From contig NZ_CP157804.1 in assembly GCF_040112705.1 (NCBI RefSeq), positions 2,908,001 through 2,972,000 of the forward strand: a stretch of DNA of 64,000 bases, given 5' to 3'. Source of the stretch: Flagellimonas sp. MMG031. GTDB taxonomy: Bacteria > Bacteroidota > Bacteroidia > Flavobacteriales > Flavobacteriaceae. A program made the translations under genes and the position numbers. The notes beneath the pieces were generated by a model. The model was given only the letters and a program-made list of their open reading frames with translations. It made no database searches and had not been told where the DNA came from. This document shows, in pieces, positions 1 to 64,000 of this stretch; position 1 is the stretch's first letter, and every line of letters begins with the position of its first letter.

Positions 1-435
1 TACCGTATCACCCACGGCAATGCCTTCCAAATCGTTCCAAAAAGCCATGCTATCATAAAATACCCCCTCGCCCTTTTCGGTGTACACCAATTCCATTTTG
101 CCCTGTTCCCCTGTTTTGTACAACAACGCCGGACTTTCCACAGAAAGCATAAAAAAATCTTCCGACGTACCGCCCACAGCCCTAAAACTTGGGGTGATGG
201 AATCGTAATACTGCGTATTGGTTCGCACTTTATTGGAATTTACATCCACCGTTCCATATACCCCATTGCTACCAGCAAACGCCAAGGTTCTACCATCCAG
301 AAACGTAATGGCCCGGATACTCACCGAATCCTCAAAAACAGGAGTTACCGTTACCGATTGAAACGGTTGCTCCTTGCGTTCTTCTGCGCAAGAAATAACA
401 AGTAAGGCAACAAAAAAGGAAAGAATGGCTCTCAT
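1..435 (-). CDS. YCF48/BNR-like exported lipoprotein ('oxidoreductase' type), 3' part outside window
   Basis: Reading the minus strand from the ATG at 433-435 gives an open frame that runs off the left edge of the window. It begins MRAILSFFVALLVISCAEE, a lipoprotein signal peptide with the lipobox VISC, so the product is probably anchored on the periplasmic side or at the surface. The mature part has short beta-strand repeats (FLDGRTLAFAGSNG, FRAVGGTSEDFFML) like the YCF48/BNR-type propellers that Flavobacteria annotations often call oxidoreductase or photosystem II stability factor-like. No catalytic residue is visible, so a structural or binding role is as likely as an enzymatic one. About 145 codons are present. 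It is divergent from the methyltransferase gene, with 56 bp between the start codons. Confidence 0.75.
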   Translation of the reverse strand, partial: MRAILSFFVALLVISCAEERKEQPFQSVTVTPVFEDSVSIRAITFLDGRTLAFAGSNGVYGTVDVNSNKVRTNTQYYDSITPSFRAVGGTSEDFFMLSVESPALLYKTGEQGKMELVYTEKGEGVFYDSMAFWNDLEGIAVGDTV

Positions 436-469
436 GGTATTTATTTTCCTCAAAAGTACGCAGAAATCA

Positions 470-477
470 TACCTTTG
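470..477 (+). promoter_or_regulatory. Bacteroidota-type -7 element (TACCTTTG)
   Basis: The octamer matches the TAnnTTTG -7 consensus of the Bacteroidota primary sigma factor exactly. It lies 14-17 bp upstream of the two possible start codons of the methyltransferase gene, so the leader would be very short. I see no convincing TTG -33 box at the usual distance. Confidence 0.35.
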
Positions 478-491
478 CAACCTTATTTAAG

Positions 492-1709
492 ATGATGCGT
501 TTACACAGAAACTTGGTATTTGCCGTAATTGATGCCCTCCATATGATTTTTAATGAAGGGGAATATGCCGATAAGGTGATTGAAAAAGTATTGCGCTACG
601 ATAAACGCTGGGGCTCCCGCGACCGTGGCTTTATTGCAGAGACCACCTATGAAATCGTTCGCTGGAAACGCCTTTACTCTGAAATTGCCGAAGTGCACGA
701 GCCGTATAGCAGAGAGCATCTGTTCCGTTTGTTCGGGGTTTGGTGTGTGCTTCGCGGGATTCGCATCCCGGATTGGAAACAATTGGAAGGCACACCGGAG
801 CGTCGCATAAAAGGTCGGTTCGATGAATTGTCCAAAATCCGAAAGTTCAGGGAATCCGTCCCGGATTGGATGGATGAATTGGGAGAAAAATCACTGGGCA
901 GTGAGTTATGGACCAAAGAAATTGCAGCTCAAAATCAGCAAGCCGATGTCATTCTCCGCACCAACACCCTAAAAGTTCCCAAACCACAGCTGAAGAGCTT
1001 CTTGGCCAAGGAGGATATTGCCACTGAATTCATTGAAGGTTATCCTGATGCCCTAAAACTCGTAGAGCGCCAAAATGTGTTCGTTACCCAAGCCTTCAAG
1101 GATGGATTGTTTGAGGTTCAAGACGCTTCTTCCCAACTGGTTGCCCCCTTTTTGGAAGTGGAACCGGGCCAGCGGGTGATAGATGCCTGCGCCGGGGCGG
1201 GTGGTAAAACCCTTCACTTGGCAGCCCAAATGAAGAACAAAGGGCAATTGATCGCTTTGGACATTTATGAAAGTAAATTGAAAAAGCTGAAGAAAAGAGC
1301 ACGTCGCAATGGGGTGCACAATATGGAAACCCGGGTCATCGATTCCAATAAGGTCATCAAAAAATTGCACAATAGCGCAGATCGATTACTACTGGATGCG
1401 CCCTGCTCTGGATTGGGGGTCATTAAGAGAAACCCTGACTCCAAATGGAAATTGGAACCCGAATTTGTGGAACGCATTATGGGCGTTCAGCAAGATATCC
1501 TCCAGAATTACAGCAAAATGGTCAAAAAAGGCGGACAGATGGTCTACGCCACCTGTTCCATTCTTCCACAAGAAAATTCCGAACAAGTCAAAACCTTTTT
1601 GGAGTCCGAAAATGGAAAGGATTTCGAGTTTGTGAAAGAGCAAAACATCTTTGCTTCGGAAACCGGTTTTGATGGGTTTTACATGGCTTTGTTGAAGAAA
1701 AAGGCATGA
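492..1709 (+). CDS. RsmB/NOP2/Sun-family rRNA cytosine-C5 methyltransferase
   Basis: SAM-dependent RNA m5C methyltransferase of the RsmB/NOP2/Sun family, probably acting on 16S rRNA. The N-terminal ~130 residues are helical in the position of the NusB-like/PUA-linked region. The Rossmann catalytic domain has the SAM-binding loop DACAGAGGKT near residue 231, motif IV DAPCSGLG near 302-309 (Cys305, assists product release) and motif VI YATCSILP near 352-359 (Cys355, the nucleophile). All key residues are present. At 405 aa it is a little shorter than E. coli RsmB (429 aa). Two adjacent ATGs (492 and 495) are possible starts; MRLHRN from 495 is equally likely. It stands alone, converging on the M20 gene downstream. 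Confidence 0.9.
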   Translation: MMRLHRNLVFAVIDALHMIFNEGEYADKVIEKVLRYDKRWGSRDRGFIAETTYEIVRWKRLYSEIAEVHEPYSREHLFRLFGVWCVLRGIRIPDWKQLEGTPERRIKGRFDELSKIRKFRESVPDWMDELGEKSLGSELWTKEIAAQNQQADVILRTNTLKVPKPQLKSFLAKEDIATEFIEGYPDALKLVERQNVFVTQAFKDGLFEVQDASSQLVAPFLEVEPGQRVIDACAGAGGKTLHLAAQMKNKGQLIALDIYESKLKKLKKRARRNGVHNMETRVIDSNKVIKKLHNSADRLLLDAPCSGLGVIKRNPDSKWKLEPEFVERIMGVQQDILQNYSKMVKKGGQMVYATCSILPQENSEQVKTFLESENGKDFEFVKEQNIFASETGFDGFYMALLKKKA

Positions 1710-2054
1710 TGAACGGCTGAATAACATGGATTACGCATCCAAAACGGAATGTCATGTTAGGTGTTGTTCGTCACTTCGAGTGGTTTTGACGAAGTCAAAA
1801 TTGTATCGAGAAGTGATTTAAACTTTGCTCGGAAATGGATTGCTGAAAAAAGTTCTCGATAGTTCCCTCCGTAAACACTCGAACACACCAAACGGGAGCG
1901 TGAGAAACCTACAAGAACCAATTAGAAAATAAGATTTCTCAATCGCAACCATGTTGCTCATGTCGAAATGACCCTTGGACGGAATTTGTTCTTTGGAATT
2001 TATCATTCCAGCGCCCGCCTGCCAGGCGGGCGCTGGATATGACAAGTGATTTAC
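1710..2054. other. Non-coding interval built of dispersed repeat elements
   Basis: This 345-bp gap between convergent genes has no plausible gene. It holds fragments of the TTCGAG/TCGAGAAG repeat family (around 1765-1810 and 1890-1970, including a GTGAGAAACCT stretch and a TCATGTCGAAATGAC stretch) that recurs elsewhere between genes, ending in a large palindrome at 2007-2037. Confidence 0.6.
2007..2037. repeat. 31-bp REP-like palindrome
   Basis: Two 15-base GC-rich arms (TCCAGCGCCCGCCTG and its exact reverse complement) flank one central C. There is no T-run on either side, so it is not a classical intrinsic terminator. Its place between the converging methyltransferase and M20 genes would let it block or stabilise 3' ends from both sides. 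It resembles the GC-rich palindromes scattered between genes in many Bacteroidota. Confidence 0.8.
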
Positions 2055-3647
2055 TTATTGTTTCACCGTAGGGTATTCTACGCCCAACTGCTCCAAATAG
2101 GTATCGTACTTGGTTTCGTCATAGTAGAATTCCTCCAAAGCGGGCCTAAACATATCCTGCTTATCCTTGTTCAAATAGGTGGGCGGCATATCATCCGCAG
2201 CAATCATGGGCTCGTATTTGGTTTCCTTGGTCTGTTCATTGTTGAAATAGTCCCAAGCTTGGGTAAGCAATTCCGGTTTCAAGAGAAAGTCCATCACGGT
2301 CATGGCCTCCGCTTTGGCGCCGGCAGTTACCCCTTTGTGTGCAATGGGGGTCGCCATGGCAATGGCATTGGCCCAATGGTGACCTGGCAGTCCAGGAATG
2401 TTGGACGGAAAACGCATGGTAACCGTAGGCACTTTCCAAGATATATCCCCGATATCGTCCGAACCTCCACTCACGGGCTCCAAGACAGGCAGTCCAATTT
2501 CTGATAATTCAGTGGGCAAGCCCTCGATTTTTTTGGACTTCATTTCCGTTTGAACGGCCTTGGCCAGTTTTTGGTCAGCTTCAGACCAATTAGGAAGCCC
2601 CACTTGTTTGATATTTTCATACATGGTCTCGGCAATTACCTTATTAAAATGTCTTGGCCAGGCAGTTCCCAACACGCGGGAGCTCATGGTTGTACCCGTC
2701 ATTAGAGCTGCACCTTTGGCGATATCGTTGGCTTCGGCATACATTTCCATAATGCCTTCGTAGGTGACGTCCCTAAAATAGAACCAAATGGCTGCTTTGG
2801 AAGGTACCACATTGGGCTGGTCGCCCGCATCGGTAAAAATGGAATGGGAACGCTTCAATGGGTGCAAATGCTCCCTTTTGTAGTTCCATCCAATATTCAT
2901 CAACTCCGCGGCATCAAGGGCGCTACGACCTCGCCATGGAGCTCCGGCCGAATGTGCTGCTTCGCCTTCAAACAAATATTCCACAGAAATTAGGCCCGTA
3001 CCACGGGTAGGTCCCCATGAAACGCTCAAATTGCTGCTCACATGGGTAAAAATGCACATATCGATATCATCAAAAAGACCATCACGCACATACCAAGCCT
3101 TGGCTGCGACCAATTCCTCGGCAATACCGGGCCAAACCACCAAGGTTCCACCTATACCTTCCCGCTCCATTACTTGCTTAACCGCTAAAGCGGAGGTGAT
3201 GTTCAACGGAATCCCTGCATTATGGCCTTCACCATGCCCCGGGGCGCCTTCCACAATGGGTTTATGATAGGCCACACCTGGATACTGTGAGGCCTTTGGG
3301 ATACAGTCTACGTCACTTCCCAAAGCAATCACGGGGCCTTCGCCGTTGCTCCACGTAGCAAACCATGCCGTGGGAATATTGGAAATGGAATGTTCAATGG
3401 TAAAACCATTTTCTTCCAAGATGCCCGTAAGGTATTTGGAGCTTTCCTCTTCTTGGAAACCGAGCTCCGCAAAACTGAAGATTTTGTCCACCATGACCTG
3501 TGTTTGCTTATGATTCGCTTCCACAAGGGCTTCCACTTCGGCCTTTAACTTTTTAATCTGACTTTTAGAGTATTTTTTTTGTGCTGTGGCAGTGATTATG
3601 CCTGCGAAAAGAAGTATCCCGCACAATAGGAGGTTGGTCGTTTTCAT
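2055..3647 (-). CDS. M20-family amidohydrolase (AbgB-like), exported
   Basis: Zinc-dependent amidohydrolase/carboxypeptidase of the M20 family, closest in layout to p-aminobenzoyl-glutamate hydrolase subunit B. Its natural substrate is unknown. An N-terminal signal peptide (MKTTNLLLCGILLFAGIITA, cleavage near TAQ) sends it to the periplasm. Metal-site motifs in order are GSDVDCIP (usual R/G-x-D-x-D-A), GHGEGHNAG (equivalent of GHxCGHD), AEELVAAKAW (general base Glu-Glu) and GGSDDIGDISW near the C-terminus. The small dimerisation domain carries EGEAAHSAGAPWRGRSALDA. The first His-rich motif has Glu where many relatives have Cys, which is common in the AbgB branch. 530 aa is normal for exported members. 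It is a single gene. Confidence 0.85.
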   Translation of the reverse strand: MKTTNLLLCGILLFAGIITATAQKKYSKSQIKKLKAEVEALVEANHKQTQVMVDKIFSFAELGFQEEESSKYLTGILEENGFTIEHSISNIPTAWFATWSNGEGPVIALGSDVDCIPKASQYPGVAYHKPIVEGAPGHGEGHNAGIPLNITSALAVKQVMEREGIGGTLVVWPGIAEELVAAKAWYVRDGLFDDIDMCIFTHVSSNLSVSWGPTRGTGLISVEYLFEGEAAHSAGAPWRGRSALDAAELMNIGWNYKREHLHPLKRSHSIFTDAGDQPNVVPSKAAIWFYFRDVTYEGIMEMYAEANDIAKGAALMTGTTMSSRVLGTAWPRHFNKVIAETMYENIKQVGLPNWSEADQKLAKAVQTEMKSKKIEGLPTELSEIGLPVLEPVSGGSDDIGDISWKVPTVTMRFPSNIPGLPGHHWANAIAMATPIAHKGVTAGAKAEAMTVMDFLLKPELLTQAWDYFNNEQTKETKYEPMIAADDMPPTYLNKDKQDMFRPALEEFYYDETKYDTYLEQLGVEYPTVKQ

Positions 3648-3721
3648 AAGGTCGGTTTTGAGTTAGCTATAATGCTCCTAAGATAGTGAAACAACTTTAA
3701 TCTTTGCTTGCTGATGGACTA

Positions 3722-3880
3722 TCAGAATACATTCCGAAGGATATTTTTGATCAAATGTTTGAAAAAATTCACCCAGTTGGGGTCATCATCCAGAAGCATC
3801 AAAAGAATACCTCCCAAAATCAATAGCAAAATGCTTGCAATGAACCGGTCCGAAAACTTCGTTTTTTTTATGGATTTCAT
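3722..3880 (-). CDS. Small single-span membrane protein (52 aa), unknown function
   Basis: A short minus-strand frame starting MKSIKKTKFSDRF, with a hydrophobic segment FIASILLLILGGILLMLL (about residues 13-30) preceded by five basic residues, then an acidic DDDP turn and an amphipathic, basic tail. That layout is a credible single-pass inner-membrane protein with the N-terminus inside. I do not recognise a family. The coding case is strengthened by a full promoter directly upstream (TTG, 23-bp spacer, TACGTTTG) and a 9-12-9 direct repeat just beyond it. It lies 74 bp upstream of the M20 gene start in the same direction, so the two may be co-transcribed. It is too short for standard gene-length cut-offs. 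Confidence 0.6.
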   Translation of the reverse strand: MKSIKKTKFSDRFIASILLLILGGILLMLLDDDPNWVNFFKHLIKNILRNVF

Positions 3881-3902
3881 GTCAATTTCGTTGAACCAAA
3901 AT

Positions 3903-3936
3903 CAAACGTATGAAAATCAATGGGTTTTTGGCACAA
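3903..3936 (-). promoter_or_regulatory. Promoter of the 52-aa membrane protein gene
   Basis: On the minus strand TTG (3936-3934) is followed by a 23-bp spacer and TACGTTTG (3910-3903), an exact TAnnTTTG -7 element at a spacing inside the known Flavobacterium range (TTG-N17-23-TAnnTTTG). The start codon follows 22 bp after the -7 element. Confidence 0.6.
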
Positions 3937-3941
3937 TGAAT

Positions 3942-3971
3942 TGACGGATGCCCCTTTTGATCTGACGGATG
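3942..3971 (-). promoter_or_regulatory. 9-12-9 direct repeat, candidate LytTR-type activator site
   Basis: On the minus strand the 9-mer CATCCGTCA occurs twice, separated by exactly 12 bp (GATCAAAAGGGG), so the copies are 21 bp, two helical turns, apart. That is the architecture bound by LytTR-domain dimers such as AgrA. Shifted by two bases, TCCGTCAAT fits the published-type consensus WMMGTTNRK at all but one position. It ends 5 bp upstream of the -33 TTG of the 52-aa membrane protein promoter, the classical place for an activator. Confidence 0.5.
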
Positions 3972-4035
3972 CGCTATCAACAGCGGTTCGTTAACAAAAC
4001 CCGCCGTTGGTATCTCGAATTACGCCGTAAAATCG

Positions 4036-4043
4036 TATTTTTG
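4036..4043 (+). promoter_or_regulatory. -7 element (TATTTTTG) upstream of purL
   Basis: Exact TAnnTTTG match 32 bp before the purL start codon. The nearest TTG (4007-4009) leaves a 26-bp spacer, slightly too long, so the -33 assignment is doubtful. No purine riboswitch-like fold was recognised in the leader. Confidence 0.35.
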
Positions 4044-4075
4044 CACTTTCTTAAACCGTTCAACGCAAAGATTGT

Positions 4076-7777
<3,702 letters not shown>

Positions 7778-7816
7778 AAATCCACAGGGTTACTTTCGGC
7801 AATAAATTGGGAAATT

Positions 7817-7829
7817 GGTAAAATTTACC
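7817..7829. repeat. 13-bp inverted repeat upstream of acyl-CoA ligase gene
   Basis: GGTAAA-A-TTTACC is a perfect inverted repeat about 75 bp before the ligase start codon. It could be an operator; nothing in the sequence says which regulator. It does not resemble the palindrome in front of the marR gene. Confidence 0.3.
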
Positions 7830-7903
7830 TTAGGTAATTGTTAAATCTGTTTCATTCTTAAAGTCTGATTTGCTATTTTGCAAACGCTTTACACAAACTT
7901 ACT

Positions 7904-9673
7904 ATGCAAACTGTTACCCGATTATTTGATTTCCCATACTATCAACTTGAGAAGTATCCCTTAGCAAAATCATTGGTCACCAAAAGTGACGGTAAATGGA
8001 TAGCGACCTCCACACAGGAATATGTGGATAAGGCCAATGCGGTCAGCCGCGCTTTGCTCCGGATGGGCATTAAACCCAACGACAAGGTTGCCATCATTTC
8101 TATGACCAATCGAACGGAATGGAACATTATTGATATTGGCATTCTTCAAATCGGGGCACAGAACGTACCTATTTATCCCACCATTTCCGAAGATGATTAT
8201 GAGTACATTTTGAACCATTCAGAGGCTAGGTTATGCTTTGTCTCCTGCGAAGAGGTTTTTGAAAAGGTAAAGTCCATCCAATCCAAGGCAAAAAATTTGA
8301 AGGAAGTCTTTTCTTTTGATGAACTGAAGGATTGCAAAAATTGGAAAGAAGTCCTTGACATGGGAAGTGATACCTCCAATCAGGATGAAGTGGAAGCATT
8401 GAAGAAGGCCGTTAAGGCCGAAGATTTGGCCACCTTGATTTATACTTCGGGAACTACGGGTAGACCAAAGGGCGTAATGCTCTCCCACAATAATATTGTA
8501 TCCAATGTAATATCGAGCGAAGTGAGGGTACCTTTTGAAACTGGGGGCACCGCGTTGAGCTTTTTGCCCGTTTGTCACATTTTTGAGCGAATGATTCTTT
8601 ACCTATACCAATATTGCGGTATTGAGATTCACTTTGCCGAGGGTCTGGATAAGATCAGTGACAACGTAAAAGAAGTAAAACCGGATGTGATGACCGTAGT
8701 GCCCCGACTTTTGGAAAAGGTTTACGACGCCATTATTGCAAAAGGGGCAGCACTTACCGGAATCAAAAAGAAATTGTTTTTCTGGGCCGTGGAAACCGGG
8801 CTTAAATTTGAGCCTTACGGTGCCAATGGTTGGTGGTACGAAAAGAAATTGGGACTGGCCCGCAAACTTATTTTCAGCAAATGGAAAGAAGGTTTGGGCG
8901 GCAACCTATCGGTAATGGTTTCTGGAAGCGCAGCCCTGCAAGCTCGCTTAGCGAGGGTTTTTGCAGCAGCGGATATGCCCGTCATGGAAGGCTACGGACT
9001 CACCGAGACATCGCCCGTAATTGCCGTGAACGATCAGCGCAACAAAGGTTGGAAGATAGGCACGGTTGGAAAAATTATTGATGGTGTGGAAGTGAAAATA
9101 GCGGAAGACGGTGAAATCCTATGCAAGGGGCCCAATGTGATGATGGGCTACTACAAAGATCCTGAAAAAACAGCCGAAGTGATGACCGGGGAGTATTTCC
9201 ATACCGGGGATATCGGTGAGATAGATACCGAAGGCTTTTTGCGCATCACAGACCGTAAAAAAGAGATGTTCAAAACTTCTGGCGGTAAATATGTAGCTCC
9301 ACAATTATTGGAAAACCGATTTAAACAATCCCGTTTTATAGAGCAAATCATGGTGGTAGGCGAAGGCGAAAAAATGCCTGCTGCCCTTATACAGCCCAAT
9401 TTTGGCTTTGTCAAGGAATGGGCCAAGCGGCATAAATTGGAGCTGGGTTCCAATGCTGACATTGTGAAAAATGAAAAGGTCATCGAACGTTTCCAAGAAG
9501 AAGTGGATTGGGCCAACCAAGAGTTTGCCAAATGGGAAAAGGTAAAGCAATTTAGGCTCACCCCCGATGTTTGGACCGTGGAAGACGGACACCTAACCCC
9601 AACCATGAAGCTCAAGCGTAAGCCTATTAAGGAAATGTACCTCGAACTTTACAACGATATCTACGGGCATTGA
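7904..9673 (+). CDS. Long-chain fatty acid-CoA ligase (AMP-binding)
   Basis: Activates free fatty acids to acyl-CoA through an acyl-adenylate; membrane-associated in the cytosol. The 589-aa protein has the family signatures in order: P-loop-like A3 motif YTSGTTGRPKGVMLS near residue 180, the A5 motif YGLTETSPV near 365, and A7-A8 HTGDIGEIDTEGFLRITDRKK region near 425-445 with the hinge. The C-terminal Lys motif (TPTMKLKRKPI) is present near the end. It belongs to the LACS/FadD-type branch common in Bacteroidota. It sits a few kilobases upstream of the marR-fadN-fadA-fadE block, so it probably supplies acyl-CoA for that pathway, but it is separated by a convergent gene and is its own transcription unit. 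Confidence 0.9.
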   Translation: MQTVTRLFDFPYYQLEKYPLAKSLVTKSDGKWIATSTQEYVDKANAVSRALLRMGIKPNDKVAIISMTNRTEWNIIDIGILQIGAQNVPIYPTISEDDYEYILNHSEARLCFVSCEEVFEKVKSIQSKAKNLKEVFSFDELKDCKNWKEVLDMGSDTSNQDEVEALKKAVKAEDLATLIYTSGTTGRPKGVMLSHNNIVSNVISSEVRVPFETGGTALSFLPVCHIFERMILYLYQYCGIEIHFAEGLDKISDNVKEVKPDVMTVVPRLLEKVYDAIIAKGAALTGIKKKLFFWAVETGLKFEPYGANGWWYEKKLGLARKLIFSKWKEGLGGNLSVMVSGSAALQARLARVFAAADMPVMEGYGLTETSPVIAVNDQRNKGWKIGTVGKIIDGVEVKIAEDGEILCKGPNVMMGYYKDPEKTAEVMTGEYFHTGDIGEIDTEGFLRITDRKKEMFKTSGGKYVAPQLLENRFKQSRFIEQIMVVGEGEKMPAALIQPNFGFVKEWAKRHKLELGSNADIVKNEKVIERFQEEVDWANQEFAKWEKVKQFRLTPDVWTVEDGHLTPTMKLKRKPIKEMYLELYNDIYGH

Positions 9674-9705
9674 TTAGTTAGCAGTGAGCAATAATTACTG
9701 ATTAA

Positions 9706-9825
9706 CTGTCATTTCGAACGAATGTGAGAAATCTCAAGTACCGTGAATATATTCAATAAAGAAGGTTCCAAAAACGACTGTCGTTCTGAACGTCCCGAAA
9801 ACTATCGGGATGAGGAATCTCTCAA
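9706..9825. repeat. Dispersed flavobacterial intergenic repeat (two copies)
   Basis: Two tandem, diverged units, one beginning GTCATTTCGAACGAATGTG and ending in GAGAAATCTC, the other beginning GTCGTTCTGAACG and ending in GAGGAATCTC. The second includes a small CCCGA...TCGGG hairpin. The same family of sequences occurs at 1745-1970 and 22455-22530. Confidence 0.55.
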
Positions 9826-9845
9826 AGCATAGTTGCCAGTAATAA

Positions 9846-9875
9846 AAAAAACCAACGGAAATCCGTTGGTTTTTT
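9846..9875. terminator. Bidirectional intrinsic terminator
   Basis: Perfect 13-bp arms (AAAAAACCAACGG and complement) around an AAAT loop, giving a U-tract on either strand. It separates the convergent acyl-CoA ligase and BspA-like genes. Confidence 0.9.
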
Positions 9876-9891
9876 AAATTCTATTAAAATT

Positions 9892-11664
9892 TTACTGACA
9901 TGCCACAAAATTAGGGTCATTGGCAACTTCCCATTGAAGATTCTCTTTCAGCTTAGTATAAGCATCAAGTGATTCATTTGTATCACAAATGGAAAGACCG
10001 TCAATCCCAAAAGGAACATCTGTGGATGTACTAGGATTATTGGCCCAACCGATAATAGTTGTACTAAGATTTACTGGGGATATACCGCTATTGTTAAACA
10101 TTCCAAATGCAAATTTTAAACTTTCAAGGTTCCAATTTTCTAAATCTTGATCAAATTTTGGAGCTTCTAAGAACATTATGGTCATATCATCTACCTGACT
10201 AACATCCCATCCGCCTATATCAGCATTAAAAGATTGTGCATATGCAAACATACCTTGCATATCAGTAACGTTGCCGACATTCCAACCTCCGATATCAGCA
10301 TTAAAAGATTGTGCATTTGCAAACATACTTCCCATATCGGTTACATTGTCCACCTCCCAGTTACTAATATTTGCATTGAATAATATTGCATTGGAGAACA
10401 TACTATTCATATTGGTGACATTTACCACATTCCAATTACTTATATCTGAATTAAATGATTCGGCTTGTGTAAACATCCAAGACATATCGATCACATTGTC
10501 AACCTTCCAACTACTGAGGTCTGCATTAAATGAAGTTGCCCCGAAGAACATAGAAGCCATATTCGTGACATTGCTGACATTCCAATCACTCAAATCCGAA
10601 TTGAAAACTTCTGCCCTTCTAAACATTCCAGACATATCAGTTACTTTGCTTACATCCCATTTGCTAAGGTCTGAGTTAAATGACATGGCGTCTCCAAACA
10701 TCCCCGACATATCAGTCACGTTGCTAACATCCCAATTGCTAAGGTCGGAAGTAAATTCACGGGCGTTGGCAAACATGGCACTCATATTAGTTATATTGCT
10801 CACATCCCAATTACTTAAATCAGCATTAAATACTGATTGTTGGTTATAGTCCAATTCTACCAAATTACCAGTAAGAAACATTCCAGAAAGATCCTGAACA
10901 TTTTGTAGGTCAGGCACATCCTCGGCATGATATTCAAGATTCGGGCAGAATGCAAATGCGTACTTCAGACTTTTCCACTCAATTGAACCCCATTGCTCAA
11001 TACCGACCAAACTTTCCCAAACATTTATTACCTGTGATTGTAAATATGGATTTAGGGTACCCATACTTATTGCCGGGAAATTACCTTGGATTGCGACTTT
11101 GTAAATACCTGGTTGTGAATAAATATGACTAGGGTTTTGTGTAGTTAAATTTTCTTGGACACCATCTCCCCAGTCTATTGTATAATTGTATTCATAATCC
11201 ATGTTCGTACCTACCATTATCTCAAAATTACTTTCTGGAATATTCCATAAAGTCACAAATGAATCCGGTTCCTCTGCTAAAGATTCTATAACGTTCTCCA
11301 CTTTTATGGTTATGTCCGCCTCCTTTTGATCTTGCCCATCAGTAACGGAAACAACGATTTGATGCTGTGCTTTAACTGAAAAGTCTAACGATTTCCCCGA
11401 AGCCAAACTTAAACTCCCGGAATTGCTAATCTCAAATAAATTGTTGTCATTGGTACTAATACTAAATGTCAACTCATCCTGGTCTGCATCGGTGGCTTTT
11501 ACAGTTCCGATGGTTATAGCATCTGAAATATCCTCGGCCACAGTAAAAGTTTGTGCCTCAGTTTTGGGAGCATTGTTCTTTGCCGGTTCCGGACTTTCAT
11601 CTTTGCCGCAAGACCACAGCAATCCAATCAAAATAATTGTGTAAAACAAATTCTTGGTGTTCAT
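9892..11664 (-). CDS. BspA-like repeat surface lipoprotein with cadherin- and PKD-like domains
   Basis: A 590-aa exported lipoprotein (signal peptide ending LLWSCGKDE). After the lipobox comes a cadherin-like domain (about 40-130: VTDGQDQKEADITIKVEN), then a PKD-like strand region containing YTIDWGDGVQE (about 160-200), and then ten consecutive 25-residue units of the BspA/DUF285 type with the pattern FNxDLSxWDVSxVTDMxxMF. Such proteins are surface-exposed and in other bacteria bind host or matrix proteins; the ligand here is unknown. It has no T9SS sorting domain that I can see. The upstream region holds a degenerate 9-12-9 repeat shared with the 52-aa membrane protein gene, suggesting common control. 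It is divergent from marR. Confidence 0.85.
   Translation of the reverse strand: MNTKNLFYTIILIGLLWSCGKDESPEPAKNNAPKTEAQTFTVAEDISDAITIGTVKATDADQDELTFSISTNDNNLFEISNSGSLSLASGKSLDFSVKAQHQIVVSVTDGQDQKEADITIKVENVIESLAEEPDSFVTLWNIPESNFEIMVGTNMDYEYNYTIDWGDGVQENLTTQNPSHIYSQPGIYKVAIQGNFPAISMGTLNPYLQSQVINVWESLVGIEQWGSIEWKSLKYAFAFCPNLEYHAEDVPDLQNVQDLSGMFLTGNLVELDYNQQSVFNADLSNWDVSNITNMSAMFANAREFTSDLSNWDVSNVTDMSGMFGDAMSFNSDLSKWDVSKVTDMSGMFRRAEVFNSDLSDWNVSNVTNMASMFFGATSFNADLSSWKVDNVIDMSWMFTQAESFNSDISNWNVVNVTNMNSMFSNAILFNANISNWEVDNVTDMGSMFANAQSFNADIGGWNVGNVTDMQGMFAYAQSFNADIGGWDVSQVDDMTIMFLEAPKFDQDLENWNLESLKFAFGMFNNSGISPVNLSTTIIGWANNPSTSTDVPFGIDGLSICDTNESLDAYTKLKENLQWEVANDPNFVACQ
10081..10830 (-). repeat. Ten tandem 75-bp coding repeats (BspA/DUF285 units)
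   Basis: Exactly 750 bp encode ten 25-residue units, each starting near F-N-A/S-D and containing W-x-V and D/N-M-x-x-M-F. Units 2-4 (roughly 10530-10755) are the most alike at DNA level, as expected for repeats that expand by recombination. Confidence 0.85.
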
Positions 11665-11732
11665 AAGTAAAATTTAGGTGAATAGATATGTGGACAATAT
11701 CACACATTCATTTCATATTTTACCCCACGATC

Positions 11733-11762
11733 TGATCAATGCCCCTTTTGATCTGACGGATG
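11733..11762 (-). promoter_or_regulatory. Second 9-12-9 repeat, upstream of the BspA-like gene
   Basis: Shares 24 identical bases with the site at 3948-3971: the same 9-mer CATCCGTCA and the same 12-bp spacer, followed by a weaker second half CATTGATCA. It reads in the same direction as the BspA-like gene and ends 68 bp before its start codon, against 61 bp for the other copy. No good TAnnTTTG element follows, which would suit an activator-dependent promoter. Confidence 0.45.
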
Positions 11763-11809
11763 AGCCTTCTCAGTCAATAATTGAATAAAAAATCATTTGC
11801 ACTTAACCT

Positions 11810-11837
11810 AAATTTATTATGCATGCATAATAAATTT
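11810..11837. promoter_or_regulatory. 28-bp perfect palindrome, probable MarR operator
   Basis: Arms of 14 bp (AAATTTATTATGCA and its exact complement) meet at a central TGCATGCA core. The palindrome stops 3 bp before the -7 element of the marR gene, so a bound dimer would cover the promoter spacer. This is the usual arrangement for autorepression by MarR-family proteins. Confidence 0.7.
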
Positions 11838-11840
11838 TTA

Positions 11841-11848
11841 TATATTTG
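11841..11848 (+). promoter_or_regulatory. -7 element (TATATTTG) of marR
   Basis: Exact TAnnTTTG match 19 bp before the marR start codon and directly after the palindrome. No TTG -33 is found at normal spacing. Confidence 0.5.
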
Positions 11849-11867
11849 AGAACACCAAACCAGTTCC

Positions 11868-12317
11868 ATGAAAGATTTGACCATTGATCACGCCCTTAGG
11901 GCTACTTGGCAAGCTGTCAGTAAAATGTACAACGAAGAGGCCAAAAACTATGGGCTCACCATGGCCATAGGCTTTACGCTGTTGAGCATTGATCCTAAAG
12001 GTGGGACTCCCAGTACCACCTTGGGACCAAAAATGGGGATGGAAGCGACCAGTTTGTCCAGGATATTGAAAAATATTGAAGAGAAAGGATACATACAACG
12101 AAAACGTAACCCGAATGATGGACGTGGAGTCCTAATTTACTTGACCCCGCTGGGGCTTGAAAAAAGGGAAGAGTCCAAAGAAGTGGTACTGCGTTTTAAC
12201 AAGGTTGTCAAAGAACATACCTCGCAAGAGGACCTATCGGGTTTCTTTAAAGTTATAGAAACCATCAACAAACTCATTTCAGACAAGAAAATCTATCTAA
12301 AAACAACTAATAATTAA
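11868..12317 (+). CDS. MarR-family transcriptional regulator of the fatty-acid operon
   Basis: 149-aa winged-helix regulator. The recognition region is GTPSTTLGPKMGMEATSLSRILKNIEEKGYI (about residues 44-74, shown here only as the helix-turn-helix around MEATSLSRILK), followed by the wing RKRNPNDGRGVLIYLT, the DxR pattern typical of MarR. The gene starts a run of same-strand beta-oxidation genes (next start 15 bp after its stop), so its effector is plausibly an acyl-CoA or fatty acid. The perfect palindrome abutting its promoter suggests that it represses itself and the downstream genes. The specific ligand cannot be read from sequence. Confidence 0.9.
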   Translation: MKDLTIDHALRATWQAVSKMYNEEAKNYGLTMAIGFTLLSIDPKGGTPSTTLGPKMGMEATSLSRILKNIEEKGYIQRKRNPNDGRGVLIYLTPLGLEKREESKEVVLRFNKVVKEHTSQEDLSGFFKVIETINKLISDKKIYLKTTNN

Positions 12318-12332
12318 ATTTCAAACGCGCAC

Positions 12333-14738
12333 ATGAAAAGGCATATAAACAAAGTTGCCGTAATCGGTTCCGGAATTATGGGAAGTGGCATAGCGTGCCA
12401 TTTTGCGAACATCGGGGTCGAGGTATTGCTCTTGGACATTGTTCCCCGTGAACTCAACGACCAAGAAAAGGCCAAAGGACTTACCTTGGAAGATAAGGTG
12501 GTCCGTAATCGATTGGTAAATGATTCCTTGGCTTCCGCCCTCAAATCCAAACCCTCCCCTATTTACCATAAAAAATTTGCAGATCGTATCTCTACCGGGA
12601 ATTTGGAAGACGATATTTCCAAAGTAGCGGATGTAGATTGGATCATCGAGGTGGTCGTGGAACGGTTGGACATTAAAAAACAGGTATTCGAAACCTTAGA
12701 TAAGCATCGTACACCGGGAACGCTTATTACCTCCAACACTTCGGGAATCCCGATTCGATTCATGAGCGAAGGAAGAAGCGAGGATTTCCAAAAACACTTC
12801 TGCGGCACCCACTTTTTCAATCCCGCGCGTTACCTTAAACTTTTCGAAATCATACCTGGACCAAAAACATCGGCCGATGTATTGGAGTTCTTAAATGGGT
12901 ATGGGGAACAATTCTTGGGCAAAACCTCAGTGATCGCCAAGGACACCCCAGCTTTTATCGGTAACCGAATCGGAATATTCAGTATACAAAGTCTGTTCCA
13001 TGCCGTTAAGGAAATGGGCATGACGGTGGAGGAAGTGGATAAGCTGACAGGTCCAGTTATTGGTCGACCCAAATCCGCCACCTTCCGTACGGTTGATGTA
13101 GTTGGACTCGACACTCTTGTGCACGTAGCAAATGGTATCAGTGAAAACTGCAAGGACGATGAACGTCATGAACTGTTCCAGCTGCCCGATTTTATCCAAA
13201 CCATGATGGATAACCAATGGTTGGGCAGTAAATCCGGACAAGGATTCTACAAAAAGGTAAAAGGAGACAATGGCAAGAGTGAAATCCTGACCTTGGATTT
13301 GGATACCATGGATTACCGTTCCAAAAAGAGTGCAAAATTTGCAACCTTGGAACTCACCAAGACCATTGATAAGGTCATAGACCGTTTTCCCGTATTGGTA
13401 GATGGTAAGGACAAGGCCGGAGAATTCTATCGTAAGAGCTTTGGCGCTTTATTTGCTTACGTGACCCACCGTATTCCAGAAATTACGGACGAATTATACA
13501 AAATAGATGACGCCATGAAAGCCGGCTTTGGTTGGGAACACGGGCCATTCCAAATTTGGGATGCTGTGGGACTCGACAAAGGTTTGGAATTTATCAAGGC
13601 AGAAGGTCTGGAAGCAGCCCCTTGGGTGGCGGAGATGAAAGCAGCGGGAATGGATTCCTTCTACACCGTTAAAGAAGGTGACACCTATTTCTACGATATT
13701 CCTAAGAAGACTATGGAGAAAGTTCCAGGTCAGGATGCCTTTATTATTTTGGACAACATCCGAAAAACCAAGGAGGTCTTTAAAAATAGCGGTGTGGTTA
13801 TCGAGGATTTGGGTGATGGCATCCTAAACTGTGAATTCCAGTCCAAAATGAACACCATTGGCGGCGACGTACTCGCCGGTTTGAACAAAGCCGTAGACCT
13901 TGCCGAAAAGGATTTTGCAGGTTTGGTTATCGGAAACCAAGCGGCCAATTTCTCTGTTGGCGCCAACATCGGAATGATTTTTATGATGGCTGTGGAACAG
14001 GAATACGATGAGCTCAACATGGCTATCAAAATGTTCCAAGATACGATGATGCGCATGCGCTACAGTTCCATTCCAACCGTAGCTGCTCCACACGGTATGT
14101 GCTTGGGAGGAGGCTGCGAACTTTCGCTTCATGCTGATAAGGTAGTGGCCGCGGCCGAAACCTATATTGGATTAGTGGAATTTGGTGTGGGCGTGATTCC
14201 AGGCGGTGGCGGTTCCAAAGAAATGGCGCTCCGTGCATCGGATACCTTCCGAAAAAATGATGTGGAGCTCAATGTGCTTCAGGAGTATTTCTTGACCATC
14301 GGTATGGCCAAAGTATCTACCTCAGCCTACGAAGCCTTCGATTTGGGTATCCTTCAAAAAGGAAAAGACGTAGTTGTGGTCAATAAAGACCGTCAGATAG
14401 CAACAGCAAAAGCCTATGCAAAAATCATGGCAGATGCAGGTTATACCAAACCCGTGAAGCGCAAGGATGTCAAAGTGCTTGGAAAACAAGCTTTAGGTAT
14501 GTTCTTGGTAGGTACCGACTCTATGGAAGCGGGACACTACATTTCGGAACACGACAAAAAGATTGCCGATAAATTGGCCTACGTCATGGCTGGCGGCGAC
14601 CTCTCCGAAGCGACAATGGTAAGCGAACAATATCTTTTGGATTTGGAACGGGAAGCCTTTTTGTCCCTTTGTACCGAAAGAAAAACATTGGAACGCATCC
14701 AGCACATGTTGAAAACGGGGAAACCCTTGAGAAATTAG
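12333..14738 (+). CDS. fadN: 3-hydroxyacyl-CoA dehydrogenase / enoyl-CoA hydratase fusion (FadN type)
   Basis: Bifunctional beta-oxidation enzyme: NAD-dependent 3-hydroxyacyl-CoA dehydrogenase first, enoyl-CoA hydratase/isomerase-like domain last. The N-terminal Rossmann motif is AVIGSGIMGSGIA (residues ~9-21), with the dehydrogenase His in HFFNPARY (near 166-173) and the C-terminal dehydrogenase domain (to ~430). The crotonase domain near 490-700 carries the oxyanion-hole stretch HGMCLGGGCELSLHAD and FGVGVIPGGGG. This order, dehydrogenase before hydratase, is that of Bacillus FadN and the opposite of E. coli FadB. 801 aa matches FadN. It lies between marR and the thiolase gene. Confidence 0.9.
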   Translation: MKRHINKVAVIGSGIMGSGIACHFANIGVEVLLLDIVPRELNDQEKAKGLTLEDKVVRNRLVNDSLASALKSKPSPIYHKKFADRISTGNLEDDISKVADVDWIIEVVVERLDIKKQVFETLDKHRTPGTLITSNTSGIPIRFMSEGRSEDFQKHFCGTHFFNPARYLKLFEIIPGPKTSADVLEFLNGYGEQFLGKTSVIAKDTPAFIGNRIGIFSIQSLFHAVKEMGMTVEEVDKLTGPVIGRPKSATFRTVDVVGLDTLVHVANGISENCKDDERHELFQLPDFIQTMMDNQWLGSKSGQGFYKKVKGDNGKSEILTLDLDTMDYRSKKSAKFATLELTKTIDKVIDRFPVLVDGKDKAGEFYRKSFGALFAYVTHRIPEITDELYKIDDAMKAGFGWEHGPFQIWDAVGLDKGLEFIKAEGLEAAPWVAEMKAAGMDSFYTVKEGDTYFYDIPKKTMEKVPGQDAFIILDNIRKTKEVFKNSGVVIEDLGDGILNCEFQSKMNTIGGDVLAGLNKAVDLAEKDFAGLVIGNQAANFSVGANIGMIFMMAVEQEYDELNMAIKMFQDTMMRMRYSSIPTVAAPHGMCLGGGCELSLHADKVVAAAETYIGLVEFGVGVIPGGGGSKEMALRASDTFRKNDVELNVLQEYFLTIGMAKVSTSAYEAFDLGILQKGKDVVVVNKDRQIATAKAYAKIMADAGYTKPVKRKDVKVLGKQALGMFLVGTDSMEAGHYISEHDKKIADKLAYVMAGGDLSEATMVSEQYLLDLEREAFLSLCTERKTLERIQHMLKTGKPLRN

Positions 14739-14741
14739 ACA

Positions 14742-14793
14742 CAAGAATCAAGACAAAAGAGCCAAGACCCAAAATCCTGACTCTTGGTTCTTG
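14742..14793. repeat. Inverted repeat between fadN and fadA
   Basis: CAAGAATCAAGA and TCTTGGTTCTTG form a 12-bp stem with one G-T pair around a 28-nt loop. No T-run follows, so it is more likely an RNA stability or dispersed-repeat element than a terminator in this operon. Confidence 0.45.
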
Positions 14794-14816
14794 AATCTAA
14801 AAATCAAAAAGAAAGA

Positions 14817-16007
14817 ATGAAAACAGCATATATAGTAAAAGGATATAGAACAGCCGTGGGCAAAGCGCCAAAGGGACTGTTCCGGTTTAAGCGACCTGAC
14901 GAACTGGCCGCGGAGACCATCGAGTACATGATGAACGAGTTGCCCCAGCTCGACAAAAAGCGTATTGATGACGTTATCGTTGGAAATGCCATGCCCGAAG
15001 CCGAACAAGGTTTGAACATGGGACGGCTCATCTCACTGATGGGGTTGAATATCGAAGATGTCCCCGGGGTGACCGTGAATCGCTATTGCGCATCAGGGTT
15101 GGAGACCATTGGCATTGCTACGGCGAAAATCCAATCAGGAATGGCGGATTGCATCATTGCAGGTGGTGCAGAAAGCATGAGCTACATACCCATGGGAGGT
15201 TACAAACCTACCCCGGATTATGCTACTGCTAAGGCAGGCCACGAGGACTACTACTGGGGCATGGGACTTACAGCCGAAGCTGTGGCCCAGCAATTCAAAG
15301 TTTCCCGTGAAGACCAAGACGAATTCGCCTTCAACTCCCATATGAAAGCGCTGAAAGCACAGGAGGAAAATCGTTTTCAGGACCAAATCGTGCCCATTGA
15401 GGTTGAACACACCTTTGTGAACGAGGCAGGAAAGAAAGAGACAAAGACCTACACGGTCAACAAAGATGAAGGTCCAAGGAAAGGCACTAACATACCGACC
15501 TTGAACAAATTGAGACCCGTGTTTGCCGAAGGTGGAAGCGTTACGGCAGGTAATTCATCCCAAATGAGTGATGGTGCTGCCTTTGTAATGGTGATGAGCG
15601 AAGAAATGGTAAAAGAGCTGAATCTAGAACCCGTTGCACGTTTAGTGAATTATGCCGCTGCAGGTGTGGAACCAAGGATTATGGGAATTGGCCCCGTAAA
15701 AGCTATTCCAAAGGCCCTAAAACAGGCTGGATTGAAACAAGACCAAATAGACCTTATCGAATTGAACGAAGCCTTCGCTTCACAATCCTTGGCGGTAATT
15801 CGTGAATTGGGACTCAACCAAGACATCGTAAACGTTAACGGTGGAGCCATAGCACTAGGTCATCCCCTTGGTTGTACTGGAGCCAAATTATCCGTTCAAC
15901 TTTTTGATGAGATGCGAAAACGCGACATGAAAGGAAAGTATGGTATGGTAACCATGTGCGTGGGTACTGGCCAAGGAGCGGCGGGAATATTTGAGTTTCT
16001 TTCTTAA
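14817..16007 (+). CDS. fadA: Acetyl-CoA acyltransferase (3-ketoacyl-CoA thiolase)
   Basis: Final step of beta-oxidation: thiolytic cleavage of 3-ketoacyl-CoA. I place the start at the ATG at 14817 (MKTAYIVKGYRT), because an in-frame upstream extension to 14784 is lysine-rich and overlaps an inverted repeat; this gives 396 aa, normal for thiolases. The active-site Cys lies in NRYCASGLETI near residue 90, the His in GGAIALGHPLGCTGA near 350, and the second Cys in TMCVGTGQGAAG near the C-terminus. It follows fadN closely. Together with fadE downstream the order equals that of the Bacillus subtilis fadN-fadA-fadE operon. Confidence 0.93.
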   Translation: MKTAYIVKGYRTAVGKAPKGLFRFKRPDELAAETIEYMMNELPQLDKKRIDDVIVGNAMPEAEQGLNMGRLISLMGLNIEDVPGVTVNRYCASGLETIGIATAKIQSGMADCIIAGGAESMSYIPMGGYKPTPDYATAKAGHEDYYWGMGLTAEAVAQQFKVSREDQDEFAFNSHMKALKAQEENRFQDQIVPIEVEHTFVNEAGKKETKTYTVNKDEGPRKGTNIPTLNKLRPVFAEGGSVTAGNSSQMSDGAAFVMVMSEEMVKELNLEPVARLVNYAAAGVEPRIMGIGPVKAIPKALKQAGLKQDQIDLIELNEAFASQSLAVIRELGLNQDIVNVNGGAIALGHPLGCTGAKLSVQLFDEMRKRDMKGKYGMVTMCVGTGQGAAGIFEFLS

Positions 16008-16045
16008 GGTTAAAGAAAAAAGACTACAGAAAAGAGATGTTCCAA

Positions 16046-16399
16046 ATGAAAAGGCATAACTATAAAAACTTGAAAATCTGGTCGCTTGGATTGGAAATTG
16101 CAAATGACATTTCTGATTTGCTCATTCATTTCCCTAAACACGAAAGATATGACCTAAGTTCCCAGATAAGTAGATGCTCCGTGTCCATGCCGAGCAATAT
16201 AGCTGAAGGATCTGCGAGAACGGACAAATCTTTTAAGTATTTCATAGATATTGCTTTGGGATCCTCCTTTGAATTAGGAACACAGCTTTTGGTTGCAAAA
16301 CATAGAAAATATATTAATACTGAAATTTTAAAAACACTTGAAGATAAAATTGAAGAATGGCAAAAGATGACCATGGGTTTTCAAAACGGGTTGGAATAG
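16046..16399 (+). CDS. Four-helix bundle protein (23S rRNA IVS-type)
   Basis: 117-aa protein of the family first found encoded in 23S rRNA intervening sequences. Hallmarks are the N-terminal basic stretch with NYKNLKIWSLGLEIAND, and the signature ISRCSVSMPSNIAEGSAR followed by F-x-x-x-L-x-I-A-L-G-S-S-x-E (about residues 55-90). The fold is a four-helix bundle that assembles as a pentamer in the solved homologue; the biochemical role is unknown. ATGs at 16037 and 16046 both fit; I prefer 16046 from family length. It lies inside the beta-oxidation operon between thiolase and acyl-CoA dehydrogenase. Its AT-richer sequence than the flanking genes suggests a later insertion. The stand-alone copy here is not linked to an rRNA gene. 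Confidence 0.85.
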   Translation: MKRHNYKNLKIWSLGLEIANDISDLLIHFPKHERYDLSSQISRCSVSMPSNIAEGSARTDKSFKYFIDIALGSSFELGTQLLVAKHRKYINTEILKTLEDKIEEWQKMTMGFQNGLE

Positions 16400-16440
16400 G
16401 TCTTTCCTCTATTTTCTATCTTCTTTAATCATTAACAAAA

Positions 16441-18246
16441 ATGGAAACAGCAGAAAAAGACATACTGAGAGGCGGTCAATTTTTGGTCAAAGAGACCAAA
16501 TGTGAGGACGTTTTTACCCTTGAAGACCTCAATGAAGAGCAAAAGATGATGCGCGAAAGCACCAAGGAGTTCGTAGACAGAGAGCTATGGGCACACTGGG
16601 AGCGTTTTGAGAAAAAAGACTACGCCTACACCGAAGAATGCATGCGAAAAGCAGGTGAGCTAGGTCTGCTGAGCGTAGCCGTACCAGAATCCTATGGTGG
16701 TATGGGAATGGGCTTTGTGTCCACCATGTTGGTGTGTGACTATATTTCTGGGGCCACAGGGTCATTCAGCACAGCATTTGGAGCGCACACCGGAATCGGG
16801 ACTATGCCAATAACCCTATATGGAACAGAGGAGCAAAAACAAAAATACGTTCCCAAATTGGCCAGCGGTGAGTGGTTTGGCGCCTATTGCTTAACAGAAC
16901 CAGGAGCAGGTTCGGATGCCAACTCCGGTAAAACCAAAGCTGTTCTTTCAGAAGATGGGAAGTATTACAGCATTACAGGACAAAAAATGTGGATTTCCAA
17001 CGCAGGCTTCTGCAATCTGTTCATTGTATTTGCGCGTATTGAAGATGACAAAAACATCACGGGCTTTATTGTTGAAAACGATCCAAGCAATGGCATCAGC
17101 TTGGGTGATGAGGAAAAGAAATTAGGTATCCACTCCTCCTCTACCCGACAAGTGTTCTTCAACGAGACCAAAGTACCGGTGGAAAATATGCTTTCCGAGA
17201 GAGGCAATGGATTCAAAATCGCCATGAACGCCTTAAATGTAGGTCGTATCAAATTGGCTGCCGCTTGTTTGGAAGCCCAACGTCGTGTGATCAACGAGGC
17301 TACGAAATATGCCAATGAGCGTGTTCAGTTCAAAACACCGATCATCAATTTTGGAGCCATAAAGGCAAAAATTGCCGATATGGCCACCAACGCTTATGTG
17401 GATGAAGCTGCATGCTACCGTGCCGCCAAAAATATCGAAGATAGAATCGCCATTCGCGAAGCCAGCGGTAACTCCCATCAAGAGGCGGAATTGAAAGGTG
17501 TAGAGGAATACGCCATTGAATGCTCTATTTTGAAAGTAGCCGTTTCAGAGCACGTGCAACATACTACGGATGAAGGCATCCAAGTTTTTGGAGGTATGGG
17601 CTTTAGCGCTGATACTCCAATGGAATCGGCATGGAGAGACGCTCGAATCTCTAGAATTTATGAAGGTACGAACGAAATCAACCGTATGCTTTCCGTAGGC
17701 ATGTTGGTAAAAAAAGCCATGAAGGGCCATGTGGACCTTTTAGGGCCAGCCACTGCCGTGGGTGAAGAGTTGATGGGAATTCCATCTTTTGACACTCCTG
17801 ATTTTTCAGAATTGTTGTCCGAAGAAAAGGACTTGATAGCTCGATTGAAGAAAGTATTCCTGATGGTCGCCGGTAGTGCTGTTCAAAAATTTGGACCCGA
17901 CTTGGAAAAGCATCAGATGTTGTTGATGGCCGCTTCAGATATTTTGATTGAAATCTACATGGCCGAATCAGCCCTCCTTAGAACCGAGAAAAATGCAAAA
18001 CGCTTCGGCGAAGAGGCACAAGCTACCCAAATCGCCATGTCCAAGCTGTATTTGTACAGGGCGGTGGACACCATCCAACAAAAGGCCAAGGAAGCCATTG
18101 TATCCTTTGCCGAAGGCGATGAGCAGCGCATGATGTTAATGGGACTTAAAAGATTCACGAAGTACGCTAACCAGCCCAATGTGGTAAAACTTAGAACGCA
18201 GATTGCGGACAAAGTGGCCGCTGACAATGGGTATACCTTTGACTAA
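16441..18246 (+). CDS. fadE: Acyl-CoA dehydrogenase (long FadE-like form)
   Basis: FAD-dependent first step of beta-oxidation. The 601-aa chain has the standard ~400-residue acyl-CoA dehydrogenase core followed by a ~180-residue helical C-terminal extension, as in very-long-chain and Bacillus FadE-type enzymes. Visible motifs: AYCLTEPGAGSDANS near residue 147 and QKMWISNAGF near 181 (FAD-binding middle domain), QVFGGMGFSADTPM near 380 and RISRIYEGTNEINRM near 400, the latter holding the catalytic-base Glu position. It ends the marR-fadN-fadA block and is followed by a strong terminator. No electron-transfer flavoprotein gene is in the window. Confidence 0.92.
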   Translation: METAEKDILRGGQFLVKETKCEDVFTLEDLNEEQKMMRESTKEFVDRELWAHWERFEKKDYAYTEECMRKAGELGLLSVAVPESYGGMGMGFVSTMLVCDYISGATGSFSTAFGAHTGIGTMPITLYGTEEQKQKYVPKLASGEWFGAYCLTEPGAGSDANSGKTKAVLSEDGKYYSITGQKMWISNAGFCNLFIVFARIEDDKNITGFIVENDPSNGISLGDEEKKLGIHSSSTRQVFFNETKVPVENMLSERGNGFKIAMNALNVGRIKLAAACLEAQRRVINEATKYANERVQFKTPIINFGAIKAKIADMATNAYVDEAACYRAAKNIEDRIAIREASGNSHQEAELKGVEEYAIECSILKVAVSEHVQHTTDEGIQVFGGMGFSADTPMESAWRDARISRIYEGTNEINRMLSVGMLVKKAMKGHVDLLGPATAVGEELMGIPSFDTPDFSELLSEEKDLIARLKKVFLMVAGSAVQKFGPDLEKHQMLLMAASDILIEIYMAESALLRTEKNAKRFGEEAQATQIAMSKLYLYRAVDTIQQKAKEAIVSFAEGDEQRMMLMGLKRFTKYANQPNVVKLRTQIADKVAADNGYTFD

Positions 18247-18549
18247 TTCCAATAATCATGGGGGAATAAACCCTCCAAGATTTGAAAACGCCCCGGTCGG
18301 GGCGTTTTTTTTGTGACCACCGCTGAATAAATTGCCCTTCATTTTCCAATTCATCAGGGGGAACAGCAACTTAATTCCAGATATCTATTTCGACATGTGC
18401 TTTGTGCGTTGAAAACAGTATTTGGGTCTCCGGAAACGCAAACTGAAAAAATGTTTGTGCTCTCTTGTATTTTCTGTCAAATCTTTTCTAAAATGATGTA
18501 ACAATTTCATTATTTTTAATACTAATCATTACAACATAAAAACTTAAAA
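18247..18549. other. Non-coding interval with terminator and promoter region
   Basis: 303 bp. The left end holds the fadE terminator. The rest is AT-rich with no open frame of interest; a TATTTTTA sequence (18511-18518) about 32 bp before the next start codon is a near match to the -7 consensus. Confidence 0.5.
18285..18312 (+). terminator. Intrinsic terminator after fadE
   Basis: Stem of AAAACGCCCC paired with GGGGCGTTTT around a GGTC loop, followed by a run of eight T. It closes the beta-oxidation operon. Confidence 0.93.
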
Positions 18550-19320
18550 ATGAAAGCGTTAAAATTAACCATTACACTTATCGCTGTTGCCCTGGCCATG
18601 CCGCTTCAGGCGCAAACTGCGGATGAAATCATTGAAAATTATTTTGAGAACACGGGTGGACTCGACAATTGGAAAAATTTAGAGGGCATCAAAATGACCG
18701 CCAAAGTGAACCAAGGCGGTATGGAAATTCCTTTGGAAATCTATAATCTAAAAGATGGTCGCCAAATGACGAAAATTACCTTTCAGGGTAAGGAAATCAA
18801 ACAAGGAGTATTTGATGGAGAAACGCTCTGGAGCCATAATTTTATGACCATGAAAGCGGAAAAATCGGATGCTGAGGAAACCTCCAATTTTAAACTGAAC
18901 ACCAACGACTTTCCCGATTCCTTTATTGACTACAAAGAAAAAGGGTACACCGTTGAGCTTCTTGGCACCGAAACTATCGATGGAACGGAGACCTTCAAGA
19001 TAAAATTGGTTAAAGAACCCATTACCATTGATGGTACGCAACAGGATGATGTTTCGTATTACTTTTTTGACAAGGATAATTTTGTGCCCATCGCAATGCA
19101 GTCCGAAATTAAATCAGGACCAGCTAAAGGACAGGTTAGCGAGGTAACCATGAGCGATTATCAAGAAGTAAATGGCATGTACTTTCCGTTTTCCATGACA
19201 CAGGGCGTAAAGGATGGTCAAGCGCAGCCTATCACCATTGACAGCATCGAACTCAACCCTGCCATTGCAGATACTGAATTTGCTTTCCCAGATGAAGTGG
19301 GCGAGACTGAAAAAAAATAA
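18550..19320 (+). CDS. LolA-like outer membrane lipoprotein-sorting protein
   Basis: 256-aa secreted protein with a clear signal peptide (MKALKLTITLIAVALAMPLQA, cut before QTADE). The mature part is predicted mostly beta, with repeated short strands such as MTKITFQGKEIKQGVFDGETLW and YYFFDKDNFVPIAMQSE, the pattern of the LolA/LolB-like half-barrel family annotated in Bacteroidota as outer membrane lipoprotein-sorting protein. By family it would hold a hydrophobic ligand such as an acyl chain in the periplasm. It is not the housekeeping LolA of the LolCDE pathway, which is shorter and differently placed. It is a single gene flanked by terminators, so its role is open. Confidence 0.7.
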   Translation: MKALKLTITLIAVALAMPLQAQTADEIIENYFENTGGLDNWKNLEGIKMTAKVNQGGMEIPLEIYNLKDGRQMTKITFQGKEIKQGVFDGETLWSHNFMTMKAEKSDAEETSNFKLNTNDFPDSFIDYKEKGYTVELLGTETIDGTETFKIKLVKEPITIDGTQQDDVSYYFFDKDNFVPIAMQSEIKSGPAKGQVSEVTMSDYQEVNGMYFPFSMTQGVKDGQAQPITIDSIELNPAIADTEFAFPDEVGETEKK

Positions 19321-19331
19321 AATCCGATACC

Positions 19332-19361
19332 AAGGCCCTATCTTTTTAGGGTCTTTTTTTT
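19332..19361 (+). terminator. Intrinsic terminator after the LolA-like gene
   Basis: AAGGCCCTA pairs with TAGGGTCTT (one G-T pair), followed by a run of eight T. Confidence 0.8.
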
Positions 19362-19374
19362 AAACTGACATGGA

Positions 19375-22300
19375 ATGAAAAAACTACAATTTGTTTGGAC
19401 CGTTCTTTCGGTCCTATCTATGGCTGCGGGATACTCCCAAACCTTGGAGGAAATTGACGGCAAAGCACTTTTTGGTGATTTGACCGCACGACATATAGGG
19501 CCTGCGCTGATGAGCGGGCGTATCAACGACATGGAAACCCACCCGACCAATAGCCGCATTGTGTATGCCGGGACCGCTGGCGGTGGGGTATGGAAATCCA
19601 GTGATGGCGGAACAACCTTCAATCCCATTTTTGACGATTACTGCCAATCGATCGGAGCAGTGGCACTGGACCCCAACGACCCAGACAATACCATTTATGT
19701 AGGGACTGGGGAAACATGGACCAGGAATAGTGTATCCATTGGCGATGGACTTTATAAAAGCACGGATGGTGGCGCCAACTGGAACAAAATAGGATTTGAA
19801 AAATCGGAACGGATTGCCAATATCATTGTAAACCCAAACAACTCCCAAGAAATTTATGTTGGGGTTTTGGGAGCGCTTTGGGGCGATAGTGAAGAACGTG
19901 GCGTGTACAAGTCCTCCGATGGAGGAGCAACTTGGGAACAGCTTTTGTACGTTGATCCAAAAACAGGATGTGCCGATTTGGCCATGGACCCTACAAATCC
20001 CGACATTCTATACGCTTCTATGTGGGAATTCCGGAGAACAGGCTGGTCTTTTGAGTCCGGTGGCGACAAAAGTGCGCTCTACAAATCTACGGATGGAGGA
20101 AAGACCTGGAACAAAATCCACAATGGCTTCCCAGCAGGAAAATTGGGCCGATTGGCCATTGCAGTGGCACCTTCAAACCCCAACGTGCTTTACACGGTCA
20201 TCGAAGCAGAAAAGGACGAGCGCAAAGGCCTGTACCGCAGTAACGATGCTGGTGCCTCTTGGGAACAGTTGAACAACGATTTTGGAATTACGGTAAGACC
20301 CTTCTATTTCTCTAGGATTGTCGTCGACCCAAAAAATGAGGACGTAGTTGTGAAAGGCGGTTTAAGTGGTTCCATTTCCAGAGATGGTGGAAAAACATTC
20401 AAAAACCTAGGAAATATGCACTCCGATATTCATGATATGGTATTCAATATCAAAGATTCCAATATCATGTACGTAGGAACCGATGGAGGTGTATATCGTA
20501 CCTGGGATGGCGGTACAACCATGGAAATTGTGGAAAACCTTCCACTTTCCCAGTTTTATCAAGTTAGTGTGGACGATGCCGAACCTTACAATGTGTATGG
20601 AGGATTGCAGGATAATGGCTCTTGGTGGGGACCTTCCTCCTCACCAAATGGTGTAGAGGCACGTGATTGGAACTCCATAGGTGCCGGGGATGGTTTCCGT
20701 GTGTTGAAGCATCCCACGAAACCCATCATTTATTCAGAGATGCAGGGAGCGGAAAATGTGTGGCGCATCGACACGGAACGGCAATTGACCAAGACCATTC
20801 AACCACTTCCCGTAAGCGAAGACCAAAAACTACGCTGGAATTGGAATGCACCGATGGCGATCAGCGCACATCAACCAGACCGTTTTTACATGGGCAGCCA
20901 ATACCTGCATAAATCGGAAGATATGGGAGATACTTGGGAAATCATCTCGCCCGACCTGACCACGAACGACCCTGCCAAGCAAAATCAAGAAGATTCCGGC
21001 GGACTTTCCATGGATAATTCAGGGGCGGAAAACCATACCACCATTTTTACCATTGCCGAATCCACATTGGATGAAAACGTCATTTGGGTGGGTACGGATG
21101 ATGGGAATGTTCAAGTGACCCAAGATGGTGGCAAAACATGGACGAATACCGTGGCCAACATTCCCGGTCTACCAAAAAACACATGGTGCTATCATATTGA
21201 AGCCAGTATTTTCGACAAAGGTACCGCCTATGCTGTTTTCGATGGTCACACCATGAACGATATGACGCCCTATGCCTTTAAAACCACAGACTTTGGTAAA
21301 ACATGGACGAGCATAATTTCTGATGATGTGGTCGGTTTCGCCAGAAACATTCAGGAAGACTACGAAAATCCAGACCTATTGTTTCTAGGAACTGAATTTG
21401 GACTGTACATCACTATGGATGGTGGAAAGAATTGGAAAAAATTCACCAACAATATGCCCGCAGTGGCCGTTCACTTTATCGAACTACATAAAAAGACCAA
21501 CGATTTGGTCATGGGCACACACGGTAGAGGAATAATTATTTTGGATGACATATCCCCTCTTCGAAGCATCAATAATGAAGTATTGGGAAAAACATTGCAT
21601 TTTTTTGATACCCCTGATACCGAAATTAGCGAAACCAGTTCCTTTGGTGGAAATTTTGGTACGGAAACCCAATTTGTGGGGAACAATAAGACCAACGATG
21701 TCCAAATCAAATACTATCTCAACAAAAGGCACACCTTTGGGAAAATGACCATGGTGATTGAAGACATGGAAGGTAACCAGATTGCCGAATTAGGTCCGGG
21801 TAAATCAAAAGGCATTAACGTGGTCAATTGGAACTACACTCGAAAAGTACCTAAAGTCGCCAAAGGAAAAACCTTTAGTTTTGGTGGGTTTACAGCGCCA
21901 AAGGTACCCGCGGGCACCTACAAGGCAGTAATTACCAAGGGAAAGGAAACATTTGAGCATACCTTTAATCTTGTGTATGACAAGAACTCGCCCTTGACGG
22001 AAAAAGACCGTGAACTCAAGGAAGCAACCACCATGAAATTATACGATATGACCCAAGAGCTTGCCTATTTGGTCTATGAATTGGACGAAATCATGGAAAA
22101 TGCAAACACTGCTGGAGACAAAAAAACGGTAGAGAAATTAAATAGTCTCAAAGAAACCTTGGTCATTACCACTGGCGATAATTATGTGGGTACCGCGGAA
22201 CCACAATTACGGGAACGAATGGCCGATCTGTATAGCAAGGTCGCCTCAAACTATGACAAGCCCTCCGCTGCGGAGCTTAAAAATTTGGAAGTGATAGCAG

Positions 22301-22407
22301 AACGGTTCAATACCGCTAAAACGGATTTTGCCAAGTTGAAAGATAAATACCTTAAAAAGCAGGCTGTATCCTTGATGACTTTTGAAGACTTCTTGGAAAG
22401 TAAATAG
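19375..22407 (+). CDS. Exported sortilin/VPS10-like BNR-repeat protein
   Basis: 1010-aa secreted protein annotated in relatives as a BNR-repeat glycosyl hydrolase or VPS10-domain protein. A signal peptide (MKKLQFVWTVLSVLSMAAGYS) is followed by a ~700-residue multi-bladed propeller full of Asp-box motifs (SSDGGTTF, STDGGANW, SSDGGATW, STDGGKTW, SNDAGASW, TQDGGKTW, TMDGGKNW), then GTHGRGIIILDDISPLR, a beta-sandwich with the PAGTYKAVITKG-like strand (about 830-870) and a helical C-terminus. Glycosidase activity is not supported by any conserved acid pair that I can name; a binding or folding role is as likely. A second, interrupted gene of the same family lies at 39130. It stands between a terminator and a nested hairpin. 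Confidence 0.85.
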   Translation: MKKLQFVWTVLSVLSMAAGYSQTLEEIDGKALFGDLTARHIGPALMSGRINDMETHPTNSRIVYAGTAGGGVWKSSDGGTTFNPIFDDYCQSIGAVALDPNDPDNTIYVGTGETWTRNSVSIGDGLYKSTDGGANWNKIGFEKSERIANIIVNPNNSQEIYVGVLGALWGDSEERGVYKSSDGGATWEQLLYVDPKTGCADLAMDPTNPDILYASMWEFRRTGWSFESGGDKSALYKSTDGGKTWNKIHNGFPAGKLGRLAIAVAPSNPNVLYTVIEAEKDERKGLYRSNDAGASWEQLNNDFGITVRPFYFSRIVVDPKNEDVVVKGGLSGSISRDGGKTFKNLGNMHSDIHDMVFNIKDSNIMYVGTDGGVYRTWDGGTTMEIVENLPLSQFYQVSVDDAEPYNVYGGLQDNGSWWGPSSSPNGVEARDWNSIGAGDGFRVLKHPTKPIIYSEMQGAENVWRIDTERQLTKTIQPLPVSEDQKLRWNWNAPMAISAHQPDRFYMGSQYLHKSEDMGDTWEIISPDLTTNDPAKQNQEDSGGLSMDNSGAENHTTIFTIAESTLDENVIWVGTDDGNVQVTQDGGKTWTNTVANIPGLPKNTWCYHIEASIFDKGTAYAVFDGHTMNDMTPYAFKTTDFGKTWTSIISDDVVGFARNIQEDYENPDLLFLGTEFGLYITMDGGKNWKKFTNNMPAVAVHFIELHKKTNDLVMGTHGRGIIILDDISPLRSINNEVLGKTLHFFDTPDTEISETSSFGGNFGTETQFVGNNKTNDVQIKYYLNKRHTFGKMTMVIEDMEGNQIAELGPGKSKGINVVNWNYTRKVPKVAKGKTFSFGGFTAPKVPAGTYKAVITKGKETFEHTFNLVYDKNSPLTEKDRELKEATTMKLYDMTQELAYLVYELDEIMENANTAGDKKTVEKLNSLKETLVITTGDNYVGTAEPQLRERMADLYSKVASNYDKPSAAELKNLEVIAERFNTAKTDFAKLKDKYLKKQAVSLMTFEDFLESK

Positions 22408-22426
22408 GTCGTCTTTTGAACAACTT

Positions 22427-22566
22427 AAAAGAGGCTGTCCAAAAAAGCTATTATCTGTCAGTTCGAGCGCAGTCGAGAACTTAAAATCCATTGACAATCA
22501 ATGGGTTTCGACTGCGCTCAACCTGACGAGGTTGAAATATTATGCTTTTAGACGGCCTCTTTTTTA
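22427..22566. terminator. Large nested hairpin: bidirectional terminator around a dispersed repeat
   Basis: Outer arms AAAAGAGGCTGTCC and AGACGGCCTCTTTT bracket an inner inverted repeat, GTTCGAGCGCAGTCGAGAAC against TTTCGACTGCGCTCAACC, with ATCCATTGA / TCAATGGGT pairing at the tip. The U-tract after GGCCTC exists on both strands. It separates the convergent sortilin-like and GH15 genes. Confidence 0.75.
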
Positions 22567-22615
22567 AAATCCATTGTTCAGGTATCCCTTAGCATGGTTC
22601 AAATACTCCTCTAAC

Positions 22616-24415
22616 CTACCCGATGGATTCCAATATTTTTTCGTCCTTCTGTTTGGTGGAAAAGTTGATTGCACATTCAATCAATGCCAAGTGTGAATAT
22701 GCTTGCGGGAAATTGCCCAACAAACGTTTGGTCTTAAAATCGATATCCTCACTAAAGAGTCCCAAATGATTACTGTAGCCCAACAAACGTTCAAAGTGTT
22801 CCAAGGCCTTCTCCTCTTCCCCTATTTTGAACAGGGCGTTGATGAACCAAAAGGTACAAATGGTAAAAGAGGACGAGGGTAATCCAAAGTCATCCTCGTT
22901 CTTATATCGGTACAGCAAACCGTCGTTGCTCAATCCCTCTTCGATTGCTTTAACGGTGTTTACGTACTTTGGGTCCTTGGCATGAATAAACCCGTAGGGC
23001 TCCATTAAAAGAACCGAAGCATCCAAGTGTCGGGAACCATAGCTTTGCACGAAAGCATTGATGTCACTGTTCCAGGCGTTATCGTGAATGTCTTTCTTAA
23101 TTTTCTGTTCGAGGGCTACCCATCGTTCCAATTTTCGGGCCTTACCGAACATTTGAGCCACCTTTATGGCCCTGTCCAGCGCCACCCAGCACAATACTTT
23201 GGAAAAAGTGAAGTGTTTGTCCTCACCTCGGAATTCCCAAATACCTTTGTCTGGCTCCTCCCAGTGTTTGCCCACGATCCAAACAATACCTTTGGTAATG
23301 CTCCAAAGCTCCTCCACATTTTCAATATCGTTACTGAAATTGCGCAACTGTTCGTAGATCACATCCATCAAAATGCCATAAATATCATTTTGACGCTGTT
23401 TATAAGCTGCATTTCCAATACGGACGGGTTTGGAGCCTTTATACCCATCAAAATGGGCCAGTGTCCGTTCCGTTAAGGTTTTTTCCTTGTTGATGCCATA
23501 CATGATCTGAAGTTTTTCGTCCTTGTCGGGCATCAAATCAATGATAAACTGCAGATAACGCTTGGCTGAATTCTTGTGCCCCAGCTCCGAAACCACTTTG
23601 ATCACCATGGAAGCATCCCGAATCCAACAAAAACGATAGTCCCAATTCCTTACTTCACCAATGGTCTCGGGCAAGGAAGTGGTGGCTGCTGCCAAAACCG
23701 CTCCTGTTTTGTCGTAAGTCAGCATTTTTAGGGTAATGGCACTACGGATGATTTCATCCTTGAATTTCTGGTAATCGGGAGTTTTTGCGGCCCAATCCAA
23801 CCAATACACCTTGGTTCGTTCCAGTTCCAATCCCATGGTATCGGTGGTAGGCTTAATGATTTTTTCGTTGTAGCATATCAAAAAGTAACCATCCTCCTGC
23901 AACACGATTTCGTCACCGGCCAAAACAGCCTCTTTATCAAAAGATGTATATAGAAAAAGCGTATCGTACTTCAATTTATGGGTAAGACTGGCGATAAAGT
24001 CCTCCTTCACATAATGCTTGGTCTCTCCCAGTCCGTATTCCAACTTGGGGTCGTAGTTGACCGTAAATTTTGGAGAGCCCGACACATGCTTGATATAACG
24101 GATAATCTCGGGCTGCGCCTTGTATTTTCCGTTCATTTTATGGTGGCGCGGCATAAAGTCGTGCACCTCAAAAACATTGTCACCCTCGGTAAAACGCGTA
24201 ATGAGAATGGCAGTGTTGCGGTAATACTCCTGTTCCACGGAATAATCCCCTTTGGGATGCACCTCAAAACTGCCGCCTTTTTGTTCATCCAACAGCTTGG
24301 CAAATATCGAAGTAGAGTCAAACTGCGGCAAACAGCACCAGTCTATGGAGCCTTCTTTGGAAATCAATGCCGCGCTTCTGCAATTTCCTATAATTCCGTA
24401 ATTCAAGTTGTCCAT
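22616..24415 (-). CDS. Glycoside hydrolase family 15 protein (glucoamylase/trehalase type)
   Basis: 599-aa cytosolic enzyme without signal peptide. The N-terminal ~230 residues form the beta-sandwich domain that starts YGIIGNCRSAALISKEGSIDWCCLP, typical of bacterial GH15 proteins. The (alpha/alpha)6 barrel carries VRNWDYRFCWIRDAS near residue 255, GIWEFRGEDKHFTFSKVLCWVALDRA near 395-420 (first catalytic Glu region) and LLMEPYGFI with the LGNFPQAYSHLALI motif near the C-terminus (second Glu region is less clear). GH15 includes glucoamylases and the mycobacterial-type trehalase. Because it is divergent from the trehalose synthesis gene with 103 bp between starts, trehalose turnover or a glucan precursor role is likely; sequence alone cannot choose. 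Confidence 0.88.
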   Translation of the reverse strand: MDNLNYGIIGNCRSAALISKEGSIDWCCLPQFDSTSIFAKLLDEQKGGSFEVHPKGDYSVEQEYYRNTAILITRFTEGDNVFEVHDFMPRHHKMNGKYKAQPEIIRYIKHVSGSPKFTVNYDPKLEYGLGETKHYVKEDFIASLTHKLKYDTLFLYTSFDKEAVLAGDEIVLQEDGYFLICYNEKIIKPTTDTMGLELERTKVYWLDWAAKTPDYQKFKDEIIRSAITLKMLTYDKTGAVLAAATTSLPETIGEVRNWDYRFCWIRDASMVIKVVSELGHKNSAKRYLQFIIDLMPDKDEKLQIMYGINKEKTLTERTLAHFDGYKGSKPVRIGNAAYKQRQNDIYGILMDVIYEQLRNFSNDIENVEELWSITKGIVWIVGKHWEEPDKGIWEFRGEDKHFTFSKVLCWVALDRAIKVAQMFGKARKLERWVALEQKIKKDIHDNAWNSDINAFVQSYGSRHLDASVLLMEPYGFIHAKDPKYVNTVKAIEEGLSNDGLLYRYKNEDDFGLPSSSFTICTFWFINALFKIGEEEKALEHFERLLGYSNHLGLFSEDIDFKTKRLLGNFPQAYSHLALIECAINFSTKQKDEKILESIG

Positions 24416-24518
24416 AGCTCAAAAATTCTCAAAAGGGTTCGAATGAATTGGTTTTGCGCTCGAATTTCCCGATTTTTAAAGAAAGAAAAAATTAAAATAC
24501 GTCAAAAATCACCGATTC

Positions 24519-26729
24519 ATGGCCAAAACTATCATAATCTCAAATCGACTACCCGTTCAATTACAAATTAGCAATGGAAGCCTTACCGCAATTCCGAGCG
24601 TTGGAGGATTGGCCACGGGAATGAAATCCGTACACAGCGGAGGGGAAAGTCTCTGGATCGGTTGGTCCGGCCTTACCGACGAGGAAACACCGGAAGAGCT
24701 GGAAGATGAAATTGATGAGGCCCTAAAGGAACATGGTTGCGCCAAGGTAAAGCTCAACTCAGATGAAATAGACGGGTTTTATTATGGATTCAGCAACCGG
24801 ACCATTTGGCCGTTGTTCCATTATTTTTTGAAGTATTCGGAGTTTGAACTCAACTTTTGGGATACCTACAAGGCCGTAAACCAAAAATTCGCCGACGCCA
24901 TTATCGAAAATTCGGACGAAGACGACACCATTTGGGTGCACGATTACCAATTGATGCTGGTCCCGCAGATGGTCCGTGAAAAACGCCCCAACACCACCAT
25001 TGGCTTCTTTTTGCACATTCCCTTCCCATCCTTTGAGATTTTCCGGACCTTGCCTTGGCGTGAAGAAATTTTGGAAGGTTTATTGGGGTCCGACCTCATT
25101 GGATTCCATACCTACGATTACGAAAGACACTTTTTAAGTTCCGTTCGCAGACTTATTGGTTTGGATGTGAGCTTCAATGAGATTTATCTGGAAAACAGGG
25201 TGATCAAAGTGGACTCCTTCCCCATGGGCATCGATTACAAAAAGTTTAGGGACGCTGCTGTTCTTCACGATTCCAAAAGCATGGAAGAGCGAAGCGATCT
25301 ACAGTTGCGTTTGGATAACCACAAAGCATCGGCACCGGACACCAAATTGATCCTCTCCATAGACCGTTTGGATTACAGTAAGGGAATCGCCAAGCGTATC
25401 AATGCCTTTGAGTATTTCCTTCAAAAGTATCCGGAGTACAAAGAAAAGGTCCGGTTGATTATTTTGGCCGTACCGTCCCGCTCCAACGTTCCACAATATC
25501 AATTGTTGAAAAGAGAGGTGGATGAACTGGTAGGTCGCATCAACGGTGAACTCTCCACCGTGAACTGGACACCTATTTGGTATTTTTACCGTTCCCTTCC
25601 TTTTGAAAGTTTGATCGATCTGTACACCTCTAGTGACATTGCCTGGCTTACCCCGCTTCGGGATGGAATGAACTTGGTGGCCAAGGAATATATTGCCACC
25701 CGAACGGATAAATCCGGGGTGTTGATCTTGAGCGAAATGGCCGGCTCCGCCTACGAAATGAACGAAGCCCTCCTCATCAACCCGAATAATTTTGAACAAC
25801 AGGCAGATACGCTAAAGCAGGCCTTCAATATGCCCTTGGACGAGCAGATTGCCCGAAACACCTTTCTCCAAAAACGATTGGAACGTTACAATGTTGAGGT
25901 GTGGGCCAATGAGTTTATGAATGCACTAAAAGAGAATCGCGACTTGGGAAAAGCTTTCATTTCCGAAAAAATGTCATCCGAAATATTGATATCCATAGAA
26001 GAGGCCTACGCCAAATCAAAAAAGCGATTGCTGTTCTTGGATTACGACGGCACCCTCGCAGATTTTCACAAGGACCCACAGCAAGCTTCCCCCGACGATG
26101 AACTGTATGAACTGTTGGACGCCCTGAATCAGCAGGAAAACACTACAGTATTTTTGATCAGCGGAAGGGACAAGCAAACCTTTGGCCGCTGGTTTTTGCC
26201 CAAAAACTACAACATGATCGTGGAGCATGGGGTGTGGATTTCCAGAAATGGGGAAGAATTTAAAATGCTGGAACAGGTAAAGGGCGAGTGGATGAAAAAA
26301 ATACGTCCAGTGTTGGAATCCTTCGTGGACCGGACACCGGGCTCCTTTATTGAAGAAAAAAACTATTCATTGGCCTGGCATTATCGAAACACCGACCCTG
26401 ATTTTGGCACCAAGCGGGCAACGGAACTCAATACGGTATTGCGAAGTTTGATCGGCAATGACGATATTAGCGTTTTGAACGGGAACAAGGTCATGGAAAT
26501 CAAAAGCAGCAATGTGAACAAAGGGCGGGCCGCTACCAGAATGTTGAGCGAGGACGACTACGACTTTGTCTTTGCCATTGGGGATGACTGGACCGATGAA
26601 TTCATGTTCCAAGAACTACCCGATTCTGCCATTACGGTAAAAGTGGGACTGAAGAAAACCCAGGCCAAGTACCATGTGGAGAGCACCAAAAAGGTAAGGG
26701 AACTTTTAAAACGATTTACACGACCATGA
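24519..26729 (+). CDS. Bifunctional trehalose-6-phosphate synthase/phosphatase
   Basis: Fusion of OtsA-like GT20 synthase (residues ~1-465) and OtsB-like HAD phosphatase (~490-736), making trehalose from UDP-glucose and glucose-6-phosphate. Synthase motifs: SNRLPVQ at the N-terminus, SVGGLATGM, WVHDYQLMLVPQMVR (substrate-binding Asp), HIPFPSFEIFR, GFHTYDYERHF, SIDRLDYSKGI and LRDGMNLVAKEY. Phosphatase motifs: LFLDYDGTLADF (nucleophile Asp), FLISGRD, and GDDWTDEFMF. All key residues are intact. Bacteroidota often carry this fused form. Its last codon overlaps the next gene by 4 bp, indicating translational coupling. Confidence 0.95.
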   Translation: MAKTIIISNRLPVQLQISNGSLTAIPSVGGLATGMKSVHSGGESLWIGWSGLTDEETPEELEDEIDEALKEHGCAKVKLNSDEIDGFYYGFSNRTIWPLFHYFLKYSEFELNFWDTYKAVNQKFADAIIENSDEDDTIWVHDYQLMLVPQMVREKRPNTTIGFFLHIPFPSFEIFRTLPWREEILEGLLGSDLIGFHTYDYERHFLSSVRRLIGLDVSFNEIYLENRVIKVDSFPMGIDYKKFRDAAVLHDSKSMEERSDLQLRLDNHKASAPDTKLILSIDRLDYSKGIAKRINAFEYFLQKYPEYKEKVRLIILAVPSRSNVPQYQLLKREVDELVGRINGELSTVNWTPIWYFYRSLPFESLIDLYTSSDIAWLTPLRDGMNLVAKEYIATRTDKSGVLILSEMAGSAYEMNEALLINPNNFEQQADTLKQAFNMPLDEQIARNTFLQKRLERYNVEVWANEFMNALKENRDLGKAFISEKMSSEILISIEEAYAKSKKRLLFLDYDGTLADFHKDPQQASPDDELYELLDALNQQENTTVFLISGRDKQTFGRWFLPKNYNMIVEHGVWISRNGEEFKMLEQVKGEWMKKIRPVLESFVDRTPGSFIEEKNYSLAWHYRNTDPDFGTKRATELNTVLRSLIGNDDISVLNGNKVMEIKSSNVNKGRAATRMLSEDDYDFVFAIGDDWTDEFMFQELPDSAITVKVGLKKTQAKYHVESTKKVRELLKRFTRP

Positions 26730-28249
26730 TGAGAGCATTAGTGCTTTTTTGCTTCCTGTGTTCCATCCATGGATGGTCGCAAATGGAGACAGAGGTCTAT
26801 CTGTTTGACCTCGATATGAGCAACGGAAAGCCTGTTTTGAGCAATCCGAAAAACATTTCCAATAATCCGGGTTATGACAACCAACCCTCTTTTTGGGATG
26901 ATGACCACGTCCTTTTTGCCTCCACACGCGAAGGTCAAACGGATGTGCTTCAATTCAATGTGAGCGAAGGCAGTACCTCTTCATGGTTGACCTATACCAC
27001 AACGGGCAGCGAATATTCTCCTCTTCGTATTCCTGGAAAAAGGGCCATTTCCGCCATTCGGCTGGATGTGGACGGACTGCAACGGCTGTATGAGTATGAC
27101 CTCAAAAATAGCACCTCCGAACCGCTTTCGGAATTAAAAATCGGTTACCATGTTTGGTTTGACAAGGAAGTGTTGGTCACAACGGTTTTGGTACAAAACC
27201 GTATGGATTTGGTGGTCATCGACCTAGAACAAGGCACCCATACGACCGTTTTTCAAAACGTGGGGCGATCCTTGCACCGAATACCGGGTAGTGATTTAGT
27301 CAGCTTTATCAGTAAAAAGAACGCCAATTGGGAAATACGATCTCTAGACCCCGCAACTGGTGATACTAAAAAAATAGCGGACACCTTTGGACAGCAAGAG
27401 GATATTTGTTGGTTGAACGGACAAACAATACTGACCGGGGCCGGCAAAAGACTGTTGACATTGGATGTGGAGGCTGATGATGCCGATTGGGAGACCGTAA
27501 TGTCCTTCGGATTGGAGGAAATCAACAACATCAGTCGTATAGCGATAAGTCCCAATGGCAAACGGCTCGCGTTTGTGGCAGAGGATTCCCCAGTGAAAAT
27601 TATCCAAAAACAGGTAGAGGCCTTTAACAGCAGAAACTTGGATGCATTTGTGTCCTGCTACACCGAAAATGTGGAAGTGCGGCGCTTTCCCAACGAAAAA
27701 ATGTACCAAGGCACGGACAACATGCGTGAGAACTATGAACGCTTCTTCGAAAACGTGAAACAATCGAGCGTGGAAGTCGTGAATCGTATCGTTCTCGGAA
27801 ACACAATAATTGATGAGGAAAAGACGATGGTCGATGGCAGGGAAGGTCATCAAGTGGCCATTTACAAAGTGGAGAACGGGCGTATCGCTTCGATGACGTT
27901 TGTCTTTCCCGATGGGCCCCTGACCGATGCGGAAACCATTGTTCAAGAGCAATTGGAAGCCTACAACAACCGTGATATCGATGCTTTTGCCGACACCTAT
28001 GCTGAAGGCATTGAACTCTATAGTTTTCCAAACTCCCTTAACTCGAAAGGCAAATCCAAATTAACACAGCAATACAGCACATTCTTTGACAACACACCCG
28101 ATTTACACTGTGAAATTCAGAATAGAATCGTTATCGGAAACAAAGTAATCGATCACGAATCGGTAACTGTCAACGGAAGAATTATCGAGGCGATTGCCAT
28201 TTATGAAGTTGAAAATGGCGAAATTGTCAAAGTTACCTTTATTCAATAA
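26726..28249 (+). CDS. Exported propeller protein with two C-terminal NTF2/SnoaL-like domains
   Basis: 507 aa, overlapping the trehalose gene by ATGA; a second ATG at 26729 is an equal candidate start. A signal peptide (MMRALVLFCFLCSIHGWSQ) precedes a WD40/TolB-like propeller (about 20-285; blade motifs NQPSFWDDDHVLFAST, YSPLRIPGKRAISAI, ISPNGKRLAFVAED). From about 290 to 395 and 405 to 507 come two copies of an NTF2/SnoaL-like fold (VEAFNSRNLDAFVSCYTENVE and LEAYNNRDIDAFADTYAEGIE begin them; both end with a YKVENGRI / YEVENGEI strand). The combination is unusual. Catalytic SnoaL residues are not evident; ligand binding is the safer idea. Its link to trehalose metabolism rests only on overlap. 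Confidence 0.8.
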   Translation: MMRALVLFCFLCSIHGWSQMETEVYLFDLDMSNGKPVLSNPKNISNNPGYDNQPSFWDDDHVLFASTREGQTDVLQFNVSEGSTSSWLTYTTTGSEYSPLRIPGKRAISAIRLDVDGLQRLYEYDLKNSTSEPLSELKIGYHVWFDKEVLVTTVLVQNRMDLVVIDLEQGTHTTVFQNVGRSLHRIPGSDLVSFISKKNANWEIRSLDPATGDTKKIADTFGQQEDICWLNGQTILTGAGKRLLTLDVEADDADWETVMSFGLEEINNISRIAISPNGKRLAFVAEDSPVKIIQKQVEAFNSRNLDAFVSCYTENVEVRRFPNEKMYQGTDNMRENYERFFENVKQSSVEVVNRIVLGNTIIDEEKTMVDGREGHQVAIYKVENGRIASMTFVFPDGPLTDAETIVQEQLEAYNNRDIDAFADTYAEGIELYSFPNSLNSKGKSKLTQQYSTFFDNTPDLHCEIQNRIVIGNKVIDHESVTVNGRIIEAIAIYEVENGEIVKVTFIQ

Positions 28250-28279
28250 TGAAATAATCCATAAAACTAACTAAACCTC

Positions 28280-29617
28280 ATGAAAATGAAGAATACACTT
28301 ACGCTCCTTATGTTGACCATTGGGTCTATTGGTTTTTCCCAAACCGATACCCGAATTTACGACATCATCAATGCAGTCTCGGCCGAACGCATTGAAAGTG
28401 ATGTGACTACGCTGGTCAATTTTGGAACAAGACATACTTTGAGTGATACTGTTTCAACAACCCGCGGTATCGGAGCTGCACGAAGATGGATCAAATCAGA
28501 ATTTGAAAAGATTTCAGGCGATTGCAATGATTGTTTGGAGGTGTTTTATCAAAAAAATCTTATCCCAAAAGGAGATAATGCCCGAATCGTAAAGGATGTG
28601 GAAGTGGTTAACGTAGTTGCCATTCAGAGAGGAACCAAGTTTCCCAACCGATTTATCATTATGAGCGGTGATATCGATTCCCGTGTGAGCGACCCGACCA
28701 ACTACACCTCGGATTCCCCCGGAGCCAACGATAACGCCAGCGGTATGGCCGGTACCATTGAAGCCTCTAGGGTTTTGTCCAAATATAAATTTGAAAGTAG
28801 CATCATTTATGTGGGGCTCTCTGGCGAGGAACAAGGACTCTATGGTGGTAAAGGCTTTGCCGAATACGCCAAGGAAAAAGGATGGGACATTGTGGGCATC
28901 CTTAACAACGATATGATCGGCAACATTACAGGAGTCGATGGCGTAGTAAGCAATAGGGATTTCCGAATCTTTTCGGAACCAGTTCCACCTACCGAAACAG
29001 AACAAGAGCGTCGGGCAAGACGCTTTTATGGGGGAGAAGTAGATGGGATTTCGCGTCAATTGGCTCGATATGTCTATAAAACCACCAAGACCTATATGCC
29101 CGAAATGAACCCTATGATGATTTATCGTCTAGATAGATTTGGTAGAGGGGGACACCACAGACCTTTTAATGATCTTGGCTATGCTGGTATCCGAATTATG
29201 GAGGCCCATGAAAACTACACCCAACAGCACCAAGATATTCGGGTGGAAGACGGTATTGCTTACGGTGATGTTTTGGAACATGTGAATTTTGAATATGCCA
29301 AAAAACTAACGGCTGTGAACGCCATCAACCTAGCCTCCATTGCTTGGGCGCCACCGGCTCCAGAAACTGTAGAAATCGGGGGAATTGTAGAACCAAGCGC
29401 CAAATTGCGTTGGAGCAAGGTGGAGAACGCTGTAGGTTATAAAATTTATTGGAGGGATACCACCTCCCCCACTTGGGATAATTACAAGTACGTAGGCGAT
29501 GTAAATGAACACACCCTGGAAGGGATTGTCATCGATAATTTCTTCTTTGGTGTTGCCGCTGTGGGCAAGGATGGCCATGAAAGTCCCGTGGTATTCCCTA
29601 ACAAGATATTTAGGTAG
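28280..29617 (+). CDS. M28-family zinc peptidase with C-terminal fibronectin III-like domain
   Basis: 445-aa secreted aminopeptidase-like protein (signal peptide to SIGFSQ). The catalytic domain keeps the bridging Asp in SPGANDNASGMA, the Glu-Glu pair in GLSGEEQGLYG, the Asp in LNNDMIGN and the distal His in GHHRPFNDLGY. The first ligand motif, normally H-x-D, reads GDIDSR, so the usual His is Asp. That could alter metal content but may be a normal variant of this subgroup. The last ~95 residues (PPAPETVEIGG to the end) look like a fibronectin III module (LRWSKVENAVGYKIYWR). It is the first of two peptidase genes on this strand (gap 44 bp to the M1 gene). Confidence 0.88.
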   Translation: MKMKNTLTLLMLTIGSIGFSQTDTRIYDIINAVSAERIESDVTTLVNFGTRHTLSDTVSTTRGIGAARRWIKSEFEKISGDCNDCLEVFYQKNLIPKGDNARIVKDVEVVNVVAIQRGTKFPNRFIIMSGDIDSRVSDPTNYTSDSPGANDNASGMAGTIEASRVLSKYKFESSIIYVGLSGEEQGLYGGKGFAEYAKEKGWDIVGILNNDMIGNITGVDGVVSNRDFRIFSEPVPPTETEQERRARRFYGGEVDGISRQLARYVYKTTKTYMPEMNPMMIYRLDRFGRGGHHRPFNDLGYAGIRIMEAHENYTQQHQDIRVEDGIAYGDVLEHVNFEYAKKLTAVNAINLASIAWAPPAPETVEIGGIVEPSAKLRWSKVENAVGYKIYWRDTTSPTWDNYKYVGDVNEHTLEGIVIDNFFFGVAAVGKDGHESPVVFPNKIFR

Positions 29618-29661
29618 CTAAGCAATCTCCTTTCAAAGGAACCCAGTTGATTTTAATCCAT

Positions 29662-31272
29662 ATGAAGCATACAACGCTTATCGTTTTCTTTTTTGGGCTG
29701 GGTGTTTTATCCGCCCAAAACTTTACCAAACAGGATACACTTCGCGGCAGCATCACACCCGAAAGGGCATGGTGGGACTTGAACTACTACGACCTCAACG
29801 TAAAAGTGGAGCCATCCCAGAAGTTTATCTCTGGACACAATGTGGTACGGTATAAAGTGCTCGAAGAAGCACAAACACTTCAAATTGACCTACAGGAACC
29901 CATGAAAATCAATTCGGTTTCACAGGATGGCAAAAAGCTGAAGTTTACTTCGGAAGGCAACGCGCATTTCATCCAACTGAAGAAAAAACAGGTTCCCGGC
30001 GATTTCAACGAATTGAAGATTACCTATTCCGGGCATCCAAGAGAGGCTGTTCGCGCTCCATGGGATGGAGGGTTTTCGTGGAAACAGGATGCGCAGGGTA
30101 ACCCTTTTGTGGCTACTTCGTGCCAAGGTCTTGGTGCCAGCGTTTGGTGGCCCAATAAAGACCATATGTATGACGAAGTGGACAGTATGCGCATTAGTGT
30201 AACCGTTCCCAAAGATCTCATGGATGTATCCAACGGGCAATTGGAAAGTGTTGAGGAGCAAGACGATGTTACCACCTACCATTGGGTGGTCAAAAATCCC
30301 ATCAACAATTATGGGGTCAACGTAAACATTGGCAATTATGTTCATTTTGGAGAGATTTATGAGGGTGAAAAGGGCAACTTGCTACTGGATTACTATGTGC
30401 TGCCCGAAAACTTGGAGAAAGCCAAGAAACAGTTTGTACAGACCCCAATGATGCTACAGGCCTTTGAACATTGGTTTGGCCCCTACCCGTTTTACGAGGA
30501 TGGCTTTAAACTGGTGGAAGTGCCCTATTTGGGCATGGAACACCAAAGCTCGGTCACCTACGGAAATCAATATGAAAATGGTTATTTGGGCCGTGACCTG
30601 TCAGGAACTGGATGGGGCTTGCAGTTTGATTTTATCATCATCCACGAAGCGGGGCACGAATGGTTCGCCAACAATATCACATACAAAGACATTGCCGATA
30701 TGTGGGTACACGAAGGCTTTACGGCCTATTCGGAAAACCTCTATTTGGATTACCACTTCGGCACCAAGGCGACAGAAGAATACGTCATCGGTACTCGGGC
30801 CAATATCCAAAACGACCGCCCCATTATCGGTCCTTATGGCGTGAACAAAAGTGGTTCGGGGGATATGTACTATAAAGGGGCCAACATGCTGCACACCCTT
30901 CGGCAGTTAGTGGAGGATGATGAGAAGTGGCGACAGATTTTGAGGAATATCAACAAGGATTTTTACCATCAGACCGTTACTTCGGAGCAGATAGAACAGT
31001 ACTTGTCCCAAAAGACCAGCAAGGACCTCTCTGCCTTCTTTGATCAATACTTACGCACGACAATGATTCCAAAATTGGAATACAAATTGGAAAACGGTTC
31101 CATTACGTATCGATATGTGGACATTGTGGAAGGTTTTGATATGCCCATTAGGGTTTGGGAAGGAGATATGGAAAAATGGTTGTTTCCATCAGCGCAATGG
31201 AAAACGGAATCCATCAACGGAACTCAACTCAAAATCGACAGGAATTTTTACATCGAAACGGAACAACTGTAA
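29662..31272 (+). CDS. M1-family metallopeptidase, exported
   Basis: 536-aa secreted aminopeptidase. I start it at the ATG at 29662 (MKHTTLIVFFFGLGVLSAQ, a signal peptide); the frame stays open upstream but only to a TTG. After the N-terminal beta domain (FISGHNVVRYKVL) comes the exopeptidase region (GMEHQSSVTYGNQY, the GxMEN-equivalent near residue 290) and the zinc motif HEAGHEWFANN with the third ligand Glu in WVHEGFTAYSENLY. The catalytic Tyr is likely in YYKGANMLHTLR. It lacks the C-terminal HEAT-like domain of PepN, as in short Bacteroidota M1 enzymes. A terminator follows. Confidence 0.92.
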   Translation: MKHTTLIVFFFGLGVLSAQNFTKQDTLRGSITPERAWWDLNYYDLNVKVEPSQKFISGHNVVRYKVLEEAQTLQIDLQEPMKINSVSQDGKKLKFTSEGNAHFIQLKKKQVPGDFNELKITYSGHPREAVRAPWDGGFSWKQDAQGNPFVATSCQGLGASVWWPNKDHMYDEVDSMRISVTVPKDLMDVSNGQLESVEEQDDVTTYHWVVKNPINNYGVNVNIGNYVHFGEIYEGEKGNLLLDYYVLPENLEKAKKQFVQTPMMLQAFEHWFGPYPFYEDGFKLVEVPYLGMEHQSSVTYGNQYENGYLGRDLSGTGWGLQFDFIIIHEAGHEWFANNITYKDIADMWVHEGFTAYSENLYLDYHFGTKATEEYVIGTRANIQNDRPIIGPYGVNKSGSGDMYYKGANMLHTLRQLVEDDEKWRQILRNINKDFYHQTVTSEQIEQYLSQKTSKDLSAFFDQYLRTTMIPKLEYKLENGSITYRYVDIVEGFDMPIRVWEGDMEKWLFPSAQWKTESINGTQLKIDRNFYIETEQL

Positions 31273-31301
31273 GTCAAAATCCGAACAACATCCATAAAAC
31301 G

Positions 31302-31336
31302 AAAAAAGGGCCAGCAAAAACTGCTGGCCCCTTTTT
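31302..31336. terminator. Bidirectional intrinsic terminator
   Basis: GGGCCAGCA and TGCTGGCCC form a 9-bp stem around AAAAC, with A-run before and T-run after, serving the convergent M1 peptidase and ThuA-type genes. Confidence 0.9.
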
Positions 31337-31359
31337 ATGGTTGGTTGGTTATTTACGCT

Positions 31360-34300
31360 TTAATTAAACTGTAGCTGTGTAATGGCGAATGGACTGAAGG
31401 ATTCACCTCCAGCTTTATAGGTCAGGTACAGTTCGGGTTGCACGCCATCCGTCTTTTCAATCGGGATGACCACTGCGGTCCCCTGCCCTCCAAGTCCTGA
31501 AGGATTCAAGCTTCCCGTGCCCAATACCTTGCCATCTGGGGCTCCCGCCCTCAATTCCATGGTATAGGGTATGCTTGGTGGCTCTTGCCATCCTACCATG
31601 GCCATTACTCTGGAAACTCCCGACAAATCGGTATTCTCCATTTTCAACCATCCTTCGGCGGCATTTAACAACTGCAATTGCATACCGCCAAAGCTCATGG
31701 CCTGCATGCCTTCTGTTGGCGTTCCTTCGGGGAAGGACACACTATTACTGGCCAATACTATAGTTTCTGAACCTGTGAGCGGCAATGCGTCACCTGTCCC
31801 TTCATCGGTATAACTGGCCGTCAACAAGAATACCTCTCCATTTTCTTTGGCTTCTGGGGTAATCTTACCTGCCATTGGCAACGAAGGTTGTTTGTTGTCA
31901 CCGCCTGCCAAAGACTGGATATACTGGGCTATCTGTCTAGCTTCCAATTGTGTTACATTGGGGTGAGCGGGCATCACCACTTCGCCCCAAACACCAGAAC
32001 CACCAGCAATGATTTTGGCCATCAAATAGTTGGTAATACGACGATTTCCCTTATATTTTTCTGAAACGTCATAATAACTTGGCCCTATGGATGCTTCTTT
32101 TTCCTTGTGGCACGATTTACAATCCAAACTTTGGGTCAATGCTTTACCCATTACCGCCCCAGATACCTGTTGGTGTCCCAAGTTCATGTTTACCTCATCC
32201 ATTCCTGAACGATATTCCACAGAGACGTACACATTGTCCTCATCAACCTCACTATCGGCATCGGTCACGGTAACTTTATAGTTAATGGGTTGACCAGGAA
32301 TGTAGAAAGAAGAATTGGCCTGCTGTAAATCAATATTGACCACAGGGCGCTCATTCCCTGCAATAATGGTCTTATCCAAACTGGATACGGCCTCTCCCGC
32401 CACATCCTTAACGGTTACATTCATTTTATAGGACCCAGCTTGCTTGTAGGCATAGGTCACCGTGGGTTCATTGGTTTCCTGCGTAGTGCCATCGCCCAAA
32501 TCCCAAACATAGGTCATACTGTCTCCCTCTCGATCATAAGCATCTACCGTAGCGGTAACTGTGAGGGGTAGAGAACCAGCATCCTTGTCTACGATAAAAC
32601 TATCGATTACCGGAGCACGGTTACCGCCATTGTATTCAATATAGCTCAAGCCACTATCCGGATTGGCAGAGAACCAACCACTTCCATATTCCAACAAGTA
32701 AACGCGTCCGTCTGGACTCATTTCCATATCGATGAGATTGTGGAGCTCAATATCTTTCGCAAACGGTTCCATTTTGTTGAAGGTACCATCTTCGAAAAGG
32801 TGAACGGCCATCATCCAACCGCGCATCCAATCGTAAATGATCACTTTTCCATCGTAATAAGCGGGCAAGCCTCCCCCGTTGGGATACATATCGGACCAAT
32901 AGGTTGGTCCCGCCATAGCGTTACGGCTACCGGAACCTACCTGCGGAAAATCTTGGATTTCACCATAATGATAGTACACGTAAGCCGGTTTGGCCGGTGG
33001 CAATTCCCTCAGACCCGTGTTGTTTTTGGAATCGTTGATAGGTTTCTCGGGGTCAAACTTTCTTTCGGTCTCCCCCGTTTCGTAATTGTATTTGCTATAG
33101 GCAAAATTATCACCAATAAACATGGGCCAGCCATAATTACCCGCCTCGCGAGCCTGGTTCATTTCATCATACCCCCTTGGACCCCTTGTTTCCAAGCTAT
33201 CTACCCGTGCATCTGGTCCAACATCGCCCCAATATACATAGCCTCGTTTCATATCCACGGAAATCCTGTAAGGGTTTCTGTGACCCATGGTATAAATTTC
33301 AGGTCTGGTTTTTTCAGTGCCCACAGGAAATAGGTTTCCTTCAGGGATGTCATAACTACCATCCTCGTTTACCTTGATTCGAAGAATTTTACCCCGAAGG
33401 TCGTTGGTATTGGCAGATGATCTTCTTGCATCAAAATTTTCCTTGCCGGGTATGTCGTTCAACGGCGCATAACCGCTATTCACATATTTGGCACCCTTAT
33501 CATCAAAAGGGGTCGAGTTATCTCCTGTTGACAAATACAACAATCCTTCAGGACCAAAGGCAATGGACCCCCCGGTGTGACAGCAAATCTCACGTTGACT
33601 GTCCACTTCAAGGATGACTTGCTCGGAATCCATGTCAAAATTACCGTCCTTGTACTTAAATCGTGATAAGCGGTTCACCCATTTATCGCCAGAAGGTGCA
33701 TAGTATACATAAATCCAGTTATTTTCTGCGTAGTTTGGGTCCTTTTGTAGTCCCATAATCCCTTCTTCTGCATTGACCCCTGGTGTCTCCAGAGTTTTGT
33801 GGTATACATCCAAAAAGGCAACCTGGGTCACCTCCTGTGTTTCCGCTGAGTAAAGCATAATCTCTCCCCTACGCTGGGCCACCAACACATCGTTATTTGA
33901 AAACACCGTCATTTCCGTAGGCTCATAAAATTGCCCTGTGGAAAGTGTCACTTTACTGAAACGGTTGGCCTCCGGTGGCACCTGCGATTTGGCCTTGGCG
34001 TAATCCAGTTCCAAATTCTTCCCGATCACATAATTGATTCCTCCCAGCACATGCTTCAGGAACAATTCCTCGGTATAACTTTCATCGGTATGCCCGGCAG
34101 CCGTGTAAAAGGCCCGTCCGCCATCAAATTCGTGGTACCAGGCCATGGGATGATAATCGCCATTCTCGCCACCCTCGTAAGTCGATTCATCAACGGTAAC
34201 AAGCACATTTACATCTTCATTGAAGTTTTTAAAATTGTAAAGTTCATCGGTTCTATGCCAAATGGAATCCGTAAAAAAGGATGTGGCCGGATGACTTTTG

Positions 34301-34743
34301 TCCTTAATGATGAAGTCGGTTTCGGGGGTTCCAGCTGGGTGGCTCAGGAACTGTGCCCCGACCAGTTTATTGTACCATCCCCAATCGTATTCGGTGTCTG
34401 TAGCAGCATGGATTCCTACAAAACCTCCACCTGATTGAATATATCTTTCAAAAGAAGCCTCCTGAGCGGCATCAAGTACGTTACCCGTGGTGCTCAAAAA
34501 CACGATGGCCGAATATTGTGCCAAGTTTTCGTCGGTAAACATATCCCCATTGGTGGTCGTATCAATCACAAAGTTGTTTTCCTGTCCCAGTTTTTCCAAA
34601 GCGGCGATTCCAGCAGGAATGGAGGCATGCTTAAAGCCCATCGTTTTTGAAAAAACCAATAGTTTTGGCGGACCCTGACGTTTGTTTTCACAGCCAACCA
34701 ATACAAAAAGGAGACAAAGTGCCCCTAAGATGTAATTTTTCAT
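31360..34743 (-). CDS. Lipoprotein mosaic: ThuA, PQQ-type sugar dehydrogenase, PKD, cytochrome c, CBM-like
   Basis: 1127 aa from the ATG at 34743 (MKNYILGALCLLFVLVGCENK, lipobox LVGC); the frame stays open ~80 nt upstream but the signal peptide fixes this start. Domains in order: ThuA-like glutamine-amidotransferase fold (about 25-250; VGIHAATDTEYDWGWYNKLVG), a glucose/sorbosone dehydrogenase six-blade propeller (about 275-690; GIMGLQKDPNY, DLRGKILRI, GHRNPYRIS, YGWPMFIGDN), a PKD module (about 715-800; YVWDLGDGTT), a cytochrome c (heme site CKSCH near 886, axial Met in VMPAHPNVT) and a C-terminal beta-sandwich resembling CBM6. Such proteins likely oxidise sugars at the cell envelope and pass electrons to heme. 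The MFS gene upstream, same strand, may import the product. Confidence 0.9.
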   Translation of the reverse strand: MKNYILGALCLLFVLVGCENKRQGPPKLLVFSKTMGFKHASIPAGIAALEKLGQENNFVIDTTTNGDMFTDENLAQYSAIVFLSTTGNVLDAAQEASFERYIQSGGGFVGIHAATDTEYDWGWYNKLVGAQFLSHPAGTPETDFIIKDKSHPATSFFTDSIWHRTDELYNFKNFNEDVNVLVTVDESTYEGGENGDYHPMAWYHEFDGGRAFYTAAGHTDESYTEELFLKHVLGGINYVIGKNLELDYAKAKSQVPPEANRFSKVTLSTGQFYEPTEMTVFSNNDVLVAQRRGEIMLYSAETQEVTQVAFLDVYHKTLETPGVNAEEGIMGLQKDPNYAENNWIYVYYAPSGDKWVNRLSRFKYKDGNFDMDSEQVILEVDSQREICCHTGGSIAFGPEGLLYLSTGDNSTPFDDKGAKYVNSGYAPLNDIPGKENFDARRSSANTNDLRGKILRIKVNEDGSYDIPEGNLFPVGTEKTRPEIYTMGHRNPYRISVDMKRGYVYWGDVGPDARVDSLETRGPRGYDEMNQAREAGNYGWPMFIGDNFAYSKYNYETGETERKFDPEKPINDSKNNTGLRELPPAKPAYVYYHYGEIQDFPQVGSGSRNAMAGPTYWSDMYPNGGGLPAYYDGKVIIYDWMRGWMMAVHLFEDGTFNKMEPFAKDIELHNLIDMEMSPDGRVYLLEYGSGWFSANPDSGLSYIEYNGGNRAPVIDSFIVDKDAGSLPLTVTATVDAYDREGDSMTYVWDLGDGTTQETNEPTVTYAYKQAGSYKMNVTVKDVAGEAVSSLDKTIIAGNERPVVNIDLQQANSSFYIPGQPINYKVTVTDADSEVDEDNVYVSVEYRSGMDEVNMNLGHQQVSGAVMGKALTQSLDCKSCHKEKEASIGPSYYDVSEKYKGNRRITNYLMAKIIAGGSGVWGEVVMPAHPNVTQLEARQIAQYIQSLAGGDNKQPSLPMAGKITPEAKENGEVFLLTASYTDEGTGDALPLTGSETIVLASNSVSFPEGTPTEGMQAMSFGGMQLQLLNAAEGWLKMENTDLSGVSRVMAMVGWQEPPSIPYTMELRAGAPDGKVLGTGSLNPSGLGGQGTAVVIPIEKTDGVQPELYLTYKAGGESFSPFAITQLQFN

Positions 34744-34931
34744 GTGCATAACTAATTGTTGTAAAATCTTAAAGTTTAGTTTGTTTATCAGCAAAATGCC
34801 GATAAAATGGCAATATAAATACAATTTTGCTGAAAACTACCTTCTATTGTCTCAAATTGTAAAAATAAACGATTTACTCGATACTGTGCGATTCTGTAAC
34901 GAATTTGAAGAGCACTTTCGTTACCATCCGT

Positions 34932-36191
34932 TTAGCTTGACTTCCCGTATTTTTGGTGGTAGATGAAGGCAGCCACTCCGCCAACAAAGGCGAACGCACT
35001 CAACATCCAAAACACATGTTGATGTCCCAATTCTTCACCAGGGTGGGCATCCAACAACATCCCATAAGCTGGTCCGGCAAAAACATCTGGGGTGTACCCT
35101 ATCAAAGAAATCAATCCAACAGCAGTACCAGTAAGGGTCAATGGGATTTTCCCCACTTGCATGACCCCAAAATATAAGGCCCGTATCGCATACACGCCAA
35201 CGGCAATCACCAACACGGAGATAAAAAATAAGGTAGTGGTAGATGGGGCTATGATTCCGCTGGCAAATAGCAATCCACCAATCAGCGCAAAGAAAAATCC
35301 AACGACCAACAACCATGTGATCTTTAATCTATCTGCTATCAGCCCAAATAGAATGCCCGTAGCTGGTCTTAAAAATTGCAATAACGTTCCCACTTTGGCC
35401 GCTTCCACTTGATTGTACAGCATCACCTCTTCTGCATACTGTGATATGATATCTGTAATCTTGTAGCCCACATAACCGCAAAGGATGATGACCATCAACA
35501 GCCATACCGAGGGCAGTTTTAGGACTTGTTTGATATCTTTCCATGAAATCCGCTCAAGAATCATTTCCTTTTCTTCATCTCCTGCCTTCATGAAAAACCA
35601 TACCAAAAGACCCACTAAAATAATGATGATGGAGACTGTGTACAGGACATAGGTGAAAGCCGCTTTGCGGTCGGGCAAATCGGCCAAATCAGGTGGTTTC
35701 GTCAAAAAAAATGAAAAGACCAGAACTCCCAACAAACTGAACAAAGCGCCGGTTAGACCACGTCCTCCATCCAAAAAACCAAAGGCCCTACCTTGGGAAT
35801 TGGCTCCACCCCAAATACGGGTCGCCTTGATCATGGGTGCCCAAAACAAAAATATCGTGGTAAATCCCCACCAACCGTACAACACCTGAAGCACCCATAG
35901 TGCAGGATATTGGGCAAATAAAAATCCGCCCAATGCTGTCATCCATAAGGCGACTGCTATTAACTTTCTGGGTTGGTACTTGTCGGCCAACGGACCTCCA
36001 AAAACATAGGAAACCATGGCTACCAGCCCATACACCGAAAAACAGAGGCCCAATTCAACGTTGTCCAGCTCCAACACATCCAGCACAGTGGGCCTAAACA
36101 CACGGGGCAACACAAAGGGAAGGATAAAAATGGCCTCACCCGAGAGAATCAATAAAATCAAATAGAACCAACTCGGTTTTGTCGCCTTCAA
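34932..36191 (-). CDS. MFS permease (sugar-phosphate-permease-like)
   Basis: Twelve-helix major facilitator permease of about 419 aa. No ATG exists near the N-terminus: the first transmembrane helix (SWFYLILLILSGEAIFILPF) must be preceded by TTG or GTG. I choose TTG at 36191 (MKATKPSWFY), the tightest fit to the first helix; a TTG at 36236 would add 15 residues. The A-motif-like loop GGPLADKYQPRKLIAVAL (after helix 2) and the helix-4/5 signature WAPMIKATRIWGGANSQGRAFGFLDGG mark the family. Substrate unknown; neighbouring sugar dehydrogenase and amidohydrolases suggest a carbohydrate or derived acid. It lies 188 bp upstream of the ThuA-type gene. Confidence 0.82.
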   Translation of the reverse strand: MKATKPSWFYLILLILSGEAIFILPFVLPRVFRPTVLDVLELDNVELGLCFSVYGLVAMVSYVFGGPLADKYQPRKLIAVALWMTALGGFLFAQYPALWVLQVLYGWWGFTTIFLFWAPMIKATRIWGGANSQGRAFGFLDGGRGLTGALFSLLGVLVFSFFLTKPPDLADLPDRKAAFTYVLYTVSIIIILVGLLVWFFMKAGDEEKEMILERISWKDIKQVLKLPSVWLLMVIILCGYVGYKITDIISQYAEEVMLYNQVEAAKVGTLLQFLRPATGILFGLIADRLKITWLLVVGFFFALIGGLLFASGIIAPSTTTLFFISVLVIAVGVYAIRALYFGVMQVGKIPLTLTGTAVGLISLIGYTPDVFAGPAYGMLLDAHPGEELGHQHVFWMLSAFAFVGGVAAFIYHQKYGKSS

Positions 36192-36288
36192 ACTTTGGTT
36201 TTTGCTAAAAATCACCAAAAAAGCCGAGAAACACAAAAAGCGACGAAATAAAATCAGGTATCTTTAAGGATTCATAAATCAACCCTAT

Positions 36289-37698
36289 ATGACCCGACTG
36301 CTCGTTTTCTCCCTAGTATTGATCCTCGCCAGCTGTAAGGAAAAAAGTGTCCAAACCTATGATGTAGCCGTAACCAATGCCCAAGTGATTCATTTGGAGT
36401 CCGGTACGGTCAAAAATCAAAACATTTTCTTGGTGGACGGAAAAATAGCTGCCGTACAAGCGGTGGATTCCACTCAAGAATTCAAGGCCGGGACTACCAT
36501 AGATGCCTCTGGAAAATACGTATTGCCGGGATTTTGGGACAATCACATCCACTTGCGCGGGGGCGATAGCTTGATTGGAAACAACGAGAACTTTTTAAAG
36601 CTTTTTATTGCCAACGGAATCACCACGGTACGTGATGCTGGTGGGGATTTGACGCATGCCGTAATGAATTGGAAGGCGCAAATAGCTACTGGAGAGCTGA
36701 ACGGACCTACCATTTTTACCGCCGGCCCCAAAATTGATGGACCCAATGCCAGTTGGGCGGGCTCGCTGGAGGTGGAAAACGTGGATGATGTGGTTCGCGC
36801 TTTGGATTCTCTAGAGGCATTGGGCGTTAATTTCGTTAAAATCTACGACAGCAGGATTTCTCCAGAGAATTATCTCAATGCCATAAAAGAAGCCAAAAAT
36901 AGAGGGTTTACCGTATCGGGACACATGCCGTTCACCGTCACCTTGGAAGAAACTGTAACAGCAGGAATGGACGGTATTGAGCATCTATATTACATAATGA
37001 AGGGCTGTGCCGCCAATGAATCGGAGGTCACGGAAAAGCTAAAAAACGGTGACATGGGCTTTTGGGATGCCATGCCAGCACTTATGAACGCCTACACCGA
37101 CAGCACAGCTCAAGCTACCTTCAATAGGTTAAAGAAAAATGATGTTTTTGTTGTTCCCACACTCCACATTGGCAAAACTTTGAGTTATTTGGATGAAGTG
37201 GACCACAGCAATGATGAATACCTCAGTTACATGGGCCAGGGTATCATCAAAACCTACGAAGGCCGTATTCAATCAGCTCTTAGTGCATCCGAGGAAGCAA
37301 GAGAAAACCGAAAGGAATTGGACCGCTTTTTCGGGAAACTGGTCAAATCTCTAGACTCGGCCGGGGTTCAGCTATTGGCTGGATCGGATAGTGGTGCCTA
37401 CAATTCCTATACCTACCCGGGCATATCCCTTCACCAAGAGCTGCAAACCATGGTAGCCAATGGAATCTCTCCCTTGAATGCCCTTCGTACCTCAGCAGTT
37501 AATGGAGCCAAGTTCCTGAATCAGACCACAGATTATGGCAGTATTTCCGAAGGAAAAGTTTCGGATTTGGTCATTTTGGAGGCCAATCCCTTGGAAAATA
37601 TCGAGCATACCCAAAACATACATACCGTAATCAAAGGTTCCGAAATATTTTCAAAAAGCGAGCTTCAAGAATTACTGAACACATCTAAAATAGACTAA
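36289..37698 (+). CDS. Amidohydrolase-family lipoprotein (imidazolonepropionase-like)
   Basis: 469-aa metal-dependent hydrolase of the amidohydrolase superfamily, exported as a lipoprotein (LILASCKEK). Metal motifs: DNHIHLRGG near residue 85 (HxH), GHMPFTVT near 215 and IEHLYYIMKG near 233 (two His), and GSDSGAYNSYTYPG near 365 (Asp). The carbamylated-Lys position is probably in VNFVKIYDSR. The C-terminal composite beta domain (ISEGKVSDLVILEANPLE) is typical. Substrate unknown; related proteins cleave cyclic imides or act as Xaa-Pro dipeptidases. It begins a row of same-strand genes (14 bp to the next). Confidence 0.9.
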   Translation: MTRLLVFSLVLILASCKEKSVQTYDVAVTNAQVIHLESGTVKNQNIFLVDGKIAAVQAVDSTQEFKAGTTIDASGKYVLPGFWDNHIHLRGGDSLIGNNENFLKLFIANGITTVRDAGGDLTHAVMNWKAQIATGELNGPTIFTAGPKIDGPNASWAGSLEVENVDDVVRALDSLEALGVNFVKIYDSRISPENYLNAIKEAKNRGFTVSGHMPFTVTLEETVTAGMDGIEHLYYIMKGCAANESEVTEKLKNGDMGFWDAMPALMNAYTDSTAQATFNRLKKNDVFVVPTLHIGKTLSYLDEVDHSNDEYLSYMGQGIIKTYEGRIQSALSASEEARENRKELDRFFGKLVKSLDSAGVQLLAGSDSGAYNSYTYPGISLHQELQTMVANGISPLNALRTSAVNGAKFLNQTTDYGSISEGKVSDLVILEANPLENIEHTQNIHTVIKGSEIFSKSELQELLNTSKID

Positions 37699-37712
37699 CA
37701 ACCAATATCAAT

Positions 37713-38969
37713 ATGCGTCAAAAATATTTTATCCTTACCTTCCTAGTCTTTTGTTTGAGTCAACTCCACTCCCAAACCTTATTGATTCCCGATAGGGTAT
37801 TTGATGGAAAGGAAATGCATGACGATTGGGTGGTCGCTGTTGATTCGAACAAAATTACCTACGCAGGGCCTTTGGAGAGATTGAAAAAGGGAGAGCCCTA
37901 CATTACTATCAAACTTGAAGGAAAGACGGTGATGCCGGGCCTCATAGAAGGTCATTCACACCTGCTCTTGCATCCTTATAACGAAACGGAATGGAATGAC
38001 CAAGTACTAAAGGAATCACCTGTAGAAAGAGCGATTCGCGGGGTAGTTCATGCCAAGAAAACGTTGCTGGCAGGAGTGACAGCCATGCGTGACTTAGGCT
38101 CTGAAGGTGCTGGCTATACGGATATCTATCTCAAAAAAAGCATTGATGAAGGATTAGTTCCAGGACCACGCACTTTAATGGCCGGGGCTGCCATAGTAGC
38201 AACCGGAGCCTACGGCCCAAAAGGCTTCCATGATGGTGTACAAGTGCCGTTGGGTGCTGTTCCCGTGACCGGGAAGGATAGAGCAATGGAAGAAGTCCGA
38301 ACCCAACTGGGCAACGGTGCCAATCTGATCAAAATATATGCCGATTACCGCTGGGGAAAGGATGAGCCCTCACAACCTACCTTTTTACAAGAAGAAATCG
38401 ACGCCATGGTAGCAACAGCCACTACCGCAGGTAGGTATGTGGTCGCCCACGCAAGCACTCCCGAAGGGATGCGAAGGGCAATCATGGGTGGCGTGGAAAC
38501 CATAGAACATGGAGATGGGGGCACCGCAGAAATTTTTGAACTGATGAAAACAAAAGGAATAGCCCTTTGCCCAACCTTGGCCGCCGGTGATGCCATAGAA
38601 CAATACAAAGGTTGGCAGAAGGGCAAAGAGCCCGACCCAGAACGCATTGCCAAAAAGAAAAAATCCTTTGCTTTGGCCCTCGAGTCTGGAGTAGAAATTG
38701 TATTTGGCGGAGATGTGGGTGTTTTTACCCATGGCGAAAATTACCGGGAACTGGAACTCATGGTAGATTATGGCATGAAGCCTTTACAGGCATTGCAATC
38801 AGCTACCTCTGTAAACGCACGGATTCTTCATTTTCAGGAATTGGGAATGATTCAGGAGGGATATCTGGCGGACATCATTGCTTTAGAAGGCAACCCTGTT
38901 CAGGATATTTCCAGAATGCGACGGGTAAAATTTGTGATGAAAGACGGTACAATTTATAAAAACGAGTAA
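37713..38969 (+). CDS. Amidohydrolase-family protein, exported
   Basis: 418-aa secreted paralogue of the preceding gene (signal peptide MRQKYFILTFLVFCLSQLHS). Motifs: EGHSHLLLHPYNETEW near residue 78 (HxH), GANLIKIYADYRWGKDEPSQ near 205 (probable Lys ligand), VAHASTPEGMRRAIMGG near 240 and ETIEHGDGGTAE near 258 (two His), GGDVGVFTHGEN near 332 (Asp) and the C-terminal strand ADIIALEGNPVQD. This looks close to Sgx/Xaa-Pro dipeptidase-type amidohydrolases. With the upstream paralogue and the sortilin-like and S9 peptidase genes it forms a run devoted to exported peptide or amide hydrolysis; shared transcription is likely across the 14-bp gap. Confidence 0.9.
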   Translation: MRQKYFILTFLVFCLSQLHSQTLLIPDRVFDGKEMHDDWVVAVDSNKITYAGPLERLKKGEPYITIKLEGKTVMPGLIEGHSHLLLHPYNETEWNDQVLKESPVERAIRGVVHAKKTLLAGVTAMRDLGSEGAGYTDIYLKKSIDEGLVPGPRTLMAGAAIVATGAYGPKGFHDGVQVPLGAVPVTGKDRAMEEVRTQLGNGANLIKIYADYRWGKDEPSQPTFLQEEIDAMVATATTAGRYVVAHASTPEGMRRAIMGGVETIEHGDGGTAEIFELMKTKGIALCPTLAAGDAIEQYKGWQKGKEPDPERIAKKKKSFALALESGVEIVFGGDVGVFTHGENYRELELMVDYGMKPLQALQSATSVNARILHFQELGMIQEGYLADIIALEGNPVQDISRMRRVKFVMKDGTIYKNE

Positions 38970-39129
38970 TACTCCAAACATCAAAATACAAGTTCCATTA
39001 ACATCCCTTTAAGAAATGAGGGAAGTGTTTTTGGTATCTTTAGGCGGCAGAATTTTGTGGGACGTGTTCAAAAGCTATTTTAATCCCATATACTGTCATA
39101 TTAACTCAGAAAAACTACAAACCCAACTA

Positions 39130-42100
39130 ATGAAAAAATCAATCTTCTTTGTATTGCTGCTGATTGCTACCAGTATTTCAGCACAGGAATTCAGCATGGA
39201 TTTGGTTCAGGACATGAAACCAAGAAACATAGGTCCGGCCGGAATGAGCGGACGTGTAACTGCAATCGATGTGGTCCATTCCAATCCAGATGTCATGTTT
39301 GTCGGAACCGCTTCGGGCGGTTTGTGGAAATCTACCTCTGGTGGTATCAAATGGGAGCCCGTTTTTGATAATGAAGTGACTGCTTCCATCGGTGCTGTGG
39401 CCATCCAACAATCTAATCCATCCGTCATTTGGGTGGGGACAGGCGAAGGTAACCCTAGAAACAGTTAGAACGGAGGTTATGGCATCTACAAATCCTTGGA
39501 TGGCGGAAAAAGTTGGAAATCCATGGGCTTGGAAAAAACCAGGCATATCCATCGGGTCATTATCGACCCCACCGACCCCAACACCGTTTATGTGGGAGCC
39601 ATTGGGTCGCCATGGGGAGAACATCCGGAACGCGGTGTTTTCAAAACTACCGATGGTGGTGAAACCTGGGAGAAAGTACTTTTTGTGAACAATAAAACCG
39701 GAGTAGCCGACCTGGTCATGGACCCTACCAATCCCAATAAACTCATCGCTGCCATGTGGGAGCACAAACGAGAGCCATGGTTCTTTAACTCCGGAGGAGC
39801 GGGAAGTGGATTGCACATGACTCATGATGGCGGAAAAACTTGGAAAAAAATTACTGCCGAAGACGGGCTTCCCAAAGGCGATTTGGGAAGAATCGGTGTG
39901 GCCATTGCCCGCAACAAACCCAATATTGTTTACGCCTTGGTAGAAGCCAAGAAGAATGCCCTGTACAAATCTACCGATGGAGGCTTTAAATGGGAAAAAA
40001 TCAACGATAAGGAAGATATCGGAAACCGTCCGTTTTATTACTCCGAAATCTATGTAGACCCTCAAAACGAAAACAGGGTCTATTCGGTGTTCACCTACAT
40101 CAATGTTTCAGAGGATGGTGGTAAAAACTTCAGCCAATTAATGCCCGCCTATGGCGTTGATAATGGCGTTCACCCCGACCATCATGCGTGGTGGATTCAC
40201 CCAGAAAACGGACAATTTATGTTGGACGGTAACGATGGAGGACTCAATATCACCAAAAATGGCGGTAAAACTTGGCGATTTATCGGCAATTTACCCGTCG
40301 CCCAGTTCTATCATATCAGTACCGATAACGAGTACCCTTATAATGTGTATGGCGGTATGCAGGACAACGGTTCTTGGAGAGGGCCCGCTTATGTATGGAG
40401 ACAGCAGGGCATTCGTAACAGCTACTGGCAGGAAATCGCTTTTGGTGATGGATTTGATGTAGTTCCCGACCCAGATGATAGCCGATATGGTTATGCGATG
40501 AGCCAACAAGGGTATGTGAGCCGTTACGATTGGCAAACCGGTGATGGCTATATTGTACGCCCTACCCCACCGGATGCGGACACAAAACTTCGCTTCAATT
40601 GGAATGCGGCCATTGGTCAAGATCCATTTAACAATAGCACGGTCTACTTTGGAAGTCAATTTGTGCACAAATCCACGGACAAAGGTTTGACCTGGGAAGT
40701 AATTTCCCCCGATTTGACAACCAATGACAAGGAAAAACAGAAGCAGAGCGAAAGTGGCGGTCTTACCATGGATGCCACAGGCGCGGAGAACCATTGTACC
40801 ATCATCGTAATAGAACCATCACCTGTAGAGCAAAATATGCTTTGGGTAGGAACCGATGACGGTCGTGTGCATTACACCCTCAATGGCGGTGAAACATGGA
40901 CCGAGGTCACCAAAAACATCAAAGGATTACCTGCTGGAAGTTGGGTTCCACAGATAAAAGCTTCCCAAAACAACAAAGGAGAAGCACTTTTGGTAGCCAA
41001 CGATTACAGAAGGTTCAACTACACGCCTTATGCCTACAGAACAAAAGATTACGGAAAAACCTGGACCCGTATCGTTGATGAAAATGATGTAAAAGGCTAT
41101 ACCCTTTCCATTATCGAAGACCCTGAAAACCCAAATTTGATGTTCTTGGGAACCGATGATGGGCTATATATTTCCTTGGATGCCGGGAGCAACTGGAAAA
41201 AGTGGAACAAAGGTTTCCCAACGGTATCCACCAAGGATTTGGCGATTCATCCAAGGGAGCAGGATTTGGTGATTGGAACCTTCGGTAGGGCTGCTTGGGT
41301 GTTGGACGATATCCGTCCATTGCGAAAGTTGGCAGGCAATACTTCAGTCTTGCAAAAAGACATCAGTTTGTTCGATAGTCCAGATGCCTACCTTGCTGCT
41401 TATCAACAGCCTACTGGTTCAAGATTTGGTGGGGATGCTATTTTTAACGGCGAAAACCGTGAATCCGGGGCGATGATTACCTATTATCTAAAAGAAGGAA
41501 GCAAAAAGGATAAAGAAGAAGGGAAAGAGGATAAGGAAAAAGACGAGGAGAACGCTGATGACGAAAAGTCAAAAGAAAAAACCAAGGATTCCATCTTTTT
41601 TAAATTTTATGATGGCGATAGGCTCATCAGAACCCTGAAATACAAGACTCCGGAGAAAGCCGGTTTCCATAGGATCTACTGGAACTTGGACGAAAAAGGC
41701 CCGGACCGCCCATCCAGAACCATCAGAAAGCGAGATAGAGAACGTGGAGGCGTAGAAGTAAAGCCCGGCACCTACAAAGTTAAAGTGGTATATGGCGAAT
41801 CGACCGACTCCACATCTGTAACGGTGAGGACCGACCCGAGGTTGGACGTAAGCCTTGCTGCCATCAATGAAGTATACGAAACCAGCAAAAAACTGGAAGG
41901 TTATACCCAAACCGCTGCGGATGCTGTAAAACAATTGGTGGAAAGCAAGGATTTGGCGAACAAGTTCAAAAAAGAGCTCAAGGAATTGGATGAAGATAAA
42001 TTTGAAGAGCAAATCAAGGCCTCTGAGGCCATTGTAAAACAGATTGACTCCGTGGTTGCGCTGTACTTGGGCAAAGAAGACAAGCGTCAAGGCATCACTG

Positions 42101-42339
42101 ACGACCCAGAACCCAATGTGATGACCAGATTGGGCGATGCTTCCTATTATGTGGGCACCCGAAAATCTGGAATAACGGCCACCGAACGTAGAATGATTCG
42201 GTTTGCCGAAGAAGAACTAAAGGCTGCATTGGACAAGACCAATGCCTTCTTTAATGACGAATGGAAATCGTACCGGACTTCCATTGAATCATTGGACCTT
42301 TCTCCCTTCAAGGAGACAGAACGCTTTAACCTAAATTAA
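39130..42339 (+). pseudogene. Sortilin/VPS10-like BNR-repeat gene interrupted by an in-frame TAG
   Basis: From the ATG at 39130 (signal peptide MKKSIFFVLLLIATSISAQ) the frame reads 112 codons, meets TAG at 39466-39468 and continues in the same frame to 42339, 1069 codons in all. The protein on both sides aligns with the sortilin-like protein at 19375: PRNIGPAGMSGRVTAID before, and KSLDGGKSWKSMG, KTTDGGETWEKV, MTHDGGKTWKKI, TDDGRVHYTLNGGETW and GTFGRAAWVLDDIRPLR after. The stop falls inside NPRNS-stop-NGGYG, where the paralogue has NSVSIGDG, so one residue (from CAG or TTG) was probably replaced. A Lys/Glu-rich low-complexity insert lies near residue 800. If expressed, the C-terminal piece has no signal peptide. 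A sequencing error cannot be excluded. Confidence 0.85.
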
Positions 42340-42346
42340 AGAATTC

Positions 42347-44266
42347 ATGAAAAAATTATTGGCCTTTGCCCTTATTGTTGGTGTTTGGGCATGTAAAGAA
42401 GAGAAAAAGGAACCTTCCATCGCCGAGACGATGAAGACCTACACCATTTCACAGATGATGGACAACGAGTCCATCGCTGGTGGAAGCTTTTCACCGGACA
42501 AGTCCAAATTACTGGTCTCCAGTAACCGTTCAGGTATTTACAACATGTACACCATCCCAACTTCGGGTGGCGAAATGATGCCCGTTACCCAATCGGACAG
42601 TTCATCGGTATTTGCTATCTCCTACTTTCCAAAAGATGAACGGATGTTGTTCCGAATGGATAACAATGGGGATGAAATCTACCATATTTTCGTTCGCGAT
42701 ACGGATGGAAGCTTTAAAGACCTAACCCCGGAAGAAGGAGCGCGTTCCCTATTTTATCAGTGGTCCGAGGACAAGTCGGCATTTTTCTACGGTTCCAACA
42801 AACGCGACAACCGTTTTGTGGACCTCTACAAAATGGATTTGGAAAGTATGACTTCCGAATTGGTGTACGAAAACAACGATGGCTATGATGTTGGCGTAGT
42901 CTCCCCGGACGAAAAGTATGTCGCCTTGAGCAAATCCATCAATACCAATGATAGTGATTTGTTCCTGTACAATCTAGAGTCCAAGGAGATGACCCAAATC
43001 AATGAAAACCAAAGTGGAAATGCGCCACAGGATTTTTCACCTGATGGAATGGCATTTTATTACACCACCGATGATGGAAGCGAGTTTTCCTATTTGATGA
43101 AGTACAACTTGGCCGATGCCTCCTACGAGAAGGCCATGGAACGGGATTGGGATATTTCCGGAAGTTATTTTACCGATCAGGGAACCTATCAAGTCACCTA
43201 CATTAATGAAGATGCCAAAAATACCATTGAAGTGATGGAAGTGGCCACAGGGAAGAATATTGATTTACCTGCGGTGGAAAACATGGAGATTACCAGCGTA
43301 AGTTTTTCGGATGACGAAAGCATGATGCGATTCTACGCCGGGGGTTCGCACACTCCCTCCAATCTGTATGTGTACAATTTGGAGACCAAGGAGCAAAAAC
43401 GATTGACCGATGTTTTGAATCCCGAGGTTCAAGCACAGGATTTGGTCAAAGCCGAGGTGGTTCGCTATAAATCCTTTGACGGACTGGAAATTCCAGCCAT
43501 CTACTACAAACCGCACCAAGCCAGCGCTGAAACGCCTGTGCCCGCTTTGGTTTGGGTGCATGGGGGTCCAGGCGGACAATCCCGTCAAAACTTCAGTGCC
43601 TTCATCCAATATTTGGTCAACCATGGATACGCCATTTTGGCGGTAAACAACCGTGGTAGTTCGGGATACGGTAAAACGTTCTATCAAATGGATGACCTGA
43701 ATCACGGTGACAAGGATTTGAAAGATTGCGTGGAAGGCAAGAACTGGTTGGCACAACAACCAGAAATAGACGGTGAGAAAATTGGAATTATTGGAGGTTC
43801 CTACGGAGGTTACATGACGATGGCGGCCCTTACCTATACTCCCGAAGAATTTGATGTGGGAGTAAACTTATTCGGTGTTACCAACTGGATTCGTACCCTC
43901 AAAAGCATTCCACCATGGTGGGAATCTTTCAAGGATGCCCTTTACAAGGAATTGGGAGACCCTTACAGTGCAGATTCCGTGCGATTAAAGCAGATTTCTC
44001 CCCTATTCCACACCAGCAAGGTCACCAAACCGCTAATCGTACTCCAAGGTTCACAGGATCCCAGGGTGCTTCAGGCGGAATCGGATGAAATTGTAGCTGG
44101 CGTCCGCCAAAACGGCGTACCTGTGGAATACGTGCTCTTTGAGGACGAAGGACACGGATTTGTGAAAAAAGAAAACCAAATCAAAGCGTACAGCAAAATT
44201 TTGGAATTTTTGGATGAGTACCTGAAAGAAGAAAAGAGTACTCCTATTAAAGAAGAGAATTTATGA
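42347..44266 (+). CDS. S9-family prolyl oligopeptidase-like lipoprotein
   Basis: 639-aa exported serine peptidase (lipobox near GVWACKEEK). The N-terminal ~380 residues form a TolB/WD40-type propeller (GGSFSPDKSKLLVSSN, FSDDESMMRFYAGG). The C-terminal alpha/beta hydrolase has the oxyanion stretch WVHGGPGGQS, the nucleophile elbow GGSYGGYMTM near 485, Asp in LQGSQDPRVL near 568 and His in EDEGHGF near 602, so the triad is complete. It follows the broken sortilin-like gene after only 7 bp and overlaps the next gene by 4 bp, so they form one transcription unit. Likely role: periplasmic cleavage of peptides at Pro or Ala. Confidence 0.92.
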   Translation: MKKLLAFALIVGVWACKEEKKEPSIAETMKTYTISQMMDNESIAGGSFSPDKSKLLVSSNRSGIYNMYTIPTSGGEMMPVTQSDSSSVFAISYFPKDERMLFRMDNNGDEIYHIFVRDTDGSFKDLTPEEGARSLFYQWSEDKSAFFYGSNKRDNRFVDLYKMDLESMTSELVYENNDGYDVGVVSPDEKYVALSKSINTNDSDLFLYNLESKEMTQINENQSGNAPQDFSPDGMAFYYTTDDGSEFSYLMKYNLADASYEKAMERDWDISGSYFTDQGTYQVTYINEDAKNTIEVMEVATGKNIDLPAVENMEITSVSFSDDESMMRFYAGGSHTPSNLYVYNLETKEQKRLTDVLNPEVQAQDLVKAEVVRYKSFDGLEIPAIYYKPHQASAETPVPALVWVHGGPGGQSRQNFSAFIQYLVNHGYAILAVNNRGSSGYGKTFYQMDDLNHGDKDLKDCVEGKNWLAQQPEIDGEKIGIIGGSYGGYMTMAALTYTPEEFDVGVNLFGVTNWIRTLKSIPPWWESFKDALYKELGDPYSADSVRLKQISPLFHTSKVTKPLIVLQGSQDPRVLQAESDEIVAGVRQNGVPVEYVLFEDEGHGFVKKENQIKAYSKILEFLDEYLKEEKSTPIKEENL

Positions 44267-44961
44267 TCAAAAGACTTTTGACCTTGGTGTTCCTGACCGG
44301 AGCATTGAGTGCAAACCTACATGCCCAAACTCCCGGTGAAGAAGAACTGGGAGCTTGGTTCATGTATTTTGGGACCAATCAAATTGCAGAACGTTTCAGT
44401 ATACATTCCGAAGCACAATTTCGGTACTATGAAACCACGGATAATTTTAATCAAATGCTGTTACGAACTGGTCTCAATTATCACATCAACCCAGATGCCA
44501 TGGCCACCATCGGCTATGCCTTTATTCAAACGGACACCTCTTTTGAGGACATCATGGGTGAAGTGGACAGCAGGGAAAACCGGATTTTTCAGCAATTTAT
44601 ATTAAGGGACAAAGTGTGGGAGTTCCTCTTTGAACATCGTTACCGTTTGGAACAGCGCTTTTTTGACTTTGGGGATGTTACGGATACCCAGCATAGGGCA
44701 CGATATCGGATACAGGTTGCCCTTCCGCTAACGGATACGTTTTTCCTCAACTTTTACGATGAACTGTTTATTAACCTACAGGATAATCTATTTGACCAAA
44801 ACAGGCTATACGCAGCTTTTGGAGTGAATATCACAGAAAATAGCAACATACAGTTGGGATACCTGAGAAATCAGTTTGCCAATGCGGTGTTCGACAGATT
44901 ACAGTTTGCCGTGTTCTACAATCCCGACCTCAGAGGACTTTTTAAAAAGAAGCAACCTTAG
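44263..44961 (+). CDS. DUF2490 outer-membrane beta-barrel protein
   Basis: 232 aa with signal peptide (to LSANLHAQ) followed by alternating strands rich in aromatic and polar residues (RFSIHSEAQFRYYETTDNFNQMLLRTGLNYHI, EFLFEHRYRLEQRFFD as examples of strand pairs), ending with NPDLRGLFKKKQP. This is the DUF2490 family, probably a small outer-membrane barrel of unknown function. The length is usual. It starts inside the S9 peptidase stop codon (ATGA overlap), hence translational coupling. No ligand can be proposed. Confidence 0.85.
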   Translation: MIKRLLTLVFLTGALSANLHAQTPGEEELGAWFMYFGTNQIAERFSIHSEAQFRYYETTDNFNQMLLRTGLNYHINPDAMATIGYAFIQTDTSFEDIMGEVDSRENRIFQQFILRDKVWEFLFEHRYRLEQRFFDFGDVTDTQHRARYRIQVALPLTDTFFLNFYDELFINLQDNLFDQNRLYAAFGVNITENSNIQLGYLRNQFANAVFDRLQFAVFYNPDLRGLFKKKQP

Positions 44962-45038
44962 AAATACCGAGGGTAATCCTTGACACAGGCGTAAATAATG
45001 CCTACCTTATTAGCTAATCTTAAAAACATCATTTTTAA

Positions 45039-45626
45039 ATGAAAAAATTACAAACAACAGCCTTAGCGCTGCTATTAATAACAGCATTTGGCTGTAAACA
45101 AGCAAAAAAAGAAGCGGAGGAGACTACCGAAGAAGTAGAAGAAACTGTAGAACAAGTAGCGGAGAAAATGGATCCTGAGGTCATCACCTTCTCCATGGAG
45201 CCTAAAAGTGACAGCAACGTAAGTGGTGAAGTGGTTTTTACGCAAGATGAAGGACAAGTGATTATGCGGGCCACCTTTCTTGGGTTGGACGAAGGCGAGC
45301 ACGCCATCCACTTGCACGAAAAGGCAGACTGTTCATCCGCAGATGGAACATCAACTGGAGGACATTGGAACCCAACCTACGAGCAACATGGCAAGTGGGG
45401 CTCGGAAGATGGATATCACAAAGGCGATATTGGCAACTTTACCGCCGACGCCGATGGTAATGGCACCGTTGAATTCATGACCGACGAATGGTGCATCGGT
45501 TGCGGTGATGATACCAAGGATATTTTAGGCAAAGCGGTAATTGTTCACCAAGGCGTGGACGACTACACTTCACAGCCCTCTGGTGCCGCTGGAGCAAGAA
45601 TTGCTTGCACAGGAATTATCCAGTAA
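45039..45626 (+). CDS. sodC: Cu/Zn superoxide dismutase-like lipoprotein
   Basis: 195-aa envelope lipoprotein (LLITAFGCKQ lipobox) followed by a Glu-rich spacer (EEVEETVEQ) and a SodC domain. All family ligands can be placed: Cu His pair in IHLHEK, bridging His in GGHWNP, zinc His in EQHGKW and GYHKGD with the Asp of KGDIGN, the fourth Cu His in VIVHQG, and the active-site Arg in GARIACTG. The disulphide Cys are ADC and IAC. An extra CIGC pair sits in the loop before DILGKAV. So it should dismutate periplasmic superoxide. A terminator separates it from the next lipoprotein gene, with which it shares a near-identical leader. Confidence 0.9.
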   Translation: MKKLQTTALALLLITAFGCKQAKKEAEETTEEVEETVEQVAEKMDPEVITFSMEPKSDSNVSGEVVFTQDEGQVIMRATFLGLDEGEHAIHLHEKADCSSADGTSTGGHWNPTYEQHGKWGSEDGYHKGDIGNFTADADGNGTVEFMTDEWCIGCGDDTKDILGKAVIVHQGVDDYTSQPSGAAGARIACTGIIQ

Positions 45627-45646
45627 GCTGAGCATACATAAACAAG

Positions 45647-45675
45647 AAAAAAGCCGTCCGTTGGATGGCTTTTTT
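45647..45675 (+). terminator. Intrinsic terminator after sodC
   Basis: AAGCCGTCC pairs with GGATGGCTT (one G-T pair) around GTT, followed by seven T. Confidence 0.88.
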
Positions 45676-45731
45676 TATTGACCCAAATTCAATTATGAGC
45701 TAACTTAGTGCTTATTAAAAATGTACTCAAA

Positions 45732-46361
45732 ATGAAAAAACTACAACTTGCAGCCTTGGCCCTACTGCTCATAACAGCCTTTAGCTGCAAAAAAGCCCAA
45801 AAAGAGGAGGAAAAAACAGAAGTCAAGGCGTCTACAGCAACCTATAGCCTCGTGCAAGATTCCACCGACGTACGTTTTACGGCCTACAAGACAACCGACA
45901 AGGTTCCCGTTGGCGGTACCTTCCAACAAGTGGAGGTCAACTATACCGCAGGAGAAACCCCAAAGGAAACCATCGATGGACTTGAATTCACCATTCCGGT
46001 GAGCAGCCTTTTCACCAATGATCCTACCAACATAAGGGATCCCAAAATCATCGAGTTCTTTTTCAACAAAATGGTGGAGACCCAAAACATAACGGGTAAA
46101 TTCTCGCTAAAGGATGCCAACAACTGTTCGGTTACACTGAGCATGAACGGGGTATCAGCCGAACTACCCATGGAATATGAAATCACGCAAGACAACCATG
46201 TCAATTTTACTGGGGTTATGGACTTAAAACAATGGGATGCACTCAATGCATTGGCCTCACTCAATGAAGCTTGTAAAATATTGCATACCGGTGCCGATGG
46301 TGTAAGCAAAACCTGGGACGAAGTTGCCATTAATGCTTCGGTATGGCTGACCCAACAATAA
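45732..46361 (+). CDS. YceI-family lipoprotein
   Basis: 209 aa from the ATG at 45732; the frame extends 24 nt upstream to a GTG but the signal peptide MKKLQLAALALLLITAFSC fixes the start. The mature part has the YceI lipocalin-like beta fold (VRFTAYKTTDKVPVGGTFQQVEV at the start, IRDPKIIEFFFNKM and ITGKFSLKD in the middle, and DEVAINASVWL at the end), which in homologues binds an isoprenoid or fatty amide. Its leader is almost the same as that of the preceding SOD lipoprotein. Followed by a terminator, it is monocistronic. It may belong to an envelope stress response with the neighbouring SOD and sigma factor. Confidence 0.9.
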   Translation: MKKLQLAALALLLITAFSCKKAQKEEEKTEVKASTATYSLVQDSTDVRFTAYKTTDKVPVGGTFQQVEVNYTAGETPKETIDGLEFTIPVSSLFTNDPTNIRDPKIIEFFFNKMVETQNITGKFSLKDANNCSVTLSMNGVSAELPMEYEITQDNHVNFTGVMDLKQWDALNALASLNEACKILHTGADGVSKTWDEVAINASVWLTQQ

Positions 46362-46389
46362 GTATTTCCAATAAGACAAAGATTTATGG

Positions 46390-46418
46390 AAAGAGCTGCC
46401 AATCGCAGCTCTTTTTTT
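46390..46418 (+). terminator. Intrinsic terminator after the YceI gene
   Basis: AAGAGCTGC and GCAGCTCTT form a perfect 9-bp stem around CAATC, followed by a T-run. Its position shows that an in-frame ATG at 46386 is not the start of the sigma gene. Confidence 0.92.
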
Positions 46419-46426
46419 ATATATTT
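46419..46426 (+). promoter_or_regulatory. Probable -7 element (TATATTTA) of the sigma gene
   Basis: One mismatch to TAnnTTTG, placed directly after the terminator and 10 bp before the chosen start codon. The short leader makes this tentative. Confidence 0.3.
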
Positions 46427-46436
46427 AGCCACTTCA

Positions 46437-46964
46437 ATGAACTTGGACAACCTCATACAACAATTTCAAAAAAAGGATAGTGCTGCCTTTGAAACCTTGT
46501 ACCATATGTATGCGGAAAACATATGTGGTGTAATTAATGTGATCGTGAAGGATGCGGAGCGCTCCCAAGAGCTCTGTCAGGATGTTTTTGTAAAGGTCTG
46601 GGAAAAATCGGACCAGTACGATGCTTCCAAGGGACGGTTTTTTACCTGGATATTGAACATCGCAAGGAATGCCGCCATCGACGAAGTGCGTTCAAAAAGC
46701 CATAAAAACCAAAAAAAGAACCTTCCTGTTGATTCTCTCGTAGGTATTTTTGAAAACAGCGAAGATCTGAACAGTAAAATGGACACTATCGGACTTCAGT
46801 CTCTCCTAAAAGGATTGAAGGAAAAGTGTATTTTGCTGATCGATATGCTTTATTTTAAGGGCTACACCCAAAAAGAAGCCGCCAAAGAGCTGAATACGCC
46901 AATTGGCACGATAAAAACAAGAATAAGAAGCTGTATTTCGAGCATTAGAAAAAATATGGCATGA
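46437..46964 (+). CDS. ECF RNA polymerase sigma factor
   Basis: 175 aa from the ATG at 46437 (MNLDNLIQQFQKKDSAAF). An upstream in-frame ATG at 46386 is rejected because it would translate through a terminator. Region 2 spans about residues 20-85 (QDVFVKVWEKSDQYD, WILNIARNAAIDEVRS) and region 4 about 120-170 (YFKGYTQKEAAKELNTP, IKTRIRSCISSIRK). There is no region 3, as in all ECF sigmas. The downstream RskA-like gene starts within the sigma stop codon, so this is a SigK/RskA-type pair. Targets cannot be read directly; the adjacent SOD and YceI lipoproteins suggest an envelope or oxidative stress regulon. Confidence 0.92.
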   Translation: MNLDNLIQQFQKKDSAAFETLYHMYAENICGVINVIVKDAERSQELCQDVFVKVWEKSDQYDASKGRFFTWILNIARNAAIDEVRSKSHKNQKKNLPVDSLVGIFENSEDLNSKMDTIGLQSLLKGLKEKCILLIDMLYFKGYTQKEAAKELNTPIGTIKTRIRSCISSIRKNMA

Positions 46965-47764
46965 GCATGGATGTGAAAGAATACATAGCATCTGGAATTT
47001 TGGAACTCTACGTAGCTGGAGCCCTGTCACCTGAAGAGAATCTTGAGGTGCAGCACTATGCCCTTCAGTATCCTGAAATACAAAAAGAAATCGAGGCAAT
47101 CGAAAATGCTGTTCTAGAGCTAACGGAAGCTGCTTCGCCCAAAATGCCCGAGAACGGTTTTGCCAAGATAAAAGCAGAAATAAACGATGTTATTCCGTTT
47201 ACACCAGAAGCTTCCAAAAGTAGCGGAACTCCTTGGGGCAGCTATTTGGGCTGGGCAGCATCGGTATTATTGGCCATAGGTCTGTTCTGGTTATACACGG
47301 AAAACAACAAGCTGAAGAACCAAATAGAGCTTACCAACCAAGAAAAGCAAAGCTTGGAAGATATCTTATCCGATACCCAAGCGGAAATCACTTCAAAGGA
47401 AATGCTGCTGCAGGAAATCAGGGATAAAGACGTTTCCGTAATCGCCCTTGGCGGGCAAACCGTTTCTCCTTCCTCCTATGCAAAAGCCTATTGGAACAAG
47501 GAAGAACAGAAAGTTATTATCGATGCCCAAGGGCTTCCCGAACCTCCTGAGGGATTCACCTACCAAGTTTGGTCCTTAAAATTGGACCCACTTACCCCCA
47601 CCAGTCTAGGGTTGTTGGATGATTTTGCATCACAGGACAATAAGCTCTTCACCTTGGAAAATGCCAACGAATCCGAAGCCTTTGGTATCACCTTGGAACC
47701 AGAGGGAGGAAGCGAAACACCAACCCTGGAACAATTGTACACCCTAGGTGCGGTTGGTGCGTAA
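46961..47764 (+). CDS. RskA-type anti-sigma factor
   Basis: 267 aa. The N-terminal ~85 residues resemble a zinc-free anti-sigma domain (YVAGALSPEENLEVQHYAL), followed by a single transmembrane helix near 93-111 (YLGWAASVLLAIGLFWLY), a coiled coil (ENNKLKNQIELTNQEKQSL) and a periplasmic RskA C-terminal domain near 180-265 (GLPEPPEGFTYQVWSL, FGITLEPEGGS). It should hold the ECF sigma inactive at the membrane until released by proteolysis. ATGA overlap with the sigma gene ensures coupled synthesis. Length and layout are normal. Confidence 0.9.
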   Translation: MSMDVKEYIASGILELYVAGALSPEENLEVQHYALQYPEIQKEIEAIENAVLELTEAASPKMPENGFAKIKAEINDVIPFTPEASKSSGTPWGSYLGWAASVLLAIGLFWLYTENNKLKNQIELTNQEKQSLEDILSDTQAEITSKEMLLQEIRDKDVSVIALGGQTVSPSSYAKAYWNKEEQKVIIDAQGLPEPPEGFTYQVWSLKLDPLTPTSLGLLDDFASQDNKLFTLENANESEAFGITLEPEGGSETPTLEQLYTLGAVGA

Positions 47765-47839
47765 ACAAAAAAAGAAGGCAGCCCAGTTTCACCTGAACCA
47801 CCTTCAAAACTTAGATTACCTAAAAAAAACAATCGAATA

Positions 47840-48487
47840 TTAAAGTTTAATACCCACGCCAAATCCGAAGATCCATGGGTTGATGTCCACATCTGCGTCT
47901 ACGGTGGCACCCAAAGCGGTGGTTGCGTTTACGGTTGCTGTGGTATTCAAGAACAGCTTTTTAACATCAAAATTCAAAAACCATTTATCGTTGAGCATAT
48001 AATCAAACCCGCTTTGTAATGCAAAGCCAACAGCCGTATCGTATTCAATGTCGTCCACAACAGGTCCTTCATCAACTCCATAAAAAAGGGTGAGGTTGAC
48101 CCCTGCTCCAACGTAAGGGACAAAATTGCCTCCGGTAAAGTGGTATTGACCCGTTAGCGTTGGTGGCAATAACCATACACTTCCCAAATCAATTTCCCCG
48201 GCAGCGGTTTCCACGGCTTTAACATCGTGTTTGGCCGTACCCAAAATCAATTCCATGGACCAGTTTTCATTAAAAAAGTAAGTGATGTCCAACTCGGGAA
48301 CCACGGCAGTGGAAATATCAACATCGCCACCAATGGCTTCAATATCGGCACTCTCATCTGGAGAAATTACAATTCCCCTCAACCTGAACTGCCATGTGCC
48401 ACCATTATCTGCTGGAGCATCCTGAGCCATTGCGAAATTGGAGAGTCCCAAGAGGGCTACTACCGCTACAAGTAATTTTTTTCTCAT
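47840..48487 (-). CDS. OmpW-family outer membrane barrel protein
   Basis: 215 aa with a signal peptide (MRKKLLVAVVALLGLSNFAMA) and an eight-stranded barrel pattern. OmpW hallmarks are WQFRLRGIVISPDESAD after the signal, YFFNENWSMELILGTAKHD, LWLLPPTLTGQYHF-like strand VWLLPPTLTGQYHF, VPYVGAGVNLTLFYG and the terminal strand INPWIFGFGVGIKL. OmpW proteins form narrow outer-membrane channels for small hydrophobic molecules. It converges on the anti-sigma gene with 75 bp between them and no strong terminator. A TAGTTTTG -7 element precedes it. Confidence 0.9.
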   Translation of the reverse strand: MRKKLLVAVVALLGLSNFAMAQDAPADNGGTWQFRLRGIVISPDESADIEAIGGDVDISTAVVPELDITYFFNENWSMELILGTAKHDVKAVETAAGEIDLGSVWLLPPTLTGQYHFTGGNFVPYVGAGVNLTLFYGVDEGPVVDDIEYDTAVGFALQSGFDYMLNDKWFLNFDVKKLFLNTTATVNATTALGATVDADVDINPWIFGFGVGIKL

Positions 48488-48512
48488 CGTGTGTTATTTT
48501 ATATTGATGGAA

Positions 48513-48520
48513 CAAAACTA
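48513..48520 (-). promoter_or_regulatory. -7 element (TAGTTTTG) of ompW-like gene
   Basis: Exact TAnnTTTG match on the minus strand, 25 bp before the start codon. No -33 TTG at normal spacing. Confidence 0.35.
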
Positions 48521-48621
48521 CCGTGCGGACTTTTCGGAGAATATGATGTTTATCATTGGAAAACATCCGAAAATATACAACCTAATGGAAACATGCGATA
48601 AGTATATTGGAAATCAATACA

Positions 48622-49602
48622 TTAAAACCATTTTTTTCTTTTGAAAATGATGATGGAAATGATGGTGACCACAAACATGAGGCCCAAAAGAATAAAATAA
48701 CCATTTTTCCATTGCAGTTCGGGCATATACTCAAAGTTCATCCCATAAATGCCCGCCAAAAAAGTTAAGGGAATAAACACCACGGAAAATATGGTCAGGG
48801 TTTTCATCACCTCGTTCAGTCGATGGCCCTGAACGCTAAAAAATAGGTTGATCTGGCTTTCCAGTTCCATAATGTCGGAATCAATATCGGTGATCAACCC
48901 ATTGATTTGCTCCCGCAATTCACTAAAGTATTTGGTTTGGAATCCTTTAATTTCCACTCTTTCCAATCGGATGATGATGTCCCGCAGACCATGGGAAGCT
49001 TTTTTAAACTCTTGGATCAATGCTTTTTTCTGTTCCACTTCGAACATAAACTCCGGAGTGGGCTCCCGCTTTACAAGGGCTTCCAAGGCATTTTCCATGA
49101 CCACGATATCTTCGTATTTTTCCTTGTAATTGGTAATCAGGGTTTCCAAAATAAAGAACAAAAGGTAATCGGCCTTCTTTTTTCGAATGATGCCCTTGTT
49201 CTCAAAGATCCGCTGACGTATCCAATCAAAATGGTCGCCCCACATTTCTTGGATGCACCAAATAAAGTCTTTGGAAACCACAAAATACATCTGTTCGGAC
49301 TCCATGCTATCGTGTTCCGTTTTCAGGATTCGGGCAGCAATAAACAACTGGTCTTCGAGAACGATGACCTTGTTTCCCATCTTTTGGTTCAGCAATAGGC
49401 GCAACAGGAAATCATCCAGCCCATTTTCGTTGACCATCTGCCTAAATTCATCCATATACTCCAAACCATAGGTGTTCACCCAAGTAATGGATTTATCTCC
49501 CTTGGAAAGCTGCATATCCTCTTGTAGGGAGAACTTTCGGTTATAGTAATTGTCTGGTGAGTAATTGATCACCCATGAATTTTCTTCAAAATCTGTGTTC
49601 AT
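48622..49602 (-). CDS. corA: CorA-type magnesium/cobalt channel
   Basis: 326-aa CorA-family channel for Mg2+ (and Co2+). The long N-terminal cytosolic domain (1-260) has the funnel helix with the run DIIIRLERVEIKGFQ, followed by two transmembrane helices: the pore helix with VFIPLTFLAGIYGMN and the second helix FILLGLMFVVTIISIIIF. The ion-selectivity signature GMN (near residue 291) is intact, and the tail RKKWF is basic as usual. It is divergent from the MscS-type gene (71 bp); a TAAATTTG -7 element (49654-49661, minus strand) may serve it. Confidence 0.95.
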   Translation of the reverse strand: MNTDFEENSWVINYSPDNYYNRKFSLQEDMQLSKGDKSITWVNTYGLEYMDEFRQMVNENGLDDFLLRLLLNQKMGNKVIVLEDQLFIAARILKTEHDSMESEQMYFVVSKDFIWCIQEMWGDHFDWIRQRIFENKGIIRKKKADYLLFFILETLITNYKEKYEDIVVMENALEALVKREPTPEFMFEVEQKKALIQEFKKASHGLRDIIIRLERVEIKGFQTKYFSELREQINGLITDIDSDIMELESQINLFFSVQGHRLNEVMKTLTIFSVVFIPLTFLAGIYGMNFEYMPELQWKNGYFILLGLMFVVTIISIIIFKRKKWF

Positions 49603-49653
49603 GGTAGTTATGATATGATGGGTTTATTTGTAGTTTAGCTCTATAAGTTAAAC

Positions 49654-49661
49654 CAAATTTA
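49654..49661 (-). promoter_or_regulatory. -7 element (TAAATTTG) of corA
   Basis: Exact TAnnTTTG match, 51 bp before the corA start codon, in the corA-mscS divergent interval. Confidence 0.3.
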
Positions 49662-49673
49662 CTAAGAACCATC

Positions 49674-50213
49674 ATGATTGAAGCGATGCCCTACAAAACG
49701 GAGATTTTGTTCACCATTATTCTTTTGAGTATACTGATTTTGCTCAATTCCTTGAGCAAAAGAGCCATTAGAAGGTTTGGCAGATCTAGTTCTATTGATA
49801 TGAACAGCAGGAAAATCATATTTTACCTGAGCAATTTGCTTTTCTACCTGCTTGCCTTCATCGGTATTTCGTTGATTTGGGGTGTCAACATGAAAGATTT
49901 TTCGGTGTTTATCTCTTCTGTATTGGCCATTTTGGGCGTTGGTTTTGTGGCCCAGTGGTCCATCCTATCCAATTTAACGGCAAGTGTGATCCTTTTCTTT
50001 AACCATCCACTTCGGTTAGGGGACCGAATCCGCGTTATGGACAAGGATTTTGATTGGACTGGAAAGGTGGAGGATATTAGCGGGTTTTACCTTTTTATGC
50101 GGACGGATGATGGAAAACAAATCACTATTCCAACCAACTTGGTCATTCAAAAAGGCATAGAAATCCTGAATGAAGATGTGGCTGAACCCAAGCAACCAGT
50201 TCCTGAAGAATAA
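49674..50213 (+). CDS. Small MscS-family mechanosensitive channel
   Basis: 179 aa, with an ATG at 49674 and another at 49686. Three hydrophobic segments are visible: ILFTIILLSILILLN, KIIFYLSNLLFYLLAFIGISLIWG and the pore-helix pair FISSVLAILGVGFVAQWSILSNLTASVILFF (given here as separate stretches). The beta domain HPLRLGDRIRVMDKDFDWTG follows, but the chain ends soon after ITIPTNLVIQKG, so the C-terminal alpha/beta vestibule of E. coli MscS (286 aa) is missing. Short forms like this are common in Bacteroidota. Role: release of solutes on osmotic downshock. Its stop codon lies in the arm of the terminator of the opposite operon. Confidence 0.85.
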   Translation: MIEAMPYKTEILFTIILLSILILLNSLSKRAIRRFGRSSSIDMNSRKIIFYLSNLLFYLLAFIGISLIWGVNMKDFSVFISSVLAILGVGFVAQWSILSNLTASVILFFNHPLRLGDRIRVMDKDFDWTGKVEDISGFYLFMRTDDGKQITIPTNLVIQKGIEILNEDVAEPKQPVPEE

Positions 50214-50238
50214 AAAACGCCACGGCAAAATGCCGTGG
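50213..50238 (-). terminator. Intrinsic terminator of the TPR/DUF4331 operon
   Basis: Perfect 10-bp arms CGCCACGGCA / TGCCGTGGCG around AAA. On the minus strand the stem is followed by a run of six T, so it ends transcription coming from the TPR gene; on the plus strand there is no T-run. Confidence 0.85.
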
Positions 50239-50305
50239 CGCACCTAAAAACAACAACCAAGCCGAGATCGTAACGATCTCCAACCTTGCTCTTAACAGGG
50301 GAAAA

Positions 50306-51595
50306 CTAAAGACTGGCTATCTGGGCTTCTTTTATGGGACCGAGCTCGTATGCCGCTTCCATCAATTCCTGTTTTAGTTCTCTTACTTTTTCCATCTTAC
50401 CATTTGCTTTGTAGATTTCAGCAGCTTGATGAAGGATAGCAGGCTCAAAAGTGGCACCCATTACATGCTTTTCTATAAGTTCCAGAGCTTTTTTGTTTTC
50501 TCCAAGATGCAACAAACTGTAGGCCAACCATCCGTACGATTCTGGCGTAGGCCTGTTGTTCACCTCTTCCTGAGCAAGTTTACAGGCTTTTTGCTCCACA
50601 TCCATCTCCAACAAAAAATCTACATTGTAGGCATTGTACATATCGCCATATTGAGGGTTGTTTCCCACTATCTTGTAATAATCGTCCAACGCTTGTACCC
50701 GCAGCATGTCGTTCCCCATAAAATCGGCAATCTCAGCTTTCAGTAAATAGTATTCAGGGGATTGGTTCTTTTGCATGATGGAATCTAAAATCCGAAGGGC
50801 TTCTTTACCATTTCTTTCATGTGAGTAAACAATCCACGCTATACCCTTTTTTGCGTACGCATTTTGGGGATCGATATTCAACGCGCGAAGATAAAGGTTG
50901 TAGGACTCCTGAATTCTGCCCGCGTGACCGTAGAAGTCGGCCAAGTTGGTATAAGACCACAACTGTAATCCTTTGTTTTTAGAAGACTCTGCTTTAGCCA
51001 TGGCCTTTTCCATAAAGTTGATAGCGGTATCCAGATCTCCTTTGTGATCGTTCCATTTGGCCACTCTGATCAGGTAACCAAAATCGGACATGTTCTGGAT
51101 GCTATCCAAATATTGGTTGGCAAGGCCATAATTTCCCAATTCCATATGAAGATCAAATAGCAAGCTCTGGGTCTCCTTTACCCCACTGCCAAACTTCCGG
51201 GCCTTCTCGGCTAAATCCAAAGCTTCCCTAAACCGGTGCTGTGAGATATAGTTTCTGGCCAAGGCCCTTTGGTATCCAGCTTTGCCAATGGCGGCAATTT
51301 CCACTGCCTTTTTTAAGGATTTTTCAGCATCCTTTAAATATTGAATATTACCGGTTCCACTAAAAAATCGGTTGTATTCACCTGCCACATTCCCCAAACT
51401 GAGCAATTGCAAGCTATCCGATTTGATTTTGTTGTCCCAAAGCTGAAAATACTTTGAAGTGGGTTTAACCGGTTGGGCGGCCAAAAATTGATCATAATCC
51501 TGACTGTTGGTTCTGAATTCAGTTTCCTTTTGCTGACACGATACCAAGAACAGTAGCATCAGCATAAAAATGGTATAAAATTTTGTTGCTTTCAT
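50306..51595 (-). CDS. Tetratricopeptide-repeat lipoprotein
   Basis: 429-aa lipoprotein (LFLVSCQQKETE) with at least six TPR-like helical pairs: EKSLKKAVEIAAIGKAGYQRALA, RFREALDLAEKARKFG, AINFMEKAMAKAESS, RIQESYNLYLRALNIDPQNAYA and GENKKALELIEKHV, each shown only as its core. Third gene of a minus-strand operon after two DUF4331 genes (66 bp gap). TPR lipoproteins serve as protein-binding scaffolds; here the partners may be the DUF4331 proteins. Function unknown. The operon ends at the hairpin at 50213-50238. Confidence 0.85.
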   Translation of the reverse strand: MKATKFYTIFMLMLLFLVSCQQKETEFRTNSQDYDQFLAAQPVKPTSKYFQLWDNKIKSDSLQLLSLGNVAGEYNRFFSGTGNIQYLKDAEKSLKKAVEIAAIGKAGYQRALARNYISQHRFREALDLAEKARKFGSGVKETQSLLFDLHMELGNYGLANQYLDSIQNMSDFGYLIRVAKWNDHKGDLDTAINFMEKAMAKAESSKNKGLQLWSYTNLADFYGHAGRIQESYNLYLRALNIDPQNAYAKKGIAWIVYSHERNGKEALRILDSIMQKNQSPEYYLLKAEIADFMGNDMLRVQALDDYYKIVGNNPQYGDMYNAYNVDFLLEMDVEQKACKLAQEEVNNRPTPESYGWLAYSLLHLGENKKALELIEKHVMGATFEPAILHQAAEIYKANGKMEKVRELKQELMEAAYELGPIKEAQIASL

Positions 51596-51661
51596 CTTGT
51601 TGTTGTTTTATTAAAAAAGGGAGAAGAAAGAACTTTCCCCTCCCCTTCCTTTTCATAGCAA

Positions 51662-52396
51662 TTATTCAGGTGCTCCCAAATAGGGAAATGTAGTCGATAT
51701 ACTAGCTGTTAAGCCAACACCGTCCGATGTCAGTCTTGGCAAATCCGCCATACCGTCATCATCCAAATCCTGTCCACTAAAGCGGTCGCCTTGCATTCCT
51801 CCAAAGAATAAGATCAAGGAAACGTCAATAATGTCGTCGTTGGGGTGTCTACCGGTAAGGGCTACCTCGTCTCCATCCGGCACCAACACGTTGCCATCAT
51901 TGTCAAGGTCTGTTCCGGGATTAAAATAAGTCGTGGGCAAATCTGGAGCAACCTCCAAAACATCTGCCGATAAAACGGTGGTCAACGTTGCCGCGTCCAA
52001 TCCCAAAATATTGTTTTCGTAGTTCACATCGGCGGGGTCCAATCCTAATTTTAGGGCATACACATCGTGGTATTGCTCCAATCTCGCCTGAAACCCAGCC
52101 TGGAAGGCTGCAGTCATCTCAGAAGGGACCGTAGTGTTGTGGGCATCCTTTACGCTTGGTTCGCCTTCCATATCAAAACTTAAGGTGGTATTGATTCCTG
52201 GACGGCCAATGTGGTCTACCTGCGCAAATGTTCCGGTAAAATCAACGCCCATCATATCATCATCGTCCATCATCATATCATCATCCATCATCATGTCGTC
52301 GTCCATGTAGGTTCCATTGTCATCGTTATTACAGCTGATAACTAGGCCAAAGCTCAGCAAAAGTGCCGTTACATATAAAGATTGTCTTAGTTTCAT
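51662..52396 (-). CDS. DUF4331-related lipoprotein with Met-Asp repeat
   Basis: 244-aa lipoprotein (lipobox VISCNND). Directly after the lipidated Cys is a low-complexity stretch of alternating DDD and MMM clusters (about residues 31-50), then a domain matching the C-terminal part of DUF4331 proteins: QVDHIGRPGINT, DDIIDVSLILFFGG and the terminal TSDGVGLTASISTTFPYLG. The acidic-Met cluster is a plausible site for copper or other cations, but that is only inferred from composition. It lies 19 bp after the second DUF4331 gene and is co-transcribed with it. Function unknown. Confidence 0.8.
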   Translation of the reverse strand: MKLRQSLYVTALLLSFGLVISCNNDDNGTYMDDDMMMDDDMMMDDDDMMGVDFTGTFAQVDHIGRPGINTTLSFDMEGEPSVKDAHNTTVPSEMTAAFQAGFQARLEQYHDVYALKLGLDPADVNYENNILGLDAATLTTVLSADVLEVAPDLPTTYFNPGTDLDNDGNVLVPDGDEVALTGRHPNDDIIDVSLILFFGGMQGDRFSGQDLDDDGMADLPRLTSDGVGLTASISTTFPYLGAPE

Positions 52397-52415
52397 AATA
52401 CAGTTTTAAAGTTTC

Positions 52416-53108
52416 TTATTGTTTTCTATTTGTGGTCACCCATGTTTTGTACACAGAAAGTCCCAGTGCATTGGTTGCCGTTGGTGTCCCTAGCATACTA
52501 TTGGGGATTTCCACTACAATGGACATGGTATTGGCACCGTCGAAGGTGTCGGCGGCTTCTTCTGGAGGTAAAAATCCACCCGGGGCCGAATCCAATTCTG
52601 GAGAAATAACTGCGTTGAATTGGAAAAAGTCGAAAAAGAAAGGGTCTTGTCTCGGTCCTGCAAAAAGGGAAACCCCATCTGAGGTAGTCTCTACAATTGC
52701 AGTGTTCGAAGAAATTTCAACGTCTCCCAATGCGGCATCGGTGTACACTTCACTGTTCAATCCGGTTTGAGAGGGTGGCGTGGGACCGAAAAAATACATT
52801 CTGCCATCACGTGCAATGGCCTGAATGACCTGATCTTCCACAAGGTCCCCATCCAAATCAATATTGATTTCAGTCAGTACATCCTCATCGAATGTGCCGT
52901 AAGCCAAGTCGGGCAATACATTGGATTGCAAATCCACCACAAACACGGTGTTGTCTGAACCTTCGCTGGGTTCAAAAGCATAAAAATCGGCAATATCCGC
53001 ACTGGTTCCTGCCGATGAAGGTGCGTCAATATGGTCTGCAGACACCAAAATGGTTGCTGCGATGACCAATACACCAAATCCTAATAGGTATTTCGTTGTT
53101 TTTTTCAT
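52416..53108 (-). CDS. DUF4331-domain exported protein
   Basis: 230 aa, signal peptide MKKTTKYLLGFGVLVIAATILVSA then the DUF4331 opening SADHIDAPSSAGTSADIADFYAFE, which is diagnostic. Further DUF4331 motifs: GRMYFFGPTPPSQTGLNSEV, FAGPRQDPFFFDFFQFN and the end SVYKTWVTTNRKQ. The family is exported, calcium- or metal-binding in appearance and functionally unknown. First gene of a three-gene minus-strand operon; its partner DUF4331-related lipoprotein follows after 19 bp and looks like the second half of what is one longer protein in some bacteria. Divergent from the LETM1-related gene. Confidence 0.88.
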   Translation of the reverse strand: MKKTTKYLLGFGVLVIAATILVSADHIDAPSSAGTSADIADFYAFEPSEGSDNTVFVVDLQSNVLPDLAYGTFDEDVLTEINIDLDGDLVEDQVIQAIARDGRMYFFGPTPPSQTGLNSEVYTDAALGDVEISSNTAIVETTSDGVSLFAGPRQDPFFFDFFQFNAVISPELDSAPGGFLPPEEAADTFDGANTMSIVVEIPNSMLGTPTATNALGLSVYKTWVTTNRKQ

Positions 53109-53274
53109 GTTACTTGTTTTTTAAGTTTCGTTCACCCCTACCTACGGAACCTTGTAAAGGGTGGTTTGGTTTTGAAATGTTAAAATTGTCTTAACTGAAT
53201 TTTAGCAATGACATTCCTTTACCATAAACCAAAGTCGTGGAAATTGTTTTACTTTGACCTCTTAATTCAGTTAC

Positions 53275-54465
53275 ATGAACCCTTCTGCCTCAGGATGGAT
53301 CAACAAGTTTGGTCACCTCGTAGATCAAGAGTCTTCCTACTTTGACGACTTTGAAAGCCTGTATCGGGAACTCAAGGCAAATGGTTTTATCTATGGTGTA
53401 CACTTAAGCATTCCGTCCTTTATTCCCGTGGAGCATACCCTAAGTGAGGATGAGATTGCCAAGATCAACTTGTTGACCGCTTTGTATTTCACCTACACTT
53501 TCGAGGTAGGAAAAACGGATTTTGAAGCCTTTGTAAACAAGGTTTTTGAATATTACCAATCCCTGAACGTTAGTCGGATTTCCTTTTTGAACAAAATTTT
53601 GACCGGTTCCAAGACCGAATCACAATTGGAAAAACTGATTGACTCTCGGATCTATTTGAGCGACAATACTTTTAGCAGGGCCCTGGGAAATAGTTTGACC
53701 AATTCGTTGCTCTATGTCGATATCTTAATCTTTATTGTCTACTTAAAAGGCGAAAAGAATATGATGGAACATGCCCAACTTTTGGAGTACGTCACCATCA
53801 ATATTGTGTACCACGCACTCAATTCCAAACAGACCCACGAATCGGATGCGCGATTGATCCAGGTATTGGGTTCGTCATTAACTTATGTGGACTTGGACAA
53901 AGCAAAATTTGAGGGGGAATATGCTGATCTATTGAACCAAAATTTCAGCAAAAACGAGAAGGATTATTTTTTGGATATGGCCTGTTTGACCATATGGGAA
54001 GATAAGGCTTTGGACTACACCGAAACGGATTACATTTTTGGTTTGGGAAGGGACCTTGGCAAATCGAAAAAAGAGGTCGATTTCGAGCTTCGATTTGTGG
54101 AAAATTTCTTTGAACAGAACAAGGAAAAAGTTGCTTATTTGAGCAACAAAAATTTGGCCGTTCAATTCTATGATGGCATGTCCAAAAATGTGAGCAAACT
54201 GATTTTGAGAAACAGCAAAAGACTCAAAAAAGAATTGGCCCAAAGTCGTGAACTTGTGTCCCTTTTATCCAAATCCACCGTAAAGGATTTGAATGCCGAA
54301 GAAAAGAAAAAAGTACAGAACCAGTTGTTGGATATTTTTAAGAGCATACCCTCATTGGCCATTTTTATGTTGCCCGGAGGAGCCATTCTTTTGCCCATTT
54401 TTATTAAATTGATTCCGAAACTGCTCCCTTCCGCATTTGATGACAACCGAGTGGAGGACAACTAG
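53275..54465 (+). CDS. LETM1-related biofilm-associated protein
   Basis: 396-aa protein of a Bacteroidota-specific family related distantly to LETM1. The N-terminus (GWINKFGHLVDQESSYFDDF) and helical body (LLTALYFTYTFEVGKTDFEAFV, TDYIFGLGRDLGKSKKEVDFE) are typical. The C-terminal LETM1-like segment is RELVSLLSKSTVKDLNAEEK followed by the hydrophobic SIPSLAIFMLPGGAILLPIFIK and LIPKLLPSAF. There is no signal peptide. One hydrophobic stretch near the C-terminus suggests membrane attachment. Mitochondrial LETM1 concerns K+/H+ or Ca2+ exchange; whether that transfers is unknown. Single gene ending at a bidirectional terminator. Confidence 0.8.
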   Translation: MNPSASGWINKFGHLVDQESSYFDDFESLYRELKANGFIYGVHLSIPSFIPVEHTLSEDEIAKINLLTALYFTYTFEVGKTDFEAFVNKVFEYYQSLNVSRISFLNKILTGSKTESQLEKLIDSRIYLSDNTFSRALGNSLTNSLLYVDILIFIVYLKGEKNMMEHAQLLEYVTINIVYHALNSKQTHESDARLIQVLGSSLTYVDLDKAKFEGEYADLLNQNFSKNEKDYFLDMACLTIWEDKALDYTETDYIFGLGRDLGKSKKEVDFELRFVENFFEQNKEKVAYLSNKNLAVQFYDGMSKNVSKLILRNSKRLKKELAQSRELVSLLSKSTVKDLNAEEKKKVQNQLLDIFKSIPSLAIFMLPGGAILLPIFIKLIPKLLPSAFDDNRVEDN

Positions 54466-54478
54466 CCCTTTTTAACCA

Positions 54479-54515
54479 AAAAAGCTACTATAAGAAAAAT
54501 TTATAGTGACTTTTT
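54479..54515. terminator. Bidirectional terminator
   Basis: AAAAAGCTACTATAA and TTATAGTGACTTTTT pair over 15 bp with two mismatches around a seven-base loop; both strands end in T-runs. It lies between the convergent LETM1-related and LytTR genes. Confidence 0.75.
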
Positions 54516-54556
54516 AATTTTCATTAAATATTTGTAATCCAAAATCTTAACGCAAA

Positions 54557-55312
54557 TTATTCCAACCATAACTTAAAATCCTTTACCCGTTCCCTACTAA
54601 CGATGATTTCGTGTTCATCAAACCGTTTCATCTTAATTTGAAGCCTTGAATTGGTGTATGAAATGATGTCGCCTATGTGATTGATGTTCACATAAAACTT
54701 ACGGCTCACCCTGAAAAATGTTTGGGGCTCCAACTCCTCCTCCAACTGTTCCAATGTAGTGTCGAGCAAATAATTTCTTCCGTCCGAAGTGGCGGCGTAG
54801 GTACCCTTGTTTTCACTATAAAAACATTCCACATCATCGGCATTTATAATTTTTAAATGCTGTCCCACCCGAGCTGTAAATCGTTTTTTGTATTCCCGTT
54901 CCAAGGGGTTTACCAAAAGGTTTTTGATGTCGTTAAAATCGATGGGGATCTTTTGGTTTTCGGGCTTAAAATTCCGATACTTTTTTACGGCACTTTCCAG
55001 CTCTTCCTCATCAATCGGTTTTAGCAAATAATCGATACTGTTCAGCTTGAATGCTTGCAGTGCATATTCGTCATAAGCCGTGGTAAAAATGATAGCACTT
55101 TTCACCTCTATTTCATCAAAAATTTCAAAGGAAAGTCCATCCGATAATTGAATGTCCAAAAAGATGAGATCAGGATGTGGGTTGTCTTGGAACCAAGCAA
55201 TGGAATCTTCAACCGAATGCAGCATGGTGGACACCTCAATTTCGAGCTCCGAAAGCAATCTGGACAATCGTCGTGCCGCTGGTTTTTCGTCTTCAATGAT
55301 CAGGACATTCAT
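54557..55312 (-). CDS. LytTR-family response regulator
   Basis: 251-aa response regulator. Receiver domain at residues 1-115: acidic pair in IIEDEKPAARR, phospho-acceptor Asp in PDLIFLDIQLSDG, Thr in IIFTTAYDEYAL and Lys in YLLKPID. A linker leads to the LytTR DNA-binding domain (about 150-250: LKIINADDVECFYSENKGTYA, FRVSRKFYVNINHIGDI, MKRFDEHEIIVSRERVKDFK). Cognate kinase: the LytS-like protein encoded upstream. It is the last gene of the run that contains four 2TM genes, 77 bp after the last of them. A LytTR-type binding site at 58911-58940 suggests autoregulation of the operon. Confidence 0.93.
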   Translation of the reverse strand: MNVLIIEDEKPAARRLSRLLSELEIEVSTMLHSVEDSIAWFQDNPHPDLIFLDIQLSDGLSFEIFDEIEVKSAIIFTTAYDEYALQAFKLNSIDYLLKPIDEEELESAVKKYRNFKPENQKIPIDFNDIKNLLVNPLEREYKKRFTARVGQHLKIINADDVECFYSENKGTYAATSDGRNYLLDTTLEQLEEELEPQTFFRVSRKFYVNINHIGDIISYTNSRLQIKMKRFDEHEIIVSRERVKDFKLWLE

Positions 55313-55389
55313 GGTGGTTATTGTATTTGTTTTTATGGCTAATCAGGTTCATCTAAAATAGGAAAGGTCAGCTTCCCATGGTTAAATTC

Positions 55390-55722
55390 TTATTTGTACT
55401 TATCAACATGGTCCCTATCCTCATCGATATATTTTTGTATCTGACGCTCTTCCCACTTTTTGAAAAATGAGAATTTGTGACGAAGTACAATAATGGTGTG
55501 TACAAGCAAGATCACTCCCCAAATCAAAATATTTGCATTGATCCAATCATAAAAGTAGGCTTCCTTTGGGAAGGCTTCCGGTAAAAATGAGTTGAGCACT
55601 CCCCATTTAAGCAATACCAATATACCATTAACGACCACAAAAATGGCGATATGGCGATAGTAACCCTTCAGTTCCTTGACACGTTTCTCCGCAGCTTCCC
55701 GAGCAAAATTTCTATCTGTCAT
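55390..55722 (-). CDS. 2TM-domain protein (divergent copy)
   Basis: 110 aa. A cytosolic N-terminus (MTDRNFAREAAEKRVKELKGYY), two membrane helices (RHIAIFVVVNGILVLLKWGV and NANILIWGVILLVHTIIVL, separated by a longer loop than in its neighbours) and the conserved KKWEERQIQKYID tail define the 2TM family. The NP-x-x-G-K element before the tail is replaced by FSFFKK, making this the most diverged of the five 2TM modules. It starts 10 bp inside the previous gene. The 2TM family recurs next to LytS/LytTR systems in Flavobacteria; no biochemical role is established. Confidence 0.85.
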   Translation of the reverse strand: MTDRNFAREAAEKRVKELKGYYRHIAIFVVVNGILVLLKWGVLNSFLPEAFPKEAYFYDWINANILIWGVILLVHTIIVLRHKFSFFKKWEERQIQKYIDEDRDHVDKYK

Positions 55723-56044
55723 GGCCTTGCTTGAATTTCTTCATTTCTTCCTTGTCCTCTTCCATATACTTTTTGATCTGTCGTTCTTCCCAGTTTTTTC
55801 CCAAAAGGGGATTGAATTCAAAGGTTTTGGAAGCATGGAAGAACAATCCAATGCCCCACGCAAACAAGGTGATAAAATGTTCCCATCTCCAAAAATCATC
55901 CGTTCTAAGAAAGATGTTGATCAAGATAAATGTATTTATCACGATATAAATGGCCAAGTGGATATAAAACCCCTTGAGTTCGTCGACCCTTTTTTTGGCC
56001 CTATTGTATTTTTCGGTGTTAAAGTTTTCCATGATTATTTCCAT
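55712..56044 (-). CDS. 2TM-domain protein
   Basis: 110 aa (ATG at 56044; an alternative ATG at 56032 avoids overlapping the previous gene). N-terminal RAKKRVDELKGFYIHLAIYIVIN leads into helix 1; helix 2 is EHFITLFAWGIGLFFHASKTF; the tail is NPLLGKNWEERQIKKYMEED, matching the family motif. Both ends face the cytosol. It is the third stand-alone 2TM gene of the operon and overlaps both neighbours by about 10 bp, which implies tight translational coupling and fixed ratios. Confidence 0.87.
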   Translation of the reverse strand: MEIIMENFNTEKYNRAKKRVDELKGFYIHLAIYIVINTFILINIFLRTDDFWRWEHFITLFAWGIGLFFHASKTFEFNPLLGKNWEERQIKKYMEEDKEEMKKFKQGHDR

Positions 56045-56379
56045 TTATCGTTCTGTTCTTCATTGCGCATAATCTCCTCGATCTTGCGCTTCTCCCATTG
56101 TTTTCCAAAAAATGGGTTCAGGTCGAATGTTTTTATGGCGTGAAAAAGAACACCTATCCCCCAGCCAAAAGCGGCCCATAAAAACCACATATAGCCAAAT
56201 CCGTTGGTAAAATAATTGATAAGTGCCAAACCGGATATGACCAGAACATAGGAAGTCAAGTTCCCATAGAAACTTTTAAGCTCGTCCACGCGCTCCCGAG
56301 CCCTTATATATTTGTTCTCTTTATTCGTTGTATCCATGATGTTGCTATTAGGGGTGATGTTATAGTTAAAAGTACTCAT
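56035..56379 (-). CDS. 2TM-domain protein
   Basis: 114 aa from 56379, two bases after the stop of the previous gene; an internal ATG at 56337 (MDTTNKENKYIRARERV) would give a length nearer the other copies. Helix 1 is NLTSYVLVISGLALINYF, helix 2 YMWFLWAAFGWGIGVLFHAI, and the tail NPFFGKQWEKRKIEEIMRNEEQ. It differs from its neighbours by a charged C-terminal end (NEEQNDKWK). Confidence 0.85.
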   Translation of the reverse strand: MSTFNYNITPNSNIMDTTNKENKYIRARERVDELKSFYGNLTSYVLVISGLALINYFTNGFGYMWFLWAAFGWGIGVLFHAIKTFDLNPFFGKQWEKRKIEEIMRNEEQNDKWK

Positions 56380-56381
56380 TC

Positions 56382-56660
56382 TTAAAATTCTTTGTCGTTC
56401 ATAAACTCCTGAATCTTACGCTCTTCCCATTCCTTGCCAAAAAGGGGATTGAATCCGTAAGCGGACATGCCGTGACCTAACAGTCCAAGTCCCCACCCTA
56501 CGGCAGGAAAAATGATCCAAGGGAAAGTGGTAGTCCTGTAATTGAGATATCCCAACAACGGGATCACGATTAGGTAAGCGGTCAGATTGTAATAAAAGGA
56601 TTTGATACACTCCACCCTTTCTTTGGCTTTGGCATATCTAAGTTCTGTTGAATTTTCCAT
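56382..56660 (-). CDS. 2TM-domain protein (closest to the kinase-fused copy)
   Basis: 92 aa. MENSTELRYAKAKERVECIKSFYYNLTAYLIV and FPAVGWGLGLLGHGMSAYGFNPLFGKEWEERKIQEFM are strikingly like the C-terminal 2TM module of the sensor kinase encoded next upstream (KRYAKARERV, FPTIGWGFGLTAHGMAAFGYNP), more so than like the other stand-alone copies. A recent duplication between the two is the simplest explanation. The 199-bp leader before it holds a heptamer tandem repeat, so this gene may have its own promoter. Confidence 0.88.
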   Translation of the reverse strand: MENSTELRYAKAKERVECIKSFYYNLTAYLIVIPLLGYLNYRTTTFPWIIFPAVGWGLGLLGHGMSAYGFNPLFGKEWEERKIQEFMNDKEF

Positions 56661-56766
56661 GACTGTTCGTTTTTATTTGATTACATCCCAAAATTCGGCA
56701 TACCCAAGCGCAAAAAGAAAAACGAGTTTCTGAACTGTTATTTTATAGGGATGAGTTGTAGGTAAG

Positions 56767-56810
56767 AAGGTTAAGGGTTAAGGGTGAAGGGTGAAGGGTG
56801 AAAGGTTAGG
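56767..56810. repeat. Telomere-like heptanucleotide tandem repeat
   Basis: About six units of AAGGGTT/AAGGGTG/AAAGGTT, ending in AGGG, between the kinase gene and the first 2TM gene. Short tandem repeats upstream of a gene can change copy number by slippage and alter promoter spacing or leader structure. Here the tract lies 107-150 bp before the 2TM start codon. Confidence 0.8.
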
Positions 56811-56859
56811 GCCGGAGATTTTGTTTCAAACCATGGGGCCTCCAGACTAGTTTGGAATT

Positions 56860-58188
56860 CTAAAAATCGTCCTTATCCATTAATTCCTTGATCTTGCGCT
56901 CCTCCCAGCGCTTGCCCCAAAGGGGGTTGTAGCCAAAAGCGGCCATCCCATGGGCGGTTAACCCAAATCCCCATCCAATCGTGGGAAAAAAGGCCCAAAG
57001 AAACTCAGTGGTCCGTAAATTGAGCCACCACAGAAAAGGAATCACAATGCAATAGGCCATGAGGTTCCCATAAAAGTCTTTGATGGCCTGAACGCGCTCC
57101 CTGGCCTTTGCGTACCGTTTTTCCTCAATATAGTTCTCCTGCGTTTCCATCACCGTGTACTTTTGGGTGAGTATGGGCAGCGATACGCTAAAATCCTTGG
57201 TGGTTTTGTTGATGACCATTTCACGGTCCGTTAAAATACGGTAGCGCTGCTTGATGTTCTGCAATCCCACTCCACTGCTTTTCTTGACTACCTGCTTTTC
57301 CTGAAGATTATTACTGACCACCAACATACCCTTGTCCTCATACACCTTGATATGTAATGGTCTGGACGAGGTCACCACATTGTGCTTCACCGCATTTTCC
57401 AACAATAATTGCAAGGAGAGCGGCACAATTTTGGCCTCGGGTACGGAGCATTGGTCGGGAATGTCAAAAATGATACTGTCCTCAAATCGCATTTTCAGCA
57501 GGCGCACATAAGTACGGGCAAACTTGAGCTCTTCATCCACCGTAACCAAATCTTTGTTCTTCTGCTCCAGTACATAACGGTACACCTTGGAGAGTGAAGT
57601 AGTGAAATTCTGCGCCTGATGCGGGTCTTCGTCAATTAAACTGGTCAGTACGTTCAGGCTGTTGAACAAAAAATGGGGATCTAATTGATTTTTAAGGGCA
57701 TCAAATCGGGCCGATGCCGAACCGGCAATAATTTTCTGCTCCTTGACTTGTCGTTCCTTGTAATATTTGTAATAATAGGCTGCATAGAACATAAGTGCCA
57801 CGGCCATAGAAATAATAAAGGAACTCACATAGAACTCAGATTGTTCCTCTGCCAAGAACTGTGCAAAAGATCGTTGATTGATCAGTACGATGAGCACAAA
57901 CCTCGATAGCACAATACCCACAATAGAGGCCACTATGTTACCCAAAATACCGTAGGCGATATACTTTTTGGTAAACAGCTCCTTATCGTACTTGCGCATC
58001 AAAAGAATAAAAGAAGCCGCATTCAGCATGTAAATGATCGTGGAAAAGATCATGCTTTCCCAAAACTCTTCCCATAGCTCTTGGTAGGTGAGCTCCCAAC
58101 CCTTGATAAAGAAAATAATGAGGAACACTATAAAAATAGCGATCCCCACTAAAAATGCTTTTAAAAGTTCTCTGACAAAGAGTTTCAT
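56860..58188 (-). CDS. LytS-like sensor histidine kinase fused to a 2TM domain
   Basis: 442 aa. Four N-terminal membrane helices (about 8-28, 42-64, 73-100, 117-140) make the sensor. The kinase core follows: phospho-accepting His in LDPHFLFNSLNVL near residue 173, N-box QLLLENAVKHN near 263 and G-box GVGLQNIKQRY near 305, all of the His_kinase (LytS/YehU) class. After SLPIL near 337 and a six-residue linker, residues from Met347 onwards form a complete 2TM domain (KRYAKARERV, helix pair, NPLWGKRWEERKIKELM). That Met is encoded at 57150 in the sequence GTGATGG, where TGA and ATG overlap in adjacent frames. Probably an ancestral separate 2TM gene joined by frameshift. Cognate regulator: the LytTR protein encoded at 54557. 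Confidence 0.9.
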   Translation of the reverse strand: MKLFVRELLKAFLVGIAIFIVFLIIFFIKGWELTYQELWEEFWESMIFSTIIYMLNAASFILLMRKYDKELFTKKYIAYGILGNIVASIVGIVLSRFVLIVLINQRSFAQFLAEEQSEFYVSSFIISMAVALMFYAAYYYKYYKERQVKEQKIIAGSASARFDALKNQLDPHFLFNSLNVLTSLIDEDPHQAQNFTTSLSKVYRYVLEQKNKDLVTVDEELKFARTYVRLLKMRFEDSIIFDIPDQCSVPEAKIVPLSLQLLLENAVKHNVVTSSRPLHIKVYEDKGMLVVSNNLQEKQVVKKSSGVGLQNIKQRYRILTDREMVINKTTKDFSVSLPILTQKYTVMETQENYIEEKRYAKARERVQAIKDFYGNLMAYCIVIPFLWWLNLRTTEFLWAFFPTIGWGFGLTAHGMAAFGYNPLWGKRWEERKIKELMDKDDF

Positions 58189-58194
58189 ACGTTT

Positions 58195-58818
58195 CTATTT
58201 ACCACAGTTAGCTAGGACTTCTTTGGCCCTTTCCTCTCCCCATGAAGGGTAAAACGGTGTTTCGGAATTAAAGGTAGCAAAAAGTTCCAAGGCCCTTTCC
58301 ACATCCTTGCAATAGGGAGTGGTATCCTTGCCAAAATAAAGGGCCGAACCCATGTCCCATTCCGCTTTTGAAAGAATGACCCTTGGGTTTTTTGGGGCGA
58401 TCTCCAAGGCTTTTTGGTACAACTGGGCATTTTTTGGGGAAAGGGTCATCCCATAGGTTGCACCATCAAAAGAGATCCAAGCAGTATTAATTAGTGCTTC
58501 CTGAATCAACAGTTCCGGATTGTTCGGCGATATGGCCTTGGCCACATCCAAAAATTCCTTGGCCTTTTCCAACTGGTTGCTCAGTTTGGCTTCGTCCGTT
58601 TCCCCAAAAGAAATCAAGGTGTTGATTTGCGACACATAATAATAGGGCAACCATTTATCGGGCTCCGCGGTTGCGATGCGCTCAAAAAGATGCGAGGCTT
58701 CCATCATTTTTTGGTCTTCCCATAAGGCAAAGGCCTTTTCCATTCCTTTGGAATATCGGTCTTGGGCATTTGCGAAGGATACGGCCAAAAATACTGCGGC
58801 CAAAAATAGTTTTTTCAT
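58195..58818 (-). CDS. Exported TPR-like protein heading the two-component operon
   Basis: 207 aa with signal peptide (MKKLFLAAVFLAVSFANA). The mature part is helical with TPR-like pairs: YSKGMEKAFALWEDQKMMEASHLFERI, LEKAKEFLDVAKAISPNNPELL and YQKALEIAPKNPRVI. Two Cys lie near the end. First gene of the operon, 6 bp before the kinase gene, so it may deliver a periplasmic signal to the sensor, though that is inferred from position only. The promoter and LytTR site lie directly upstream. Confidence 0.85.
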   Translation of the reverse strand: MKKLFLAAVFLAVSFANAQDRYSKGMEKAFALWEDQKMMEASHLFERIATAEPDKWLPYYYVSQINTLISFGETDEAKLSNQLEKAKEFLDVAKAISPNNPELLIQEALINTAWISFDGATYGMTLSPKNAQLYQKALEIAPKNPRVILSKAEWDMGSALYFGKDTTPYCKDVERALELFATFNSETPFYPSWGEERAKEVLANCGK

Positions 58819-58869
58819 GACTGTTCTTTTTTGATGCTAGAGGAGTTCCAGGATTGATTATTGATGCTA

Positions 58870-58900
58870 CAAAGATGAATTCACCCAGGTGCCCACCAAA
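58870..58900 (-). promoter_or_regulatory. Promoter of the LytS/LytTR/2TM operon
   Basis: On the minus strand TTTG (58900-58897) is followed by exactly 19 bp and CATCTTTG (58877-58870), which differs from the TAnnTTTG consensus at one base. The TTTG/-33 and 19-bp spacing are canonical for Bacteroidota. The start codon lies 51 bp downstream. Confidence 0.65.
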
Positions 58901-58910
58901 AGAAGTTTTA

Positions 58911-58940
58911 CCGAACTGTAAAGATTCAAGGATGAACCGT
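58911..58940 (-). promoter_or_regulatory. LytTR-type binding site (9-12-9 direct repeat)
   Basis: On the minus strand ACGGTTCAT and ACAGTTCGG are separated by exactly 12 bp. Against the LytTR/AgrA-type consensus WMMGTTNRK the first fits 8 of 9 and the second 9 of 9 positions. The site ends 10 bp upstream of the -33 element of the operon that encodes the LytTR regulator, the expected position for autoactivation. Confidence 0.65.
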
Positions 58941-58999
58941 AATCCATACCATGTTTAATGTATAATTTAGCCTTATCATCAATTATTGAATCCATCCCT

Positions 59000-59611
59000 A
59001 TGTACATTCCACCACATTACCAAAATCACAATAGCGAAGAAGTCAAGGAATTTATCAAACAAAATAGTTTTGGCATTCTCATCAATGTCATGGAAAACAA
59101 ACCTTGGGGCACCCATATTCCCTTGGAACTGGAGCAGGATGAGCATGGAAACGATGTTTTGGTCGGGCATATAGCCAAAGCCAACCCGCAATGGAAGTAT
59201 TTTAAGGACGAAAGTGAAGTCCTTTGTATTTTCAACGGTCCACATGCCTTTGTGTCCTCCTCGTGGTACAAGGAAGAAGAGGTGCCCACCTGGAACTACG
59301 TTGCCGTACATGTGTATGGCACGCTAAGGGTATTGACCCAGGAAGAAACCATGGCCTCAATGTATCGATTGGTGGACAAATACGAGAAAAACTCCAAAAA
59401 TCCCATCTCCTTGGATGATATGTCTCCACAAACACTTCGCCAAGTAAAAGGTGTGGTCGGTTTTGAGATACGCATATCCGACATTCAGGCCACTTATAAA
59501 CTTTCACAGACCCGCGCAGCGGACCATGCAACCATCATATCGGAGCTAAAGGAACGCCCCGACTCGGGGAGCCAGGGCGTTGCGTCTTTGATGCAAAACA
59601 ACAAAGAGTAA
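59000..59611 (+). CDS. PaiB-like FMN-binding transcriptional regulator/oxidoreductase
   Basis: 203 aa from the ATG at 59000 (MYIPPHYQNHNSEEV). An upstream in-frame ATG would add 14 residues with no family support. The flavin split-barrel shows FIKQNSFGILINVMENKPWGTHIPLEL near residues 17-45, VGHIAKANPQWKYF and FNGPHAFVSSSWY, then helical ends (RQVKGVVGFEIRI). Bacillus PaiB is a negative regulator of protease and sporulation genes, but most members are unproven. Single gene, divergent from the two-component operon. It ends 4 bp from the convergent PorP gene. Confidence 0.88.
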   Translation: MYIPPHYQNHNSEEVKEFIKQNSFGILINVMENKPWGTHIPLELEQDEHGNDVLVGHIAKANPQWKYFKDESEVLCIFNGPHAFVSSSWYKEEEVPTWNYVAVHVYGTLRVLTQEETMASMYRLVDKYEKNSKNPISLDDMSPQTLRQVKGVVGFEIRISDIQATYKLSQTRAADHATIISELKERPDSGSQGVASLMQNNKE

Positions 59612-59615
59612 AGGT

Positions 59616-61403
59616 TCATTCAATATCTTGGAAAATGGCGTCTGCCCAATTGGCATATCTTGAATTTTCGACGTGCATGATCCATATTTCATCTTGGTAT
59701 TTTCCTTTCATTTTTGATTGATAGGCCTGATAAGCCAGTTCATTCTCTTCAAATTTGGCCAAATACACGTAGTTGAGCCCGTTTTCGGGGTTCTTGAAAT
59801 ATTGCGCCTCCAACCCTTGGCGCTTTAATTCTTCCATAAAGTTTTTAAGGTAGGTCTCGTTCTTGAAGACATTGGCCACAATGTAGTGTCCTTGTCCCAC
59901 ACCTTCCAAACTGATGTATTTTTCAATTGGTTTAAAGGCACCTCCATGGAAAGTCCCTTCTTCTTTCGGTGTAGTGGCAGTACCAGCCTTTTTGGTGTTC
60001 TGGGCCAAAGCAGTGTTCATGGAGTTTTCAATGGAATTGTACACCGAGTCCAATTGCTGGCTATCCACCGTATATAACTTTTGTGCCTTGGCTTTGATAT
60101 CGGGAATGTCATCGCCGTTGTGGCGTTTTACCAATCGCATCACCATTTCAAAGCGTTTTTCCATATCCTGTTCCCTACTCTGCTTCATAGAATCCATTTT
60201 GTAGAGTAAGTCGTCGATTACGGCATAGCTATCCTCTTGCTCTTGCTGCAATTGGGCTATACGCTCCTCCCAGTAGGCTCTATCTTCTTGATTTGTAGGT
60301 CTCAAGGTAGTCTTTGCATCCAGCTTACTGTTCGTTTCGGTTTTCTTCGTTTCTTCACCAGCATCGGCCACGGTAGTATTTTCCAACTTTTTCTCCTCAT
60401 CTTCGTTGGAAACCATAAAGGTGTTCTTGGACAAATTGGGCACAAAGGAATAGGCAATCGAAATTTCATGGGTGACGCCCAGATTGGCAATACTGTTGTT
60501 TAGGCTCTTCTCAAAATTATAGCCAAAGGACAACCTTTGGTTCAAATTGAAGCCTGTTCCGGCAGAAGCGCCATAAAATTGATCGTATCCGCCCTGAATC
60601 CAACCCAATTTGGGAAGGTCAAAAATGACACCCCCTCCAAAAATCGCGTCCTCACCGCCCTCAAACCGAACACGTGCCAAAGGCATTAAACGGGCATCTT
60701 CAAAAATCCCGTTGCCATTTTCCAGTTCCTTTACGTATTGAATATGACCCGAAAAGGTTTTCTGGTTGAAGTTGGTCAAAGATTCACCTGACCTTAAATT
60801 GAAATCCACCAGATTTTGGGCAAAGACGCCAAAATCAAAACTTCCTATGCTCAAATTTAGTCCGGGCTGAAAGGACAGAATGGAACTTTTGCTTGCCTCA
60901 TTGAGTACGGGGTCGTCCTCCAAGGCAACGGCCCTGCTGGGGTCAAAGCTACTGACATAATAAGGGATGTTCACCCCAAACGTTAGGCTGCTCTCTTCTC
61001 CCAATCGGATACCGTGGGAATAGTTGGCCATCAAACCTAGATTGGAAATGACACCCTCTCTTTGGTTGTAAAGGCTAAAGCCTAGGCCAACCCTATCGCT
61101 CAATCTACCGCTATAACTCAAAAAGTAATTCTGGCGGTTGTTATCGAAATCAGCACCCTGGCTTCGATGAAAAAAATTGATGTACGATTTATCCTCCCGA
61201 ATCGATGAAAACGTAGGATTGATCAAAAACCTATTAAACTTCAATAGATTTTGAAACGGGACATCGTAACTTACATAAGGGTTGTTTTCTTCCTGTGCCT
61301 GAATGGGAAGGCCAAGAAAAAGAACAATCAAGAACGCATAAAGGTAGCGCTCAACTTGGGACGGGAATGCAGTTTGGGGAAACTGGGGTAGTTTTATCTC
61401 CAT
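59616..61403 (-). CDS. PorP/SprF-family T9SS-associated membrane protein with coiled coil and SPOR-like domain
   Basis: 595 aa from the ATG at 61403 (MEIKLPQFPQ, with signal YAFLIVLFLGLPIQAQ following a ~19-residue N-terminal extension); an upstream ATG at 61451 is less likely. The N-terminal ~300 residues form the PorP/SprF barrel (FNRFLINPTFSSIREDKSY, SGRLSDRVGLGFSLYN, GGGVIFDLPKLGWIQGGYDQFYG). A linker (EEKKLENTTVADAGEE) leads to a coiled coil (REQDMEKRFEMVMRLV) and a C-terminal module with GQGHYIVANVFKNETYLKNFMEEL and GLEAQYFKNPENGLNYVYLAKF, resembling a SPOR-type peptidoglycan-binding repeat. PorP proteins help move and anchor T9SS cargo; the extension could tie it to the cell wall. Confidence 0.85.
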   Translation of the reverse strand: MEIKLPQFPQTAFPSQVERYLYAFLIVLFLGLPIQAQEENNPYVSYDVPFQNLLKFNRFLINPTFSSIREDKSYINFFHRSQGADFDNNRQNYFLSYSGRLSDRVGLGFSLYNQREGVISNLGLMANYSHGIRLGEESSLTFGVNIPYYVSSFDPSRAVALEDDPVLNEASKSSILSFQPGLNLSIGSFDFGVFAQNLVDFNLRSGESLTNFNQKTFSGHIQYVKELENGNGIFEDARLMPLARVRFEGGEDAIFGGGVIFDLPKLGWIQGGYDQFYGASAGTGFNLNQRLSFGYNFEKSLNNSIANLGVTHEISIAYSFVPNLSKNTFMVSNEDEEKKLENTTVADAGEETKKTETNSKLDAKTTLRPTNQEDRAYWEERIAQLQQEQEDSYAVIDDLLYKMDSMKQSREQDMEKRFEMVMRLVKRHNGDDIPDIKAKAQKLYTVDSQQLDSVYNSIENSMNTALAQNTKKAGTATTPKEEGTFHGGAFKPIEKYISLEGVGQGHYIVANVFKNETYLKNFMEELKRQGLEAQYFKNPENGLNYVYLAKFEENELAYQAYQSKMKGKYQDEIWIMHVENSRYANWADAIFQDIE

Positions 61404-61642
61404 AGCCGATTGGAATTTGTAGGTTAAGGTGCCTGATGGGAACAGGCGCATCTATTTTTAAGTTCTTCATTTGCAAGATTTGGGACCTTGTAAGAAATTT
61501 ACCACTAAATTATAATGTAAAACTAAATATTTTCTCGACCAACCGGTAATTTTTTCGTTGAACGGCATACCCAATTGACGGATAAGGTGTTTGGGTCCAT
61601 AGAAATAGGGTTTCAATGGATCAATGCGATTTTAATTAGATC

Positions 61643-61650
61643 TATTTTTG
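61643..61650 (+). promoter_or_regulatory. -7 element (TATTTTTG) of the GNAT gene
   Basis: Exact TAnnTTTG match, 28 bp before the acetyltransferase start codon. No -33 TTG at normal spacing. Confidence 0.35.
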
Positions 61651-61678
61651 AGCACAAAACCTCTGGAAATCTCCCAAA

Positions 61679-62152
61679 ATGAACACAATTGTCAGCATAA
61701 TCCCCTATTCGGATGCCTATCAAGACGCATTTAGACGACTCAACGAGGAATGGATTGTAAAATATTTTGAGTTGGAAGAGATGGACAAGCAAGCACTGAA
61801 CCATCCCAAAGAATATATTTTGGACAAGGGAGGTTATATCGCCGTAGCACTATGGAAGGGTATGGCCGTTGGCGTCTGTGCCCTGATTCCCTGTCCCCAT
61901 GAAGGTTACGATTTTGAGCTCTCCAAAATGGGAGTATCCCCAAAAGCACAGGGAAAGGGCATTGGAAAGCTGTTAGGGGAACATATCATCGCCAAAGCAA
62001 AGGAATTGGGAGCTAAAAAACTGTTTTTGGAAAGCAACCGAAAACTGGGCCCTGCCCTATCCCTTTACAAAAAGCTGGGCTTTCGCGAAATGACCCAAAT
62101 TGCATCGCCTTACAGCAGGAGTGATATTCAAATGGAGCTTAACATCAACTGA
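61679..62152 (+). CDS. GNAT-family N-acetyltransferase
   Basis: 157-aa acetyl-CoA-dependent acetyltransferase. Motif A is complete: MGVSPKAQGKGIGKLLGEHII around residue 84, with the Q/R-x-x-G-x-G/A acetyl-CoA loop, and motif B ELGAKKLFLESNRKLGPALSLY-KKLGF near 115-137. The acceptor substrate is unknown; related Flavobacteria proteins are annotated generally. Single gene flanked by intergenic stretches of 120 bp or more. Confidence 0.9.
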   Translation: MNTIVSIIPYSDAYQDAFRRLNEEWIVKYFELEEMDKQALNHPKEYILDKGGYIAVALWKGMAVGVCALIPCPHEGYDFELSKMGVSPKAQGKGIGKLLGEHIIAKAKELGAKKLFLESNRKLGPALSLYKKLGFREMTQIASPYSRSDIQMELNIN

Positions 62153-62272
62153 ACCCTACCCATTTAGCAGGGGAAGTTGTACAAATCCCCGCCCAACGAA
62201 AGGTTTAATCGTTTTTCCTGTCATATATCACTAAAAATGAGTACCTTATAAAGACACTTTAAACTTTTCGCC

Positions 62273-62695
62273 ATGGGTCTCATTAAAAAGCTCAATAAAT
62301 GGGCAAATGCCCATACCTATCTCCTACTCGACCTTGTTCGGGTCTTGCTGGGCGTTGTCTTTTTCGTAAAAGGCATCGAATTCATGAACAATTACCAAGA
62401 GATGGAACGGCTCGCAAGTCCTTTTCAGGAGTGGCCGGGCGGTATGATTTTTCTACATTATTTAATTCCGGCCCACTTTGTGGGGGGATTGCTGATTGTT
62501 GTGGGATTGCTTACGCGTTGGGCGGCCATTGCACAATTGCCCATCCTATTAGGGGCCATCCTTACCAATTTTTTGGGCCAGATGGACACCAATAACCTTA
62601 TGCTGGCCATTATTGTACTGCTGACCACGCTCTTTTTTGCGGTGTACGGTTCGGGAAAACATTCGGTGGACTATTACTTGAAAATGCAGCAGTGA
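62273..62695 (+). CDS. DoxX-family membrane protein
   Basis: 140 aa with four hydrophobic helices: LLDLVRVLLGVVFFVKGIEF, FLHYLIPAHFVGGLLIVVGLL, WAAIAQLPILLGAILTNFL and NLMLAIIVLLTTLFFAVYG (cores only). This is the DoxX fold (helix-1 R-x-x-L-G, helix-2 H-x-x-G). Members were first described with thiosulphate:quinone oxidoreductase, but most, as here, stand alone and lack DoxD; function unknown. Its stop codon is 1 bp from the stop of the convergent TonB receptor gene. Confidence 0.9.
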   Translation: MGLIKKLNKWANAHTYLLLDLVRVLLGVVFFVKGIEFMNNYQEMERLASPFQEWPGGMIFLHYLIPAHFVGGLLIVVGLLTRWAAIAQLPILLGAILTNFLGQMDTNNLMLAIIVLLTTLFFAVYGSGKHSVDYYLKMQQ

Positions 62696-62696
62696 C

Positions 62697-64000
62697 CTAT
62701 AAATTATCCAGTTGATTGCTTTTTCCATCGGTACTGATGGTCCAGAAAAAACCAACGAAGAAAAAACTATCCGCTGGCGGAGTAATGGCCCTCCTATCAA
62801 AAAACCCATCAGAATTAGGTGTATTCGCGTACTGATAGTTACTGATATTATTGGTGCCCAATACATTGTTCACCGAAAAGTAGAGTATTTTTTGTTGGTC
62901 GATCAAATAGGCCCAGTTGAAGCTCAAATTGTTTAACGGCCTTGTACGTTCCCCCATAAAATCAGCGGTATTGGGGTTTTCATAAGGCCTACCGGTAGCA
63001 TAGGCGTATGAAAAACCAATTTGTGACCTCAAATCGTTTACCCAATATTTGGTGACCAACGAGAAGTTGTGTTTGGGAGCAAAATTGGGAGTGGCCTGTT
63101 CCGGAAAGTTCCTATACTGTCTTTCCGTATCCAAATAGGAATACGATGCCCAATAATCCAAGTTTTTGATGCTCTTGCTATCTCTCCAAAACACATCGAT
63201 TCCTTGCGCATAGCCACCCCCTGCATTGGTATAGACGGAATTGAACTGTGGCATTTCAGTGTTGAATTGAACCAACCCATCATAATCCTTATAATAAGCT
63301 TCGGCCCTAAAAGTTTTACCATTGTTGATATATTGATAGTTCAAGATATAATGGGTCGCCCTCTCCATGCCCACTTCCGCATCAAACTTCACCACCTCGG
63401 TGAGCGGTCGCTGATAGAAATCACCGTAAGCCAAGGAAAACTGCCCATTTTCCCATGGTTTGTAGGCCAATGATGCCCTCGGGGATAACTGAAACTCATC
63501 CAATAGGCTCGTCTGCTCGGCCCGAACACCCAACTTCATCGCAAATTGATGGGACAAAAAGATGTCGGATTCCGCAAAAGCAGCCCAAAGACCGTCCACA
63601 AAACCATTCTCGAACCGATTGTTGGATGCATCCTCAAAGGTTTCGTCGTAATCGGTATGGAAATACTCCGCCCCAAAACTCAAATCGAACCGATTGCTAA
63701 AGTTTTTTCTAGCTTTCAACTTCAGATGAGAGGAGGTTTCCTTGGTATCGACCTGGTCTTCCATAATGCCGATATCGTTGGTGTCCCAAGCAATGGAAGC
63801 TCCGGAGATAAGGCTCCAATCATTCTCAAAATAGTACTTGTACGACCCATTGAAATACAAATTGTTGTTCTTTAGCCTGAACCGCACAAAGTCATCAAAA
63901 TTGATGTCCTCTTGCTCTATATCCAAGTTGGCATGGTTAAACCCAGTGTAAAGCTTGAACATACTTTTTTCGCCCTTGCTCCGAAAGACAGTCTCACCGG
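62697..64000 (-). CDS. TonB-dependent outer-membrane receptor, 5' part outside window
   Basis: Only the C-terminal beta-barrel is present; the frame is open across the right edge (FRSKGEKSMFKLYTGFNHA lies at the edge). Barrel strands and loops are clear: WSLISGASIAWDTND, FDLSFGAEYFHTDY, KLGVRAEQTS, LSPRASLAYKPWENGQFSLAYGDFYQRP, NYQYINNGKTFRAEAYYKDYDGL, GGGYAQGIDVFWRDSKSIKNL and the final strand FFFVGFFWTIS. The plug and TonB box lie outside. The ligand cannot be told; the GRPYENPNTADFMGERTRPLNNL region is typical of Flavobacteria receptors with carboxypeptidase-like N-terminal domains. More than 430 codons are visible. Confidence 0.88.
   Translation of the reverse strand, partial: GETVFRSKGEKSMFKLYTGFNHANLDIEQEDINFDDFVRFRLKNNNLYFNGSYKYYFENDWSLISGASIAWDTNDIGIMEDQVDTKETSSHLKLKARKNFSNRFDLSFGAEYFHTDYDETFEDASNNRFENGFVDGLWAAFAESDIFLSHQFAMKLGVRAEQTSLLDEFQLSPRASLAYKPWENGQFSLAYGDFYQRPLTEVVKFDAEVGMERATHYILNYQYINNGKTFRAEAYYKDYDGLVQFNTEMPQFNSVYTNAGGGYAQGIDVFWRDSKSIKNLDYWASYSYLDTERQYRNFPEQATPNFAPKHNFSLVTKYWVNDLRSQIGFSYAYATGRPYENPNTADFMGERTRPLNNLSFNWAYLIDQQKILYFSVNNVLGTNNISNYQYANTPNSDGFFDRRAITPPADSFFFVGFFWTISTDGKSNQLDNL

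Follow-up and report, generated by a model that had tools for sequence, protein, structure and literature searches.

A LytTR-type box and promoter before sensor kinase genes, free copies of the kinase's 2TM tail and envelope genes suggest a self-regulating cell-envelope response in Flavobacteriaceae

We analysed a 64,000-nucleotide stretch of the Flagellimonas sp. MMG031 genome (the window, whose positions provide all coordinates given here). The ORF list contains seven successive reading frames, all on the minus strand: an exported TPR-like protein of 207 residues (58195..58818), a LytS-type histidine kinase with a C-terminal 2TM tail (56860..58188), four stand-alone 2TM proteins assigned to classes a (56382..56660), b (56035..56379), c (55712..56044) and d (55390..55722), and a response regulator of 251 residues with receiver (REC) and LytTR DNA-binding domains (54557..55312). 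The gene content and single direction proposed in the initial annotation were borne out by ORFs and Pfam, but the overlaps it described were confined to two junctions, b/c (10 nt) and c/d (11 nt). The other genes are spaced, with 6 nt between the TPR-like and kinase genes, 77 nt between class d and the regulator, and 199 nt between the kinase and class a. This last gap contains a separate box and promoter and, between the kinase and that promoter, 5.4 copies of a 7-bp tandem repeat, GGTGAAG (56769..56806, unstranded). The same gene order and content were found in 74 of 80 named related loci, the remaining six ending at contig ends, and the arrangement is therefore not due to chance; a homologue of the TPR-like protein lies directly before the kinase in 63 of the 80.

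Pfam placed PF13239 (2TM) in the four stand-alone proteins (E 5.8e-20 to 1.6e-30) and in the kinase tail (56863..57108, minus strand, residues 361-442; match at 361-438, E 1e-27), all five domains lying far over the curated cut-off. The kinase consists of four N-terminal helices, presumed to be transmembrane, DHp and CA domains and the 2TM tail; it matched His_kinase PF06580 (E 3.2e-25), and LDPHFLFNSLNV in its phospho-acceptor region is invariant across 38 aligned kinases. The regulator matched Response_reg (E 6.7e-15) and LytTR (E 6.7e-23). For the exported protein the gene was confirmed while the TPR call was weak, the best match, TPR_19, falling just short of its cut-off of 25 with 24.7 bits. 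None of the seven proteins had a curated NCBIfam family over cut-off among the matches listed (for the regulator, the best 25 of 43). In the PDB, the kinase matched one histidine kinase sequence (6swj, 6swk) over the core region only; a sequence search with 2TM gave nothing at an E of 1 or less, and Foldseek returned 15 weak matches, none at E 0.001 or less. AlphaFold models reached a pTM of 0.40-0.45 (0.40 for the kinase, in which docking of the tail was not visible) and were left out of arguments about contacts.

The new observation is that the TPR-kinase genes and the 2TM array each have, upstream, a LytTR-type direct repeat in a 21-bp register with a TTTG element at +37. Before the former, ACGGTTCATCC-N10-ACAGTTCGG (58911..58940, minus strand) has no mismatch and is the best site in the genome, and the TTTG -7 element lies 37 nt past it (58870..58873, minus strand). 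Before the array, ACAACTCATCC-N10-ACAGTTCAG (56730..56759, minus strand) has one mismatch and is the second-best site, with TTTG again 37 nt past the box (56689..56692, minus strand). LytTR direct repeats are described in an excerpt of PMC6193735 as 9 bp long, mostly with a 12-bp spacer and with a bias towards 10 bp upstream of the -35 element, and the geometry of the boxes in the window is the one reported there. By sequence, the locus falls among LytS/LytTR two-component systems: it has a PF06580 kinase, a receiver-LytTR regulator and, before the predicted target promoters, 9-bp repeats in direct orientation with about 12 bp between them. Both boxes are conserved in relatives with the 21-bp register kept: a strict pattern in this register was found in 26 of 64 regions upstream of the TPR-like gene and 35 of 79 upstream of the 2TM genes, where shuffles expect about 0.1, counts to be read in view of the mutual relatedness of the loci and of the failure of most upstream regions to match the pattern. 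Under the same strict pattern, no box was found before the regulator gene (0 of 74 upstream regions). Another family of the same order carries the repeat at the operon in two of four loci examined.

In the genome itself, the two operon boxes were the only sites with one or fewer mismatches. About 6 kb from the operon, a DUF2141 gene is preceded by a third site, which has three mismatches and TTTG at +37; the other three-mismatch sites were at control level (14 matches in all versus 13 for the reversed pattern). One of them, near a DUF2807 gene, was rejected as probably due to chance, since it has no TTTG at +37 and lies about 147 nt from the gene.

The predicted regulon was then surveyed in 60 genomes of the family at two or fewer mismatches, giving 117 sites versus 12 for the reversed pattern. 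All but one (116 of 117) were classified, and 92 precede seven gene families, the main ones being DUF2141, TonB receptor, TPR-kinase, 2TM and DUF2807. TTTG was present at exactly +37 in 82 sites, other offsets having a mean of 0.47. Sites of any kind occurred in 45 of 49 kinase-bearing versus 4 of 11 kinase-less genomes (p = 2e-4), and sites with TTTG at +37 in 42 of 49 versus 1 of 11 (p = 2.5e-6); the four kinase-bearing genomes with no site at this threshold were G001, G007, G027 and G059. Of 17 sites before DUF2807 or DUF4440 genes, 11 were inspected in their loci, and in all 11 a pspC-like gene precedes the target with the box between them. This pspC-like/DUF2807 arrangement was not borne out in the Flagellimonas genome.

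The stand-alone proteins are paralogs of the kinase tail. The entry motif RVxELKxFY, which the initial annotation had described as shared, recurs only loosely, as RVQAIKDFY (kinase), RVECIKSFY (a), RVDELKSFY (b), RVDELKGFY (c) and RVKELKGYY (d); the exit motif fared better, W-E-[EK]-R-[KQ]-I being present in all five domains and its W-E invariant in 58 aligned stand-alone 2TM proteins. Class a is nearest to the kinase tail (57 of 91 positions identical), followed by b (38/92), c (38/90) and d (23/89). In the tree, 19 kinase tails and nine stand-alone copies, mostly the first in their array, form one clade (98/96). Tree and alignment alike show classes a, b and c in different genera, and class d is the most divergent, strongly so.

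Sequence comparison establishes the gene order, the box, the spacing of the promoter, the families of target genes and the co-occurrence with the kinase. From these we infer an envelope-response system that regulates itself and has among its outputs the kinase-tail domain in free form, which probably acts back on the kinase. In the model that we favour, four helices at the N-terminus and the 2TM hairpin at the C-terminus would fix both ends of the kinase in the membrane. The kinase would sense a membrane disturbance and phosphorylate the LytTR regulator, which would bind the 9-bp direct repeats, 12 bp apart, immediately before a -33 element. A fixed type of promoter would thus be activated at the TPR-kinase genes, at the 2TM array and, in many relatives, at genes for DUF2141, a TonB receptor and DUF2807 (a Toastrack protein) beside a pspC-like gene. 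The induced 2TM proteins could assemble with one another and with the kinase tail, and the assembly could report or reset the membrane state. We give somewhat better than even chances to this self-inducing LytS/LytTR envelope system in which the induced 2TM proteins assemble with the tail, most likely damping the kinase. Its separate LytTR-box promoter makes the array look like a product of the very system that 2TM may tune. A more specific form, which we hold only tentatively, is that a product of the kinase's own regulon is fused to the kinase as its tail, with which free 2TM proteins would compete or co-assemble, so that the kinase would directly gauge the amount of 2TM assembly made. Classes a, b and c plus a variable d would form a defined membrane hetero-oligomer in most Flavobacteriaceae genera.

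Alternatively, the 2TM proteins could be plain outputs, that is membrane-stabilising effectors, with the tail merely anchoring the catalytic domain and no interaction between tail and array. The box promoter of the array does resemble those of the other targets, and outside the order 12 of 13 examined 2TM places have no such kinase alongside, so the domain can work without one. Against this stands the distribution within the family. Orthologs of the 2TM-tailed kinase and of the LytTR regulator occur in the identical 49 of the 60 family genomes, and the tail is present in all 49 kinases (one cut by a contig end, one with an internal stop) and groups with class a copies. The 11 kinase-less genomes have no 2TM (four genomes) or a single one (seven), which in each case adjoins or is fused to folA, and no array-type copy was seen in them. 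Of the 67 2TM domains in 15 Flavobacteriaceae genomes, 55 belong to the kinase cluster, with at most one per genome elsewhere. Frequent separation of 2TM genes from kinase genes, which the initial annotation took as counting against its proposal, is thus seen outside the order but not in the family. Finally, a locus from another order (L244) has a separate 2TM gene directly before a tail-less LytS kinase and LytTR gene, with the same box and promoter, and this unfused operon supports 2TM-kinase binding. We consider the plain-output reading unlikely, though the likeliest of the alternatives. The mixed 2TM-kinase assemblies that, as the initial annotation suggested, could tune signalling gain support from co-occurrence, the tree clade and the unfused operon, the assemblies themselves being predicted.

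Another possibility is that the target of the 2TM proteins is not the kinase but the LytTR regulator, which they would keep at the membrane. This is how inhibitors act in the LytTR Regulatory Systems (HdrRM, BrsRM), which, in the excerpt of PMC6193735, combine a LytTR regulator with a membrane inhibitor among small membrane proteins of the operon and are autoregulated through like repeats, mostly 12 bp apart just before the promoter; autoregulation is predicted here too, and the 2TM genes directly precede the LytTR gene. However, the window encodes a kinase and its regulator a receiver domain, features that set the locus apart from such systems as defined in that excerpt. In addition, its membrane proteins belong to the 2TM family and are paralogous to the kinase tail, and the fused copy sits on the kinase, not on the regulator. 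We regard this reading as improbable.

It is also conceivable that the box is recognised by one or more other LytTR proteins, in which case the genes behind it would not be the regulon of this regulator. LytTR paralogs exist in several genomes of the family, and G003 retains three sites, of which one lies before DUF2807 and another before DUF2141, though neither kinase nor regulator was found in it. In L272, of the same class, a box precedes a TPR-kinase-LytTR cluster with no 2TM within the 4 kb examined, so that box and 2TM are separable. Yet TTTG-at-+37 sites track kinase and regulator over the 60 genomes (the 42/49 versus 1/11 above), and G004 and G047, whose sole LytTR matches at E 1e-30 or better share 43-49% identity, have no site; we give this explanation similarly little credence. 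It is very improbable that neutral tandem expansion explains the array, its copies surviving by chance and having no separate roles: copy number varies from 2 to 6 across 74 loci, with one stand-alone copy each in G002 and L258, and class d has diverged strongly, but different genera share classes a, b and c, and the array promoter is conserved.

Pfam annotates PF13239 simply as '2TM domain'; the predicted role of regulon product and kinase tail is added here. A literature search for PF13239 gave no paper, and no role for 2TM, the operon or the regulon was described among the matches listed, both within open-licence PMC papers. A mutated LytTR/kinase pair in PMC10197871 was a candidate for the same system but was set aside because, in the excerpted text, its locus tags look adjacent and leave no space for 2TM genes between. 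The 2TM domain was found in 137 of 149 sampled Flavobacteriaceae genomes and had no role in the literature searched; the model gives it a testable one. For a major marine bacterial group it also predicts a regulon marked by a precise type of promoter, and the promoters named here can be assayed directly. Like known LytS/LytTR systems, the locus has the same kinase family, regulator architecture and direct-repeat site beside the promoter; unlike them, its kinase ends in a second membrane domain common to four stand-alone proteins of the operon. The predicted targets also link LytTR signalling to PspC/Toastrack envelope genes. This recalls LiaFSR/PSP modules, in which, according to the excerpt of PMC11237479 (where DUF2807 is counted as Toastrack), two-component or LytTR output is tied to small membrane proteins and PspC/Toastrack genes. 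The window operon differs from these modules in having no LiaF-type gene and in its small membrane proteins being 2TM, with one fused to the kinase; PspC/Toastrack genes were part of the predicted circuit in relatives, in 11 of 11 loci viewed.

The operon at 54557..58818 lies on the minus strand and encodes, in order, an exported TPR-like protein, a LytS-type kinase carrying a 2TM domain (PF13239) at its C terminus, four stand-alone 2TM proteins (the array) and a REC-LytTR regulator. The initial annotation described these genes as running in one direction with overlaps; the gene set stood, on the minus strand, while the overlaps proved to be confined to two pairs of 2TM genes (10 and 11 nt), the kinase and the array being 199 nt apart. 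The genome carries six 2TM domains, five in the operon and one beside folA. The genome is Muricauda/Flagellimonas-like; among named relatives the top match, Muricauda sp. ARW1Y1, has a kinase 99% identical to that of the window.

A single scan with the kinase as query gave a locus set made up of the best 80 of 563 confirmed loci, all named (kinase identity 58-99%). In 74 of these best 80 of 563, a LytTR regulator was found downstream of the kinase, preceded by between 2 and 6 stand-alone 2TM genes (four copies in 33 loci, three in 20, six in 9, five in 7 and two in 5), and the remaining 6 end at a contig edge. A TPR profile match directly upstream of the kinase was present at 63 of the 80 loci. 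At the level of genomes, 2TM was detected in 137/149 Flavobacteriaceae. Orthologs of the kinase and of the LytTR regulator (at least 58% identity) occurred in the identical 49 genomes of a 60-genome subset of these, and all 49 kinases extended into a 2TM tail (one cut by a contig end, one with an internal stop); the 11 genomes lacking the kinase had 0 or 1 2TM each. One genome, G002, has the kinase with a single stand-alone copy only. Counted in 15 family genomes, the kinase cluster holds 55 of 67 2TM domains, the other 12 lying elsewhere with at most one per genome.

Motif discovery was performed on upstream sequences from 32 hand-picked loci of the 80 (25 with the TPR gene), whose upstream regions have the words ACAGTTC/ACAATTCATCC in common. 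A strict pair of these 9-bp half-sites, 21 bp from start to start (the box), was found upstream of the TPR gene in 26/64 regions, of the array in 35/79 and of the kinase in 3/80, and in none of 74 regions upstream of the regulator. Pairs at distances other than 21 bp numbered 0 to 2, and shuffled sequences gave about 0.1. Many regions failing the strict pattern still show related sequences, as viewed in the 32-locus set.

Searching the 60 family genomes at up to two mismatches returned 117 sites in 49 genomes versus 12 for the reversed pattern. Stretches were fetched for 116 sites (one G045 site was left out), and the next same-strand genes were grouped by BLAST, with Pfam names taken from four examples. 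Seven families account for 92 of the 116 sites: DUF2141 (20), a TonB receptor of ~717 aa (17), TPR-kinase (17), 2TM or kinase (16), DUF2807 (14), a ~345-aa protein that we take to be serine-hydrolase-like (5) and DUF4440 (3). In most, not all, of these 92 the gene starts within ~120 nt of the box. The other 24 comprise two pairs and 20 singles, seven being intragenic; one of the singles, in G013, lies at an array start overlooked by the gene caller. TTTG stands exactly 37 nt past the box at 82/116 sites (76 of the 92) versus a mean of 0.47 at other offsets. All 82 have an A three bases ahead of TTTG as well as a T at offset 10, and offsets 9-12 are T-rich. Bacteroidetes promoters are of the -33/-7 type, and the layout fits such a promoter, with the box ~9-10 bp upstream of a predicted -33. 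A study of LytTR systems describes the same geometry: 9-bp repeats, in most cases separated by 12 bp, that strongly favour a position 10 bp upstream of -35 (PMC6193735).

Sites of any kind were present in 45/49 kinase-bearing versus 4/11 kinase-less genomes (Fisher p = 2e-4, relatedness ignored), so that four of the 49 have none at up to two mismatches. With TTTG at +37, a filter picked after the sites were seen, the figures were 42/49 versus 1/11 (p = 2.5e-6, relatedness ignored). The one exception, G003, has conserved boxes before DUF2807 and DUF2141 genes (L157, L158), and neither a kinase nor a regulator match was found in it. Comparison across genomes supports the operon, box, promoter, targets and the co-occurrence with the kinase.

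In the genome of the window, the two operon boxes rank first and second, with 0 and 1 mismatch. Twelve further sites have 3 mismatches each, giving 14 in total versus 13 for a reversed control. The sole one of the twelve with TTTG at +37 lies ~70 nt before the likely start of a DUF2141 gene just past the window end (G000:C1:2972975-2973476), which is likely a third target. A DUF2807 site in the same genome was unconvincing on the promoter-spacing check.

Of the 17 sites ahead of DUF2807 or DUF4440 genes, 11 were inspected in larger stretches. At every one of these 11, the preceding gene is related to a PspC protein of the window's genome and ends 0 to ~85 nt before the box, and DUF2807 lies downstream, twice behind a DUF4440 gene. 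That PspC protein scores for PspC, LiaI-LiaF-TM and Toast-rack. PMC11237479 unifies DUF2807, DUF4097 and DUF2154 as Toastrack, tied to membrane-stress signalling. Because of this PspC/Toastrack context and the TonB receptor and DUF2141 targets, we infer from the target families that the system may be an envelope response. Separately, all five Flavobacterium johnsoniae lines of a coevolution experiment carried a change in one or other member of a LytTR/histidine-kinase pair whose genes look adjacent; the authors call the LytTR contribution unknown (PMC10197871).

Beyond the family, four genomes were fetched from another family of Flavobacteriales (8 of that family had matches), in each of which a tailed kinase is once more grouped with a regulator and one or more stand-alone 2TM genes. 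The repeat was seen at two of the four operons. In L255 it precedes the kinase and in L259 the TonB receptor, in both cases with TTTG at +37; L259 has it also ahead of array genes, there with TTTG at +38. None was seen at the operons of L256 and L258. An ICMT/PEMT-like membrane methyltransferase gene lies within or beside the array (L255:6215-6790, L256:5977-6534 and L259:6115-6684, assigned by Pfam for L259 and by likeness for the other two). At class and phylum level, 13 of 15 2TM places were fetched (G209 and G217 were left out). In L244, a 2TM gene immediately precedes a tail-less LytS kinase and then LytTR, and the repeat lies ahead of this unfused operon with TTTG at +37. No LytS-type kinase was found within the fetched stretch at the other 12 places; L247 has a receiver-domain protein ~1.2 kb from 2TM, and the profile did not recover 2TM in the fetched stretches of L254 and L257. 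Among 15 class-level kinases outside the family resembling that of L244 (itself counted), L244 alone has 2TM within the 4-kb locus and eight have TPR homologues nearby. In another order, a TPR-kinase-LytTR cluster with no 2TM in the fetched 4 kb (L272:407-3471) is preceded by the same box, with identical promoter spacing. This cluster and the TPR homologues suggest that 2TM may have been a later addition to an older core comprising the kinase and regulator, the exported TPR protein and the box.

A maximum-likelihood tree of 89 2TM domains from 23 chosen loci, short and with many forks unresolved, grouped all 19 kinase tails in one clade (98/96) together with nine stand-alone copies, termed class a, eight of which come first in their array. 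A wider clade of 45 domains (100/99) takes in class b, which is the first array copy in several loci. Class c forms a group of its own with support of 90/86, as do the four folA-linked copies with 100/99; the members of class d are spread over the tree. Alignments covered the window kinase with the kinases of 37 of the 80 loci, and 58 stand-alone 2TM proteins; class b shows the highest similarity between genera, reaching 74% identity. The AlphaFold model of class b (pLDDT 75, pTM 0.45) consists of three helices with a hairpin, and that of the kinase (pLDDT 75, pTM 0.40) has four helices at the N terminus, then the kinase core and the hairpin tail; the domain arrangement is unreliable.

The strongest rival reading is that the 2TM proteins are simple effectors. 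Four features nonetheless make contact between the 2TM proteins and the kinase more probable than not: one 2TM copy is fused to the kinase, an unfused operon exists, kinase tails and stand-alone copies share a clade, and the array has a promoter of its own. The regulator would activate at the box; under the contact reading, the stand-alone 2TM proteins would assemble with the kinase tail and this feedback would damp the kinase.

All nine lone 2TM copies viewed (in seven genomes without the kinase, G001 and the genome of the window) adjoin folA. Four share one reading frame with dihydrofolate reductase (L233, L234, L235 and L236, from four Flavobacteriaceae genomes; L233 was Pfam-checked), and five adjoin folA (L231, L237, L238, L242 and L116:7433-8529, from five genomes including that of the window). 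The fused form is apparently a membrane-anchored dihydrofolate reductase, and the adjacent pairs may be on the way to one.

Tandem GGTGAAG repeats (56769-56806) lie between the kinase and the array promoter, and in several relatives (L036, L053, L055 and L072) the same position carries 7-bp-like repeats, whose sequence is either similar or different. The operon neighbours a plus-strand gene with a LETM1_RBD domain (53275-54465; E 3e-8), and a predicted exported protein at 51662-52396 carries an atypical stretch of M and D residues close to its N terminus.
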